This document shows, one piece after another, positions 1-41,228 of a stretch of DNA of 41,228 nt. Position 1 is the first letter of the stretch; the number at the start of each line of letters is the position of its first letter. The notes beneath the pieces are model-generated. The model was not told the DNA's origin and made no database searches. It saw nothing but the letters and a program-made list of their open reading frames with translations. A program made the translations under genes and the position numbers. The stretch lies in the NCBI GenBank assembly GCA_946545475.1, contig CAMNNO010000004.1, forward strand, positions 1 to 41,228, in the 5' to 3' direction. This DNA is from an uncultured Blautia sp. (lineage in GTDB: Bacteria; Bacillota; Clostridia; Lachnospirales; Lachnospiraceae).

Positions 1-2
1 GC

Positions 3-48
3 GGGCCGCCCGTCACCGTCAGGTGACAAATTTCTTATGGGCGGCCCT
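3..48. other. GC-rich inverted repeat at the window edge
   Basis: GGGCCGCCC at 3-11 can pair with GGGCGGCCC at 40-48. The right arm also lies between TTTCTTATGG (33-42) and CCATAAGAAA (50-59), which form a competing hairpin. It could be part of a terminator or attenuator of a gene lying to the left of the window, but no partner gene is visible. Confidence 0.4.
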
Positions 49-54
49 GCCATA

Positions 55-90
55 AGAAAAAAGCAGCATCCTGCGGATGCTGCCTTTTTT
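55..90. terminator. bidirectional intrinsic terminator
   Basis: A perfect 9-bp stem, GCAGCATCC (63-71) with GGATGCTGC (75-83) and a 3-nt loop, is flanked by an A-run on the left and a T-run at 85-90. It can terminate the leftward aldo/keto reductase transcript and also rightward transcription entering from outside the window. Confidence 0.85.
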
Positions 91-103
91 GACGGCTGTG
101 ACC

Positions 104-955
104 TCACAGCCGGATATCTTCCGGAACCTCGATGATGCGGCGGTTTTCGTTCATGGTGTCGATAATAGCCATATCCTCCGCGTCAATGGCAAAGTCGTAG
201 ACGCACGCGTTTTCCCGGATGTGATCGGGATTCTGGGAGCGCGGGATGATGGAAACGCCCTTCTGGAGGGCCCAGCGGAGGCCGATCTGGGCGGGGGTGC
301 GGCCGTACTTTGTGGCGAGGACGCACATGATGTCATTATCCAGATAGGCGCCCCGGGCCAGGGGACATGAGGCCTGGACGACTATGCCGCGGGCCTCGCA
401 TTCCTCTATGAGGCTCTTCTGGTAGAAAAACGGATGCGTTTCCAGCTGGTTGACGGCCGGGACCGTGTCAGAAACTTCCCGGAGGGCGTCCAGATGGCGG
501 GCGCTGAAATTGCAGACGCCTATCGCCCGGACCACGCCCCTGGCATAAAGCTTTTCCATCTCGTGCCAGGTGCTGGTAAAGCAGCCGTTGACGGGCCAGT
601 GGATAAGATACAGGTCAAGATAGTTGAGATGGAGCCGTTCAAGGGTGCGGCTTAAAGCCCCGGATATGTCCCCCATGGTCTGGGCGTTGTTCCAGACCTT
701 GGATGTGATGAACAGGTGTTTTCGCAAAATGCCGCAGCGGGCAATGGCACGGCCGATGGCCTCTTCATTGCGGAAAGAGGATGCGGTATCGATGAGACGG
801 TAACCGGCATTGACAGCGGCCTTTAAGGCCTCTTCCACACGGTATTCGTCCTGCAAGCCGTAAACGCCAAAGCCAAGAGTAGGCATTTCCACATCATTAT
901 TGAGAAAAACGGTTGGCCTTATGGAAGGCTGTCGGCGAAATATAGGCTGGTCCAA
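104..955 (-). CDS. aldo/keto reductase family protein with Tyr-to-Phe change in the catalytic tetrad
   Basis: This is a 283-residue TIM-barrel NAD(P)H-dependent oxidoreductase of the aldo/keto reductase superfamily, the usual length for prokaryotic members. I chose a TTG start at 955-953 because a strong AGGAGG lies 8 nt upstream and the longer open frame has no such signal. Family motifs are clear: GFGVYG near residues 28-33, LIDTA near 54-58, TSKVW near 84-88 and LIHWPV near 117-122. Of the catalytic tetrad Asp-Tyr-Lys-His, Asp56, Lys86 and His119 are present, but the tyrosine position in the DTAxxYxNE motif is Phe61 (codon 773-775). Loss of this general acid usually cripples carbonyl reduction, so the activity or substrate may be unusual. 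It is transcribed alone and leftward. The substrate is unknown. Confidence 0.88.
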   Translation of the reverse strand: MDQPIFRRQPSIRPTVFLNNDVEMPTLGFGVYGLQDEYRVEEALKAAVNAGYRLIDTASSFRNEEAIGRAIARCGILRKHLFITSKVWNNAQTMGDISGALSRTLERLHLNYLDLYLIHWPVNGCFTSTWHEMEKLYARGVVRAIGVCNFSARHLDALREVSDTVPAVNQLETHPFFYQKSLIEECEARGIVVQASCPLARGAYLDNDIMCVLATKYGRTPAQIGLRWALQKGVSIIPRSQNPDHIRENACVYDFAIDAEDMAIIDTMNENRRIIEVPEDIRL

Positions 956-1019
956 TGTTTCTTCCTCCTGTAGAGTGTGAACTTCCTGTAAGGAGCTGCC
1001 ATAGCATCTCCAACAGATT

Positions 1020-1123
1020 TTATAGGAAACGAATAAAACGCTTGCGTTTTCATTCGTTTCCCGCGCCGGATTTTCGCCGCGCAAGCGGCATGATCCCGAT
1101 GAAAATTCGTGCGCATACTATAA
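1020..1123 (+). repeat. dispersed two-hairpin repeat, copy A
   Basis: This element of about 104 bp begins TTATAG and ends CTATAA, a 6-bp terminal inverted repeat. Hairpin 1 pairs GGAAACGAATAAAACGC with GCGTTTT-C-ATTCGTTTCC across a TT loop. Hairpin 2 has the outer stem ATTTTC/GAAAAT and the inner stem CCGC-GCAA-GCGG. The right end reads ATTCGTGCGCATACTATAA. It matches the elements at 4452-4553 and 33777-33877. It is intergenic, between divergent genes, and carries no ORF, so it is MITE-like or REP-like. Confidence 0.85.
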
Positions 1124-1330
1124 GCTTCCCCGGCTGCAGGCTGTCCGGAGAAGCTCGTTTTCAGGCGCCCCGGCCTGATCTCCGGGACTCTCTAAATAAA
1201 CGTGTGAAAGAGTATATCATAGAAATGTGAAGGAATCGCATATTTTATATTACATTTTTGCTACATGCCCATCTTTAACCCTGTCATGGCCTATCGTTTT
1301 CAACAAATCCTGACACAATCAGAAATTTTC

Positions 1331-1360
1331 TTGATAAGTAGATGAAAGATGATGTATAAT
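1331..1360 (+). promoter_or_regulatory. sigma-70-type promoter for fchA
   Basis: TTGATA at 1331-1336 and TATAAT at 1355-1360 are separated by 18 nt. The expected start near 1367 leaves a short leader before the AGGAGG at 1378-1383. Between copy A of the repeat and this promoter (1124-1330) I see no gene, only AT-rich DNA. Confidence 0.8.
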
Positions 1361-1394
1361 ACTGTTCAATGTCTGCTAGGAGGTTTTGAATATC

Positions 1395-2030
1395 ATGGAA
1401 TTTACAGCATTATCCTGTCAGGAATTTGCGGATGTTCTGGCCAGCAAGGCGCCTGTCCCCGGAGGCGGGGGCGCCAGTGCCCTGGTTGGCGCTCTGGGGG
1501 CGGCCCTGGGCAACATGGTGGGCGCCCTGACCGTAGGGAAAAAGAAGTATGCCGGGGTGGAAGATGACGTTAAGGCCCTCATGGCAAAGGGAGACAGCCT
1601 GCGGCGCGATCTTCTTTTGCTGGCCGAGAAGGATGCCGAGGCTTTCGAGCCGCTTTCCCGCGCCTACGGCATGCCCAAGGATACTCCGGAACAGGCGGCG
1701 CAAAAAGAAGCGGTCATGGAAGAAGCCCTTAAGGCGGCGTCCATGGTCCCCTTAACGATCATGGAGAAATGCGCGGAGGCCCTTACGATGATCGAAGGGT
1801 TTTCGCGCCTCGGCTCACGCCTGGCCTTAAGCGATGCCGGCGTGGCGGCCTGTTTTGCCAAGGCAGCCCTCCAGGGCGCCAGCCTGAATGTTTTCATCAA
1901 TACAAAAGCTATGAAGGACCGCTCCTTTGCGGAAGAAGTCAATAATAAAGCCCGGAAGCTGCTGGAAACCTATGAGCCCCTGGCCGATGAAGTGGCCGGA
2001 AATGTCAAGAGATATCTGCTTAACGAGTAA
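1395..2030 (+). CDS. fchA: methenyltetrahydrofolate cyclohydrolase / formiminotransferase-cyclodeaminase C-domain protein
   Basis: This 211-residue protein has the C-terminal cyclodeaminase domain of formiminotransferase-cyclodeaminase as a stand-alone enzyme. Proteins of this kind (FchA) convert 5,10-methenyl-THF and 10-formyl-THF or deaminate formimino-THF in the cytoplasm. The glycine-rich N-terminal stretch APVPGGGGASALVGALGAAL is diagnostic, and most of the rest is helical. The start is ATG 1395 with AGGAGG 11 nt upstream; an in-frame TTG at 1386 is too close to that site. A consensus promoter lies just upstream and folD follows after 48 bp, so the two are probably one operon for one-carbon folate interconversion. 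Because the neighbouring FolD lacks its cyclohydrolase lysine, FchA may supply the cyclohydrolase step. Confidence 0.88.
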   Translation: MEFTALSCQEFADVLASKAPVPGGGGASALVGALGAALGNMVGALTVGKKKYAGVEDDVKALMAKGDSLRRDLLLLAEKDAEAFEPLSRAYGMPKDTPEQAAQKEAVMEEALKAASMVPLTIMEKCAEALTMIEGFSRLGSRLALSDAGVAACFAKAALQGASLNVFINTKAMKDRSFAEEVNNKARKLLETYEPLADEVAGNVKRYLLNE

Positions 2031-2078
2031 GAAGCGGTTCCGCAGTAAATCCGCGGGCATAGTTATAGGAGAATATAT

Positions 2079-2939
2079 ATGGCCAGACACTTGTCAGGAA
2101 AGGAAGTTAATGCTTCACTGCATGCCGAGATAACCGAAAAAGTGCTTTCTCTTAAAAGCAAAGGCGTCTTCCCCCAGCTGCGCCTGATCCGGGTAGGCGA
2201 GAATCCCGGGGATCTGTCATACGAGAGGGGAACCGCCAGGAGATGTGAGGAGCTGGGCGTTGTCATGACAAAAACGATCCTGCCGGAGAACGTTTCCCAG
2301 GAGGAGCTTCTTTTAGCCATACAGGAAGCCAACCAGGACAAAAATGTCCATGGGATACTGCTTTTCCGCCCCCTGCCGCCCCATCTGGACGCCGCGCTCA
2401 TCGAGAATGCGGTCCTGCCCGAAAAGGATGTCGACGGCATGACGGACGCCTCCCTGGGCGGCGTGTTTACCGGAAAACGCATAGGCTTTCCGCCCTGTAC
2501 GCCGCAGGCCTGCATGGCTATCCTGGACCATTATGGCATTGAGGTCCAGGGAAAGAGAGCCGTCGTCATCGGCCGTTCCCTGGTCGCCGGGAAGCCGGCA
2601 GCCATGATGCTGCTGAAAAAGAACGCCACCGTCACCATCTGCCACACCAGGACAAAGGACATGAGCGCCATTGCCAGGGAAGCGGATATCCTCCTGGTTG
2701 CCGCCGGAAAGGCCGGCGTGGCAAAGGAAGGCTTTTTCCGGGAAGGACAGACGGTTATTGATGTCGGCATCAATATCAATGCCGAGGGAAAGCTTTGCGG
2801 CGATATCGACAGCGCCAGCGCCGAGATCTGCGAAGCCTATACGCCTGTTCCCGGGGGCGTTGGCGCCGTGACGACGACGATCCTCCTGTCCCATGTCGTC
2901 GAAGCCGCCGAAAACGCCCTGGCCTGGCAGGAAGCCTGA
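2079..2939 (+). CDS. folD: FolD-type methylenetetrahydrofolate dehydrogenase with a changed cyclohydrolase lysine
   Basis: This 286-residue FolD family enzyme oxidises 5,10-methylene-THF to methenyl-THF with NAD(P)+. Visible motifs are PLPPHLD, DVDGMTDASLGG, PCTPQACMAIL, the Rossmann motif GRSLVAGKPAAMMLL, VIDVGIN and the closing PVPGGVGAVTTTILL. In canonical bifunctional FolD the active site is Y-x3-K (Tyr52 and Lys56 in the E. coli and human numbering). Here the matching region reads DLSYERGTARR, giving Tyr48 and Thr52. That lysine is needed for cyclohydrolase chemistry, so this protein is probably dehydrogenase-only or uses a different mechanism. The start is ATG 2079 with TAGGAGA upstream. 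It lies directly downstream of fchA, which fits a split dehydrogenase/cyclohydrolase arrangement. Confidence 0.92.
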   Translation: MARHLSGKEVNASLHAEITEKVLSLKSKGVFPQLRLIRVGENPGDLSYERGTARRCEELGVVMTKTILPENVSQEELLLAIQEANQDKNVHGILLFRPLPPHLDAALIENAVLPEKDVDGMTDASLGGVFTGKRIGFPPCTPQACMAILDHYGIEVQGKRAVVIGRSLVAGKPAAMMLLKKNATVTICHTRTKDMSAIAREADILLVAAGKAGVAKEGFFREGQTVIDVGININAEGKLCGDIDSASAEICEAYTPVPGGVGAVTTTILLSHVVEAAENALAWQEA

Positions 2940-2970
2940 GCATTATTGCTGTTTAAGATTAATAATATTC

Positions 2971-3020
2971 GAAGGTTAATATTTGAAGGTTAAGTTAATA
3001 TTTGGAGGTTAAGTTAATAT
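2971..3020 (+). repeat. tandem repeat abutting the start codon of the Re-citrate synthase gene
   Basis: There are three head-to-tail units of GAAGGTTAAGTTAATATTT. The first (2971-2984) lacks the internal 5 bp, the second (2985-3003) is full length, and the third (3004-3020) starts GGAGG and runs straight into ATG 3021. Each unit carries a Shine-Dalgarno-like GAAGG or GGAGG, so copy number could affect translation initiation. Confidence 0.8.
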
Positions 3021-4415
3021 ATGGAAGAAAACAGACGCGTCAAGATGAACCGGCAGACCAATCTCCTTCAGCTGGAAGAACATATGTATCCCCTCGTGGA
3101 TGTGGAAAAGCCCAATGTTTTCCGAAATCTTTTCCCCTATTCCGAGGTTCCGAAGATCGCCTTCAACGACCGTATCGTGCCCCATCACATGCCGGACGAC
3201 ATCTGGATCACGGATACCACCTTCCGTGACGGCCAGCAGTCCCGGGCTCCCTATACCACCGAGCAGATCGTCCGGATCTATGATTACCTGCACAAGCTTG
3301 GCGGCCCTGCCGGACGCATCCGCCAGTCGGAATTTTTCCTTTACAGCAAAAAGGACAGGGACGCTGTCGTCAAGTGCATGGAAAGAGGATATGAGTTTCC
3401 GGAGGTGACCAGCTGGATAAGGGCCAACAAGCAGGATTTCCTTCTGGTCAAGCAGATGGGCATGCAGGAGACCGGTATTCTGGTCAGCTGCTCGGATTAC
3501 CACATCTTCTATAAAATGAAGATGACGCGCCGTCAGGCCATGGAGCACTACCTGAACATCGTCAAGGAATGCCTGGATATCGGCGTGGCGGTCCGCTGCC
3601 ACCTGGAGGATATTACCCGTGCGGATATCTACGGCTATGTTATTCCCTTCTGCCTGGAGCTTATGAAGCTCATGCAGCAGTACGGCATCCCGATCAAGAT
3701 CCGCGCCTGCGACACCATGGGCTATGGCGTCAACTACCCCGGCGCGGTGATCCCCCGCTCCGTGCCCGGCATTATCTACGGTATCATGGTCCACGCCGGC
3801 GTCCCCTCCGAGCTTATCGAATGGCACGGCCACAATGACTTTTATAAGGCTGTCAGCAATTCCACCACAGCCTGGCTGTATGGCGCCTGCGGCGTCAACA
3901 CCTCCCTCTTCGGCATCGGCGAGCGCACCGGCAATACGCCTCTTGAGGCCATGGTCTTTGAGTACGCGCAGCTTAGGGGCAACCTTGGCGGCATGGACAC
4001 CCATGTCATCACCGAGCTGGCGGAATATTACGAAAAAGAGCTGGGATACCACATCCCGGACAGGACGCCGTTTGTCGGGCGCAACTTTAATGTCACCCGG
4101 GCAGGCGTCCATGCCGACGGGCTCCTGAAAAACGAGGAGATCTACAATATTTTTGATACCGGCAAGTTCCTGGACCGTCCCGCCGAGGTGGCCATTTCCA
4201 ATACCTCGGGCGCTGCCGGCATCGCCCACTGGATCAACACCCATTATCACCTGACCGGCGATGCCCAGGTGGATAAGGGAAGCGAGCTGGTGACTATCCT
4301 GAAAGCCTGGATCGACGAGCAGTATGACGAGGGCCGCGTGACCGTGCTCTCCACGGACGAGCTGTTCCAGCTTGTCAACGAGACCGCCAGCCGGCTTGGC
4401 GTCAGCCTGTCATAA
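3021..4415 (+). CDS. HMGL-family acyltransferase, probable Re-citrate synthase
   Basis: This 464-residue protein of the HMG-CoA-lyase/isopropylmalate synthase/homocitrate synthase superfamily has a TIM barrel with a divalent metal. DTTFRDGQQSRAPYT (residues 65-79) is the metal/substrate motif, the HxH metal pair is His269/His271 in WHGHNDF, and GVNTSLFGIGERTGNTPLEA is the conserved lid motif. It lacks the C-terminal LeuA regulatory domain. This subgroup is often annotated as isopropylmalate synthase, but in Clostridium kluyveri and some sulfate reducers a similar protein is Re-citrate synthase, condensing oxaloacetate and acetyl-CoA. The isocitrate dehydrogenase gene next door supports a citrate role in glutamate synthesis. 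The start is ATG 3021 with GGAGG 12 nt upstream; ATG 3045 is an alternative. Family placement is firm and substrate is inferred. Confidence 0.8.
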   Translation: MEENRRVKMNRQTNLLQLEEHMYPLVDVEKPNVFRNLFPYSEVPKIAFNDRIVPHHMPDDIWITDTTFRDGQQSRAPYTTEQIVRIYDYLHKLGGPAGRIRQSEFFLYSKKDRDAVVKCMERGYEFPEVTSWIRANKQDFLLVKQMGMQETGILVSCSDYHIFYKMKMTRRQAMEHYLNIVKECLDIGVAVRCHLEDITRADIYGYVIPFCLELMKLMQQYGIPIKIRACDTMGYGVNYPGAVIPRSVPGIIYGIMVHAGVPSELIEWHGHNDFYKAVSNSTTAWLYGACGVNTSLFGIGERTGNTPLEAMVFEYAQLRGNLGGMDTHVITELAEYYEKELGYHIPDRTPFVGRNFNVTRAGVHADGLLKNEEIYNIFDTGKFLDRPAEVAISNTSGAAGIAHWINTHYHLTGDAQVDKGSELVTILKAWIDEQYDEGRVTVLSTDELFQLVNETASRLGVSLS

Positions 4416-4451
4416 CGCTGCCGCGCTCCGGCTGTTTACAAATTCGCAGAA

Positions 4452-4553
4452 TATATATGCGCACGAATTTTCAGCGGAATCAGGCCGCTAAAGCGGCGAA
4501 AATTCGGCGCAGTAAACGAATCAAAACACAAGCGTTTTGTTCGTTCACTATAA
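4452..4553 (-). repeat. dispersed two-hairpin repeat, copy C (inverted)
   Basis: Read on the minus strand, this element starts TTATAG at 4553 and keeps both hairpins of copy A: GTGAACGAA/TTCGTTTAC with AAAACGC/GTGTTTT, then GAATTTTC/GAAAATTC enclosing GCCGC-TTTA-GCGGC. The second pair of hairpin 1 changes from G-C to T-A, a compensatory change. The far end, GTGCGCATATATA, is slightly degraded. It fills most of the 163-bp gap between the Re-citrate synthase and isocitrate dehydrogenase genes. Confidence 0.85.
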
Positions 4554-4578
4554 AATGAAAAGCAGAGGTAGATAAGAT

Positions 4579-5796
4579 ATGGACAAGATCACTATGACAG
4601 TGCCTCTGGTGGAGATGGACGGGGACGAGATGACCCGCATTCTCTGGCAGATGATAAAAGACGAGCTTTTGCTGCCTTTTGTGGACCTTAAGACCGAGTA
4701 TTATGACCTGGGGCTTAAGCACCGCGACGAGACCGATGATAAGGTCACATCGGAAGCGGCCATGGCGACAAAGAAATATGGCGTGGCGGTCAAATGCGCG
4801 ACCATCACCCCGAACAAGGCCCGCGTGGAAGAGTATAACCTGAAACGCACCTACCCCAGCCCCAACGGCACCATCCGCGCCATCCTGGATGGCACGGTAT
4901 TCCGCGCGCCGATCATCGTCAGGGGGATCGAGCCGTGCGTGCGGAACTGGAAAAAGCCGATCACCATTGCCCGCCATGCCTACGGCGACGTGTACAAGAA
5001 CACGGAATTTCTGGTCGACCGCCCCGGCACCGCCTATCTTGTGTTTGAGGACGAGGAAGGCAATACCCGCAAGGAGGTTATCCATCACTTTGACCAGCCG
5101 GGCGTCCTTCACGGCGAGCACAACCTGGACAGCTCCATAAGAAGCTTTGCCCGAAGCTGCTTGAGCTACGGCCTGGATACCCGCCAGGACGTGTGGTTCG
5201 GCTGCAAGGACACCATATCCAAAACCTACGACGGCCGCTTTAAGGAGATCTTTGCCGAAATTTTTGACGCGGAATACAAGGAAAAGTATGAAGCCGCCGG
5301 CATTTCCTATTTTTACAGCCTGATCGACGATATCGTGGCCAGGGTCATGAAATCGGAGGGCGGCATGATATGGGCCTGCCAGAACTATGACGGGGATGTC
5401 ATGAGCGACATGATCTCGTCGGCCTTCGGGTCCCTGGCCATGATGACCTCCGTCCTCGTCTCGCCGGATGGCTGCTGGGAATATGAGGCCGCCCACGGGA
5501 CGGTCCAGAGGCATTATTACAAGCACCTGGCCGGAGAGGAGACCTCCACAAATTCCGTGGCCACGATCTTTGCCTGGAGCGGGGCGCTAAAGAAACGCGG
5601 AGAGCTTGACGGCAACGCAAGGCTTTCGGCATTCGCGGATGCTCTGGAAAAGAGTACGCTTAATACTATTGAGGAAGGCTATATGACCAAGGATCTGGCC
5701 CTGATCACGTCTCTGGAAAACCCCGTGGTCCAGAACAGCCGCGACTTCATCCTGGCTATCCGTTCGCGGCTTGAGAAGATCCTTGAGGAAGCCTGA
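4579..5796 (+). CDS. icd: NADP-dependent isocitrate dehydrogenase
   Basis: This 405-residue homodimeric isocitrate dehydrogenase is of the eukaryote-like, NADP-using subfamily, acting in the cytoplasm to oxidise isocitrate to 2-oxoglutarate and CO2. Recognisable parts are the N-terminal PLVEMDGDEMTR, the substrate-loop region KRTYPSPNGTIRAIL, FRAPIIVRGIEPCV, the metal site around YDGDVMSDM, and the coenzyme region AAHGTVQRHYYKH followed by TSTNSVATIFAWSGAL. Length matches the family. It sits downstream of the Re-citrate synthase candidate, separated by the inverted copy of the dispersed repeat, and together they would make 2-oxoglutarate for glutamate. No aconitase gene is present in the window. 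ATG 4579 is preceded by AGAGGTAGATAAGAT, a weak ribosome-binding site. Confidence 0.95.
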   Translation: MDKITMTVPLVEMDGDEMTRILWQMIKDELLLPFVDLKTEYYDLGLKHRDETDDKVTSEAAMATKKYGVAVKCATITPNKARVEEYNLKRTYPSPNGTIRAILDGTVFRAPIIVRGIEPCVRNWKKPITIARHAYGDVYKNTEFLVDRPGTAYLVFEDEEGNTRKEVIHHFDQPGVLHGEHNLDSSIRSFARSCLSYGLDTRQDVWFGCKDTISKTYDGRFKEIFAEIFDAEYKEKYEAAGISYFYSLIDDIVARVMKSEGGMIWACQNYDGDVMSDMISSAFGSLAMMTSVLVSPDGCWEYEAAHGTVQRHYYKHLAGEETSTNSVATIFAWSGALKKRGELDGNARLSAFADALEKSTLNTIEEGYMTKDLALITSLENPVVQNSRDFILAIRSRLEKILEEA

Positions 5797-5879
5797 CATT
5801 ATCGTTCTTGAGCGGCAGAGAAGCTTTCCCCAAAAACATGCGGGCGAAACCTTCGCCGCCCCGATCATGGAGATGTGTC

Positions 5880-6356
5880 ATGCGAAAGAATTATTTTCCC
5901 ATGTTTATTGACTTATCGGATAAAAAGGTGGTCGTGGTCGGCGGCGCGAATATCGCGTACCGCCGGATCAAGACCCTGCTGCCTTTTACCCGGAATGTTG
6001 TGGTAGTGGCCCCCTATATTCTTCCAGAGGTGGCGGAAATGGGAAAGAAGGGGCAGATCCGGCTTTATCAGCGACCTGTCAAACGTTCGGATTTTAATGA
6101 TGCCTACATGGTCATTGCCGCTACCAGCGATAACAAATTGAATGATGATATCTACCGTATCTGCAAGGAACAGGGCATATATGTCAATGTCGCCAGCGAC
6201 CGCGATAAATGCGATTTCTTTTTCCCGGGCGTCTATATGAAGGACGAGATCGTTATCGGCGTCACCGCCAGCGGCCTGGACCAGCGCAAAGCCAAGCGTG
6301 TCCGCGAGGAGATACAGGGCGCGCTGGAACGGGCCTCCCGGGAATTGTCCGAATAA
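5880..6356 (+). CDS. precorrin-2 dehydrogenase / sirohydrochlorin ferrochelatase-like (CysG N-terminal domain)
   Basis: This 158-residue protein matches the N-terminal NAD-binding module of siroheme synthase (CysG_N, Met8-like), which oxidises precorrin-2 to sirohydrochlorin. It opens with YFPMFIDLSDKKVVVVGG and AYRRIKTLL, the Rossmann dinucleotide-binding segment, followed by VVVAPYI, VIAATSDNKLND and NVASDRDKCDFFFPG, all characteristic. The uroporphyrinogen methyltransferase half is absent, as is common for stand-alone versions. I start at ATG 5880 because GGAG lies 7 nt upstream; the open frame extends back to 5808 without a better signal. No other tetrapyrrole gene is in the window. It follows icd by 83 bp, a stretch that includes a small hairpin at about 5840-5859. 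Confidence 0.85.
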   Translation: MRKNYFPMFIDLSDKKVVVVGGANIAYRRIKTLLPFTRNVVVVAPYILPEVAEMGKKGQIRLYQRPVKRSDFNDAYMVIAATSDNKLNDDIYRICKEQGIYVNVASDRDKCDFFFPGVYMKDEIVIGVTASGLDQRKAKRVREEIQGALERASRELSE

Positions 6357-6378
6357 CTGTATAACAGCGGATTTTGGC

Positions 6379-6407
6379 TTGTGGGAAAGATTGTCCTGTG
6401 TTATACT
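6379..6407 (+). promoter_or_regulatory. promoter for the YbhE-type lactonase gene
   Basis: TTGTGG at 6379-6384 and TATACT at 6402-6407 are spaced by 17 nt, with an extended -10 TG at 6399-6400. The resulting leader is about 140 nt and carries a GGCCGC-CT-GCGGCC hairpin at 6417-6430. Confidence 0.7.
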
Positions 6408-6552
6408 GTGAGCAAAGGCCGCCTGCGGCCGGGGCGCAAAGCAATGCCATTCCGGCCTGCCCTTAAGGAGCCATCGGCTTTTATGCCCGACATCGCCCGG
6501 CAGCGGCCACAGATACAAGTATAAGATCGTATATTCCAGGAGGATGTATGCA

Positions 6553-7653
6553 ATGAAAGATGCGGAAAAAGACAGGAAATACGTAGCCTATGTGGGCTCT
6601 TACACCCATGGGGAAGGAAAAGGCATCCAGGTATTCGACGTGGACGTGGAAAACGGCATCCTTACCAAGCGGAGCGAAGTCCGGGTGAACAACGCCTCCC
6701 ACGCTGCGATCTCTAAAAACGGCAAATACCTCTATTCCATCGAGGACGAAGGCGTGGCCGTATTCCGGCGCGACAAAAACGGCGACCTCAAGCGCATCAA
6801 CAGCGTTGATATTGACGGCATGAGGGGATGCTTTCTGGCGACCGACTGGGATGGCAAATATCTCTACGTGGCCGGCTATCATGACGGCAAGGTAACGGTC
6901 GTCCATACCCACAAGGACGGGCGCCTTGGCAGCGTCATGGACGGCGTGTTCCACAGGGGCCTTGGGAGCGTGGCCGAGCGCAATTTCCGCCCGCATGTCA
7001 GCTGCGTGCGTCCCACCCCGGACAATAAATACCTGTGCGCGGTGGATAACGGCATTGACCAGGTCAAGATCTACCGGATCAACAAGCGGACCGACAAGCT
7101 TGAGCTCGTCGACATCCTGCGCTGCCCGAGGGAAAGCGGGCCCAGGATCATCCGTTTCAGCGATGACGGCCGCTTTGCCTACCTTCTCTTCGAGCTGAGC
7201 AACCAGATCAAGGTCTACACCTATGACGGCACCGGCAAGCAGCCGGAATTTGAGCTGATCCAGGAGGTTTCCACCCTGGAAAAGGAGAACGACAAGGATT
7301 CCATCCACAGCGCGGCCTCCGGCATGTCCATGGCGCCGGACGGGAAGCATCTTTTCTGCACCACGGCCGGTGAGAACACGGTGTCCATGTATGAAGTCAA
7401 CCGGGAGACAGGCCTTTTGACAAAGAAGTTCACCCTTCCCGTCAGCGGCGATTACCCCAAGGATATGGTGGTGTTCCCGGACGGCAAGCACATTGCGGTG
7501 ACCAACCACGCCAGCAATACGATCAATGTGTTTACCATCGACTATGAGAAAAATGTTATGCTGATGAAGGGCCATCCCATCAGCGTGGCCGAGCCCAACA
7601 GTATCCATATCTGGTCTGTGCCCGAAGAGCCGGACGACAACAAAAAAGAATGA
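6553..7653 (+). CDS. lactonase, YbhE-type seven-bladed beta-propeller (6-phosphogluconolactonase family)
   Basis: This 366-residue cytoplasmic beta-propeller is of the YbhE/lactonase family, whose best-known member hydrolyses 6-phosphogluconolactone in the oxidative pentose phosphate pathway. Repeated blade motifs are visible: YVAYVGSYTHGEGKG at the start, ISKNGKYLYSIEDEG, TDWDGKYLYVAGYHDG, VRPTPDNKYLCAVDNG, FSDDGRFAYLLFELSN, MAPDGKHLFCTTAGEN and VFPDGKHIAVTNHASN. I take ATG 6553 as the start, with AGGAGG 9 nt upstream; ATG 6544 directly abuts that site. It has its own promoter. No zwf or gnd gene is nearby, so the substrate is inferred from the family only. Confidence 0.8.
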   Translation: MKDAEKDRKYVAYVGSYTHGEGKGIQVFDVDVENGILTKRSEVRVNNASHAAISKNGKYLYSIEDEGVAVFRRDKNGDLKRINSVDIDGMRGCFLATDWDGKYLYVAGYHDGKVTVVHTHKDGRLGSVMDGVFHRGLGSVAERNFRPHVSCVRPTPDNKYLCAVDNGIDQVKIYRINKRTDKLELVDILRCPRESGPRIIRFSDDGRFAYLLFELSNQIKVYTYDGTGKQPEFELIQEVSTLEKENDKDSIHSAASGMSMAPDGKHLFCTTAGENTVSMYEVNRETGLLTKKFTLPVSGDYPKDMVVFPDGKHIAVTNHASNTINVFTIDYEKNVMLMKGHPISVAEPNSIHIWSVPEEPDDNKKE

Positions 7654-7717
7654 TCCTGCCTTATCGCAGGGCGGGCGGAAAGCTGTTCGATCTCCTGCGC
7701 CGCACCTGTGACAGGCA

Positions 7718-7750
7718 GAACCGCCCGCCAGTTTTACTGACGGGCGGTTT
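7718..7750. terminator. hairpin between convergent genes
   Basis: AACCGCCCG and CGGGCGGTT pair, with CAG/CTG extending the stem around a TTTA-type loop. It lies between the lactonase gene and convergent aroC. The T-tract is only three to four bases, so it is a plausible but not textbook terminator for either strand. Confidence 0.55.
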
Positions 7751-7767
7751 GGAATTATGCCAGGTCT

Positions 7768-8865
7768 TCAAGGCTTCTGATACAGCTTTTTAAGGTTATC
7801 CATACGCGAGGACGCCTGGCACAGGAGGGCATCCGCGATAACAAGCCCGGCCATGGCCTCGGCCACGACCACGGCCCTGGGCACGATGACGGGGTCATGG
7901 CGGCCCCCGATCTCCAGGGAAATGTTTTCGCCGTTTTTGTTTACGCTCTCCTGGGGCCTGGCGATGGAGGGGGTCGGCTTCACGTACAGGCGGAAGATGA
8001 TATCGCTCCCGTCGCTGATGCCGCCAAGGATACCTCCGGCATGGTTCGAGGTCTTGACAATACGGCCATCTTCCCAGGCAAAGCCGTCATTATCCTGCGA
8101 GCCCAGAGATGAGGCGGCCTGGATGCCGTCCCCGATCTCGACGGCCTTGACCGCGCCTATGGACATGAGGGCGCCGGCCAGGGCAGCGTCCAGCTTTCCG
8201 AATACGGGGTCGCCAAGGCCTGCCGGAACGCCGGTGATGCGGCCTTCAATGACTCCCCCGGCACTATCCTTTTTTTCCATGCAGTCGTAAAGAAAGGCCT
8301 CGGCCTTTTTGGCGGCCTGCTCATCCGGCATGCAAAGAAAGTTATTTGCAATCTGGCTTTCATCGAAGTCCTGGCACGCGACGGGCCCTATGGCCTTTGT
8401 ATAGGCCGTGACATGGATGCCGAGGTCGGCCAGCAGGCGAAGGGCGATGGCCCCGCCCGCCACGCGGCACAGCGTCTCGCGGCCTGAGGAGCGCCCGCCT
8501 CCCCGGTAATCCCGGAAGCCGTATTTCTGGTCGAAGGTATAATCGGCATGGCCGGGGCGGTAGATGTTCATGATATTGCTATAGTCCCGGGAGCGCATGT
8601 CCTCGTTAAAGACGGCCATGGAGATCGGGGTTCCCGTTGTCCGGCCTTCAAATACCCCGGACAGAATCTGGATGCGGTCACCTTCCTTTCTGGCGGTCGC
8701 AAAAGGGCTTTTCCCCGGAGAGCGCCGGTCCATATAGCCTTGGATGTCCTCCTCGCAAAGTGAAAGCCCTGCCGGGCAGCCGTCCACCACGGCGCCAAGG
8801 GCTTTTCCGTGGGATTCCCCCCAGGTCGTCAAGACAAATCTGCGGCCAATAGATGATTGATTCAT
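7768..8865 (-). CDS. aroC: chorismate synthase
   Basis: This 365-residue chorismate synthase removes phosphate from 5-enolpyruvylshikimate-3-phosphate using reduced FMN to give chorismate, the last common step of aromatic amino-acid synthesis. The N-terminus reads GRRFVLTTWGESHGKALGAVVDG, RRSPGKSPFATARKE follows, and RPGHADYTFDQKYGFRDYRGGGRSSGRET is the central family signature. NHAGGILGGISDG and RHDPVIVPRAVVVAEAM are in the C-terminal half. The start at 8865 is supported by AGGAGG 9-10 nt upstream; the longer open frame lacks this. It is a single leftward gene with a consensus promoter at 9028-9000 and a leader of about 130 nt that can fold. Confidence 0.97.
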   Translation of the reverse strand: MNQSSIGRRFVLTTWGESHGKALGAVVDGCPAGLSLCEEDIQGYMDRRSPGKSPFATARKEGDRIQILSGVFEGRTTGTPISMAVFNEDMRSRDYSNIMNIYRPGHADYTFDQKYGFRDYRGGGRSSGRETLCRVAGGAIALRLLADLGIHVTAYTKAIGPVACQDFDESQIANNFLCMPDEQAAKKAEAFLYDCMEKKDSAGGVIEGRITGVPAGLGDPVFGKLDAALAGALMSIGAVKAVEIGDGIQAASSLGSQDNDGFAWEDGRIVKTSNHAGGILGGISDGSDIIFRLYVKPTPSIARPQESVNKNGENISLEIGGRHDPVIVPRAVVVAEAMAGLVIADALLCQASSRMDNLKKLYQKP

Positions 8866-8879
8866 AAAGTAGGTCCCTC

Positions 8880-8999
8880 CTGGCGTGATATATTCGTGCG
8901 CTTGCGATACCCGCAAATGCGGAAAATATGCGATACCGCGGCATATGCCGAAGCATTTGGATAAATGCCGCCGGTATTTTCAAGGCACTCCGGGTATCA
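8880..8999 (-). promoter_or_regulatory. structured 5' leader of aroC
   Basis: The predicted aroC leader (minus strand) contains GATACCC near its 5' end that can pair with GGGTATC about 90 nt later. Between them is a hairpin of ACCGGCGGCAT with ATGCCGCGGT. I do not recognise a known riboswitch or a T-box sequence. Regulation by aromatic amino acids is only a guess from the gene it precedes. Confidence 0.4.
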
Positions 9000-9028
9000 A
9001 TTATACTCTATGATCCGTGATAATTCAA
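9000..9028 (-). promoter_or_regulatory. sigma-70-type promoter for aroC
   Basis: On the minus strand TTGAAT (9028-9023) and a perfect TATAAT (9005-9000) are separated by 17 nt. Transcription would start near 8993. Confidence 0.85.
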
Positions 9029-9049
9029 AAGTTTTATGCTTGCGGACAA

Positions 9050-9108
9050 AACAGATTCTTTTCGAACAGATTCTTTTTGAACAGATTCTTTTTGAACAGA
9101 TTCTTTTC
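9050..9108 (+). repeat. 15-bp tandem array upstream of the pseudo-rhomboid gene
   Basis: There are four units of AACAGATTCTTTTyG at 9050, 9065, 9080 and 9095, nearly identical. The array is flanked by GCGGACA (9042-9048) and TGTCCGC (9110-9116), an inverted repeat that would place the whole array in a hairpin loop. It ends 25 bp before the start codon. Confidence 0.85.
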
Positions 9109-9132
9109 CTGTCCGCTTAGCGGAGGCTGAAG

Positions 9133-9984
9133 ATGAAACTGTTAGACAAATTAGAAAGAAAATTCGGGCATCTTGCCATACCCAACCTTACGGTTTATAT
9201 CGTCGCCTGCTATGTCATCGGCTATTTCCTGTCCCGATTTGCCCCGGGCGTTATGAGCATGCTGGGCCTGGATGTCCATCTGATCCTCCGGGGACAGATC
9301 TGGCGGCTGGTGACATGGGTGCTGTTCCCGCCGGGCAACAGCAATGTTTTCCTGTTCCTGCTCGCCATTTTTTTCTTTTATTATCCCATCGGGACAGCTA
9401 TGGAGAGGACGTGGGGGTCTTTCCGCTATACGCTTTATATCTTCTCCGGCATGCTGTTCACCATTTTGGGAGCTTTTCTGCTGTATGGCCTCACCCGGCC
9501 GCATCTTCACAGCAATTATATTTTTACGACCTACTACATAAGCCTTTCCGTTTTCCTGGCTTATGCCGTCACCTATCCCGAGCAGCAGTTCCTTTTGTGG
9601 TTTGTCATTCCGCTCAAGGCGAAATGGTTTGCCCTCATTGACGCCCTGCTGATCGGGTATGATATTGTCAACAACCTCCGGTATGGCATCTGGTACCTGA
9701 ACATTCCCATTATCGCCTCCATCCTGAATTTCCTGGTCTTTTTCCTGGCCTCGCGGGACATGTACCGCTTCCGGCCCGGCGAGATCAGAAGAAAGCGGGA
9801 GTTCCGAAAGGCCATGGAGCCTATGGGGCGGCGCGAAAACGGCCAGATCGCCAAGCATAAATGCGCGATCTGCGGCCGGACGGATATCAGCAACCCGGAG
9901 CTGGATTTCCGCTTCTGCTCCCGCTGCAACGGCAACTACGAATACTGCCAGGATCACCTGTTTACACATAAGCATGTGCAGTAA
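9133..9984 (+). CDS. rhomboid-fold membrane protein lacking the protease dyad, with C-terminal zinc ribbon
   Basis: This 283-residue polytopic membrane protein has about six hydrophobic segments between residues 18 and 215. The loop GQIWRLVTWVLFPPG matches the conserved WR motif of the rhomboid/derlin fold, and FVIPLKAKW is a typical rhomboid segment. The catalytic GxSG is not present: the aligned segment reads YYISLSVFLAYAVTYP. The helix that should carry the histidine reads NIPIIASILNFLVFF. I therefore call it a pseudoprotease. The C-terminal tail has CAIC followed by CSRC and YC plus His residues, a likely cytoplasmic zinc-binding ribbon. The start ATG 9133 has AGCGGAGG 8 nt upstream. It may act as a membrane quality-control adaptor, by analogy with inactive rhomboids. 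Confidence 0.8.
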   Translation: MKLLDKLERKFGHLAIPNLTVYIVACYVIGYFLSRFAPGVMSMLGLDVHLILRGQIWRLVTWVLFPPGNSNVFLFLLAIFFFYYPIGTAMERTWGSFRYTLYIFSGMLFTILGAFLLYGLTRPHLHSNYIFTTYYISLSVFLAYAVTYPEQQFLLWFVIPLKAKWFALIDALLIGYDIVNNLRYGIWYLNIPIIASILNFLVFFLASRDMYRFRPGEIRRKREFRKAMEPMGRRENGQIAKHKCAICGRTDISNPELDFRFCSRCNGNYEYCQDHLFTHKHVQ

Positions 9985-9991
9985 GCGCACT

Positions 9992-10036
9992 GTGCGCCTG
10001 ATCCATCTACCACGCCGGCGAAGGTGTGCATACTAA
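9992..10036 (+). repeat. possible decayed right half of the dispersed repeat
   Basis: The gap between the pseudo-rhomboid gene and lysA contains GCCTGATCC and then GTGTGCATACTA (10024-10035). These resemble the GGCCTGATTCC and GTGCGCATACTA parts of the good copies in the same order and similar spacing. No left half is recognisable. Confidence 0.35.
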
Positions 10037-10054
10037 AAAAAGGATGACTAATAT

Positions 10055-11335
10055 ATGAAAAAAACACCGTTTGTATCATTGGAAAAACTGAAAGAGATCA
10101 CCGATGCGTACCCCACTCCTTTTCACCTCTATGACGAAAAGGGCATCCGGGACAATGCCCGGGCCCTTATGGAAGCCTTTTCCTGGAACAGGGGCTTTAA
10201 AGAATTTTTTGCCGTAAAGGCCCTGCCCAATCCTTTTATCATCGGCCTTTTGCGGGAATATGGCTGCGGGTGCGACTGCTCCTCCATGACGGAGCTTATG
10301 ATGGCAAAGGCCCTGGACTGCCATCCGGGCGAGATCATGTTTTCCTCCAATGATACGCCGCCGGAAGAATTTGCCTTCGCCAACGCCATCGGCGGGATCA
10401 TCAACCTGGATGATATTACCCATATTCCTTTTGTCGAGAAGGCTCTCGGAGGCATTCCGAAGACCATCAGCTGCCGCTATAATCCGGGCGGGCTTTTTAC
10501 GATCAGCAACGATATCATGGACAACCCCGGCGACGCCAAATACGGCATGACGACCGAGCAGATCTTTGATGCCTTCCGCATCCTGAAAGAAAAGGGAGCG
10601 GAGAATTTCGGCATCCATGCCTTCCTTGCCAGCAACACAGTGACAAATGAGTATTATCCCATGCTGGCCAAGGTGCTCTTTGAGCTGGCTGTGCGGCTGA
10701 ATCAGGAGACAGGGGCTCATATTTCCTTTATCAATCTTTCCGGCGGGATCGGCATCCCCTATTCGCCGGACCAGGACCCCAATGATATCCGCGTGATCGG
10801 CGAGGGCGTCCGCAAGGTGTACGAAGAGGTGCTGACGCCGGCCGGCATGGACGATGTGGCCATCTATACGGAGCTCGGCCGTTTCATGACCGGCCCCTAC
10901 GGCTGCCTGGTCACCCGGGCCATCCACGAGAAGCATACCCACAAGGAATATATCGGCGTAGACGCCTGCGCGGTCAACCTGATGCGCCCGGCCATGTACG
11001 GCGCCTATCACCACATCACGGTCATGGGCAAAGAAGGCCAGCCCTGCGACCACATGTACGATGTCACCGGCTCCCTGTGCGAAAACAATGACAAATTTGC
11101 CATAGACCGCTACCTTCCCAAAATAGACATGGGAGACCTCCTGGTCATCCACGACACAGGAGCTCATGGATTCGCCATGGGCTACAATTACAACGGGAAG
11201 TTGAAATCCGCGGAAATCCTTCTGCGAAGCGACGGAAGCTTTTCCCTCATCCGAAGAGCCGAAACCCCCGAAGACTACTTTGCCACCTTCGATATTTTTC
11301 CGGAGCTTCACAGGAAGCTCCTCGGGGAAGCTTAA
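10055..11335 (+). CDS. lysA: diaminopimelate decarboxylase-like PLP enzyme
   Basis: This 426-residue fold-III PLP decarboxylase (alanine-racemase-like barrel plus beta domain) is most like LysA, which decarboxylates meso-diaminopimelate to L-lysine. TPFHLYDEKGIRDNARAL is the N-terminal motif and FFAVKALPNP carries the PLP lysine (Lys55). CDCSSMTEL and NLSGGIGIPYSPDQ (the phosphate-binding glycine loop) follow, and VTGSLCENNDKFA provides the active-site cysteine donated across the dimer. The His-containing motif usually read as HSHIGS is HAFLASN here, somewhat divergent. The start ATG 10055 has AAAGGATG upstream, a moderate ribosome-binding site. Another decarboxylase of this fold cannot be excluded. 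Confidence 0.85.
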   Translation: MKKTPFVSLEKLKEITDAYPTPFHLYDEKGIRDNARALMEAFSWNRGFKEFFAVKALPNPFIIGLLREYGCGCDCSSMTELMMAKALDCHPGEIMFSSNDTPPEEFAFANAIGGIINLDDITHIPFVEKALGGIPKTISCRYNPGGLFTISNDIMDNPGDAKYGMTTEQIFDAFRILKEKGAENFGIHAFLASNTVTNEYYPMLAKVLFELAVRLNQETGAHISFINLSGGIGIPYSPDQDPNDIRVIGEGVRKVYEEVLTPAGMDDVAIYTELGRFMTGPYGCLVTRAIHEKHTHKEYIGVDACAVNLMRPAMYGAYHHITVMGKEGQPCDHMYDVTGSLCENNDKFAIDRYLPKIDMGDLLVIHDTGAHGFAMGYNYNGKLKSAEILLRSDGSFSLIRRAETPEDYFATFDIFPELHRKLLGEA

Positions 11336-11374
11336 ATCTCCTCTTTCTTCCCTTTCTTCCGATAAAAAAACTTC

Positions 11375-11403
11375 TTGCCAATATCAGAAATCTGTGTTAT
11401 TTT
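11375..11403 (+). promoter_or_regulatory. promoter of the tRNA-Leu gene
   Basis: TTGCCA (11375-11380) and TATTTT (11398-11403) are spaced by 17 nt and lie 19 nt before the mature tRNA 5' end. Confidence 0.7.
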
Positions 11404-11422
11404 ATAGAAGATAAGAGAAGAG

Positions 11423-11505
11423 GCCGGCATGTCGGAATGGCAGACGAGGTAGACTCAAAATCTATTGTGGGCGACCACGTGTGGGTTCAAGTCCCACTGC
11501 CGGCA
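11423..11505 (+). tRNA. tRNA-Leu (anticodon CAA)
   Basis: The acceptor stem GCCGGCA pairs with TGCCGGC, and the discriminator base is A. The anticodon loop CTCAAAA sits on the stem GTAGA/TCTAT, giving anticodon CAA, which reads UUG leucine. A long variable arm (TGTGG-GCGA-CCACG) shows a class II tRNA, and the T arm is GTGGG-TTCAAGT-CCCAC. CCA is not encoded and must be added after transcription. The gene is solitary with its own promoter and terminator. Confidence 0.95.
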
Positions 11506-11511
11506 GGACAC

Positions 11512-11544
11512 AACCCTGGAAAATTAGTTTTCCAGGGTTTCTTT
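11512..11544 (+). terminator. intrinsic terminator of the tRNA gene
   Basis: AACCCTGGAAAA and TTTTCCAGGGTT form a 12-bp stem with a TTAG loop, followed by TTTCTTT. It begins 7 nt after the tRNA. Confidence 0.9.
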
Positions 11545-11572
11545 ATATCGCAGGGGGGATTCCCCCCGATAT
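11545..11572. other. second perfect hairpin after the tRNA terminator
   Basis: ATATCG-CA-GGGGGG pairs with CCCCCC-GATAT around an ATT loop. It lies between the tRNA terminator and the small lipoprotein gene. It has no T-tract, so it is more likely an mRNA 5' structure or a repeat remnant than a terminator. Confidence 0.5.
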
Positions 11573-11586
11573 ATCTTTCCAAAAAT

Positions 11587-11979
11587 ATGGACAGGAAAAT
11601 GAAAAAAGTATTTATAAATCGTGGATTTGTTGTTAAAATAGGAGTGATCATTTTTTCGGGGATCTTATGCCTCACCTTTTGCGGATGCTCTTTACCCAAG
11701 GGAAAAACCATCAACATGGATAAACTGCTCCCGGCCGGAGATTCGGCCGTAAATTCCGCGAAGGACAGTCTGGATATAAAAATTTCCCATCCGGACATGG
11801 CGGACCCCCATCTCACCGATACCTCTCTTGTCAGCGGCTTTGATGAGGAGATCATTGATGACGGTATGGCAAACGGCAGCCGGGAGAGCGGCGTTTCCGG
11901 GCTGCTGATCGTAACGCCGACACCTGTTATGGTTCCTGAGATCGATATGGAAGAAAAGGATATGGATATTCAGAGATAG
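11587..11979 (+). CDS. small predicted lipoprotein of unknown function
   Basis: This protein is about 130 residues. A basic start (MDRKMKKVFINR) is followed by a hydrophobic stretch VVKIGVIIFSGILCLTF and then C-G-C-S. This is a signal peptide with an atypical lipobox (F-C-G-C or L-T-F-C). The mature part is acidic and low in complexity, with PTPVMVPEIDMEEKDMDI at its end. I see no enzymatic motif. ATG 11587 and ATG 11599 are both possible starts; AGGA just before 11599 slightly favours the shorter form. The open frame extends upstream into the tRNA, but that part cannot be coding. It may share transcription with pyk downstream. Function unknown. Confidence 0.6.
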   Translation: MDRKMKKVFINRGFVVKIGVIIFSGILCLTFCGCSLPKGKTINMDKLLPAGDSAVNSAKDSLDIKISHPDMADPHLTDTSLVSGFDEEIIDDGMANGSRESGVSGLLIVTPTPVMVPEIDMEEKDMDIQR

Positions 11980-12019
11980 CCTCAGGACAGAAGCGAAAGA
12001 GGAGAGCAGCTTTCCCGCG

Positions 12020-12039
12020 CAGGGAGGCCGTCCTCCCTG
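12020..12039 (+). terminator. GC-rich hairpin after the small lipoprotein gene
   Basis: CAGGGAGG and CCTCCCTG pair around a CCGT loop. No T-tract follows directly; T-rich units of the tandem array start about 20 nt later. It may be a weak terminator or attenuator. Confidence 0.4.
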
Positions 12040-12053
12040 TGACATGCGCACAT

Positions 12054-12120
12054 GATGGCTTTTTTTATAAGTGATGGCTTTTTTTATAAGTGATGGCTTT
12101 TTTTATAAGTGATGGTTTTT
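12054..12120 (+). repeat. 19-bp tandem array upstream of pyk
   Basis: There are three perfect head-to-tail units of GATGGCTTTTTTTATAAGT at 12054, 12073 and 12092. A diverged partial fourth at 12111 runs into the AAAGGAGG ribosome-binding site. Each full unit carries a TATAAG resembling a -10 element and a seven-T run. Confidence 0.9.
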
Positions 12121-12141
12121 TTTAAAGGAGGAAACACAGCC

Positions 12142-13560
12142 ATGAACAACAAAACGAAGATCATCTGCACCATAGGACCTGCCAGCACGAATGAAGAGGT
12201 GCTCACCCAGATGTGCCTGGCCGGCATGAACGTGGCAAGGCTTAACTTCTCCCATGGCACACATGAACAGCACAAGGTTGCCATGGACCTCATCAAAAAG
12301 GTGCGCTCCAAGCTGGACCTCCCCGTGGCCATCATGCTCGACACCAAGGGCCCGGAGTACCGGATCAAGACCTTTGAAAATCATAAGGTCATTGTGGAGG
12401 ACGGCAATCTTTTTACCTTTACCACCGATGAGGTGGAGGGGGATGCCACCCGCGTCGCCGTCAATTATCCGAACCTGCCCTATGAGCTCGCCATCGGCGA
12501 TACCATCCTTGTCAACAATGGCCTGGTAAAATTTGAAGTCCGCGAGATCAGCGGCAACAATATCATCTGCCAGGTCATCAACGGCGGCGAGCTGTCCGAC
12601 CGCAAGAGCATGAACTTCCCCAACAAGCTCCTGCAGGGCGATTTCTTAAGCGATCAGGATAAGGAAGACCTTCTTTTCGGCATTGTCAATGATATCGACT
12701 TTGTGGCGGCTTCCTTTGTTTCCAATAAAAGCGACATGTGCGAGATCAGGGATTTCCTGGATGATAACGGCGGAGAGGAGATCGATATCATTGCCAAGAT
12801 CGAGAACCGCGCCGGCGTCGATAATATAGACGAGATCTGCGATATTGCCGATGGCATTATGGTCGCCCGCGGCGACCTGGGCGTTGAGATCCCCTTTATG
12901 GAAGTGCCCTCCGTCCAGAAGTATCTGATCCGCAAATGCCGTATGCTGGGCAAGCGGGTCATCACGGCCACCGAAATGCTGGAATCCATGATCCACAATC
13001 CCAGGGCCACAAGGGCCGAGATCTCGGATGTCGCCAACGCCGTCTATGACGGCAGCTCCGCCCTGATGCTTTCCGGAGAGACAGCCGCGGGAAAATTCCC
13101 GGTGGAAGCCGTCCAAACCATGGCCGATGTCGCCTACTTTACGGAACAGAACATTGATTATGCCCAGCGGTTCCGGGCCCAGGATTTCAAGATCCACAAT
13201 ACCCAGGATGCCGTCTCCCATGCCACCAGCGCCATGGCCGTGGACGTGGACGCCAAGTGCATTGTGGTGTGCACCATGAGCGGCCTGACCGCCCGCATGG
13301 TCAGCCGTTTCCGCTGCCCGGTGCCGATCCTTGGCCTTACGACCTCGGAAAAGGCTTACCGCAAGCTTAACCTGAGCTGGGGCGTGCAGCCTCTTCTCAG
13401 CGAAGAGTTTACCTCGGTGGAGGTCCTTTTCTACCACGCCCTCAAGGAAGCCCAGAGAGTTTTCGAGCTGGAAGAAGGCGACCAGGTCGTCCTCACCGGC
13501 GGCCTGATCAACGGCAGCAGCGGCAATACCAACACCATCAAAGTCGAAACCGTCAGGTGA
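12142..13560 (+). CDS. pyk: pyruvate kinase
   Basis: This 472-residue pyruvate kinase makes pyruvate and ATP from PEP and ADP in the last step of glycolysis. Motifs are TKIICTIGPAS, GMNVARLNFSHG, MLDTKGPEYRI (usually GPEIR), IIAKIENRAGVDNIDEI (catalytic lysine segment), GIMVARGDLGVEIP and the signature TATEMLESMI followed by NPRATRAEISDVANAVYDG. Length matches the core A/B/C domains with no extra C-terminal PEP-utiliser domain. The start ATG 12142 has AAAGGAGG about 10 nt upstream. It is bracketed by two different tandem arrays, a 19-bp array before it and a 13-bp array directly after its stop codon. Confidence 0.96.
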   Translation: MNNKTKIICTIGPASTNEEVLTQMCLAGMNVARLNFSHGTHEQHKVAMDLIKKVRSKLDLPVAIMLDTKGPEYRIKTFENHKVIVEDGNLFTFTTDEVEGDATRVAVNYPNLPYELAIGDTILVNNGLVKFEVREISGNNIICQVINGGELSDRKSMNFPNKLLQGDFLSDQDKEDLLFGIVNDIDFVAASFVSNKSDMCEIRDFLDDNGGEEIDIIAKIENRAGVDNIDEICDIADGIMVARGDLGVEIPFMEVPSVQKYLIRKCRMLGKRVITATEMLESMIHNPRATRAEISDVANAVYDGSSALMLSGETAAGKFPVEAVQTMADVAYFTEQNIDYAQRFRAQDFKIHNTQDAVSHATSAMAVDVDAKCIVVCTMSGLTARMVSRFRCPVPILGLTTSEKAYRKLNLSWGVQPLLSEEFTSVEVLFYHALKEAQRVFELEEGDQVVLTGGLINGSSGNTNTIKVETVR

Positions 13561-13638
13561 AAACATCGGATAGAAACATCGGATAGAAACATCGGATAGA
13601 AACATCGGATAGAAACATCGGATAGAAACATCAGAAAG
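13561..13638 (+). repeat. 13-bp tandem array between pyk and the next gene
   Basis: There are five perfect units of AAACATCGGATAG at 13561, 13574, 13587, 13600 and 13613, plus a sixth altered unit (AAACATCAGAAAG) ending 16 bp before ATG 13655. The array begins directly after the pyk stop codon. The altered last unit supplies purine-rich sequence that may serve as the ribosome-binding region. Confidence 0.92.
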
Positions 13639-13654
13639 AAGTGAGAGATAAGCT

Positions 13655-14569
13655 ATGACATTATCGGAATGTCTGGAATTGGAAAAAGAATCATTCCTCC
13701 GCGAAGGCGCCGGAGGTTATGAGCCTGAAAAAGCGAAGGATAAAACGGATGCCCTGGTCAAGAGGGTTCTCTCAAGGGCCAACGCCCAGGTCTCCATCGA
13801 CCGTGTCAGCGAGCTGACGGCAGCCATGTTAGGGTGCGCCAGCCTCTCCAGCGGCCTCCTCGACTGTGTGGGAGATACCCGGATATGGGACAGCCATACC
13901 CCGATATCCGCCGGGAAGCAAAAGCCTCCCCGCAAGGCTCTTATCGCTCTCTTGGCCGGCGCTATCCTTCTTCTGGCTCTTTTTCTTGTCCTGCTTTCCC
14001 AGGGGGCTTCTTCCGGAGGGTTTCTGTCTGGTGTCGGGCATATTCCCATAACCCTCCTGCTGCTCGCCGCCGGCATGGCGGGAGTCTTTTTTGCCGGAAA
14101 GTTCTGGCAGAACGGCCAGGCCGCACGGCCCTCCCAGACCGAGCAATACGCCCAGATACTGCTTGATCCGGCCAAAATATACCGCGTTCTGTCCGCGGTC
14201 ATGCTGCACGCCGACCAATGGCTGAAAAGCGCTTCCTCCGCCCAGATCACCGATGAGCGCCAGCCCGGCGCGCTATCCGTCTCCCCGGATAATGCCGGCG
14301 ACATGGATGATGAGCTTATCGGCCTTATGATGGGCTTCCTGGAAGCCTCCTGCAGCCAGGATGGCGACTATGCCCTGGATAAGCTTAGGGATGTCCGCCA
14401 TTTTCTGCATAAAAAAGGGATTGAAACCATAGATTACAGTGAGGAAAACAGTTCGTTTTTTGATGTGCTGCCGTCTGTCCGCGAGGGAACGCTCCGCCCT
14501 GCCCTCTTTAAGGAGGGAAAGCTGCTGAAGAAAGGGCTGGCTGCCGGAACGTTTACAGGAGGAAATTAG
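13655..14569 (+). CDS. two-helix membrane protein paired with an Hsp70-like ATPase
   Basis: This is a 304-residue protein of unknown family. Residues 1-90 look soluble and helical. Two transmembrane segments follow at about 94-115 and 129-148, with a short loop. The remaining half is acidic, and its end reads FFDVLPS then TLRPALFKEGKLLKKGLAAG. That tail is loosely reminiscent of the C-terminal beta domain of GrpE nucleotide-exchange factors, but I cannot establish homology. The stop codon at 14567 overlaps the ribosome-binding site of the downstream Hsp70-like gene (AGGAGG 14558-14563), so the two are translationally close and probably work together. It might be a membrane-bound partner or exchange factor for the ATPase. 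ATG 13655 has only a weak GAAGTGAG site. Confidence 0.75.
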   Translation: MTLSECLELEKESFLREGAGGYEPEKAKDKTDALVKRVLSRANAQVSIDRVSELTAAMLGCASLSSGLLDCVGDTRIWDSHTPISAGKQKPPRKALIALLAGAILLLALFLVLLSQGASSGGFLSGVGHIPITLLLLAAGMAGVFFAGKFWQNGQAARPSQTEQYAQILLDPAKIYRVLSAVMLHADQWLKSASSAQITDERQPGALSVSPDNAGDMDDELIGLMMGFLEASCSQDGDYALDKLRDVRHFLHKKGIETIDYSEENSSFFDVLPSVREGTLRPALFKEGKLLKKGLAAGTFTGGN

Positions 14570-14573
14570 ACGC

Positions 14574-16484
14574 ATGGATATTTTTTATGGTTTTGACCTT
14601 GGCGATGCGGAAAGCGCCATTGCCATTCTTGAAAAGGATCAGGCTTCCGTTCCCGCGATCCTGCCGGTAGAAGGGGCCGGAAGCTTTATCACCGCGTTCG
14701 CCTCCAGCGCGAACGGAGAGATCCTTCTGGGCGAAAAGGCCTGCTACGCGGCAAACGTCATCAAACGGCGGCTGCGCTTTAAGAGCCGCTTTCTTTCCGA
14801 CCCGGAAAGCCGGAAGGATATGCGCCTGTTTGCGGGAGCCGTCCTCGCCCTCATCCGGGAGGACCGCCGCTTTAAAAACCGGGACGGCGCCTGCTTTTAC
14901 ATCGGCTGCCCGGCAGGGTGGGATAAAAAGGCCCGGGAATGCTACCGGGAAATTTTTGAATCGGCCGGCTACCCGCCTGCCCGGATCGTTTCGGAATCCC
15001 GGGCGGCGCTTGTCAGCGCCTGCCAGTCCAAACACCTGCAGGTCGGCTATGACATTTTGTCCAAGGCCGTGCTGGTGGTGGACATCGGCTCCTCCACGAC
15101 AGACTTCGCCTACATCTGCAAGGGCCACGAGACCCAGATGCAGACGGCCGGCGAGGTGGCCCTGGGCGGCGGCATCATGGACGAGGCCCTTCTTCTGGAA
15201 GCCCTGAAAATGTCGGACAAAAAAGAAGAGCTTGAAAGCGTCTTTGAAAAAAGCGAGCCGTGGCGTTCTTACTGCGAGTTTGCCGCCAGGCGCTTAAAAG
15301 AAAAATATTATTCCGATGAGGATTACTGGGCCGCCCACGAGTGCCAGGAATCGGTCATGGTCTATTACGACAGGCCGCTGCGCCTCCAGTTGAAAATGGA
15401 TGCCCGCGCAGCCAAAAGGCTGGAAGAGGAGGGCACGCCCATCCTTAACGGAAAATCCTTCCGCCAGGTCTTCGAGGATAGCCTCCGCGAGGTCAAAAAG
15501 AGCATCACCGCGGCCCAGCCGGAGCTGCTGTTCCTGACCGGCGGCGTCTCGCGCCTGCCCGCTATCCGCGACTGGTGCCAGGAGATATTCCCGGATGCCA
15601 TTGTGATCACCGGGTCGGAGCCGGAATTTGCCGTTGCCCGTGGCCTTTCCTACAGCGGGCGCATTGACGAGGAGCTTCGGGAATTTCGCCGGGAGGTGGA
15701 AGAGCTCATCGCCTCCACAGCGGTGGAGGATGCCGTAAAGGAACACCTTCCCAGCCTTTACCGCGCAGCCGTGGATACCCTGGCTGAGCCGCTTCTGACC
15801 CATGTGGCGGCGCCCGTCTTCGAAAAATGGAGAAGGGGAGAGATTGAAAAGCTGTCGGATACCGAAAGCATATTTGAGCGGGAGATCGCGCGTTTCCTGA
15901 AAACCAGCGAAGCCAGGGAGCTTCTGTCCGGGCCTATCGCCTCCTGGCTCAAGCCGGTGGCCGACGACCTGGAAGCCCTGACCATGCCGATCTGCGTCCG
16001 TCACCAGATCCCCTATACCGCCCTCAGCCTTTCCTCTTATCTCAAGCTCTCCGATATGGATATCCGCCTGGATGCCAGGGATATTTTTGCCGTTGAGGAG
16101 GCGACATGGCTGATCGATTCCATCATCACGATCCTGGTCGGGCTGCTCTGCGGCGGCAGCGGCATTGTCCTCATCGCGGAGGGGCCTGTGGGCATCCTGG
16201 CCGGCGCCCTGTTATCCCTTGTGGTCCTGTTCCTCGGCAAGAGCAAGATGGAGTCGGCCCTCATGAACGCCAATATCCCCAAAGCCGTCAGGAAGCTCAT
16301 TCCCAAAAATTCCTTTGCCTCCCGCTTAAAGAACACATCCGCGGCCGTGAAGGAGAAGATGTATGACAGCCTTGAAAATGTGAAAAACGAAGAGATCAAA
16401 AAGCGCCTGGTCGCCGAGATATCTTCCCAGATCGAACTGTGCCTCACCAAAATGGCTGAGGTGGTCGAGATTCCTCTCGGATAA
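14574..16484 (+). CDS. membrane-anchored Hsp70-like (actin-fold) ATPase
   Basis: This 636-residue protein has an N-terminal actin/Hsp70 ATPase domain. The phosphate-1 loop is FYGFDLGDAESAIAILE (residues 4-20), phosphate-2 is VVDIGSSTTDFAYI (around Asp170), and the adenosine motif is LFLTGGVSRLPAIRD (around 320-332). The canonical Hsp70 substrate-binding beta domain is not evident. Residues 370-500 are helical, followed by a glycine-rich hydrophobic hairpin at 513-556, then a basic, helical tail. It would be a membrane-inserted chaperone-like ATPase. It starts at ATG 14574 with AGGAGG 10 nt upstream, tightly coupled to the preceding two-helix membrane protein. I know no characterised homologue with this exact layout, so the role is inferred from the ATPase fold alone. 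Confidence 0.85.
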   Translation: MDIFYGFDLGDAESAIAILEKDQASVPAILPVEGAGSFITAFASSANGEILLGEKACYAANVIKRRLRFKSRFLSDPESRKDMRLFAGAVLALIREDRRFKNRDGACFYIGCPAGWDKKARECYREIFESAGYPPARIVSESRAALVSACQSKHLQVGYDILSKAVLVVDIGSSTTDFAYICKGHETQMQTAGEVALGGGIMDEALLLEALKMSDKKEELESVFEKSEPWRSYCEFAARRLKEKYYSDEDYWAAHECQESVMVYYDRPLRLQLKMDARAAKRLEEEGTPILNGKSFRQVFEDSLREVKKSITAAQPELLFLTGGVSRLPAIRDWCQEIFPDAIVITGSEPEFAVARGLSYSGRIDEELREFRREVEELIASTAVEDAVKEHLPSLYRAAVDTLAEPLLTHVAAPVFEKWRRGEIEKLSDTESIFEREIARFLKTSEARELLSGPIASWLKPVADDLEALTMPICVRHQIPYTALSLSSYLKLSDMDIRLDARDIFAVEEATWLIDSIITILVGLLCGGSGIVLIAEGPVGILAGALLSLVVLFLGKSKMESALMNANIPKAVRKLIPKNSFASRLKNTSAAVKEKMYDSLENVKNEEIKKRLVAEISSQIELCLTKMAEVVEIPLG

Positions 16485-16511
16485 TTGAAAGCTTATGTTT
16501 CAAAAATGCTG

Positions 16512-16533
16512 AAATGGGGACGGTTCTTCCCCA
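16512..16533. repeat. small REP-like hairpin
   Basis: ATGGGG and CCCCAT pair around ACGGTTCTT. Similar GGGGACGGTTCTT hairpins recur in many clostridial genomes, which is general knowledge rather than something shown here. Only one copy is seen in this window. Confidence 0.35.
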
Positions 16534-16540
16534 TCACCTC

Positions 16541-16602
16541 TGCGATAATAAAAAAAGCCTTTTTGGCAGACAACTGTCAAAAAAGGCTTTTTTTATTATC
16601 GC
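16541..16602. terminator. long bidirectional terminator
   Basis: A near-perfect palindrome of about 60 bp: TGCGATAATAAAAAAAGCC pairs with its reverse complement ending in ATTATCGCA, with CTTTTTGGCAG/CTGTCAAAAAAGG extending the stem around an ACAA loop. A- and T-runs on both strands allow termination of the Hsp70-like gene and of the convergent small gene. Confidence 0.9.
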
Positions 16603-16632
16603 AGGGGCGCCAGAAAAAGCACCTCCCGTAAT

Positions 16633-16908
16633 TCAGGCCCGGTCGGGGATCCAGGTCATGCCGTACATGACCTCCATCATTTTGCGGATCTCGTTTTTCA
16701 TGCCCTGGCAGGCGGAGGGTTCATCCTCGTAATGCACAAGGCCGATCTTGTCCTTTTTTTCGCTGAAATAGACATCCCATCCTGTGCCGGCCGGGGCAAG
16801 GCAGATGCGGTTATTGTGCCTGCCGCCGATCTTATAAAGTTTCTGGGGGACCAGGTGCCTTTTAAAATATGTGGCAAGGTCCTTACAGCTGGATATCCTG
16901 TTTTCCAT
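16633..16908 (-). CDS. small conserved-looking cytoplasmic protein of unknown function
   Basis: This 91-residue protein has no signal peptide or membrane helix. It has a basic N-terminal half (CKDLATYFKRHLVPQKLY) and a C-terminal half with aromatic and acidic residues, ending MEVMYGMTWIPDRA. The start at 16908 is well supported by AGGAGG 7 nt upstream, and a consensus promoter lies at 17043-17015. I recognise no family. Its size and single-gene layout would suit a small regulator or immunity-type protein, but nothing in the sequence proves that. Confidence 0.7.
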   Translation of the reverse strand: MENRISSCKDLATYFKRHLVPQKLYKIGGRHNNRICLAPAGTGWDVYFSEKKDKIGLVHYEDEPSACQGMKNEIRKMMEVMYGMTWIPDRA

Positions 16909-17014
16909 ATGTCTGCCTCCTGTTTCCGGCGCCATGAGCGCCAATTTCGGCGAAAACCAAAACCGTGCGAGAGAATATTGCATGACGCATGATGTGGTTT
17001 TCAAAACTACATTT

Positions 17015-17043
17015 AATATATCATATGTTTTTGCGTCTGGCAA
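17015..17043 (-). promoter_or_regulatory. promoter of the small leftward gene
   Basis: On the minus strand TTGCCA (17043-17038) and TATATT (17020-17015) are separated by 17 nt, giving a leader of about 100 nt before the start at 16908. Confidence 0.75.
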
Positions 17044-17140
17044 GCCCTAATTGTGTTAAAAATTGACTTTTACATATTCATAGGATAATGAGGCAGCGCA
17101 ATAGCATGACACCTCATGGCAAAGGCATACAGGCAAAGAT

Positions 17141-17200
17141 GTCTTATTTGTGGTAAAAACCGTCTTAAATAGGTAAAATGTCAATGACTTTTGCGGTAAA
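17141..17200 (+). promoter_or_regulatory. iterated GGTAAA motifs upstream of the double-HTH regulator
   Basis: GTCTTATTTGTGGTAAAA (17141-17158) and GTCTTAAATAGGTAAAAT (17162-17179) are imperfect direct repeats, and GACTTTTGCGGTAAAGC (17186-17202) is a third. GGTAAA cores sit at 17152, 17172 and 17195, and another occurs at 17287. Spacing of about two helical turns suits a regulator-binding array, possibly for the HTH protein downstream. The rest of the gap of nearly 480 bp (16909-17389) holds the two promoters or candidates and a diverged repeat copy, but no gene. Confidence 0.35.
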
Positions 17201-17235
17201 GCCCTTCAAATGTGGGCTAAAATAATGTATTTTGG

Positions 17236-17359
17236 TTATACTAAAGGTAAGCGCACGGGCTTACAAAACATATGTTGCCGGCGCACGGTAAAACCGGCGC
17301 CAGAAACGGATCAAAATGCAGACAGGTCAGAATGCAGGCGTTTTATTCGTTTCCCATAA
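17236..17359 (-). repeat. dispersed two-hairpin repeat, diverged copy D
   Basis: Read on the minus strand it begins TTATGGGAAACGAATAAAACGC, continues to GCATTTTGATCCGTTTC and GGCGCCGG, and ends near CCGTGCGC and TATAA. Hairpin 1 is kept with a larger loop and the internal part has diverged. It lies immediately upstream of the double-HTH regulator gene. Confidence 0.6.
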
Positions 17360-17389
17360 TCACAATAATAATATGGGAGGAGGCCTCGT

Positions 17390-19180
17390 ATGGAGTTCAA
17401 AGATAGGCTCAACGATTATATGGTGACGCTTGGCTGCTCTGCAAAAACTCTGGCAGAGGCTTCAGAACTGTCGCCAACTGTGCTTTCCCGTTACCGTAAC
17501 GGCGAGAGGCAGCCGGCTGCGGACAGCAAGCAGCTTCAAAAGCTCTGCAACGGCATCGGCCTCCTGGCCGAGCAAAAGGGCAACGCGGAGCTCTCGACGG
17601 ACCGGGTCAAGGCCGCCTTTCAGGAGATCTTATCTTCCCGGAAGACCAATCCCCGGATACTGTCCACAAACCTGAAAGCCCTGATCGCCGCCCTGGAGAT
17701 CAACAAGGCCGAACTTTCCCGTTTCCTGAATTATGACCCTTCCTATCTGTCCCGGATCTGCTCCGGCCAGAGGACCCCGGCCAATATCGATAAGTTTATC
17801 ATCGATGTCTGCCGCTTTGTCGTCAGGCGCTTTAGCCGCGAAGCGGACAGGCAGGTCGTCAGCTCCCTGCTCGACTGCCCGCTGGAAGATCTGTCCGATG
17901 ATTTTCTCTATCAGGAAAAGCTGGCCGCCTGGTTCGGCACCCAGAATGAGCTCCCGGAAAAAAAGAACTTTATCGGCCGCTTTCTGGATGAGATCAATTC
18001 ATTTTCCCTGGAGGAATACCGCCGGGCCATTGAAAAAACCGCTCCCCCCGAGGCTTTTCTGGGAAATCCCATCATCACCGCCAATAAGCGCGGAGATGCG
18101 TTTTATACCTACTTCGGCCTGGAAAACATTCATTTGGGTGAGCTGGATTTTTTCCGCCTTTCCCTGGAGTCGCCTCATAAAACGCCCCTGTTCCTGGCTA
18201 CGGACATTCCCATGCCCGCGGTGCTGGACCAGGATCCCGGCGATACCTCATCCAATCCCGGCCTTTTTGAAAAAAACTGGGGCTACTACCTTTCCCATAT
18301 CGTGGAACGGAATATTCCCATTGATATCATCCACAACCTCAATCAGTCCCTGAATGACCTGGTCTATCAGCTTAAGCTCTGGCTTCCCGTCTATATGACG
18401 GGCAACCTGCATTCCTATTATCTGAAAGAAGGTCAGAGCTCCGTGTACAGCAGCCTGACATATGCCTCGGGCGGCGCGGCCATGCAGGGAGAATACATCC
18501 ATGGATCTTCGGATATCGGCAGAGCCACCCTTATCACCCGGCCGGAGGATGTGGCCTATTATCAGCGCAAGGCCGAATGCCTGCGCCACCTGGCCCAGCC
18601 TCTGATCGAGATCTACCGCGATAAGGACCTGGAAAGCTTTAGCGCCTTTATGGAAGCCGACGCCAGGACATCCGGAAACCGCCGGGAGGTCGTATCCTCG
18701 CCGCCCTTCTTCACCATGGACGAAGAGCTTATGCGGCAGATACTGACCCGCGCCTCCCTTAAAGCCGAGGAGATCGAAGGGATCGTCGCGGGCGGCAGGG
18801 CCTGCCGTGAGAGGATCAATACCATCCTTTCCCACGGCCGCCTGGACGTGGAATATTCCCGCCTGACGGAAAAGCAGTTTGCCAAGTCGCCGCCTTTCCT
18901 GGACCTGGACGGCCTGTTTGTGGACAGGGCCATTGCCTACACCTATCCGGAATATTTAAGGCATGTGGAGCTTACCCGGGCATTCCAGGCGGAGCATCAC
19001 AACTTTACCCTTAAAGAAACCTCCCAGCAGAAATTCCCGAATATCTCTCTTCTGACCCACGAAAACAAGTGGACGGCCGTCATCAAAAGGCGGGACCCCA
19101 GCATTGTGTTCGTCATCCGCTACCCCAAGCTCCGGGCGGCGCTGGAGCGCGTAGCCGTCCCCGTGGTCAGCCAAAAGTAG
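17390..19180 (+). CDS. large protein with two helix-turn-helix regions, probable transcriptional regulator
   Basis: This 596-residue protein has two N-terminal XRE-like HTH segments. One is at about residues 14-40 (KTLAEASELSPTVLSRYRNGERQP) and the other at about 92-130 (LIAALEINKAELSRFLNYDPSYLSRICSGQRTP). The long remainder (about 150-596) is soluble, mixed alpha/beta, with no enzymatic motif I recognise, and could be a ligand- or signal-sensing region. The start ATG 17390 has GGAGGAGG 8 nt upstream. It is monocistronic, with a strong terminator after the stop. The 480-bp upstream region with repeated GGTAAA motifs suggests regulated expression, perhaps autoregulation. Targets are unknown. 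Confidence 0.75.
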   Translation: MEFKDRLNDYMVTLGCSAKTLAEASELSPTVLSRYRNGERQPAADSKQLQKLCNGIGLLAEQKGNAELSTDRVKAAFQEILSSRKTNPRILSTNLKALIAALEINKAELSRFLNYDPSYLSRICSGQRTPANIDKFIIDVCRFVVRRFSREADRQVVSSLLDCPLEDLSDDFLYQEKLAAWFGTQNELPEKKNFIGRFLDEINSFSLEEYRRAIEKTAPPEAFLGNPIITANKRGDAFYTYFGLENIHLGELDFFRLSLESPHKTPLFLATDIPMPAVLDQDPGDTSSNPGLFEKNWGYYLSHIVERNIPIDIIHNLNQSLNDLVYQLKLWLPVYMTGNLHSYYLKEGQSSVYSSLTYASGGAAMQGEYIHGSSDIGRATLITRPEDVAYYQRKAECLRHLAQPLIEIYRDKDLESFSAFMEADARTSGNRREVVSSPPFFTMDEELMRQILTRASLKAEEIEGIVAGGRACRERINTILSHGRLDVEYSRLTEKQFAKSPPFLDLDGLFVDRAIAYTYPEYLRHVELTRAFQAEHHNFTLKETSQQKFPNISLLTHENKWTAVIKRRDPSIVFVIRYPKLRAALERVAVPVVSQK

Positions 19181-19209
19181 ATGACCGCTCTCGTCATGGC
19201 ACGATAACA

Positions 19210-19266
19210 GGCCTGCCGTCATTTTGCCCTTTTTCCGGGGCAAAATGATGGCAGGCTTTTCTTTAT
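19210..19266 (+). terminator. intrinsic terminator after the double-HTH gene
   Basis: GCCTGCC-G-TCATTTTGCCC pairs with GGGCAAAATGA-T-GGCAGGC around a T-rich loop, followed by TTTTCTTT. Confidence 0.92.
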
Positions 19267-19290
19267 TTTTCTCTTCTCTTGTGTTATGAT
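19262..19290 (+). promoter_or_regulatory. candidate promoter of the aminopeptidase gene
   Basis: TATGAT at 19285-19290 with an extended TG at 19282-19283. The -35 region at 19262-19267 (TTTATT) is weak with 17-nt spacing. It is the only such signal between the upstream terminator and the gene. Confidence 0.5.
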
Positions 19291-19357
19291 AAGAAGCATA
19301 TATGGATATGCGCGTCCCATTGCGGCCGCTTATCCGTCAGGAAGGAGATATCATAAA

Positions 19358-21157
19358 ATGAATGACATCATACAGTCACGCCTTCACGCGCTCCGGGAGC
19401 TCATGAAGGAAAACGGCATCACGGCGTATCTGGTGCCTACCGAAGATTTTCACGGCTCGGAATATGTCGGGGAGTTTTTTAAATGCCGGAAATACCTTAC
19501 CGGCTTCACCGGCTCTGCCGGGACGGCCCTCGTCATGGCCGACATGGCGGGCGTCTGGACCGACGGCCGTTACTTCATACAGGCAGCCGACCAGCTTTCG
19601 GGCACGGGCTTTACGTTATTCAGGTCCGGCGAAAAGGACGTGCCGGATCTGCACAAATATCTTAAGGAGCATTTAACAGGATCGGATGTCCTTGGGTTTG
19701 ACGGCCGTGTGTTCAGCGCCCAGGAGGCCGCCAAATATAAAGAGGAGCTTACGCCCTCCGGCGTCCGCATAAGGCCCGATGTCGACCTTGTGGGTCAGAT
19801 CTGGGCAGAGCGCCCCGCCCTTCCCTGCCACCCCGTCATGGAGCTTGGCATAGCCTATGCCGGTGAGACAAGGAAAAGCAAGCTCGCCCGCATCCGGGAA
19901 GCTATGGCAAAGGAAAACGCCTCGGTCTTTCTTCTGTCCTCCCTTGACGATATCGCCTGGCTCCTGAACATCCGGGGCGGCGATGTCCTGTGCAACCCGG
20001 TCGTGCTTTCCTATCTTCTGATGGATGAGCGGAAGGCTTTTCTTTACGCCAACAAGGAAGCGTTCTCCCAGGAGATCCTTTCTTCCCTCGGCGAAGATGG
20101 CGTCCATATCAAGCCCTACGATCAGATCTATGAGGATATCGGCACCCTGCCCGCGGATGGGGCCATCCTCCTTTGCAAGTCCAAGGTCAACAGCCTGCTT
20201 TTTGAAAAGATCCCTGCCGGCAAGGAGGTCATCGACAAGCCAAACCCCACCCTCCTTCCCAAGGCGCTCAAAAACCGGACAGAGCAGGAGAACATGCGCC
20301 TGGCCCACATACGGGACGGCGTGGCCCTGACAAAATTCGTCTACTGGCTCAAGCGCCATGCCGGCGAGGAAGGGGTCAGCGAGCTTTCCGTAGCGGACAA
20401 GCTGTACGAATACCGGAGCGCGCAGCCCCACTTTATGGGCAACAGCTTTGAGCCGATCATTTCCTATGGCTCCCATGCGGCCATTGTCCACTATTCGGCG
20501 ACGGAGGAAACGGATATCCCCATCCTCAAAAAGGGCATGGTCCTCTGCGACACCGGCGGGCAGTATCTGGAAGGGACGACCGATGTCACCCGCACGATCG
20601 TGGTCGGCGAGCTGACAGAGGAGGAGAAGACCTATTTCACGGCGGTGCTGCAGGGCCATGTCGCCCTGGCCGATGTGGTGTTTGTCCAGGGCTGCAACGG
20701 CGCCAACCTGGATATCCTGGCCAGGGAGCCCCTGTGGCGCATGGGAAAAGACTATAACCACGGCACAGGCCATGGCGTCGGCTATTTTCTGAACGTCCAT
20801 GAGGGCCCGAACCGTTTCCACTGGCGCATCAAAGAAGGCATCCCCGTCCCCGCCGTCATGGAGGAGGGCATGATCACCTCCGATGAGCCCGGGTACTATG
20901 AGGAAGGGAAATTCGGCATCCGCCATGAAAGCCTTCTCCTCTGCAAAAAAGTAAATGAAGCCGCTTCACAGGTTTTCCTTGGGTTTGAGGAGCTCACGCT
21001 GTGCCCCTTCGACCGCGAAGGCATTGTTACCGCCATGCTCTCTCCCCGTGAAAAAGCCTTTATTGACGCTTATCACGAAAAAGTATGGGAAGAGCTTTCC
21101 CCCTATATGGAGGAGGACGAGAAAGCCTGGCTGCGGGAGGCCACACGTCCGCTGTAA
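19358..21157 (+). CDS. Xaa-Pro aminopeptidase (M24B family)
   Basis: This 599-residue metallopeptidase of the aminopeptidase P family removes N-terminal residues that precede proline, in the cytoplasm. It has the three-domain layout of the long form: an N-terminal creatinase-like domain (VPTEDFHGSEYVGEFFKCRKYLTGF and GVWTDGRYFIQAADQL), a middle domain (SSLDDIAWLLNIRGGD), and a C-terminal pita-bread catalytic domain. Metal ligands are visible in DTGGQYLEGTTDVTRT (two Asp), HGTGHGVGYFLNVHEGP (His), DEPGYYEEGKFGIRHE (Glu) and the following Glu region. I start at ATG 19358 with AAGGAG 11 nt upstream; the frame extends back to 19286. No terminator separates it from the polysaccharide operon 70 bp downstream. 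Confidence 0.93.
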   Translation: MNDIIQSRLHALRELMKENGITAYLVPTEDFHGSEYVGEFFKCRKYLTGFTGSAGTALVMADMAGVWTDGRYFIQAADQLSGTGFTLFRSGEKDVPDLHKYLKEHLTGSDVLGFDGRVFSAQEAAKYKEELTPSGVRIRPDVDLVGQIWAERPALPCHPVMELGIAYAGETRKSKLARIREAMAKENASVFLLSSLDDIAWLLNIRGGDVLCNPVVLSYLLMDERKAFLYANKEAFSQEILSSLGEDGVHIKPYDQIYEDIGTLPADGAILLCKSKVNSLLFEKIPAGKEVIDKPNPTLLPKALKNRTEQENMRLAHIRDGVALTKFVYWLKRHAGEEGVSELSVADKLYEYRSAQPHFMGNSFEPIISYGSHAAIVHYSATEETDIPILKKGMVLCDTGGQYLEGTTDVTRTIVVGELTEEEKTYFTAVLQGHVALADVVFVQGCNGANLDILAREPLWRMGKDYNHGTGHGVGYFLNVHEGPNRFHWRIKEGIPVPAVMEEGMITSDEPGYYEEGKFGIRHESLLLCKKVNEAASQVFLGFEELTLCPFDREGIVTAMLSPREKAFIDAYHEKVWEELSPYMEEDEKAWLREATRPL

Positions 21158-21227
21158 CAGCGAGCTCGCCCCGCACACAGCCCAAAAGCGGCAGGCTTCA
21201 CAAGCGCTCTTTCAGGAATAGCAAGAT

Positions 21228-23048
21228 ATGAAGAATATAAAATGGCATTTGGAAAACATCGGATACCGGCTCCTTTTGGAGGATGACCCTGCCGTCCAGT
21301 ACGCCTTCGGCAAGGCCAGGGAGCTGCCCGGATATGAGGGGACTTACCTCCACAAGGCTTTTCTCCTTTTAAAACTCTATATGGGCATTCATATACGCAA
21401 AATGACTCCTGAAAGAGCCCTGGAAGATCTGGAAGGCCACAGCGCCTTCCCTGAATGGCGCGCGGCGGACCAGGAAAAGGTGCTCTCCCTGTGCCGCAGC
21501 CTGGCCGGCAGCCCGTCTCTTGCCGTGGATGCCGCCCTGCTGCTGTGGCCTCCCGCGAGAGACAGGGAGAAAGACCGCTTTCTTTTGGAAGCGCGCCCAA
21601 AGGCCGCTCCCGTTTATGTCGAAAACACAGGACTTTTGTCCTTTCTGACCCAAGGCGGCCGCAGGCTTCCCGTATATGTCGTCATGAACGGCTTCGGGGA
21701 GGATGTCCCGGCATCTTTTCTCCAAAACCGTTCACGCTTTCGGCCTGTCCTTTTAGGGGAAGCCGGAAGCGTCCGGGATTTTTTTACCGGGGATGAGATA
21801 TCCCTCCCCTCCGGAAAAGAGGGGACCGGCATTCTTTCAGTCAAAGACCGGCTGCCCCTCTTCCAGGCAGCCGGCTTTTCCGCCTGTTACGTGTATCCGG
21901 ACATCCGGGCCCTGGGAAGACGTTACCGCTCTTCCATTTACGAAACACCGGTCCTGGACCTTTACCATACGCTGATGGACAGCGCCTTCCATATGCCCTC
22001 CCCGTCCCGCGGCTTTTTTTATGGCATGGGGTTCAAGTATGGCGGGATCCTGTGCCTCGGCTTCTGCCAGTGGCTTAAGGCGCTCTGCCAAAAGGAAAAG
22101 TTCGACCGCATCCTCTTTTGCGCCAGGGACTGCCGCCTTGTCTACGAGACGAGCCTCGTCCTTTCCTTCCCCTGCGATATCCGCTATATGCAGGTTTCCC
22201 GCCGGGCCATGGGGGAGGTCTTTTTTGAGGAGGAGCCGGAGCAGTATGTGGATGGCTTTCTTCTCCACCGGGCCGCTAACCGCTCGATCCCCTGCCGGAT
22301 AGAGGATGTGCTCCGGGATATGGAGCTCTCATTTTTAGCCCCCCACCTTCCTGACTATGGGCTGCAGCTTTCCGGCTATCTGACCGCAGATGCCTGTGAA
22401 AGCCTGAAAAGGCTGATCCTTGACCACTATTCGGCGGTGGCCGGGCATTTTAAAAACAGCCGGGAAGCCGGACAGGACTATTACCGCTCCCTTCTTTCCG
22501 GCGCGGAAAGGATATGCGTCGTGGATATCGGCTGGCACGGCACCGCCTCCCGGGCTCTGCGCCGCTTTGCCGCAAGGGAAGGCCTCCCGGTGACGATAGC
22601 GTGCGCCCTTTTCGGGGCCGTGCAGGGGGAAAAAACGGAAACCTATGATAACGCTCTGCACGCCCATACCTACCTGTTTTCCGATGACAAGAGGCGGTGC
22701 GATGCCTTCTACGGCAGGCCCTTAAGCGTCCGGCAGATCTTCTGCTTTGAAAAGATGTTCACGGATACCTGCCCTTCCCTTTTGCATTACTATCCCTCCT
22801 TTGTCCTTAAGGACAAAAATCCGTATGCTCCGGCAATTGCCGGCATCCACAGGGGCGTGTCGGACTTTGTCGCGCAGATGCAGCCGCTCCTCCTTGCCAT
22901 GGGCCAGACGATCCGGATGGAAGAAGCCTGGGATGTGTTTTCCCACTTTTTAAATGACAAAAAGCTCCTGAATCTGTTTTATCAGAAGCTCCTGAAAGGA
23001 GAAGGGGATGCCATTGCCCCCGATGAAAAAACGCATGATCAGATATAA
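21228..23048 (+). CDS. polysaccharide-operon protein sharing a domain with the downstream glycosyltransferase-HAD fusion
   Basis: This 606-residue protein has no assigned family name. Its C-terminal half resembles the C-terminal region of the 1018-residue protein at 27248-30304. Here it reads ILFCARDCRLVYETSL (around residue 298), then MQVSRRA and CVVDIGWHGTASRALRRF (around 433); there it reads VFFCARDGYLPKMAYDLY, IQASRKA and CFDMGYSGRIQDAL. The N-terminal half has no glycosyltransferase or HAD motif. No membrane segment is evident. The gene overlaps the permease gene by 41 bp, showing co-expression. A role in making or modifying the exported polysaccharide is inferred from context. The start ATG 21228 has a weak AGGA site upstream. 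Confidence 0.75.
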   Translation: MKNIKWHLENIGYRLLLEDDPAVQYAFGKARELPGYEGTYLHKAFLLLKLYMGIHIRKMTPERALEDLEGHSAFPEWRAADQEKVLSLCRSLAGSPSLAVDAALLLWPPARDREKDRFLLEARPKAAPVYVENTGLLSFLTQGGRRLPVYVVMNGFGEDVPASFLQNRSRFRPVLLGEAGSVRDFFTGDEISLPSGKEGTGILSVKDRLPLFQAAGFSACYVYPDIRALGRRYRSSIYETPVLDLYHTLMDSAFHMPSPSRGFFYGMGFKYGGILCLGFCQWLKALCQKEKFDRILFCARDCRLVYETSLVLSFPCDIRYMQVSRRAMGEVFFEEEPEQYVDGFLLHRAANRSIPCRIEDVLRDMELSFLAPHLPDYGLQLSGYLTADACESLKRLILDHYSAVAGHFKNSREAGQDYYRSLLSGAERICVVDIGWHGTASRALRRFAAREGLPVTIACALFGAVQGEKTETYDNALHAHTYLFSDDKRRCDAFYGRPLSVRQIFCFEKMFTDTCPSLLHYYPSFVLKDKNPYAPAIAGIHRGVSDFVAQMQPLLLAMGQTIRMEEAWDVFSHFLNDKKLLNLFYQKLLKGEGDAIAPDEKTHDQI

Positions 23049-23838
23049 AAAAGAAAAAACCGAAAACAGGCATACCATCCGCCTTCTTATCTCGCTGGCC
23101 CGTAACGACCTTCGCGCCCGATATTCCAGCTCGGTCCTGGGGGCTTTGTGGGCCTTTGTCATGCCGCTGGTCACGATACTGGTCTTCTGGTATGTGTTCC
23201 AGCTCGGCTTTAAAAATCTTCCCGTGGGAGATGCCCCCTATATTCTGTGGTTCAGCACCGCCTATATCCCCTGGGTCTTTTTCAGCGACGCCGTGTCCTC
23301 CGGGTCCTCCTCCCTGCTGGAGTACAGCTACCTGGTCAAAAAAATACGGTTTGATGTCCGCATCATTCCGGCGATCAAGGTGATATCCGCCCTGTTCGTC
23401 CATCTGTTTTTTGTCGCTTTTCTTTTCGCCATGGCCTTTCTGTACCGTTATCCTCTGGGAAGAAGCGCTTTCCAGGTTTTATACTACATGGCCTGCGCCG
23501 GCCTTCACGCCCTGGCTCTTAGCTACCTGCTGTCCGCCTTTACCGTCTTTTTCAAGGATACCTCCTCCATACTGTCCGTGATCTTGCAGGTCGGCTTCTG
23601 GGCAACCCCCATCCTCTGGAATGAGGAGCAGATGGTGAACGGCTCCGTCCAGAAGATTTTGCGCCTTAACCCCATGCACTATGTGATACAGGGGTACCGG
23701 GACAGCCTGCTTTTCGGGAAGAGCCTGTCCGCGCGCGGAGGAGAGGGCCTGTATTTCTGGGTCGTCACCCTGGTCCTTCTTCTGGCCGGCTTCATTGTCT
23801 TTAAGCGGCTCAGCCCCTTCTTTGCCGATGAGGTTTAA
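23008..23838 (+). CDS. ABC-2-type polysaccharide export permease (Wzm/TagG-like)
   Basis: This 276-residue integral membrane protein has about six hydrophobic helices. It begins with a cytoplasmic amphipathic segment typical of the family (LLISLARNDLRARYSSSVLGALWAFVMPLVT), and LNPMHYVIQGYRDSLLFG near the C-terminus is another family hallmark. With the adjacent ATPase it should move a lipid-linked polysaccharide across the cytoplasmic membrane. The start ATG 23008 has AGGAG 6 nt upstream and overlaps the end of the previous gene. The ATPase gene follows 46 bp later. Confidence 0.93.
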   Translation: MPLPPMKKRMIRYKKEKTENRHTIRLLISLARNDLRARYSSSVLGALWAFVMPLVTILVFWYVFQLGFKNLPVGDAPYILWFSTAYIPWVFFSDAVSSGSSSLLEYSYLVKKIRFDVRIIPAIKVISALFVHLFFVAFLFAMAFLYRYPLGRSAFQVLYYMACAGLHALALSYLLSAFTVFFKDTSSILSVILQVGFWATPILWNEEQMVNGSVQKILRLNPMHYVIQGYRDSLLFGKSLSARGGEGLYFWVVTLVLLLAGFIVFKRLSPFFADEV

Positions 23839-23884
23839 CGCTGTGTTTTTTACGAATATATGATTCTGTTTGAGAGGTAATGGC

Positions 23885-25162
23885 ATGGAAAATGTCATCG
23901 ACGTTAACAATCTCCGCAAGGTCTATCCCCTTTATGAAAAGAAATCCGATAAGGTGAGGGAGGCCTTTTCTTTCAGCGGAAAGAAATTCCACAAAGATTT
24001 CGAGGCCCTTAAGGGCATCAGCTTTTCGGTGGCGAAGGGCGAATGCGTGGGGATCATCGGCCTTAACGGTTCGGGAAAATCCACGCTCCTTAAGATCCTG
24101 TCCGGCGTTATCCGCCAGTCCTCCGGGGAGGCGCTTGTCCGGGGAAAGACGGCGGCTCTCCTGGAGCTGGGCGCCGGCTTTAACCCGGAATATTCCGGGA
24201 TGGAAAACATCTACTTAAATACCCTCCTCATGGGCTTTACCCGGGAAGAGACCGATGCGGCCCTGCCGGAGATACTCGCCTTCGCGGATATCGGCGACTT
24301 TATCTACCAGCCGGTCAAGATCTATTCCTCCGGGATGTTCGTCCGCCTGGCCTTCGCCATCGCGGTATCCGTAAATCCCGATATCCTGCTCATCGACGAA
24401 GCCCTCAGCGTGGGGGATGTCTTTTTCCAGCAGAAATGCTACGCCAAGATACGCGAGTTCCGGGAAAAGTCCACCGTCCTCATCGTTTCGCATGACCTGA
24501 ACGCCATTACCCGCTTCTGTCCCCGGGTGCTTCTTATGAACCGGGGAGAACTCCTGTTTGACGGGAATGCCCTGGATGGCGTGGCGCAGTATTATAAGGT
24601 GCGGCAGGGCGATATGGGCTTTGCCCCATCGGAGGAAGAGGAAAAAGCCGCGTCCCTTTCCGATGCCGATCTTGGAGGGCTGCCGTTTCGCGCTCCCGAT
24701 CCGGATAAATACAGCGGCAAGGGCGATATGTCCATTGACAGCTTTTACTATGATGTCGACGGCGACCCCTTTGCCGGATATATCGAGAAGGGCTGTCAGG
24801 TAACGGTCCACCTCCTGGTGTCCTCCCATATCCAGGCGGATAACCTGATCGTCGGCTATCAGGTGCTGGACCGCTATGGCAATGAGGTCTTTGGGGAGAC
24901 TTCCCTGACATGCCACATGACCGACAGGACGATCGATACCGGAAAAAGCCGGATCTCCCTTCGCTTTACCTGGCCGGAGGTCCGGGAGGGCGATTACTTC
25001 ATTACCCTTGGCCTTGGCGTCGGCTACGAGGTGCTGCGCCAGGTCGAAGAGTGCTGGATCAACCAGGCCATCCACTTTGTCAATACGACCCACGGAAAAG
25101 TGATCTATGGGCTGTTCAACAATCCCATGGATGATTTCTGCATTGCCGGTTTACCGACCTGA
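23885..25162 (+). CDS. polysaccharide export ABC ATPase with C-terminal Wzt-type domain
   Basis: This 425-residue Wzt/TagH-like ATPase energises the neighbouring permease. The nucleotide-binding domain spans residues 1-250: Walker A GLNGSGKST (59-67), the signature YSSGMFVRLAFA, Walker B DILLIDEALSVGD, and the switch SHDLNAI. After a linker, residues about 280-425 form a beta-rich domain (DMSIDSFYYDVDGDPF, VTVHLLVSSHIQADNLIVGYQVLD, ISLRFTWPEVREGDYFITLGLG) like the Wzt C-terminal carbohydrate-binding domain, which in E. coli O9a recognises the capped chain end. Its presence suggests export is coupled to a chain-end modification. The start is ATG 23885 with GAGAGG 7 nt upstream. The methyltransferase/coiled-coil gene follows after 24 bp. 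Confidence 0.94.
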   Translation: MENVIDVNNLRKVYPLYEKKSDKVREAFSFSGKKFHKDFEALKGISFSVAKGECVGIIGLNGSGKSTLLKILSGVIRQSSGEALVRGKTAALLELGAGFNPEYSGMENIYLNTLLMGFTREETDAALPEILAFADIGDFIYQPVKIYSSGMFVRLAFAIAVSVNPDILLIDEALSVGDVFFQQKCYAKIREFREKSTVLIVSHDLNAITRFCPRVLLMNRGELLFDGNALDGVAQYYKVRQGDMGFAPSEEEEKAASLSDADLGGLPFRAPDPDKYSGKGDMSIDSFYYDVDGDPFAGYIEKGCQVTVHLLVSSHIQADNLIVGYQVLDRYGNEVFGETSLTCHMTDRTIDTGKSRISLRFTWPEVREGDYFITLGLGVGYEVLRQVEECWINQAIHFVNTTHGKVIYGLFNNPMDDFCIAGLPT

Positions 25163-25186
25163 TCTGCCGAAATCTGGAGAGATAGA

Positions 25187-27229
25187 ATGGAAAACAGCTG
25201 GAAATATCATCAATGTCATTTTGCCTGCGATGACTATCAGCCGGTTTTGATGAGATACGCGCCATGGGCCGGGCTGCGCGCCTTTGCCTATGACCTTATG
25301 GTCTTTCTTAAACCGCAAACCCTGGCTGAGCTTGGCAGCCATTATGGATGCTCGGCTTTTGCCTTCATGCAGGCGATCAAGGACAACCGCCTTCCCACCC
25401 GCTTTTTTGCCATCGACACCTGGGAGGGCGATGCCTACACAAAGGGCGACTACCGCGAGGACGTGTACAGTTCCTTTATGAAGACCCTCAAGGGGGCTTA
25501 CGGCGATGTCTCCTGCCAGGTGATGCGGACCACCTTTGATGAGGCGCTTAGCGCCTTCGCCGATGGAAGCCTGGATATGCTGCATATTGACGGCTCCCAC
25601 ATCTATGAGGATGTCCGCCACGATTACCTGTCCTGGAAGGACAAGGTATCCGATAACGGGCTTATCCTGTTTCACGACATCGGCCTTGACCCGTTCCAGG
25701 GGAAGCCCATGGGCTCCCATGTCCTGTGGCAGGAGATCTGCCGGGAAACGCCCTGCACCCTGGAGATCCCCTTTAGCTGCGGACTCGGGCTTCTTTTTAA
25801 GTCCCGCGAAACGTATGAAAAGGTCAGAGACGCCTTCGATATCCAGCCTTACCTCAATGCCCTTTATGTGGCGGATTCGGAGACAAAAGCCAGGGTGAGA
25901 GAGGATGCCTTCGCCCTGCGCGACCTCAGGACATACCAGAAAGACCTCCTCTCCCGGATCGGGGCCCTTGAGGGCGAGATCGCCCGCTACAAAGAGACTA
26001 TCGATGGAAAGGACAGCTATATTAAGGAGCTGGAAGGCAACATAGCAAAAATGGACGCTTTCGTCCGCCAAAAAGAAGCCTACATCTCCGAGCTTCTTTC
26101 CCAGGCGGAAGAAAATAGGGCTTTTCTGAAAGAGAAGGAAGATTACATACAGGAGCTTCTTTCCCAGGCGGAAGAAAATAGGGCTTTTCTGAAAGAGAAA
26201 GAAGATTATATACAGGAGCTTCTTTCCCAGGCGGAAGAGAAAGAAGCTTATATATCCCGGCTGGAAAAGGACCATGGCACTTTACAGGCCTACGCCGAAG
26301 AGAAAGAGGCGCGCGTCGGGGAACTGGAAAGAGACTTTAAGACTCTGCAGAAGTACACATCTGAAAAAGAAGACTATATAAAGACCCTGGAGGCGGACCA
26401 CAAGGCCCTGCAGGAGTACGTCTCCGAAAAGGAAGCCTATATAAAGACTCTGGAGGCGGACCACAAAACCCTGCAGGAGTACGTCTCCGAAAAGGAAGCC
26501 TATATAAAGACCCTGGAAGCGGACCACAAAACCCTGCAGGAGTATACCTCCGAAAAGGAAGCCTATATAGGGACCCTGGAAGCGGACCACAAAACCCTGC
26601 AGGAGTACACCTCCGAAAAGGAGGCCTATATAAAGACCCTGGAAGCGGACCACAAAACCCTGCAGAAGTACACCTCCGAAAAGGAAGCCTATATAGGGAC
26701 CCTGGAAACGGACCACAAAACCCTGCAGAAGTATGCTTCCGAAAAAGAAGACTATATAAAGAAGCTCGAAGGCGATCTGGCTTCCCTGAAAGATTTTGTC
26801 TCGGAAAAGGAAGGCCGTATGGCCTCTCTTGAAAAGGAGATTTCTTCCCTGAAAGCCTTTATCTCAGAAAAAGCCGGATACATTTCCCGGCTGGAAGAGG
26901 AGGCGGCTTCCCAGAAGGCGCTTGCTGCGGATAAGGACGGCCGCATCGGCCGGCTGGAAGAGGAGATAGAGGGCCTTAAGACCACCCAGACGGAAAAAGA
27001 GGACAGGATCGCCTGCCTCGAGAAGGACCTTCGCCTCTCCCGGCAGGAGGCAGACGCCCTCTCGGCCTCCATCTCCGAATTGCGTCAAACGCAAAACGAA
27101 TTGGAAAACAGCCTGTCAGACATTGAAAAAAAATACCGTTTGCTATATGATAGCATAGAGAGCCGCTTTTTGGGAAAGCGTTACCTTGCCTCGCTGGCCA
27201 AAAAGGGACTGTTAGAGGAATTACTATAG
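25187..27229 (+). CDS. SAM methyltransferase fused to a long 21-residue-repeat coiled coil; candidate chain terminator/ruler
   Basis: This is a 680-residue protein. Residues 1-225 are a class I methyltransferase of the CmcI/Methyltransf_24 type: AELGSHYGCSAFAF (47-60, SAM-binding loop), FFAIDTWEGD, and LDMLHIDGSHIYEDVRHD followed by LILFHDIG. Residues about 245-650 are a continuous coiled coil of some 16 units of 21 residues (three heptads). Each centres on EKEAYIKTLEADHKTLQ-like sequence, and the six most uniform span residues 393-518. The C-terminal 30 residues are basic/hydrophobic. In E. coli O9a/O8, WbdD caps the glycan and its coiled coil sets chain length, and Wzt reads the cap. The same neighbours are here, but no WbdD-type kinase domain is. 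Ruler function is inferred. Confidence 0.9.
   Translation: MENSWKYHQCHFACDDYQPVLMRYAPWAGLRAFAYDLMVFLKPQTLAELGSHYGCSAFAFMQAIKDNRLPTRFFAIDTWEGDAYTKGDYREDVYSSFMKTLKGAYGDVSCQVMRTTFDEALSAFADGSLDMLHIDGSHIYEDVRHDYLSWKDKVSDNGLILFHDIGLDPFQGKPMGSHVLWQEICRETPCTLEIPFSCGLGLLFKSRETYEKVRDAFDIQPYLNALYVADSETKARVREDAFALRDLRTYQKDLLSRIGALEGEIARYKETIDGKDSYIKELEGNIAKMDAFVRQKEAYISELLSQAEENRAFLKEKEDYIQELLSQAEENRAFLKEKEDYIQELLSQAEEKEAYISRLEKDHGTLQAYAEEKEARVGELERDFKTLQKYTSEKEDYIKTLEADHKALQEYVSEKEAYIKTLEADHKTLQEYVSEKEAYIKTLEADHKTLQEYTSEKEAYIGTLEADHKTLQEYTSEKEAYIKTLEADHKTLQKYTSEKEAYIGTLETDHKTLQKYASEKEDYIKKLEGDLASLKDFVSEKEGRMASLEKEISSLKAFISEKAGYISRLEEEAASQKALAADKDGRIGRLEEEIEGLKTTQTEKEDRIACLEKDLRLSRQEADALSASISELRQTQNELENSLSDIEKKYRLLYDSIESRFLGKRYLASLAKKGLLEELL
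26090..26238 (+). repeat. 63-bp in-frame direct repeats in the coiled coil
   Basis: Copies at 26090-26152 and 26153-26215 differ at only two bases, both synonymous, and a third partial copy runs to 26238. They encode ELLSQAEENRAFLKEKEDYIQ-type units, with one unit shortened to two heptads after the array. Confidence 0.9.
26363..26740 (+). repeat. six tandem 63-bp units in the coiled coil
   Basis: Six consecutive 63-bp units encode near-identical 21-residue segments of the form EKEAYI(K/G)TLEADHKTLQ(E/K)Y. DNA identity between units is high (for example GCGGACCACAAAACCCTGCA recurs), which implies recent duplication or gene conversion. The unit length preserves both reading frame and heptad register. 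Confidence 0.92.
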
Positions 27230-27247
27230 AGTTAGGGAAATGAAATA

Positions 27248-30200
27248 ATGGAAAATCTCAAAATATCAGTCATCGTGCCGGTTTATAACACCGAAGGATA
27301 CCTTGCGCGCTGCCTTGGCAGCCTGCTGTCCCAAAGCTTCCGGAATCTTGAGATCATCGTGGTCAATGATGGCTCAAAGGGCAACATCCGCGACATCATA
27401 AAGCCCTACCAGGCCAGCGACAGCCGGGTCCTTTTTGTCGACGGCGACACTAACCAGGGACTTTTCCGGGCACGGCTTGCCGGAGCGAAAAAAAGTACGG
27501 GGGATTATATCTGCTTTGTCGACAGCGATGACTACGTATCCTACGACTTTTACCGGAGCCTTCTTGACCGCGCATCAGAGACCGGCGCGGACATATGTAT
27601 CGGCGATACGGTCTGGGAGGATGGCTCCGAGCGCTACATCTACAACTTTCATGAGAGTGCGCTCTCTTTTGATACCCTTTCCGGCGATGAGGTGAGGGAG
27701 ACTTACTTTGGACAGGAAGCCGCCTGCTACTCCTGGCACACGGTCTGGAACAAGCTCTACCGCCGCTCCCTGTGGGAAGAATGCCTGCCCTTTTACCAGA
27801 AGCTTACGGAGCACATCGTCATGACGGAAGACATCGCCTTTTCCTCCGTCCTTTTTTATAAAGCCAAAAAAGTCGCCCGCGTCTGTGGGGATGCCTACTT
27901 TTACTGCATGAACAAAAACGCTTCCACCGACGCCAGCCGTCCCACAAGGGAACGCTTTATCAAAAATATCCATGACCTTAAGGCCGTCTTTGCCTTTGTC
28001 CAGGACTTCCTTAAGGAGCAGAAGGCTTCGGAGGACATCTGCGCCCACTTTGCCCATGCGAAGGACCATTACGGCCGGATGTGGCAGCATCTCCTTGACG
28101 ATTCCTTTAAGGGGGAGGATAAGGCCGCCTGCCAGCAGGCCATGGACGGCTTCTGGAAGGGAAGCCTTCCCGACATCCTGCCGGACTATTACTTTGAACA
28201 GGTCCGCACCTCCTGGAACGGCGGCCTTCCCTATTTAAAGGAGCAGGTCGGCCATTTTGAGGGCGCTTATATATCCTTTGATATTTTCGACACCCTCCTT
28301 CTCCGCCCGTTCTACCGCCCGGAGGACCTGTTCCTTATGCTGGATAAGGTCTTTCAGGACATATCGGGCACCAATGTCCTGTTTTCCAAAATGCGAAAGG
28401 AAGGCGAAACGCTTGCCCGCCGCTTTTACGCGAAAACAGACAGCAGCATAAAGGACATTACCCTGACGGAGATATATGGCTATATCCAAAAAGCCTATGG
28501 CCTGTCCCCGGAACTGGCACAGAAGATGAAGGAGGCGGAATGCCGCCTGGAGATCGGCTTTGTGCGGCCCAGGAGGGCCGGCCTGTCTCTTTTTAACCTG
28601 GCCAGGTATCAGAAAAAGCATGTCCTTCTCGTGACGGATATGTACCTGGAACGCGAAACCATCGTCTCGATGCTGGAAAAATGCGGCATATCCGGCTATG
28701 ACCGCCTGTTCATTTCCTGTGAGGAGCGGCGCCTTAAGTATGACGGCGGCCTGTTCCGGGCGGTCACAGAAAAAGTCCCGGTAAAGCCGCAGGAGATCCT
28801 GCACATTGGCGATACCTGGAATTCGGATATCCTGGGCTGCCAGAAGGCGGGGATCAAGAGCCTTTTCCTGCCGAAGGCCCGCGAGATTTTTGAAAACCGT
28901 ATCCAGGGAAGCCCCACCAACCGCTGCAGCACGATCGGAAAGGACATATGCGGCCGGGCAAGGTCCTATGACAAGGCCTCCTCCTCCCTGGTGTTCGGCA
29001 TCGGCCAGGCGCTTTCCTTTAACCGCTATTTTGACAACCCCTACCGCAGTTTTAACAGCACCAGCGACTTTAACTGCGATCCCTTTTTTATCGGCTATTC
29101 CCTTTTGGGTCCCCATATCCTCGGCCTGGTCCGCTGGATAGATGAGGAGGCCCGACGCAGCGGCCGGTCGCGCGTCTTTTTTTGCGCGAGGGATGGGTAT
29201 CTTCCCAAAATGGCCTATGATCTCTATGCCAGATATATCCAAAAGCCGCTATCCACCGGCTACATCCAGGCTTCCCGGAAAGCCCTTTTGCCGGCCATCC
29301 TCCGCTGGCCTCTTTCCTTTTACCAGCTTCCGGCCGAATACCGGGGGCATTCCCCGAAAAGCCTGATGGCCATGCTGTCGTTTGCCGGAAAGGACATAAG
29401 CGAGGCGGCTGCTGCCCGGCTGTTTGGCCGGGAAGGGCTCCCCTACGACAAAACCTTTGAGGATGCCGCGGACTACCACCGCTTTATCGCGCTCTATTTA
29501 GACAACTTTTATTCCGAAAAAAAACACAGGGAAGCCATCGGCCTGCTAAAGGAGTATTACAGCCAGGTCGGGGAGGATGCCCTTTGCTTTGACATGGGCT
29601 ACAGCGGCCGCATCCAGGATGCCCTCAGCTTCTGCTGCGGCAGGGGGGTCGAGGTTTTGTATATCCATGAGGATATCGACAGCTCCTCCCACTTAAAGCA
29701 CCTGATGCAGTTCCCGATCCGGGATTTTTATGACGCAAGGCCTGCCGTCACCGGCCTTATCCGGGAGCATATTTTTTCCGATCCGCTCGGAAGCTGTACC
29801 GGCTTTGTCCGGAAGGACGGCCATGTGGTCCCTGTTCTGGAGGAGAGCGATAAAAACGCCTTTGACTGCCATGTGGTCGGCCTCATGCACAGGGGAGCGC
29901 TTTCTTTTCTTAAGGATTACCTGGACGCCTTCGGTCCGTATGAGGGCCGGCTCTATGCCTCCCGCGAGGAGCTTTCCTATCCGTTTGAGGGCTTCCTCCG
30001 GACGCTTTCGGACACCGACAGGCAGATCTTCCGGGGCGCTTTCTTTGAGGATACCGTTTACGGGGGCCTGAGCGCCATCCCGGTGGAAGAGTTTATCTCA
30101 CGCCAGAACTTCCTTCTCGAAAAGGAGCAGGCTGCGGATGAGGGAGACAAAGCGGCCCAGGAGCCTTCCGCGCCTTCCTACAGCCGGGATTATCTGACCG

Positions 30201-30304
30201 AGCTTTTAAATACCAAGAGCAAGCCCGTTCGGGCCATGCTCCTGCTGCTCATAGACAGAAAGCTGTTCATGCAGAAGCTCAAAAAGAATCTGGGCCTGTC
30301 GTGA
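27248..30304 (+). CDS. glycosyltransferase family 2 - HAD hydrolase - unknown domain fusion
   Basis: This is a 1018-residue cytoplasmic protein with three parts. Residues 1-300 form a GT-A glycosyltransferase of family 2 (ISVIVPVYNTEGYLARCLGSL, IVVNDGS, and the metal-binding FVDSDDY around Asp92). Residues about 335-570 are a HAD-superfamily domain: motif I is SFDIFDTLLLRP (Asp345/Asp348), motif II is LLVTDMYLE, and motif IV is LHIGDTWNSDILG (around Asp522). Residues about 610-880 resemble the C-terminal half of the first gene of this operon (FFCARDGYLPKMAYDLY, CFDMGYSGRIQDAL). It starts 18 bp after the methyltransferase gene. It probably adds a sugar and handles a phosphorylated intermediate, but acceptor and donor are unknown. 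It is the only glycosyltransferase recognised in the window. Confidence 0.88.
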   Translation: MENLKISVIVPVYNTEGYLARCLGSLLSQSFRNLEIIVVNDGSKGNIRDIIKPYQASDSRVLFVDGDTNQGLFRARLAGAKKSTGDYICFVDSDDYVSYDFYRSLLDRASETGADICIGDTVWEDGSERYIYNFHESALSFDTLSGDEVRETYFGQEAACYSWHTVWNKLYRRSLWEECLPFYQKLTEHIVMTEDIAFSSVLFYKAKKVARVCGDAYFYCMNKNASTDASRPTRERFIKNIHDLKAVFAFVQDFLKEQKASEDICAHFAHAKDHYGRMWQHLLDDSFKGEDKAACQQAMDGFWKGSLPDILPDYYFEQVRTSWNGGLPYLKEQVGHFEGAYISFDIFDTLLLRPFYRPEDLFLMLDKVFQDISGTNVLFSKMRKEGETLARRFYAKTDSSIKDITLTEIYGYIQKAYGLSPELAQKMKEAECRLEIGFVRPRRAGLSLFNLARYQKKHVLLVTDMYLERETIVSMLEKCGISGYDRLFISCEERRLKYDGGLFRAVTEKVPVKPQEILHIGDTWNSDILGCQKAGIKSLFLPKAREIFENRIQGSPTNRCSTIGKDICGRARSYDKASSSLVFGIGQALSFNRYFDNPYRSFNSTSDFNCDPFFIGYSLLGPHILGLVRWIDEEARRSGRSRVFFCARDGYLPKMAYDLYARYIQKPLSTGYIQASRKALLPAILRWPLSFYQLPAEYRGHSPKSLMAMLSFAGKDISEAAAARLFGREGLPYDKTFEDAADYHRFIALYLDNFYSEKKHREAIGLLKEYYSQVGEDALCFDMGYSGRIQDALSFCCGRGVEVLYIHEDIDSSSHLKHLMQFPIRDFYDARPAVTGLIREHIFSDPLGSCTGFVRKDGHVVPVLEESDKNAFDCHVVGLMHRGALSFLKDYLDAFGPYEGRLYASREELSYPFEGFLRTLSDTDRQIFRGAFFEDTVYGGLSAIPVEEFISRQNFLLEKEQAADEGDKAAQEPSAPSYSRDYLTELLNTKSKPVRAMLLLLIDRKLFMQKLKKNLGLS

Positions 30305-30307
30305 AAA

Positions 30308-30330
30308 TTTAGTATGCGCACGAAATCTGA
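30308..30330 (-). repeat. solo right-end fragment of the dispersed repeat
   Basis: On the minus strand TTTCGTGCGCATACTAAA matches the right end of the element (ATTCGTGCGCATACTATAA). The rest of the element is absent. It sits in the 40-bp gap before the kinase gene. Confidence 0.6.
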
Positions 30331-30344
30331 ATGGGAGGTGAAGG

Positions 30345-32789
30345 ATGAAGCCCTTTGCCAAGATCTGTTACAAATGTTTAAAAAAGAAACCATCCCAGGA
30401 CGGGCCTTGTCCTTACTGTGGATATGATAATGACAAATACGCGCCCCGGGAATATTTTCTGCCGCCTTTTTTTCTTCTCAAGAACAATTATCTGCTGGGA
30501 AAGGCTTTAGGAACGGGCGGCTTCGGCATTACCTATGTCGCCCTGGATATCAAGCTCCAGCGCCTGGTGGCCGTCAAGGAGCTTTATATCCGTTCGATCT
30601 GCAAAAGAGATAAGGAAGAAGCCCTGGTCCGCGTGGAGCCGGGACGCGAGGACAGCTTCGGCCATGTCCGCAGCCGGTTCCTGGACGAGGCCAGGATGAT
30701 CGCCATGCTGAACGCCAGGAATCCGGACGCCGCCATTGTCAAGGTTTTCGACTACTTCACGGAAAACAGCACGGCCTATATGGTCATGGAATACTTAAGC
30801 GGGGAGAACCTTCGCACCAGGGTCCGGCATCAGGGCCCTATCCCCTACCGGAAGCTCATCCCGCTCCTTCGGCCCGCCGCGATGGCTGTCTCGTGCATCC
30901 ATGCCTGCCATGTGGTCCACAAGGACATCAGCCCGGACAACATCATGGTCCTGCCGGACGGAACCGTTCGCCTTCTGGACTTCGGGGCTGCCCAGAGCCT
31001 TGACGGCTCCTTCCGCCCTCCCGTGGCGACCTACAAAAAAGGCTATGCCCCGCCCGAGCAGTATCCCGGAGAGGGGAACGAGCATATCGGGACCTGGTCG
31101 GATGTCTATGCGTTCTGCGCCACCATCTGCTTTTGCCTGACCGGCGAAAAGCCGCCGGAATCGGTGACCCGCCAGGAAAAAGACACCCTCAAGATCCCCA
31201 TGAAGGCCTTTGGCCCTATGGGGAAAAGAGCAAAGGAAGCCCTGCTCCAGGGCCTTAAGCTGGACTACAGAAAAAGGACGCCTTCCATCAAAGCGTTCTG
31301 GAAGGAATTTGAAAGGGGGAGGCGTATGCTGCCGTTTTTTGCACCCTTTGGCGGCGTGGCCGTTCTGGCCGCCGCCTCTATGCTCTACCTGTCGCCGCTC
31401 CGCCCGCTCCCCGGCATTCCGGATATCGCGCCGGCCCGGACGGACAGCCCCCGGGCCAGCTACGGCCATTCCGGAGAGCTATCCGCCGGGGACAGTTACG
31501 GAGGCAAAGATAAGGCCGCCGGTGACCGAATCATCGTTTCCGGAGGCCTCTCCCGGGTCAGCACGCCCTCGCCATCGCCGGAGGCTCCTATAGAGGACCC
31601 GGAAGCTCAGGCTCCTACAGAAGAGTCAAAGGCGCAGCCTCTGACAAAAGAACCGGAAGGTCAGTCTCTTACAGAAGAGCCGGAGGCACCGGCCGTGACA
31701 GAAGAGAGCCCCCCGCCTCCCGCCTCGCCCACGCCCGTCCCGCCCGAAAAGCAGACCGGGCGGATACCCGTGACGGCCGGGAGCCTTCCCTATGCCCTGA
31801 ATACGGAGATCCCCGTGACGGCGGGCACCTATATTTTCGAAAACGCGGCGGAGAGGAGCCTGATCCTCGGCGTAAACGGCGGTTTTCCCGACAACGGCAC
31901 CTCCCTCATGCTGCGGTCCTACAAATACGAAAACAGCAACCGTTTCTTTGTCATCCCCACGGACGATGGCGGCACGGTTTTCAACATCCGGGCCGCCCAC
32001 ACCAACAGCCCGGTCATGGTTAAGGATAACGGCGGCATCGGATCGCTCGTCGTCCAGGATAACGTCCTCTCCGCGGGCACATCCGCCGACTGGTCCTTTA
32101 TCTACTGCGGGGAAGATAAGGACCGTCCCGGCCAGAGCGTCGTCATCATAAAAAATAAAAACGGCTATGTTCTCGCCCCGGAAGGCGGAAAGGTCGCGGC
32201 CGGCTCCCGCATGGTCCTCACCCTCCTGAACCTGGGCGATTCCGCCCAGAAATGGTCTCTGCGCTGGAACGAGAGGGACGAGTCGCAGAAGACCATGGTC
32301 GTTTTCGGCGAAGGGCAGGAGGTCACGAACCTTTCCGGTTCCTTCAAGATCATATCCGGCAGGGACGCCCACATGGCCATGGCCGCCTCCAGCGATCCCA
32401 ATGCTGCCGAGCAGCAGCTGATCACCTGGGAGGCCGTGACTGATATCAGCCAGATCTTTATCTTTGAGCCGGCCTCCCTGGAAGGGGACGGCAATTATTA
32501 CTATAAGATCCGCCCGGCCAGGGATGAGACCGCCAAGAAGGAGTACCTGGAATATGACCCCGGCAGCCAGAGGGTTTTTCTGAGGCCCGAGAACTCCTCG
32601 CCGAACCAGCTCTTCCGCGTGATTTATGACAGGTTCAACCGATTCATCATCCGCTCTTATGACGGCACCAGCCTTGGGCTGGATGCCCGGGAGGACGGGA
32701 CAAGTGAGGGCGTCGCCATAAAATCGCGCTATATGGATGCCTACGAAGACAAGGATGTTGTGCTCTGGTATCTCCGCGAAGCCGGGTAA
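30345..32789 (+). CDS. transmembrane Ser/Thr protein kinase with zinc ribbon and ricin-type ectodomains
   Basis: This is an 814-residue receptor-like kinase. The N-terminal zinc ribbon has Cys8, Cys11, Cys22 and Cys25 (CYKC and CPYC). The kinase domain runs from about residue 48 to 320: P-loop GTGGFG (56-61), Lys78 in VAVKEL, catalytic HKDISPDN (Asp194, Asn199; Lys replaces the usual HRD Arg), DFGAA (212-216) and APPEQ. One membrane segment lies at about 333-351. A Pro/Glu/Thr-rich stalk with five 9-residue repeats follows (414-458). The outer part (about 475-814) contains ricin-type beta-trefoil-like repeats such as GTYIFENAAERSLILGVNGG and FNIRAAHTNSPVMVKDN, suggesting glycan binding. A PP2C phosphatase follows 54 bp later. 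It may sense the surface polysaccharide made by the preceding operon; that part is inference. Confidence 0.9.
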   Translation: MKPFAKICYKCLKKKPSQDGPCPYCGYDNDKYAPREYFLPPFFLLKNNYLLGKALGTGGFGITYVALDIKLQRLVAVKELYIRSICKRDKEEALVRVEPGREDSFGHVRSRFLDEARMIAMLNARNPDAAIVKVFDYFTENSTAYMVMEYLSGENLRTRVRHQGPIPYRKLIPLLRPAAMAVSCIHACHVVHKDISPDNIMVLPDGTVRLLDFGAAQSLDGSFRPPVATYKKGYAPPEQYPGEGNEHIGTWSDVYAFCATICFCLTGEKPPESVTRQEKDTLKIPMKAFGPMGKRAKEALLQGLKLDYRKRTPSIKAFWKEFERGRRMLPFFAPFGGVAVLAAASMLYLSPLRPLPGIPDIAPARTDSPRASYGHSGELSAGDSYGGKDKAAGDRIIVSGGLSRVSTPSPSPEAPIEDPEAQAPTEESKAQPLTKEPEGQSLTEEPEAPAVTEESPPPPASPTPVPPEKQTGRIPVTAGSLPYALNTEIPVTAGTYIFENAAERSLILGVNGGFPDNGTSLMLRSYKYENSNRFFVIPTDDGGTVFNIRAAHTNSPVMVKDNGGIGSLVVQDNVLSAGTSADWSFIYCGEDKDRPGQSVVIIKNKNGYVLAPEGGKVAAGSRMVLTLLNLGDSAQKWSLRWNERDESQKTMVVFGEGQEVTNLSGSFKIISGRDAHMAMAASSDPNAAEQQLITWEAVTDISQIFIFEPASLEGDGNYYYKIRPARDETAKKEYLEYDPGSQRVFLRPENSSPNQLFRVIYDRFNRFIIRSYDGTSLGLDAREDGTSEGVAIKSRYMDAYEDKDVVLWYLREAG
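31584..31718 (+). repeat. 27-bp imperfect repeats in the kinase stalk
   Basis: Five units of nine residues: APIEDPEAQ, APTEESKAQ, PLTKEPEGQ, SLTEEPEAP and AVTEESPPP. They form an extended, charged stalk between membrane helix and ectodomain. Confidence 0.75.
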
Positions 32790-32843
32790 GGAGCTTCACC
32801 GTCAGTTCGCGCTGGCCTATAATAAAGAGAAGAGGACAAGGGA

Positions 32844-33776
32844 ATGCGCTATATTGAGTCGTATCATACAGACATCGGAACCCGGCGGAAGTCCAACCAG
32901 GACAGCCTGGCTCTTTTAAAAGCCCGGACGCAGGATGGCGAGATCCTCCTGGCGGTGATGTGCGATGGCATGGGCGGGCACGCCAAGGGAGAGCTGGCCA
33001 GCAAGACCGCTGTCATGGCCTTCCGCCAGTGGTTTTATGAGCGGCTTCCGCTCTGCCTTAAGGCAGGCATCGATGCCTCGCTCATCCATGAGGAATTTAC
33101 CGTGCTGGGGAAACAGATCAACCGCGCCCTGGTGGATTACGGCGCAAAGAACGCCTCCGAGCTCGGGACCACCCTGACGGCCTTTTTATTCTATAAAGAC
33201 AGCTTTTTCGCCGGCCATGTGGGCGATTCCCGCGGATATGAGATCAGCGATAACGTCTACCAGATCACCCGCGACCACAGCCTGGTCGCCCAGGGCCTTT
33301 CCCAGGGCATGCTGACATACGAGGAAGCCCGCCTTGACCCCAGAAAAAATATCCTCCTGGAAACGGTGGGCGTCACCGAGGAGCTGAACATGGATTTCAT
33401 TTTCGGCACGGTCAAGCCGCTAACGGCCTACTGCCTATGCTCGGACGGGTTCTGGCACCACTTATCCGAGGCGGAGCTAAAGAGCTACCTGTCCGCGCCA
33501 TCGCCCGCCGCCCCGGAAGAATTTTCCCTGCGCCTTCGCTTCCTGACGGAAATGGTCAAGAGACGCGGCGAGACGGACAATATCTCGTCCATCCTGGTCA
33601 TGGCAGAAGAGCACAGCCCCGCCGCTAAGGCTCCGGATAACGATCGTGATAAAGATCCCTGGGAGGAAGACCCGGACGATGAAGATGCCACTCAGCCCAT
33701 CTTTTTGACGCCGTCGCCGGTTCCCTTTGACATCCTGCTGGATCTTGTGGAAGTCCATACGCAGGAAAGCATATAA
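32844..33776 (+). CDS. PP2C-family protein serine/threonine phosphatase
   Basis: This 310-residue cytoplasmic phosphatase is dependent on Mn/Mg. All PP2C motifs are present: RRKSNQDSL (Asp20), VMCDGMGGHAKGE (Asp41-Gly42), ELGTTLTAFLF, FAGHVGDSRGYEI, ITRDHSLV, LCSDGFWHHL and RGETDNISSILV. The catalytic domain ends near residue 255. The remaining acidic tail (DPWEEDPDDEDATQPIF) has no known function. It pairs with the receptor kinase immediately upstream and should reverse its phosphorylations, as in other Gram-positive kinase/phosphatase pairs. The start ATG 32844 has a purine-rich AGAGGACAAGGGA site. Confidence 0.95.
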   Translation: MRYIESYHTDIGTRRKSNQDSLALLKARTQDGEILLAVMCDGMGGHAKGELASKTAVMAFRQWFYERLPLCLKAGIDASLIHEEFTVLGKQINRALVDYGAKNASELGTTLTAFLFYKDSFFAGHVGDSRGYEISDNVYQITRDHSLVAQGLSQGMLTYEEARLDPRKNILLETVGVTEELNMDFIFGTVKPLTAYCLCSDGFWHHLSEAELKSYLSAPSPAAPEEFSLRLRFLTEMVKRRGETDNISSILVMAEEHSPAAKAPDNDRDKDPWEEDPDDEDATQPIFLTPSPVPFDILLDLVEVHTQESI

Positions 33777-33877
33777 TTATAGGAAACGAATAAAACGCTT
33801 GCGTTTTCATTCGTTTCCCGCGCCCTTCGCCGCTTTAGCGGACACATTTCCGCTGAAAATCCGTGCGCATACTATAA
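33777..33877 (+). repeat. dispersed two-hairpin repeat, copy B
   Basis: This element of about 101 bp has the TTATAG and CTATAA ends. Its first 45 or so bases are identical to copy A, including the complete hairpin 1. Hairpin 2 has the inner stem CCGC-TTTA-GCGG. It starts one base after the phosphatase stop codon and ends 22 bp before the LTA-synthase-like start codon. Confidence 0.88.
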
Positions 33878-33899
33878 AAACGTCACAAGGAGTTTATTT

Positions 33900-36335
33900 A
33901 TGAAGGCTTTAAAAAAATTTCTTTCTATATTTAAAATCCTGCCGATAGCCCTTTGCCTGCTGCTGATCGCGGCGGCCGCCAACCGCGTCGCCGTCCCCTG
34001 GTATCAGGACAGGCTGGGGGCGGACATGCTCCTGACCGTCACGGCCACGGCCAAAAACCAGGATGACGCCCTCTCAAACAATGTCCGCCTGCGGAGCGTC
34101 GTCGTCAATGGGCAGGCCATAAATCTTGGACAGGTTCCCCTTACCGGAGCCTGGCAATATGAGGGAGCCGGAGATTTTCTCTATGCCTACGACCTGGAAG
34201 GGCCCTCCTCTCTCGATATTCCGCTGGAACAGGTGAGGACCCTTTCCCTGACCTTTGTCAGCGAGAGGGGGTCCGGCATAGTCACGGCATCCCTTGACGG
34301 AAAAACTTTTATAGATACCGATCTTTACAGCGATGAGGACTGGAAGCTGGTTTCCTTTGACAGAAACCTCTACCCCGTCACCGACGCGGAGAGCAGCCTT
34401 GACATGGTCAAGATCGCCGGGGCAGCCGCGCTTGTTCTCGCTATCCTTCTCTACATCCTGGCCAGGCGCAGGGAAACGCGCAGCGATATGCTAAAGAGCA
34501 GCCTCATCCACCTTCTGCATATGGCTCTCGCCCTCCTGATCGTCGTCTCGTGTTACCTGATCCAGTATCAGACCTTTGATGTGATATTATCCCGCCTGAA
34601 AAGTGACCACATGACCCTTGTCCGCGTCCTGATCCTGGTCTGGCTGATCCTGGAAACGCTTTACTTCCTGCTCCGCCGGACATACCTGGCCTATTTTATC
34701 ACGGCCGGCGTGCTGGAATTTATGACCGCGGCCAGCTATGTGAAAACGATCCTGCGGGAGTCGCCCCTTCTGCCCTGGGATTTCAAGCTGATCCGGGAGG
34801 CCTCCTCCGTCGTCAACGGCTATTCCCTGGAAATTCCCAGAATGACCATCCTTATCCTGGCGAGCGTCGTCGTCATGACGGTCCTTTTATTCCTGTTAAG
34901 ATGGCGGCCGGTCTTCCGATTTTTGCCTTTCCTTCTGACCTTTGTTCCCACGGGCCTTGTGCTGGTCATCTACGTCTACAGCTCGTTCATTCAGGGGCCA
35001 TACGTTCCGGAAGAGGCTTACCGGTCCTATCTTCCCAAAGATTATTATGAGGAGAGAGGCTTCCTCACCGCCTTCACCGAATACCTGTACTACCTGCTCC
35101 CCCAGGAAGCCCCGGAGGGCTATAGCAAGGAATATATGCAGGCCATGGCCGATAAGGCCAGGAACGCCGTCACCGAGGTGACAATAGCCAATGTCTCCTC
35201 TAAGGCGGCAGCGGAAAAGCCCAACATCATCGTGGTCATGAGTGAATCCTACTTTGACCTGACGCGGCAGCTTAAGCATATCACGTTTCAGGAGGACCCC
35301 CTGCCCGTCCTCCACGCGCTCACCCGGGAAAGCCTGTATGGCACGGCTTTTTCCCATGTTTTCGGCGGGAACACAGTCGTCAGCGAATTTGAATGCCTGA
35401 CCGGTTTCTCCGGGGAATTTTTCCCGATGGACTACATGGTTTACGGCAGCTTTATCACCGAAGGCTTCGATTCGGCGGTGAGCATCCTGGAAGCCCAGGG
35501 CTACCACTCCATGGCCTTCCATCCTTACCTGGCCAGCAATTACAACCGTGACCACGCCTATAAATCCTTTGGCTTCAACGAGCTGTTTTTCGAGGAAAGC
35601 TTCCCGGAGGATGCCAAGAGGGCCAGGGGCCTGATCTCGGACGAGGCTCTTTATGACCTCATGGAAGAGAAGTATGAAAACTGGCGCCAAACGTCCGACG
35701 AGCCGCTGTTTGCCTTTGCGGTAACGATGCAGAACCACGGCGGATACTGGGCGGATTCGATCTATCCGGAGGGCGAGGTAGCCATGGAATCGGATGCCTA
35801 CTCCGATACGACCTGGGGCAGCATCAAGGATTATGTCTACGGCCTTCACGAATCGGACAGGGCCTTTGGCGAGTTTGTCGACTATTTCCGCAATGTGCCG
35901 GAGGATACCATTATCGTCTACTTCGGCGACCACATGAGCGATGCCGGCTCCAAGGCCGACAAGATGTTCGGGCAGGAAGAATGGGCGAACGGCGATGCCA
36001 TCACCTATGATTTTAACGCCCATCAGGTGCCTTTTGTGATCTGGAGCAATTTTGACAACACCAGCCGCAATGTCGGCCTGATCGGGATCAGCCAGATCCT
36101 GCCGACGGCCTTCGATTATTACGGGCTGCAAAAACCGGCGTTCTGGGATTTCCTTATTGACATGTACACCGTTTACAGGGCTTCCGACAGCATCATGGTC
36201 GTTGATCCCCGCGGGAATTTTTACTCCCTTCCCGATATGCCCGGGGACATTAAGACCTGGTATGACACCTATAAGGCTTTCCAGTATGACTATATCTGGG
36301 GGAAGCGCTACGCTTCGGATATCTTTAAAATTTAA
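33900..36335 (+). CDS. LTA-synthase-family phosphoglycerol transferase (sulfatase fold)
   Basis: This is an 811-residue membrane enzyme. One N-terminal helix (about 13-28) is followed by an extracytoplasmic domain of about 140 residues, then four or more helices between 168 and 370, and a C-terminal catalytic domain with the alkaline-phosphatase/sulfatase fold. The catalytic domain shows NIIVVMSESYFDL (metal ligand Glu449), GGNTVVSEFECLTG (nucleophile Thr492) and VYFGDHMSD (Asp677/His678). LtaS-type enzymes polymerise or transfer glycerol phosphate from phosphatidylglycerol on the outer face. The domain between the first and second helices is not usual in LtaS and may bind substrate. Transfer of glycerol phosphate onto the exported polysaccharide is possible from context. 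AAGGAG lies about 8 nt before ATG 33900. Confidence 0.9.
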   Translation: MKALKKFLSIFKILPIALCLLLIAAAANRVAVPWYQDRLGADMLLTVTATAKNQDDALSNNVRLRSVVVNGQAINLGQVPLTGAWQYEGAGDFLYAYDLEGPSSLDIPLEQVRTLSLTFVSERGSGIVTASLDGKTFIDTDLYSDEDWKLVSFDRNLYPVTDAESSLDMVKIAGAAALVLAILLYILARRRETRSDMLKSSLIHLLHMALALLIVVSCYLIQYQTFDVILSRLKSDHMTLVRVLILVWLILETLYFLLRRTYLAYFITAGVLEFMTAASYVKTILRESPLLPWDFKLIREASSVVNGYSLEIPRMTILILASVVVMTVLLFLLRWRPVFRFLPFLLTFVPTGLVLVIYVYSSFIQGPYVPEEAYRSYLPKDYYEERGFLTAFTEYLYYLLPQEAPEGYSKEYMQAMADKARNAVTEVTIANVSSKAAAEKPNIIVVMSESYFDLTRQLKHITFQEDPLPVLHALTRESLYGTAFSHVFGGNTVVSEFECLTGFSGEFFPMDYMVYGSFITEGFDSAVSILEAQGYHSMAFHPYLASNYNRDHAYKSFGFNELFFEESFPEDAKRARGLISDEALYDLMEEKYENWRQTSDEPLFAFAVTMQNHGGYWADSIYPEGEVAMESDAYSDTTWGSIKDYVYGLHESDRAFGEFVDYFRNVPEDTIIVYFGDHMSDAGSKADKMFGQEEWANGDAITYDFNAHQVPFVIWSNFDNTSRNVGLIGISQILPTAFDYYGLQKPAFWDFLIDMYTVYRASDSIMVVDPRGNFYSLPDMPGDIKTWYDTYKAFQYDYIWGKRYASDIFKI

Positions 36336-36368
36336 CCATAACTTTATCTCATAAGGAGGATGATGCGC

Positions 36369-37337
36369 ATGAGCCTGCAGGTTTCCCATTTACACAAGAC
36401 ATATGGCAGCAAGGTCGTTGTCGACGACTTAAGCTTCTCCATGGAAGGACCTGGCGTCTATGCCCTTCTTGGCACCAACGGCGCGGGAAAGACCACATCG
36501 ATCCGCATGATGCTGGGCATGCTCTCACGGGACAGGGGCGAGGCCCTCTGGAACGGACAGCCCCTGTCCACGGACAGCTGCAATATCGGCTATCTCGCCG
36601 AGGAGCGCGGCCTGTATCCCAAGTACAGCCTTATGGACCAGCTGATGTATTTCGCTTCTCTGCGGGGCGTGTCCAAGGAGGAGAGCAAAAAGCGCATCAA
36701 GTCCCTGGCCGAGCGGCTTGAGGTGGAAGAGTACCTGTATCCCAAGGCACCTGCGCCCTCCGAGGGAAAAAAGCGGGGCTTTGCCGTAAAGAAAAAAGAA
36801 AAGCCCAAACTGGCCGACCAGCTCTCCAAGGGCAACCAGCAGAAGATCCAGTTTATGACCGCCCTGCTCTCAGACCCGGAGCTCATCGTCCTGGACGAGC
36901 CCCTGTCCGGCCTCGACCCGGTCAACACGGACATCATCCGCGATGTCATCCGGGAGGAGATCGAAAAGGGCAAGTACCTTATCATGTCCAGCCACCAGAT
37001 GGCCACGGTAGAGGAGTTCTGCACGGATATCACGATCCTGGACCGCTCAAAAAGCATTCTCCAGGGAAACCTGAATGAGATCAAAAAGAGCTATGGACGG
37101 GTCAGGCTGCACCTGAAATGCGAGAGCGACATAAAGCCCTTCATCCAGGAAGCCGGGGCTGCCATCCTTTCCGAGAAGGAGTACGAATACGAGCTTAAGG
37201 TGACGGGTGAAGAGCAGGCCAACCGACTTCTTGCCGCCCTGATCGGGAAGGGCATCCCGGTCATCACGTTTGACCTTCGGGAGCCGTCTCTCCATGAGAT
37301 CTTTGTGGAAAAGGTGGGTGAAGAGCATGAATCTTAA
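36369..37337 (+). CDS. ABC transporter ATPase (NatA-like) with lysine-rich insert
   Basis: This 322-residue ATPase has Walker A GTNGAGKTT (35-43), the Q-loop region GYLAEERGLYPK, signature LSKGNQQK (152-159), Walker B LIVLDEPLSGLDP and switch SSHQM. Residues about 125-148 form a Lys/Pro-rich insertion just before the signature motif. C-terminal residues 240-322 form the usual accessory domain. I chose ATG 36369 with AAGGAGG 8 nt upstream over GTG 36360 and ATG 36363. Two ABC-2 permease genes follow with overlaps, so this is an exporter complex. Cargo is unknown; it is unlikely to be the polysaccharide exporter because a Wzm/Wzt pair already exists upstream. Confidence 0.93.
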   Translation: MSLQVSHLHKTYGSKVVVDDLSFSMEGPGVYALLGTNGAGKTTSIRMMLGMLSRDRGEALWNGQPLSTDSCNIGYLAEERGLYPKYSLMDQLMYFASLRGVSKEESKKRIKSLAERLEVEEYLYPKAPAPSEGKKRGFAVKKKEKPKLADQLSKGNQQKIQFMTALLSDPELIVLDEPLSGLDPVNTDIIRDVIREEIEKGKYLIMSSHQMATVEEFCTDITILDRSKSILQGNLNEIKKSYGRVRLHLKCESDIKPFIQEAGAAILSEKEYEYELKVTGEEQANRLLAALIGKGIPVITFDLREPSLHEIFVEKVGEEHES

Positions 37338-38634
37338 AGCCGAGATGCGGGGAACCGGCCAGGTTTTCCGGTTTACTTTTTTGCAGCTCTTAAAATCCAA
37401 GGGCAACATCATCGGCATGGTCTTTACGCTCATCCTGGCTATGGCCTCGATGCCCCTTATGGCCTTTTTGGGCGGCGGAAGCTTCGTCTCCGATGAAGAT
37501 AGCAGCCTTAAAGCCCTGTATGTGGATAACCGGACAGCCCTTTCCTTGTCCTTTTCTGATCTTAGCTCTTATCTCTATGAGAGCGCGGCCTTTCCGGGCC
37601 TTGCCCTGATAGAGGGCTCTCTTCCAGAGGAAGCCCCGGAGGCCGTGGGCGCTGTCGTATCGGAAGATGAGGACGGCATAGCCCTCACCTTTACCTGGAA
37701 CGACAGCAAAGGCGTGCAGCCTTACGCGGTCTACCAGCTTTCCGCCCTCCTGCAGCCCTACATCGAGAAGAAGAGCCTGGAAACCCTCGGACTTCCTGAG
37801 AGGGCGGTATCTCTTCTTTCCGGAAGCCATGTGGTCCAGGCCATGCCTCTTGCCGGCTACGATGACGAAGGCACCGCCGAGGAAGCATACGACAATTCCT
37901 TTGACGAGGATGGCTATACCACCCAGATGGGCTACTCCATCATCCTGATGATGTTCTGCATTTATTCCATCAGCTTCATCATCCGCGCGATCATAGAAGA
38001 AAAGTCGTCCAAGCTTGTGGATACCCTCCTCATCAGTGTCCGGCCGGCGGCTCTCCTGTTCGGCAAGGTGCTGGCCGTGCTGGCCTATGTCGTCATCTAT
38101 ATGGGCATCCTGATCGGGGGCATGGCGCTTTCCTATGCCGTCACCTCCCGTTTCCTGGATGTCTCGGCCATGTCCGGCATCCTCGGCGCGATCCTCAGCC
38201 TTAAGCTTGACGGGATGGGGATCCTGGTGGTCGTCGTGACATCCCTTCTCGGCTATCTGGGCTTCGGGCTCCTGGCCGGGCTCTGCGGGGCCGGCTGCTC
38301 CTCGATGGACGATGCCAGCGGCGCCATGAGCACCTGCATGATACTCATTATCGCCGGCTACATGGTCTCGATCATGGGCTTCTTCTCCAGTGGGACGCTC
38401 CGCACGGTCGGATGCCTTTTGCCCGTGCTCTCCATGTTCATGGCGCCCATGAACTACTTGAGCGGGAACATCGGCTTCGGGCTTGTCGCGGCGTCCTGGG
38501 GGATACAGCTCCTCGTTATCCTGCTTCTCATCCTGATGAGCGCCAGGCTTTACAGCCGACTGATCATCTATAACGGACAGAGGCTGAAATTCTTTGATAT
38601 CCTTAAGATGGCCAGGGGAAAGGGGGCCGCGTGA
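37327..38634 (+). CDS. ABC-2-type permease (NatB-like), first of two
   Basis: This 435-residue membrane protein has one helix near residues 20-42, an outer domain of about 170 residues, then about six helices. The family motif IIEEKSSKLVDTLLISVRPAALLFGKVL is clear. The start ATG 37327 overlaps the ATPase gene by 11 bp and is preceded by AGGTGGGTGAAGAGC. Together with the next gene it would form a heterodimeric membrane channel driven by the NatA-like ATPase. Confidence 0.9.
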   Translation: MNLKAEMRGTGQVFRFTFLQLLKSKGNIIGMVFTLILAMASMPLMAFLGGGSFVSDEDSSLKALYVDNRTALSLSFSDLSSYLYESAAFPGLALIEGSLPEEAPEAVGAVVSEDEDGIALTFTWNDSKGVQPYAVYQLSALLQPYIEKKSLETLGLPERAVSLLSGSHVVQAMPLAGYDDEGTAEEAYDNSFDEDGYTTQMGYSIILMMFCIYSISFIIRAIIEEKSSKLVDTLLISVRPAALLFGKVLAVLAYVVIYMGILIGGMALSYAVTSRFLDVSAMSGILGAILSLKLDGMGILVVVVTSLLGYLGFGLLAGLCGAGCSSMDDASGAMSTCMILIIAGYMVSIMGFFSSGTLRTVGCLLPVLSMFMAPMNYLSGNIGFGLVAASWGIQLLVILLLILMSARLYSRLIIYNGQRLKFFDILKMARGKGAA

Positions 38635-40004
38635 TGAAAGGCATGTCCACTGTTTTCAGGTTCAGCTTAGCGCAGCAGCTGAAGATAAGATCCACCCGGG
38701 TGCTGACCGTGGTCGTCGCCCTGATATTATTCCTCCTCCCGGTCATCATCATGGCCGTGAGCGCCAAAAGCCCGTCTGAGGAAGAGCCATCCGTTCAGAT
38801 GGAAGCGGCAGAAGAGGAACCTGCCTTTACCGCCGGGATCCCGGACAGCGTGAAAGAGGTTTTCTATGTTCCGGAGATCCCGGACCTCAAGACGCTCCCC
38901 CTGCTGGAGACGGGCGCCCTTGAGGGATGCGAAAATATAGCGTTCACCTATGCGCCTTCCGTGGCGGAGGCGTCTGCCATGGCCATGGGAAAGACGGACG
39001 CCATAATCCTGCGCATCGCCGAGGAGGACGGAGAGGTCCTGTTTTCCAGCCTCCTGCCCGATGACAGCGCGGTAAACCCCGGGGACGCCCTGTCTGTTGC
39101 CGAAGCGGTGTCCGAGGCTTTCCCCGCGCTTGCCGCCGACGCGCTTTCGCTGCCGGACATGGGTGCGAAAAGCGGGCTTCGCCTTGAATTTGTTTCACCC
39201 GAGGAGGAGAGCGCCGACCCGGAGGAAACGTTCCGGGAGGAAGCGCACGGCATCTTAGCCTTACTGCTCCCCTACTTGAATATCCTGCTCATCTACTTCC
39301 TGGTCCTCTATTATGGCCAGAGCAGCGCCAATTCCGTGATCCTGGAAAAGACCTCCAAGCTTATGGATACGTTCCTGGTGGCCGTCAAGCCGGAGAGCAT
39401 GATCCTGGGAAAAGTGCTCGCCTACTGGGTCGCGGCGCTTATGCAGTTCCTTATCTGGGTGGCTGCCCTCTTTGCGGGCGTCAATGTCGGGCGGCTCGTC
39501 GTAAGAGCCTTAAGCCCCGAGGCATCCGAGGGCATGGAAAAGCTTCTTTCCCTTGTGAAGCTCTCCTTCGGGCAGCTGACGCTTCCGGCCGTCCTTCTGG
39601 CCGTCCTGATCGTCATTGCCGGATTCTTCCTCTACTGCTGCATGGCCGCCATCGGAGCCGCCTTCGCCTCAAAGCCCGAGGAGCTTTCGCAGACGATCGC
39701 CTTTTTCTCGCTGACGCTGGTGGTCAGCATGCTGGTGACGCTCTCCGCAGGCTTCCTGAACGGGGAGATGGCTTACGGGGCCAGATGGTTCGATTTTGTG
39801 CCCTTTACGTCTATTCTCATCACGCCCAGCCGGCTGCTCCTCGGGAAGATCGGATTGATCCCGGGCATCGCTTCCCTGGCTGTTACCGTGCTTTTGTCCC
39901 TTATCTTTATTGTGATCGCGGGACGCTCGTACAGGGCTATGTCCCTCTATAAGGGGAACCTCCCCAAGCTTAAGGACATCCCCCGCCTGATCATGGGATC
40001 GTGA
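38634..40004 (+). CDS. ABC-2-type permease (NatB-like), second of two
   Basis: This 456-residue paralogue of the preceding permease has the same layout: a helix near residues 17-39, an acidic outer domain, and a C-terminal helical bundle. Its motif is ILEKTSKLMDTFLVAVKPESMILGKVL, directly comparable to the previous gene. The start ATG 38634 shares its A with the TGA stop of the preceding gene, a translationally coupled junction; GTG 38631 is an alternative. Confidence 0.9.
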   Translation: MKGMSTVFRFSLAQQLKIRSTRVLTVVVALILFLLPVIIMAVSAKSPSEEEPSVQMEAAEEEPAFTAGIPDSVKEVFYVPEIPDLKTLPLLETGALEGCENIAFTYAPSVAEASAMAMGKTDAIILRIAEEDGEVLFSSLLPDDSAVNPGDALSVAEAVSEAFPALAADALSLPDMGAKSGLRLEFVSPEEESADPEETFREEAHGILALLLPYLNILLIYFLVLYYGQSSANSVILEKTSKLMDTFLVAVKPESMILGKVLAYWVAALMQFLIWVAALFAGVNVGRLVVRALSPEASEGMEKLLSLVKLSFGQLTLPAVLLAVLIVIAGFFLYCCMAAIGAAFASKPEELSQTIAFFSLTLVVSMLVTLSAGFLNGEMAYGARWFDFVPFTSILITPSRLLLGKIGLIPGIASLAVTVLLSLIFIVIAGRSYRAMSLYKGNLPKLKDIPRLIMGS

Positions 40005-40021
40005 AACAGGAGGAACCTATC

Positions 40022-41113
40022 ATGAACGCGAATACAAAGACATTCCACTGGTGGAAGGTCCTTCTTATTATCCTGCTCGTTTTGCTTCTGGCCGTCGCCG
40101 GCTATGTGGCCTATGTGTTTGGGACGTACAGCCGCATTGAGGATAATGTCGCGCTCGAGGTTTCCGGGACGGCGGAAGAGATGGCAAAGACAGGCGAAAC
40201 CTATACCATTATCTCGTACAACGCCGGCTTTGGCGCCTACCTTGCCGATTTTACCTTTTTCATGGACGAGGGGAAGGAAAGCCGGGCCAGGAGCCTTGAG
40301 AGCGTGAACATGTGCATAAACGGAATCGCCGATACCGCCCTGTCCTTTGAGCCGGACTTTGCCCTTTTCCAGGAGGTGGATACCGATTCCACCCGCAGCT
40401 GGCATGTGGATGAGGCCGCCCTCCTCCGGGACCGCTTCGCGGCCGCCATGTCCTATGACAGCGTCTTCGCGGTCAACTACCATTCCGCCTACCTGATGTA
40501 CCCGCTATTTCAGCCTCACGGCGCGTCAAATTCCGGTATCCTGACGCTCAGCCGCAAGAATGTCGCCTCCGCCCTCCGGCGGAGCCTGCCCATCACGACA
40601 AGCCTGAAAAAGATCCTGGACCTGGACCGCTGCTACAGCATTTCCCGCGTCCCTGTGGAGAACGGAAAGGAGCTGGTCCTTATCAATGTCCACCTTTCCG
40701 CCTACGGCACCGATGCCACCCAGAACAACGCCCAGGTCGAAATGATCATCCATGACATGATATCCGAGTACGAAAAAGGCAACTATGTGGTCTGCGGCGG
40801 CGATTTCAACCACGATTTTACCGGAAATTCGCGGGAATACTTCAACCCCGGAAGCGACAAAGTCTACAGCTGGTGCCACCCCTTCCCGGACGAACTCATA
40901 CCGGAAGGCTTTCAAAAATGTACGGATTACGCCGAAGGCATGGTCTCAACCTCCCGCTACACCAACATCCCCTACAGCGAAGAGAGCGACACCTTCATCC
41001 TCGACGGCTTCATCATATCCGACAACGTCTCCTGCACCTACGTCCAAAACATAGACACCGCCTACCCCTACACCGACCACAACCCCGTCGTCATGAAATT
41101 TACTCTTTCCTGA
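40022..41113 (+). CDS. membrane-anchored endonuclease/exonuclease/phosphatase-fold protein
   Basis: This is a 363-residue protein with an N-terminal membrane helix (about residues 12-33) and an outward-facing catalytic domain of the EEP superfamily. Motifs are YTIISYNAGFGAY, LFQEVDTD (metal-binding Glu), LINVHLSA, VVCGGDFNHDF and TDHNPVVMKF (catalytic Asp-His). EEP proteins include nucleases, sphingomyelinases and inositol-phosphatase-like phosphodiesterases; the membrane anchor favours a lipid or surface phosphodiester substrate over nucleic acid, but that is inference. The start is ATG 40022 with AGGAGG about 8 nt upstream; it follows the second permease by 17 bp, so it is probably in the ABC operon. 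The remaining 115 bases of the window hold no gene I can support. Confidence 0.88.
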   Translation: MNANTKTFHWWKVLLIILLVLLLAVAGYVAYVFGTYSRIEDNVALEVSGTAEEMAKTGETYTIISYNAGFGAYLADFTFFMDEGKESRARSLESVNMCINGIADTALSFEPDFALFQEVDTDSTRSWHVDEAALLRDRFAAAMSYDSVFAVNYHSAYLMYPLFQPHGASNSGILTLSRKNVASALRRSLPITTSLKKILDLDRCYSISRVPVENGKELVLINVHLSAYGTDATQNNAQVEMIIHDMISEYEKGNYVVCGGDFNHDFTGNSREYFNPGSDKVYSWCHPFPDELIPEGFQKCTDYAEGMVSTSRYTNIPYSEESDTFILDGFIISDNVSCTYVQNIDTAYPYTDHNPVVMKFTLS

Positions 41114-41117
41114 CGCT

Positions 41118-41228
41118 TAGGGACGCATACCTGTCTCCTTCAATATGCTTCAAATAAGATTTTTCCACTTTAAAGAACCATTCCCGCACAACCAATTGGC
41201 GTGCCCCTGGGGGGAGGGGTGCAGGGGA
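41118..41228. other. intergenic end of window with G-rich tract
   Basis: There is no coding signal. A small GGGAC/GTCTCC inverted repeat lies near 41120-41140. CCCCTGGGGGGAGGGG near 41205-41220 is G-rich and could form a hairpin or other G-rich structure. The function cannot be judged from a truncated region. Confidence 0.3.

What the first reader, a model, noticed from the sequence alone, without database searches (positions are those of the whole stretch)
23008..27229. WbdD-like terminator/ruler arrangement beside a Wzm/Wzt exporter in a Gram-positive-type genome
The sequence shows, in order, an ABC-2 permease, an ATPase with a C-terminal Wzt-type domain, and a methyltransferase joined to about 400 residues of coiled coil. 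Established: in E. coli O9a/O8, WbdD caps the glycan, its coiled coil measures chain length, and the Wzt C-domain recognises the cap before export. Inference: this operon may cap and measure a surface polysaccharide the same way, but with a methyltransferase only (no kinase) and a cytoplasmic ruler made of uniform three-heptad units.
Basis: partly seen in the sequence, partly recalled or inferred. Interest (0 to 1): 0.85.

Follow-up and report, generated by a model that had tools for sequence, protein, structure and literature searches.

The report
Methyl-cap writer, ruler and exporter

Summary
Wzm, Wzt with a C-terminal cap-reader-type domain, and a methyltransferase with a 458-residue tail lie in order; 399 tail residues run as nineteen 21-residue units in one register. 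Of 41 loci found by methyltransferase homology, 39 have this Wzt just upstream. Searching with the Wzt C-domain alone gave the same 5 of 299 family genomes, each hit beside the methyltransferase, although 176 of 299 carry some Wzt_C domain.

Capping and cap reading are well supported. The ruler is plausible but unproven: 14 of 35 intact relatives have tails of only 25-106 residues. 'Methyltransferase only' is not new (E. coli O8, K. pneumoniae O5). New here: Bacillota setting, another methyltransferase family, a rod about three times WbdD's, built of whole-heptad repeats. Verdict: new variant of a known kind.

The parts
21228..23048 (+). 606-aa ORF upstream, overlaps the start of wzm; relatives precede wzm in some related loci; distantly related to the C-terminal part of the GT2-HAD protein
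   Evidence: no Pfam/NCBIfam family; homologues before wzm in L026, L034, L038, L044
23008..23838 (+). Wzm, ABC-2 permease, 276 aa (later ATGs at 23023 and 23035 are possible starts)
   Evidence: PF01061 9.1e-16; sequence at 22980-23060
23870..25162 (+). Wzt, ATPase with C-terminal cap-reader-type domain, 430 aa
   Evidence: PF00005 and PF14524; nearest PDB chains 8dku/7k2t, named A. aeolicus or full-length WzmWzt
24716..25117 (+). Wzt_C domain; Thr379 and Trp396 correspond to Aquifex Thr346 and Trp362 of the methyl-cap pocket
25187..25852 (+). class I SAM methyltransferase domain, aa 1-222
   Evidence: PF13578 3.3e-23; model pLDDT 94.7, cation-dependent O-methyltransferase fold
25928..27124 (+). 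coiled coil of 19 in-register 21-residue units, aa 248-646
26345..26762 (+). 63-bp tandem repeat at the core of the coil
   Evidence: TRF, 6.6 copies, 90% matches
27161..27226 (+). basic C-terminal end, last 22 aa, net +3 against a tail mean of -1.6
27248..30304 (+). GT2 glycosyltransferase fused to a HAD-like region, 1018 aa; likely polymerase partner (inferred)
   Evidence: PF00535 5.6e-35, HAD families weak; a relative follows the methyltransferase in 25 of 41 loci

Best explanation
A WbdD-like system for ending, measuring and exporting a lipid-linked surface glycan. The GT2-HAD enzyme (perhaps with others elsewhere in the genome) extends the chain at the membrane. The methyltransferase, held away from the membrane on a parallel coiled coil of about 59 nm, O-methylates the non-reducing end once the chain is long enough to reach it. 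The Wzt C-domain recognises the methyl cap and Wzm/Wzt exports the capped chain. Shown by computation: gene order and its conservation, domain folds, linkage of this Wzt C-domain type with the methyltransferase, conserved methyl-pocket residues, regular heptad rod. Inferred: that the sugar end is the substrate, that the rod limits access, that the GT is the polymerase, that the basic C-terminus sits at the membrane.
Against: 14 of 35 intact relatives have tails of 25-106 residues. Only 19 of 36 tails of 60 residues or more show 3.5-residue periodicity at p<0.01. Among the 22 closest pairs the tail-length difference is zero in 2 and a nonzero multiple of 7 in 3, no more than chance. The C-terminus is basic in 17 of 22 long tails, but its hydrophobic moment is not above that of the coil in most. 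Leu300 and His350 of the Aquifex pocket are not kept (Q in 25 and L in 5 of 35; G in 35 of 35), and Asn313 is kept in 12 of 35. R-type Wzt_C genes also have a methyltransferase next door (26 of 30), so W against R does not separate methylated from unmethylated glycans. Phylum-wide, W-type L125 and L136 have no methyltransferase found in the next two ORFs. No glycan data for this organism were seen.
Confidence: 0.6

Rival explanations
1. Cap and reader as above, but the coil is an oligomerisation and docking scaffold; chain length is set by the polymerase or by competition between elongation and capping.
For: Relatives with tails of 25-106 residues keep the same methyltransferase and Wzt C-domain. 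In Geobacillus, WsaE caps with 2-O-methyl and acts independently of chain length in vitro (PMC2943079, passages). In WbdD a short helix alone drives trimerisation (PMC3482155, passages).
Against: A scaffold does not obviously need 399 residues of gapless, protein-constrained repeat; Methyltransf_11 and FkbM methyltransferases beside Wzt also carry long coil-like stretches, a recurrence expected of a spacer.
Confidence: 0.27
2. The methyltransferase modifies internal residues, or each repeat unit, of the glycan; the Wzt C-domain reads a repeat unit, not a terminal cap.
For: Substrate not testable here; methyltransferases of other kinds are common beside Wzt_C exporters (at least 19 of 36 phylum-wide).
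Against: The methyl pocket matches a domain shown to bind the non-reducing-end cap; this C-domain type was found only beside this methyltransferase in 299 family genomes.
Confidence: 0.08
3. The exporter carries a teichoic-acid-like polymer and the methyltransferase acts on something else encoded in the same operon.
For: The Wzt ATPase domain scores best among NCBIfam models with a TagH-type model (4e-69, below its cut-off) and matches TarH/TagH structures.
Against: TagH/TarH hits cover only the ATPase part; the C-domain matches glycan-cap readers, and the pairing with the methyltransferase extends to Paenibacillus and to records titled Sulfurovum and Ahrensia.
Confidence: 0.05

Closest known systems
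WbdD of E. coli O9a/O8 and K. pneumoniae O3/O5, with cap-reading Wzt
   Same: N-terminal methyltransferase, long coiled coil, Wzm/Wzt with a C-terminal reader, separate polymerase protein; basic C-terminal end where WbdD has its membrane and docking region
   Different: Methyltransf_24 domain here, no kinase (as in O8); coil about 59 nm against about 20 nm; coil core built of near-identical 63-bp cassettes; Bacillota host
A. aeolicus WzmWzt, 3-O-methyl cap reader
   Same: C-domain fold; methyl-contacting Trp and Thr kept, Ala replaced by Gly
   Different: Leu300 kept in few, His350 in none, Asn313 in a minority, so the capped sugar is probably different
WsaE of Geobacillus stearothermophilus (2-O-methyl cap, Wzm/Wzt export)
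   Same: Bacillota; methyltransferase as terminator next to wzm/wzt; relative L031 has methyltransferase and GT in one protein
   Different: Window has methyltransferase and GT as separate genes and a long coil; according to the review passages WsaE possibly needs an additional length factor
K. pneumoniae O7 ORF6 (methyltransferase-kinase, coiled coil, two GTs)
   Same: Module order as in phylum relative L116 (methyltransferase, coil, GT2, GT1)
   Different: No kinase or carbohydrate-binding family found in the window protein; GT is a separate gene
C. difficile SLCT-11 S-layer glycan
   Same: Clostridial glycan thought to be capped before ABC export
   Different: Cap is a phosphate-containing group; the word methyltransferase does not occur in the main text

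Membership tests
WbdD-type terminator/ruler | N-terminal SAM-dependent methyltransferase | tested here: met
   PF13578 3.3e-23; model pLDDT 94.7, O-methyltransferase fold
WbdD-type terminator/ruler | kinase domain (O9a/O3 form only; absent in O8) | tested here: not met
   no kinase family by Pfam or NCBIfam; residues after 222 are coil
WbdD-type terminator/ruler | extended coiled coil C-terminal to the catalytic domain | tested here: met
WbdD-type terminator/ruler | C-terminal amphipathic membrane helix and polymerase docking site | tested here: inconclusive
   basic C-terminus in 17 of 22 long tails, amphipathy not above coil background in most; docking not tested
WbdD-type terminator/ruler | common ancestry of the methyltransferase domain with WbdD's | tested here: inconclusive
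   profile search of PDB sequences lists no WbdD; fold comparison lists other O-methyltransferases, WbdD not among the rows shown
WbdD-type terminator/ruler | methylates the non-reducing end; coil length sets modal chain length | not testable with these tools
   needs glycan analysis and coil variants
Cap-reading Wzm/Wzt exporter | ABC-2 permease plus ATPase with C-terminal beta-sandwich | tested here: met
Cap-reading Wzm/Wzt exporter | methyl-cap pocket as in Aquifex (Leu300, Thr346, Ala348, Trp362) | tested here: met
   Thr and Trp in 35 of 35, Gly for Ala in 35 of 35; Leu in 5 of 35: two of four positions identical, one small for small, one changed in most
Cap-reading Wzm/Wzt exporter | binds the capped glycan | not testable with these tools
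   needs binding assay
WsaE-type terminator | methyltransferase and glycosyltransferases in one polypeptide | tested here: not met
   separate genes in the window; fused in relative L031

The most novel reading that the evidence does not exclude
Surface glycan length in these gut bacteria is written in DNA as a variable-number tandem repeat: 63-bp cassettes, each a whole number of heptads, lengthen or shorten a cytoplasmic rod that decides where the chain is capped, so strains can tune surface glycan length by repeat gain and loss.
Probability: 0.25. Interest if true: 0.82.

Novelty: new variant of a known kind. Interest (0 to 1): 0.62.

Why it matters
How Gram-positive-type bacteria end and measure ABC-exported surface glycans is open: for WsaE of Geobacillus, the review passages say that an additional length factor is possibly required (PMC2943079). 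This module supplies a candidate with a visible ruler and a predicted cap (O-methyl).

Tried and rejected
Single-sequence PDB search with the methyltransferase domain found nothing; the profile gave weak hits, the best to MeT1 (2e-5) and CmcI (0.016). The first genome-contig scan with one sequence found no relative; the second with an alignment gave 41.

Idea tested and dropped: that Trp at the cap-pocket position marks methyltransferase-linked Wzt in general. The 30 R-type loci have a methyltransferase of another family next door in 26 cases. Phylum-wide (36 Wzt C-domains in 38 loci) the alignment there is unreliable outside close relatives; some W-type domains (L125, L136) have no methyltransferase found in the next two ORFs while several non-W ones (L127, L130, L131, L133) do. 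The W/R contrast is claimed only between this family and the 30 best-scoring Lachnospiraceae Wzt_C loci, which are not a random draw.

Idea tested and not confirmed: that the common Lachnospiraceae Wzt_C neighbour (e.g. L100 2448-4640) is a WbdD-like methyltransferase-kinase. A kinase-like motif was noticed by eye (recalled pattern), but Pfam (parts of L065, L067, L068, L076, L100, L104, L105, L108) and a PDB search (L100) show no kinase.

Idea tested and not confirmed: that tail lengths of close relatives differ by whole heptads. Amphipathic C-terminal helix: mostly not distinguished from the coil. WbdD was not among the listed structural matches of the methyltransferase model; this says nothing either way. 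Promoter and terminator scan: promoter-like count at chance (6 against 5.2), terminator-like sites (39 against 12.8) mostly inside genes and not interpreted. No joint model of the methyltransferase with the glycosyltransferase was possible (two monomer jobs, both used; the full 680-residue protein was not modelled, only aa 1-268).

Rows dropped: from the 41 loci, seven without a complete Wzt ORF (L019, L024, L025, L028, L029, L042, L045) were left out of the 35-sequence C-domain set (34 loci plus window). For intact tails (36 = window and 35 relatives) L047, L049 and L054 (cut by contig ends), L026 (run of N) and L031, L045 (fused) were left out. L026, L047 and trimmed L031 and L045 were among the 36 tails, where L026 counts against the multiple-of-7 result. 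L024, L025 and L053 come from one strain.
Full report
What is there. The window is contig C4 of genome G000. Reading + strand: a 606-aa ORF of no known family (21228-23048), Wzm (23008-23838), Wzt (23870-25162), a methyltransferase with a long repetitive tail (25187-27229) and a GT2 glycosyltransferase fused to a HAD-like region (27248-30304). The genome belongs to the same genus as G020, whose contig C42 has the length and position of JAFTPT010000053.1, titled Blautia sp. RGIG4038.

The tail. After the methyltransferase domain (aa 1-222) come 458 residues without a proline. Hydrophobicity at a 3.5-residue period exceeds all of 2000 shuffles, and the best self-match is at lag 21 (50% identity; 99th percentile of shuffles 14%). 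Laid out, aa 248-646 form 19 units of 21 residues with no insertion; nine central units match the consensus at 11-21 positions, the ten outer ones at 3-7, and this register has the highest total. The core is a 63-bp DNA repeat, 6.6 copies at 90%. Between 11 units pN/pS is 0.47. At about 0.15 nm per residue (recalled) 399 residues give about 59 nm, against about 20 nm stated for WbdD (PMC5082667, passages). There is no membrane segment or signal-like start.

Conservation of the module. The methyltransferase domain matches 2 of 64 genomes of the genus and 5 of 299 of the family, the window's own genome included. A profile scan of one genome per species gave 41 loci, mostly titled Lachnospiraceae, Clostridia or Clostridiales, also Clostridium aestuarii, five Paenibacillus, Sulfurovum, Ahrensia and an uncultured Acidimicrobiaceae. 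In 39 of 41 a Wzt with this C-domain lies upstream on the same strand, with a gap of at most 149 bp except 433 bp in L057, and in 33 Wzm as well; in 6 the contig starts at or inside Wzt; L019 and L045 have neither. A GT2-HAD relative (E below 1e-40 to the C-terminal part) follows in 25 of 41; in others, e.g. L043, L046, L048 and L051, a protein related weakly to that part only follows. In L031 methyltransferase and GT2-HAD are one 1312-aa protein.

Reader and writer go together. Because those 41 loci were found through the methyltransferase, I searched a family draw of 299 genomes (same handles as as far as listed) with the Wzt C-domain alone: 7 places in 5 genomes, the same 5, each directly before one of the 7 methyltransferase places. 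Any Wzt_C domain is found in 176 of 299. So this C-domain type is rare and was not seen in the family without this writer. In a 348-genome draw of the phylum the C-domain profile hit 5 genomes at 1e-10: the window, two whose next gene is a different methyltransferase (Methyltransf_11) with a long coil (L096/L116, L097/L117), and two with a glycosyltransferase next (L098, L099).

The rod in relatives. Of 36 tails of 60 residues or more, 24 have an internal repeat beyond the 99th percentile of shuffles; the best lag is a multiple of 7 in 19 of 24 (14, 21, 28, 42 or 56; binomial p about 2e-12, relatives not independent). Among 36 intact proteins (window and 35 relatives) the tail ranges from 25 to 458; 14 are under 110. 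In 17 of 22 long tails the last 22 residues are more basic than 95% of the tail, mean net charge +2.8 against -1.5 over the 22, but their hydrophobic moment mostly does not stand out. Tail lengths of the closest pairs do not differ by multiples of 7 beyond chance.

Wider pattern. In 36 phylum Wzt C-domains (38 loci fetched, two without a usable Wzt), a methyltransferase lies in the next two ORFs in at least 19: 17 by sequence search plus L134 (FkbM) and L139 (Methyltransf_23) by Pfam, which was run on ten neighbours only. In 9 of 36 that ORF also has at least 100 residues of coil-like composition (crude rule). Domain order varies: methyltransferase first (L116, L117, L134) or coil-like stretch first (L124, L127, L130, L135).

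What is known. WbdD has an N-terminal methyltransferase, a coiled-coil ruler and a C-terminal membrane and polymerase-docking region, and coil length sets chain length (PMC11231755 and PMC5082667, passages; the original 2015 ruler paper is not held). O8 WbdD and K. pneumoniae O5 add methyl only. In Bacillota, WsaE caps with 2-O-methylrhamnose next to Wzm/Wzt, with length control unexplained (PMC2943079, passages). A C. difficile S-layer glycan is thought to be capped by a phosphate group before ABC export (PMC6254364, passages). The orthologues of the O7 terminator named in the passage read of PMC11231755 are from alpha- and gammaproteobacteria and cyanobacteria. Searches for a coiled-coil methyltransferase terminator in Gram-positives, Lachnospiraceae or Blautia (listings, some capped) showed no such report in the open-licence library; subscription papers were not covered.

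Judgement. Cap writing and cap reading are well supported by independent lines. The ruler is the natural reading of a 399-residue regular rod between writer and C-terminus and agrees with precedent, but short-tailed relatives show that the module does not need it everywhere, and no length data were seen. It works like WbdD with its Wzt; whether its methyltransferase shares descent with WbdD's is not settled.

Noticed in passing
L065-L094 and L100-L115 (e.g. L100 2448-4640), L121, L123: Common Lachnospiraceae Wzt_C exporters (Arg at the cap-pocket position) lie beside another methyltransferase family in 26 of 30; in L100 a region after it has a kinase-like motif by eye, not confirmed by Pfam or PDB search.
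   Followed up: partly
L116 2458-6141 and L117 2469-6101: Methyltransf_11, coiled coil, GT2 and GT1 in one protein of about 1220 aa directly after a W-type Wzt (Pfam run on nearly all of L116, on the first 473 aa of L117), like the K. pneumoniae O7 layout but without a kinase family.
   Followed up: partly
L124, L127, L130, L135 (gene after Wzt): Reverse order: coil-like stretch first, methyltransferase at the C-terminal side, beside a Wzt_C exporter.
   Followed up: partly
L134 2940-4592: FkbM methyltransferase followed by about 310 residues of coil-like sequence after a Wzt_C gene; runs to the contig end.
   Followed up: no
L047, L049, L054: Contigs end inside or just at the repeat part of the methyltransferase gene, as if assembly broke in the repeats.
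   Followed up: no
L019 3421-4359: A lone methyltransferase of this family without Wzm/Wzt found nearby, between other genes in a metagenome bin.
   Followed up: no
window 30345-33776: Serine/threonine kinase with a ricin-type lectin-like C-terminal part, then a PP2C phosphatase, directly after the operon.
   Followed up: no
window 33900-36335: Sulfatase-family protein, 811 aa, distantly like lipoteichoic acid synthase (2.6e-13, far below the NCBIfam cut-off).
   Followed up: no
window 9050-9108, 12053-12124, 13561-13640: Short tandem repeats of 15, 19 and 13 bp at or between gene ends.
   Followed up: no
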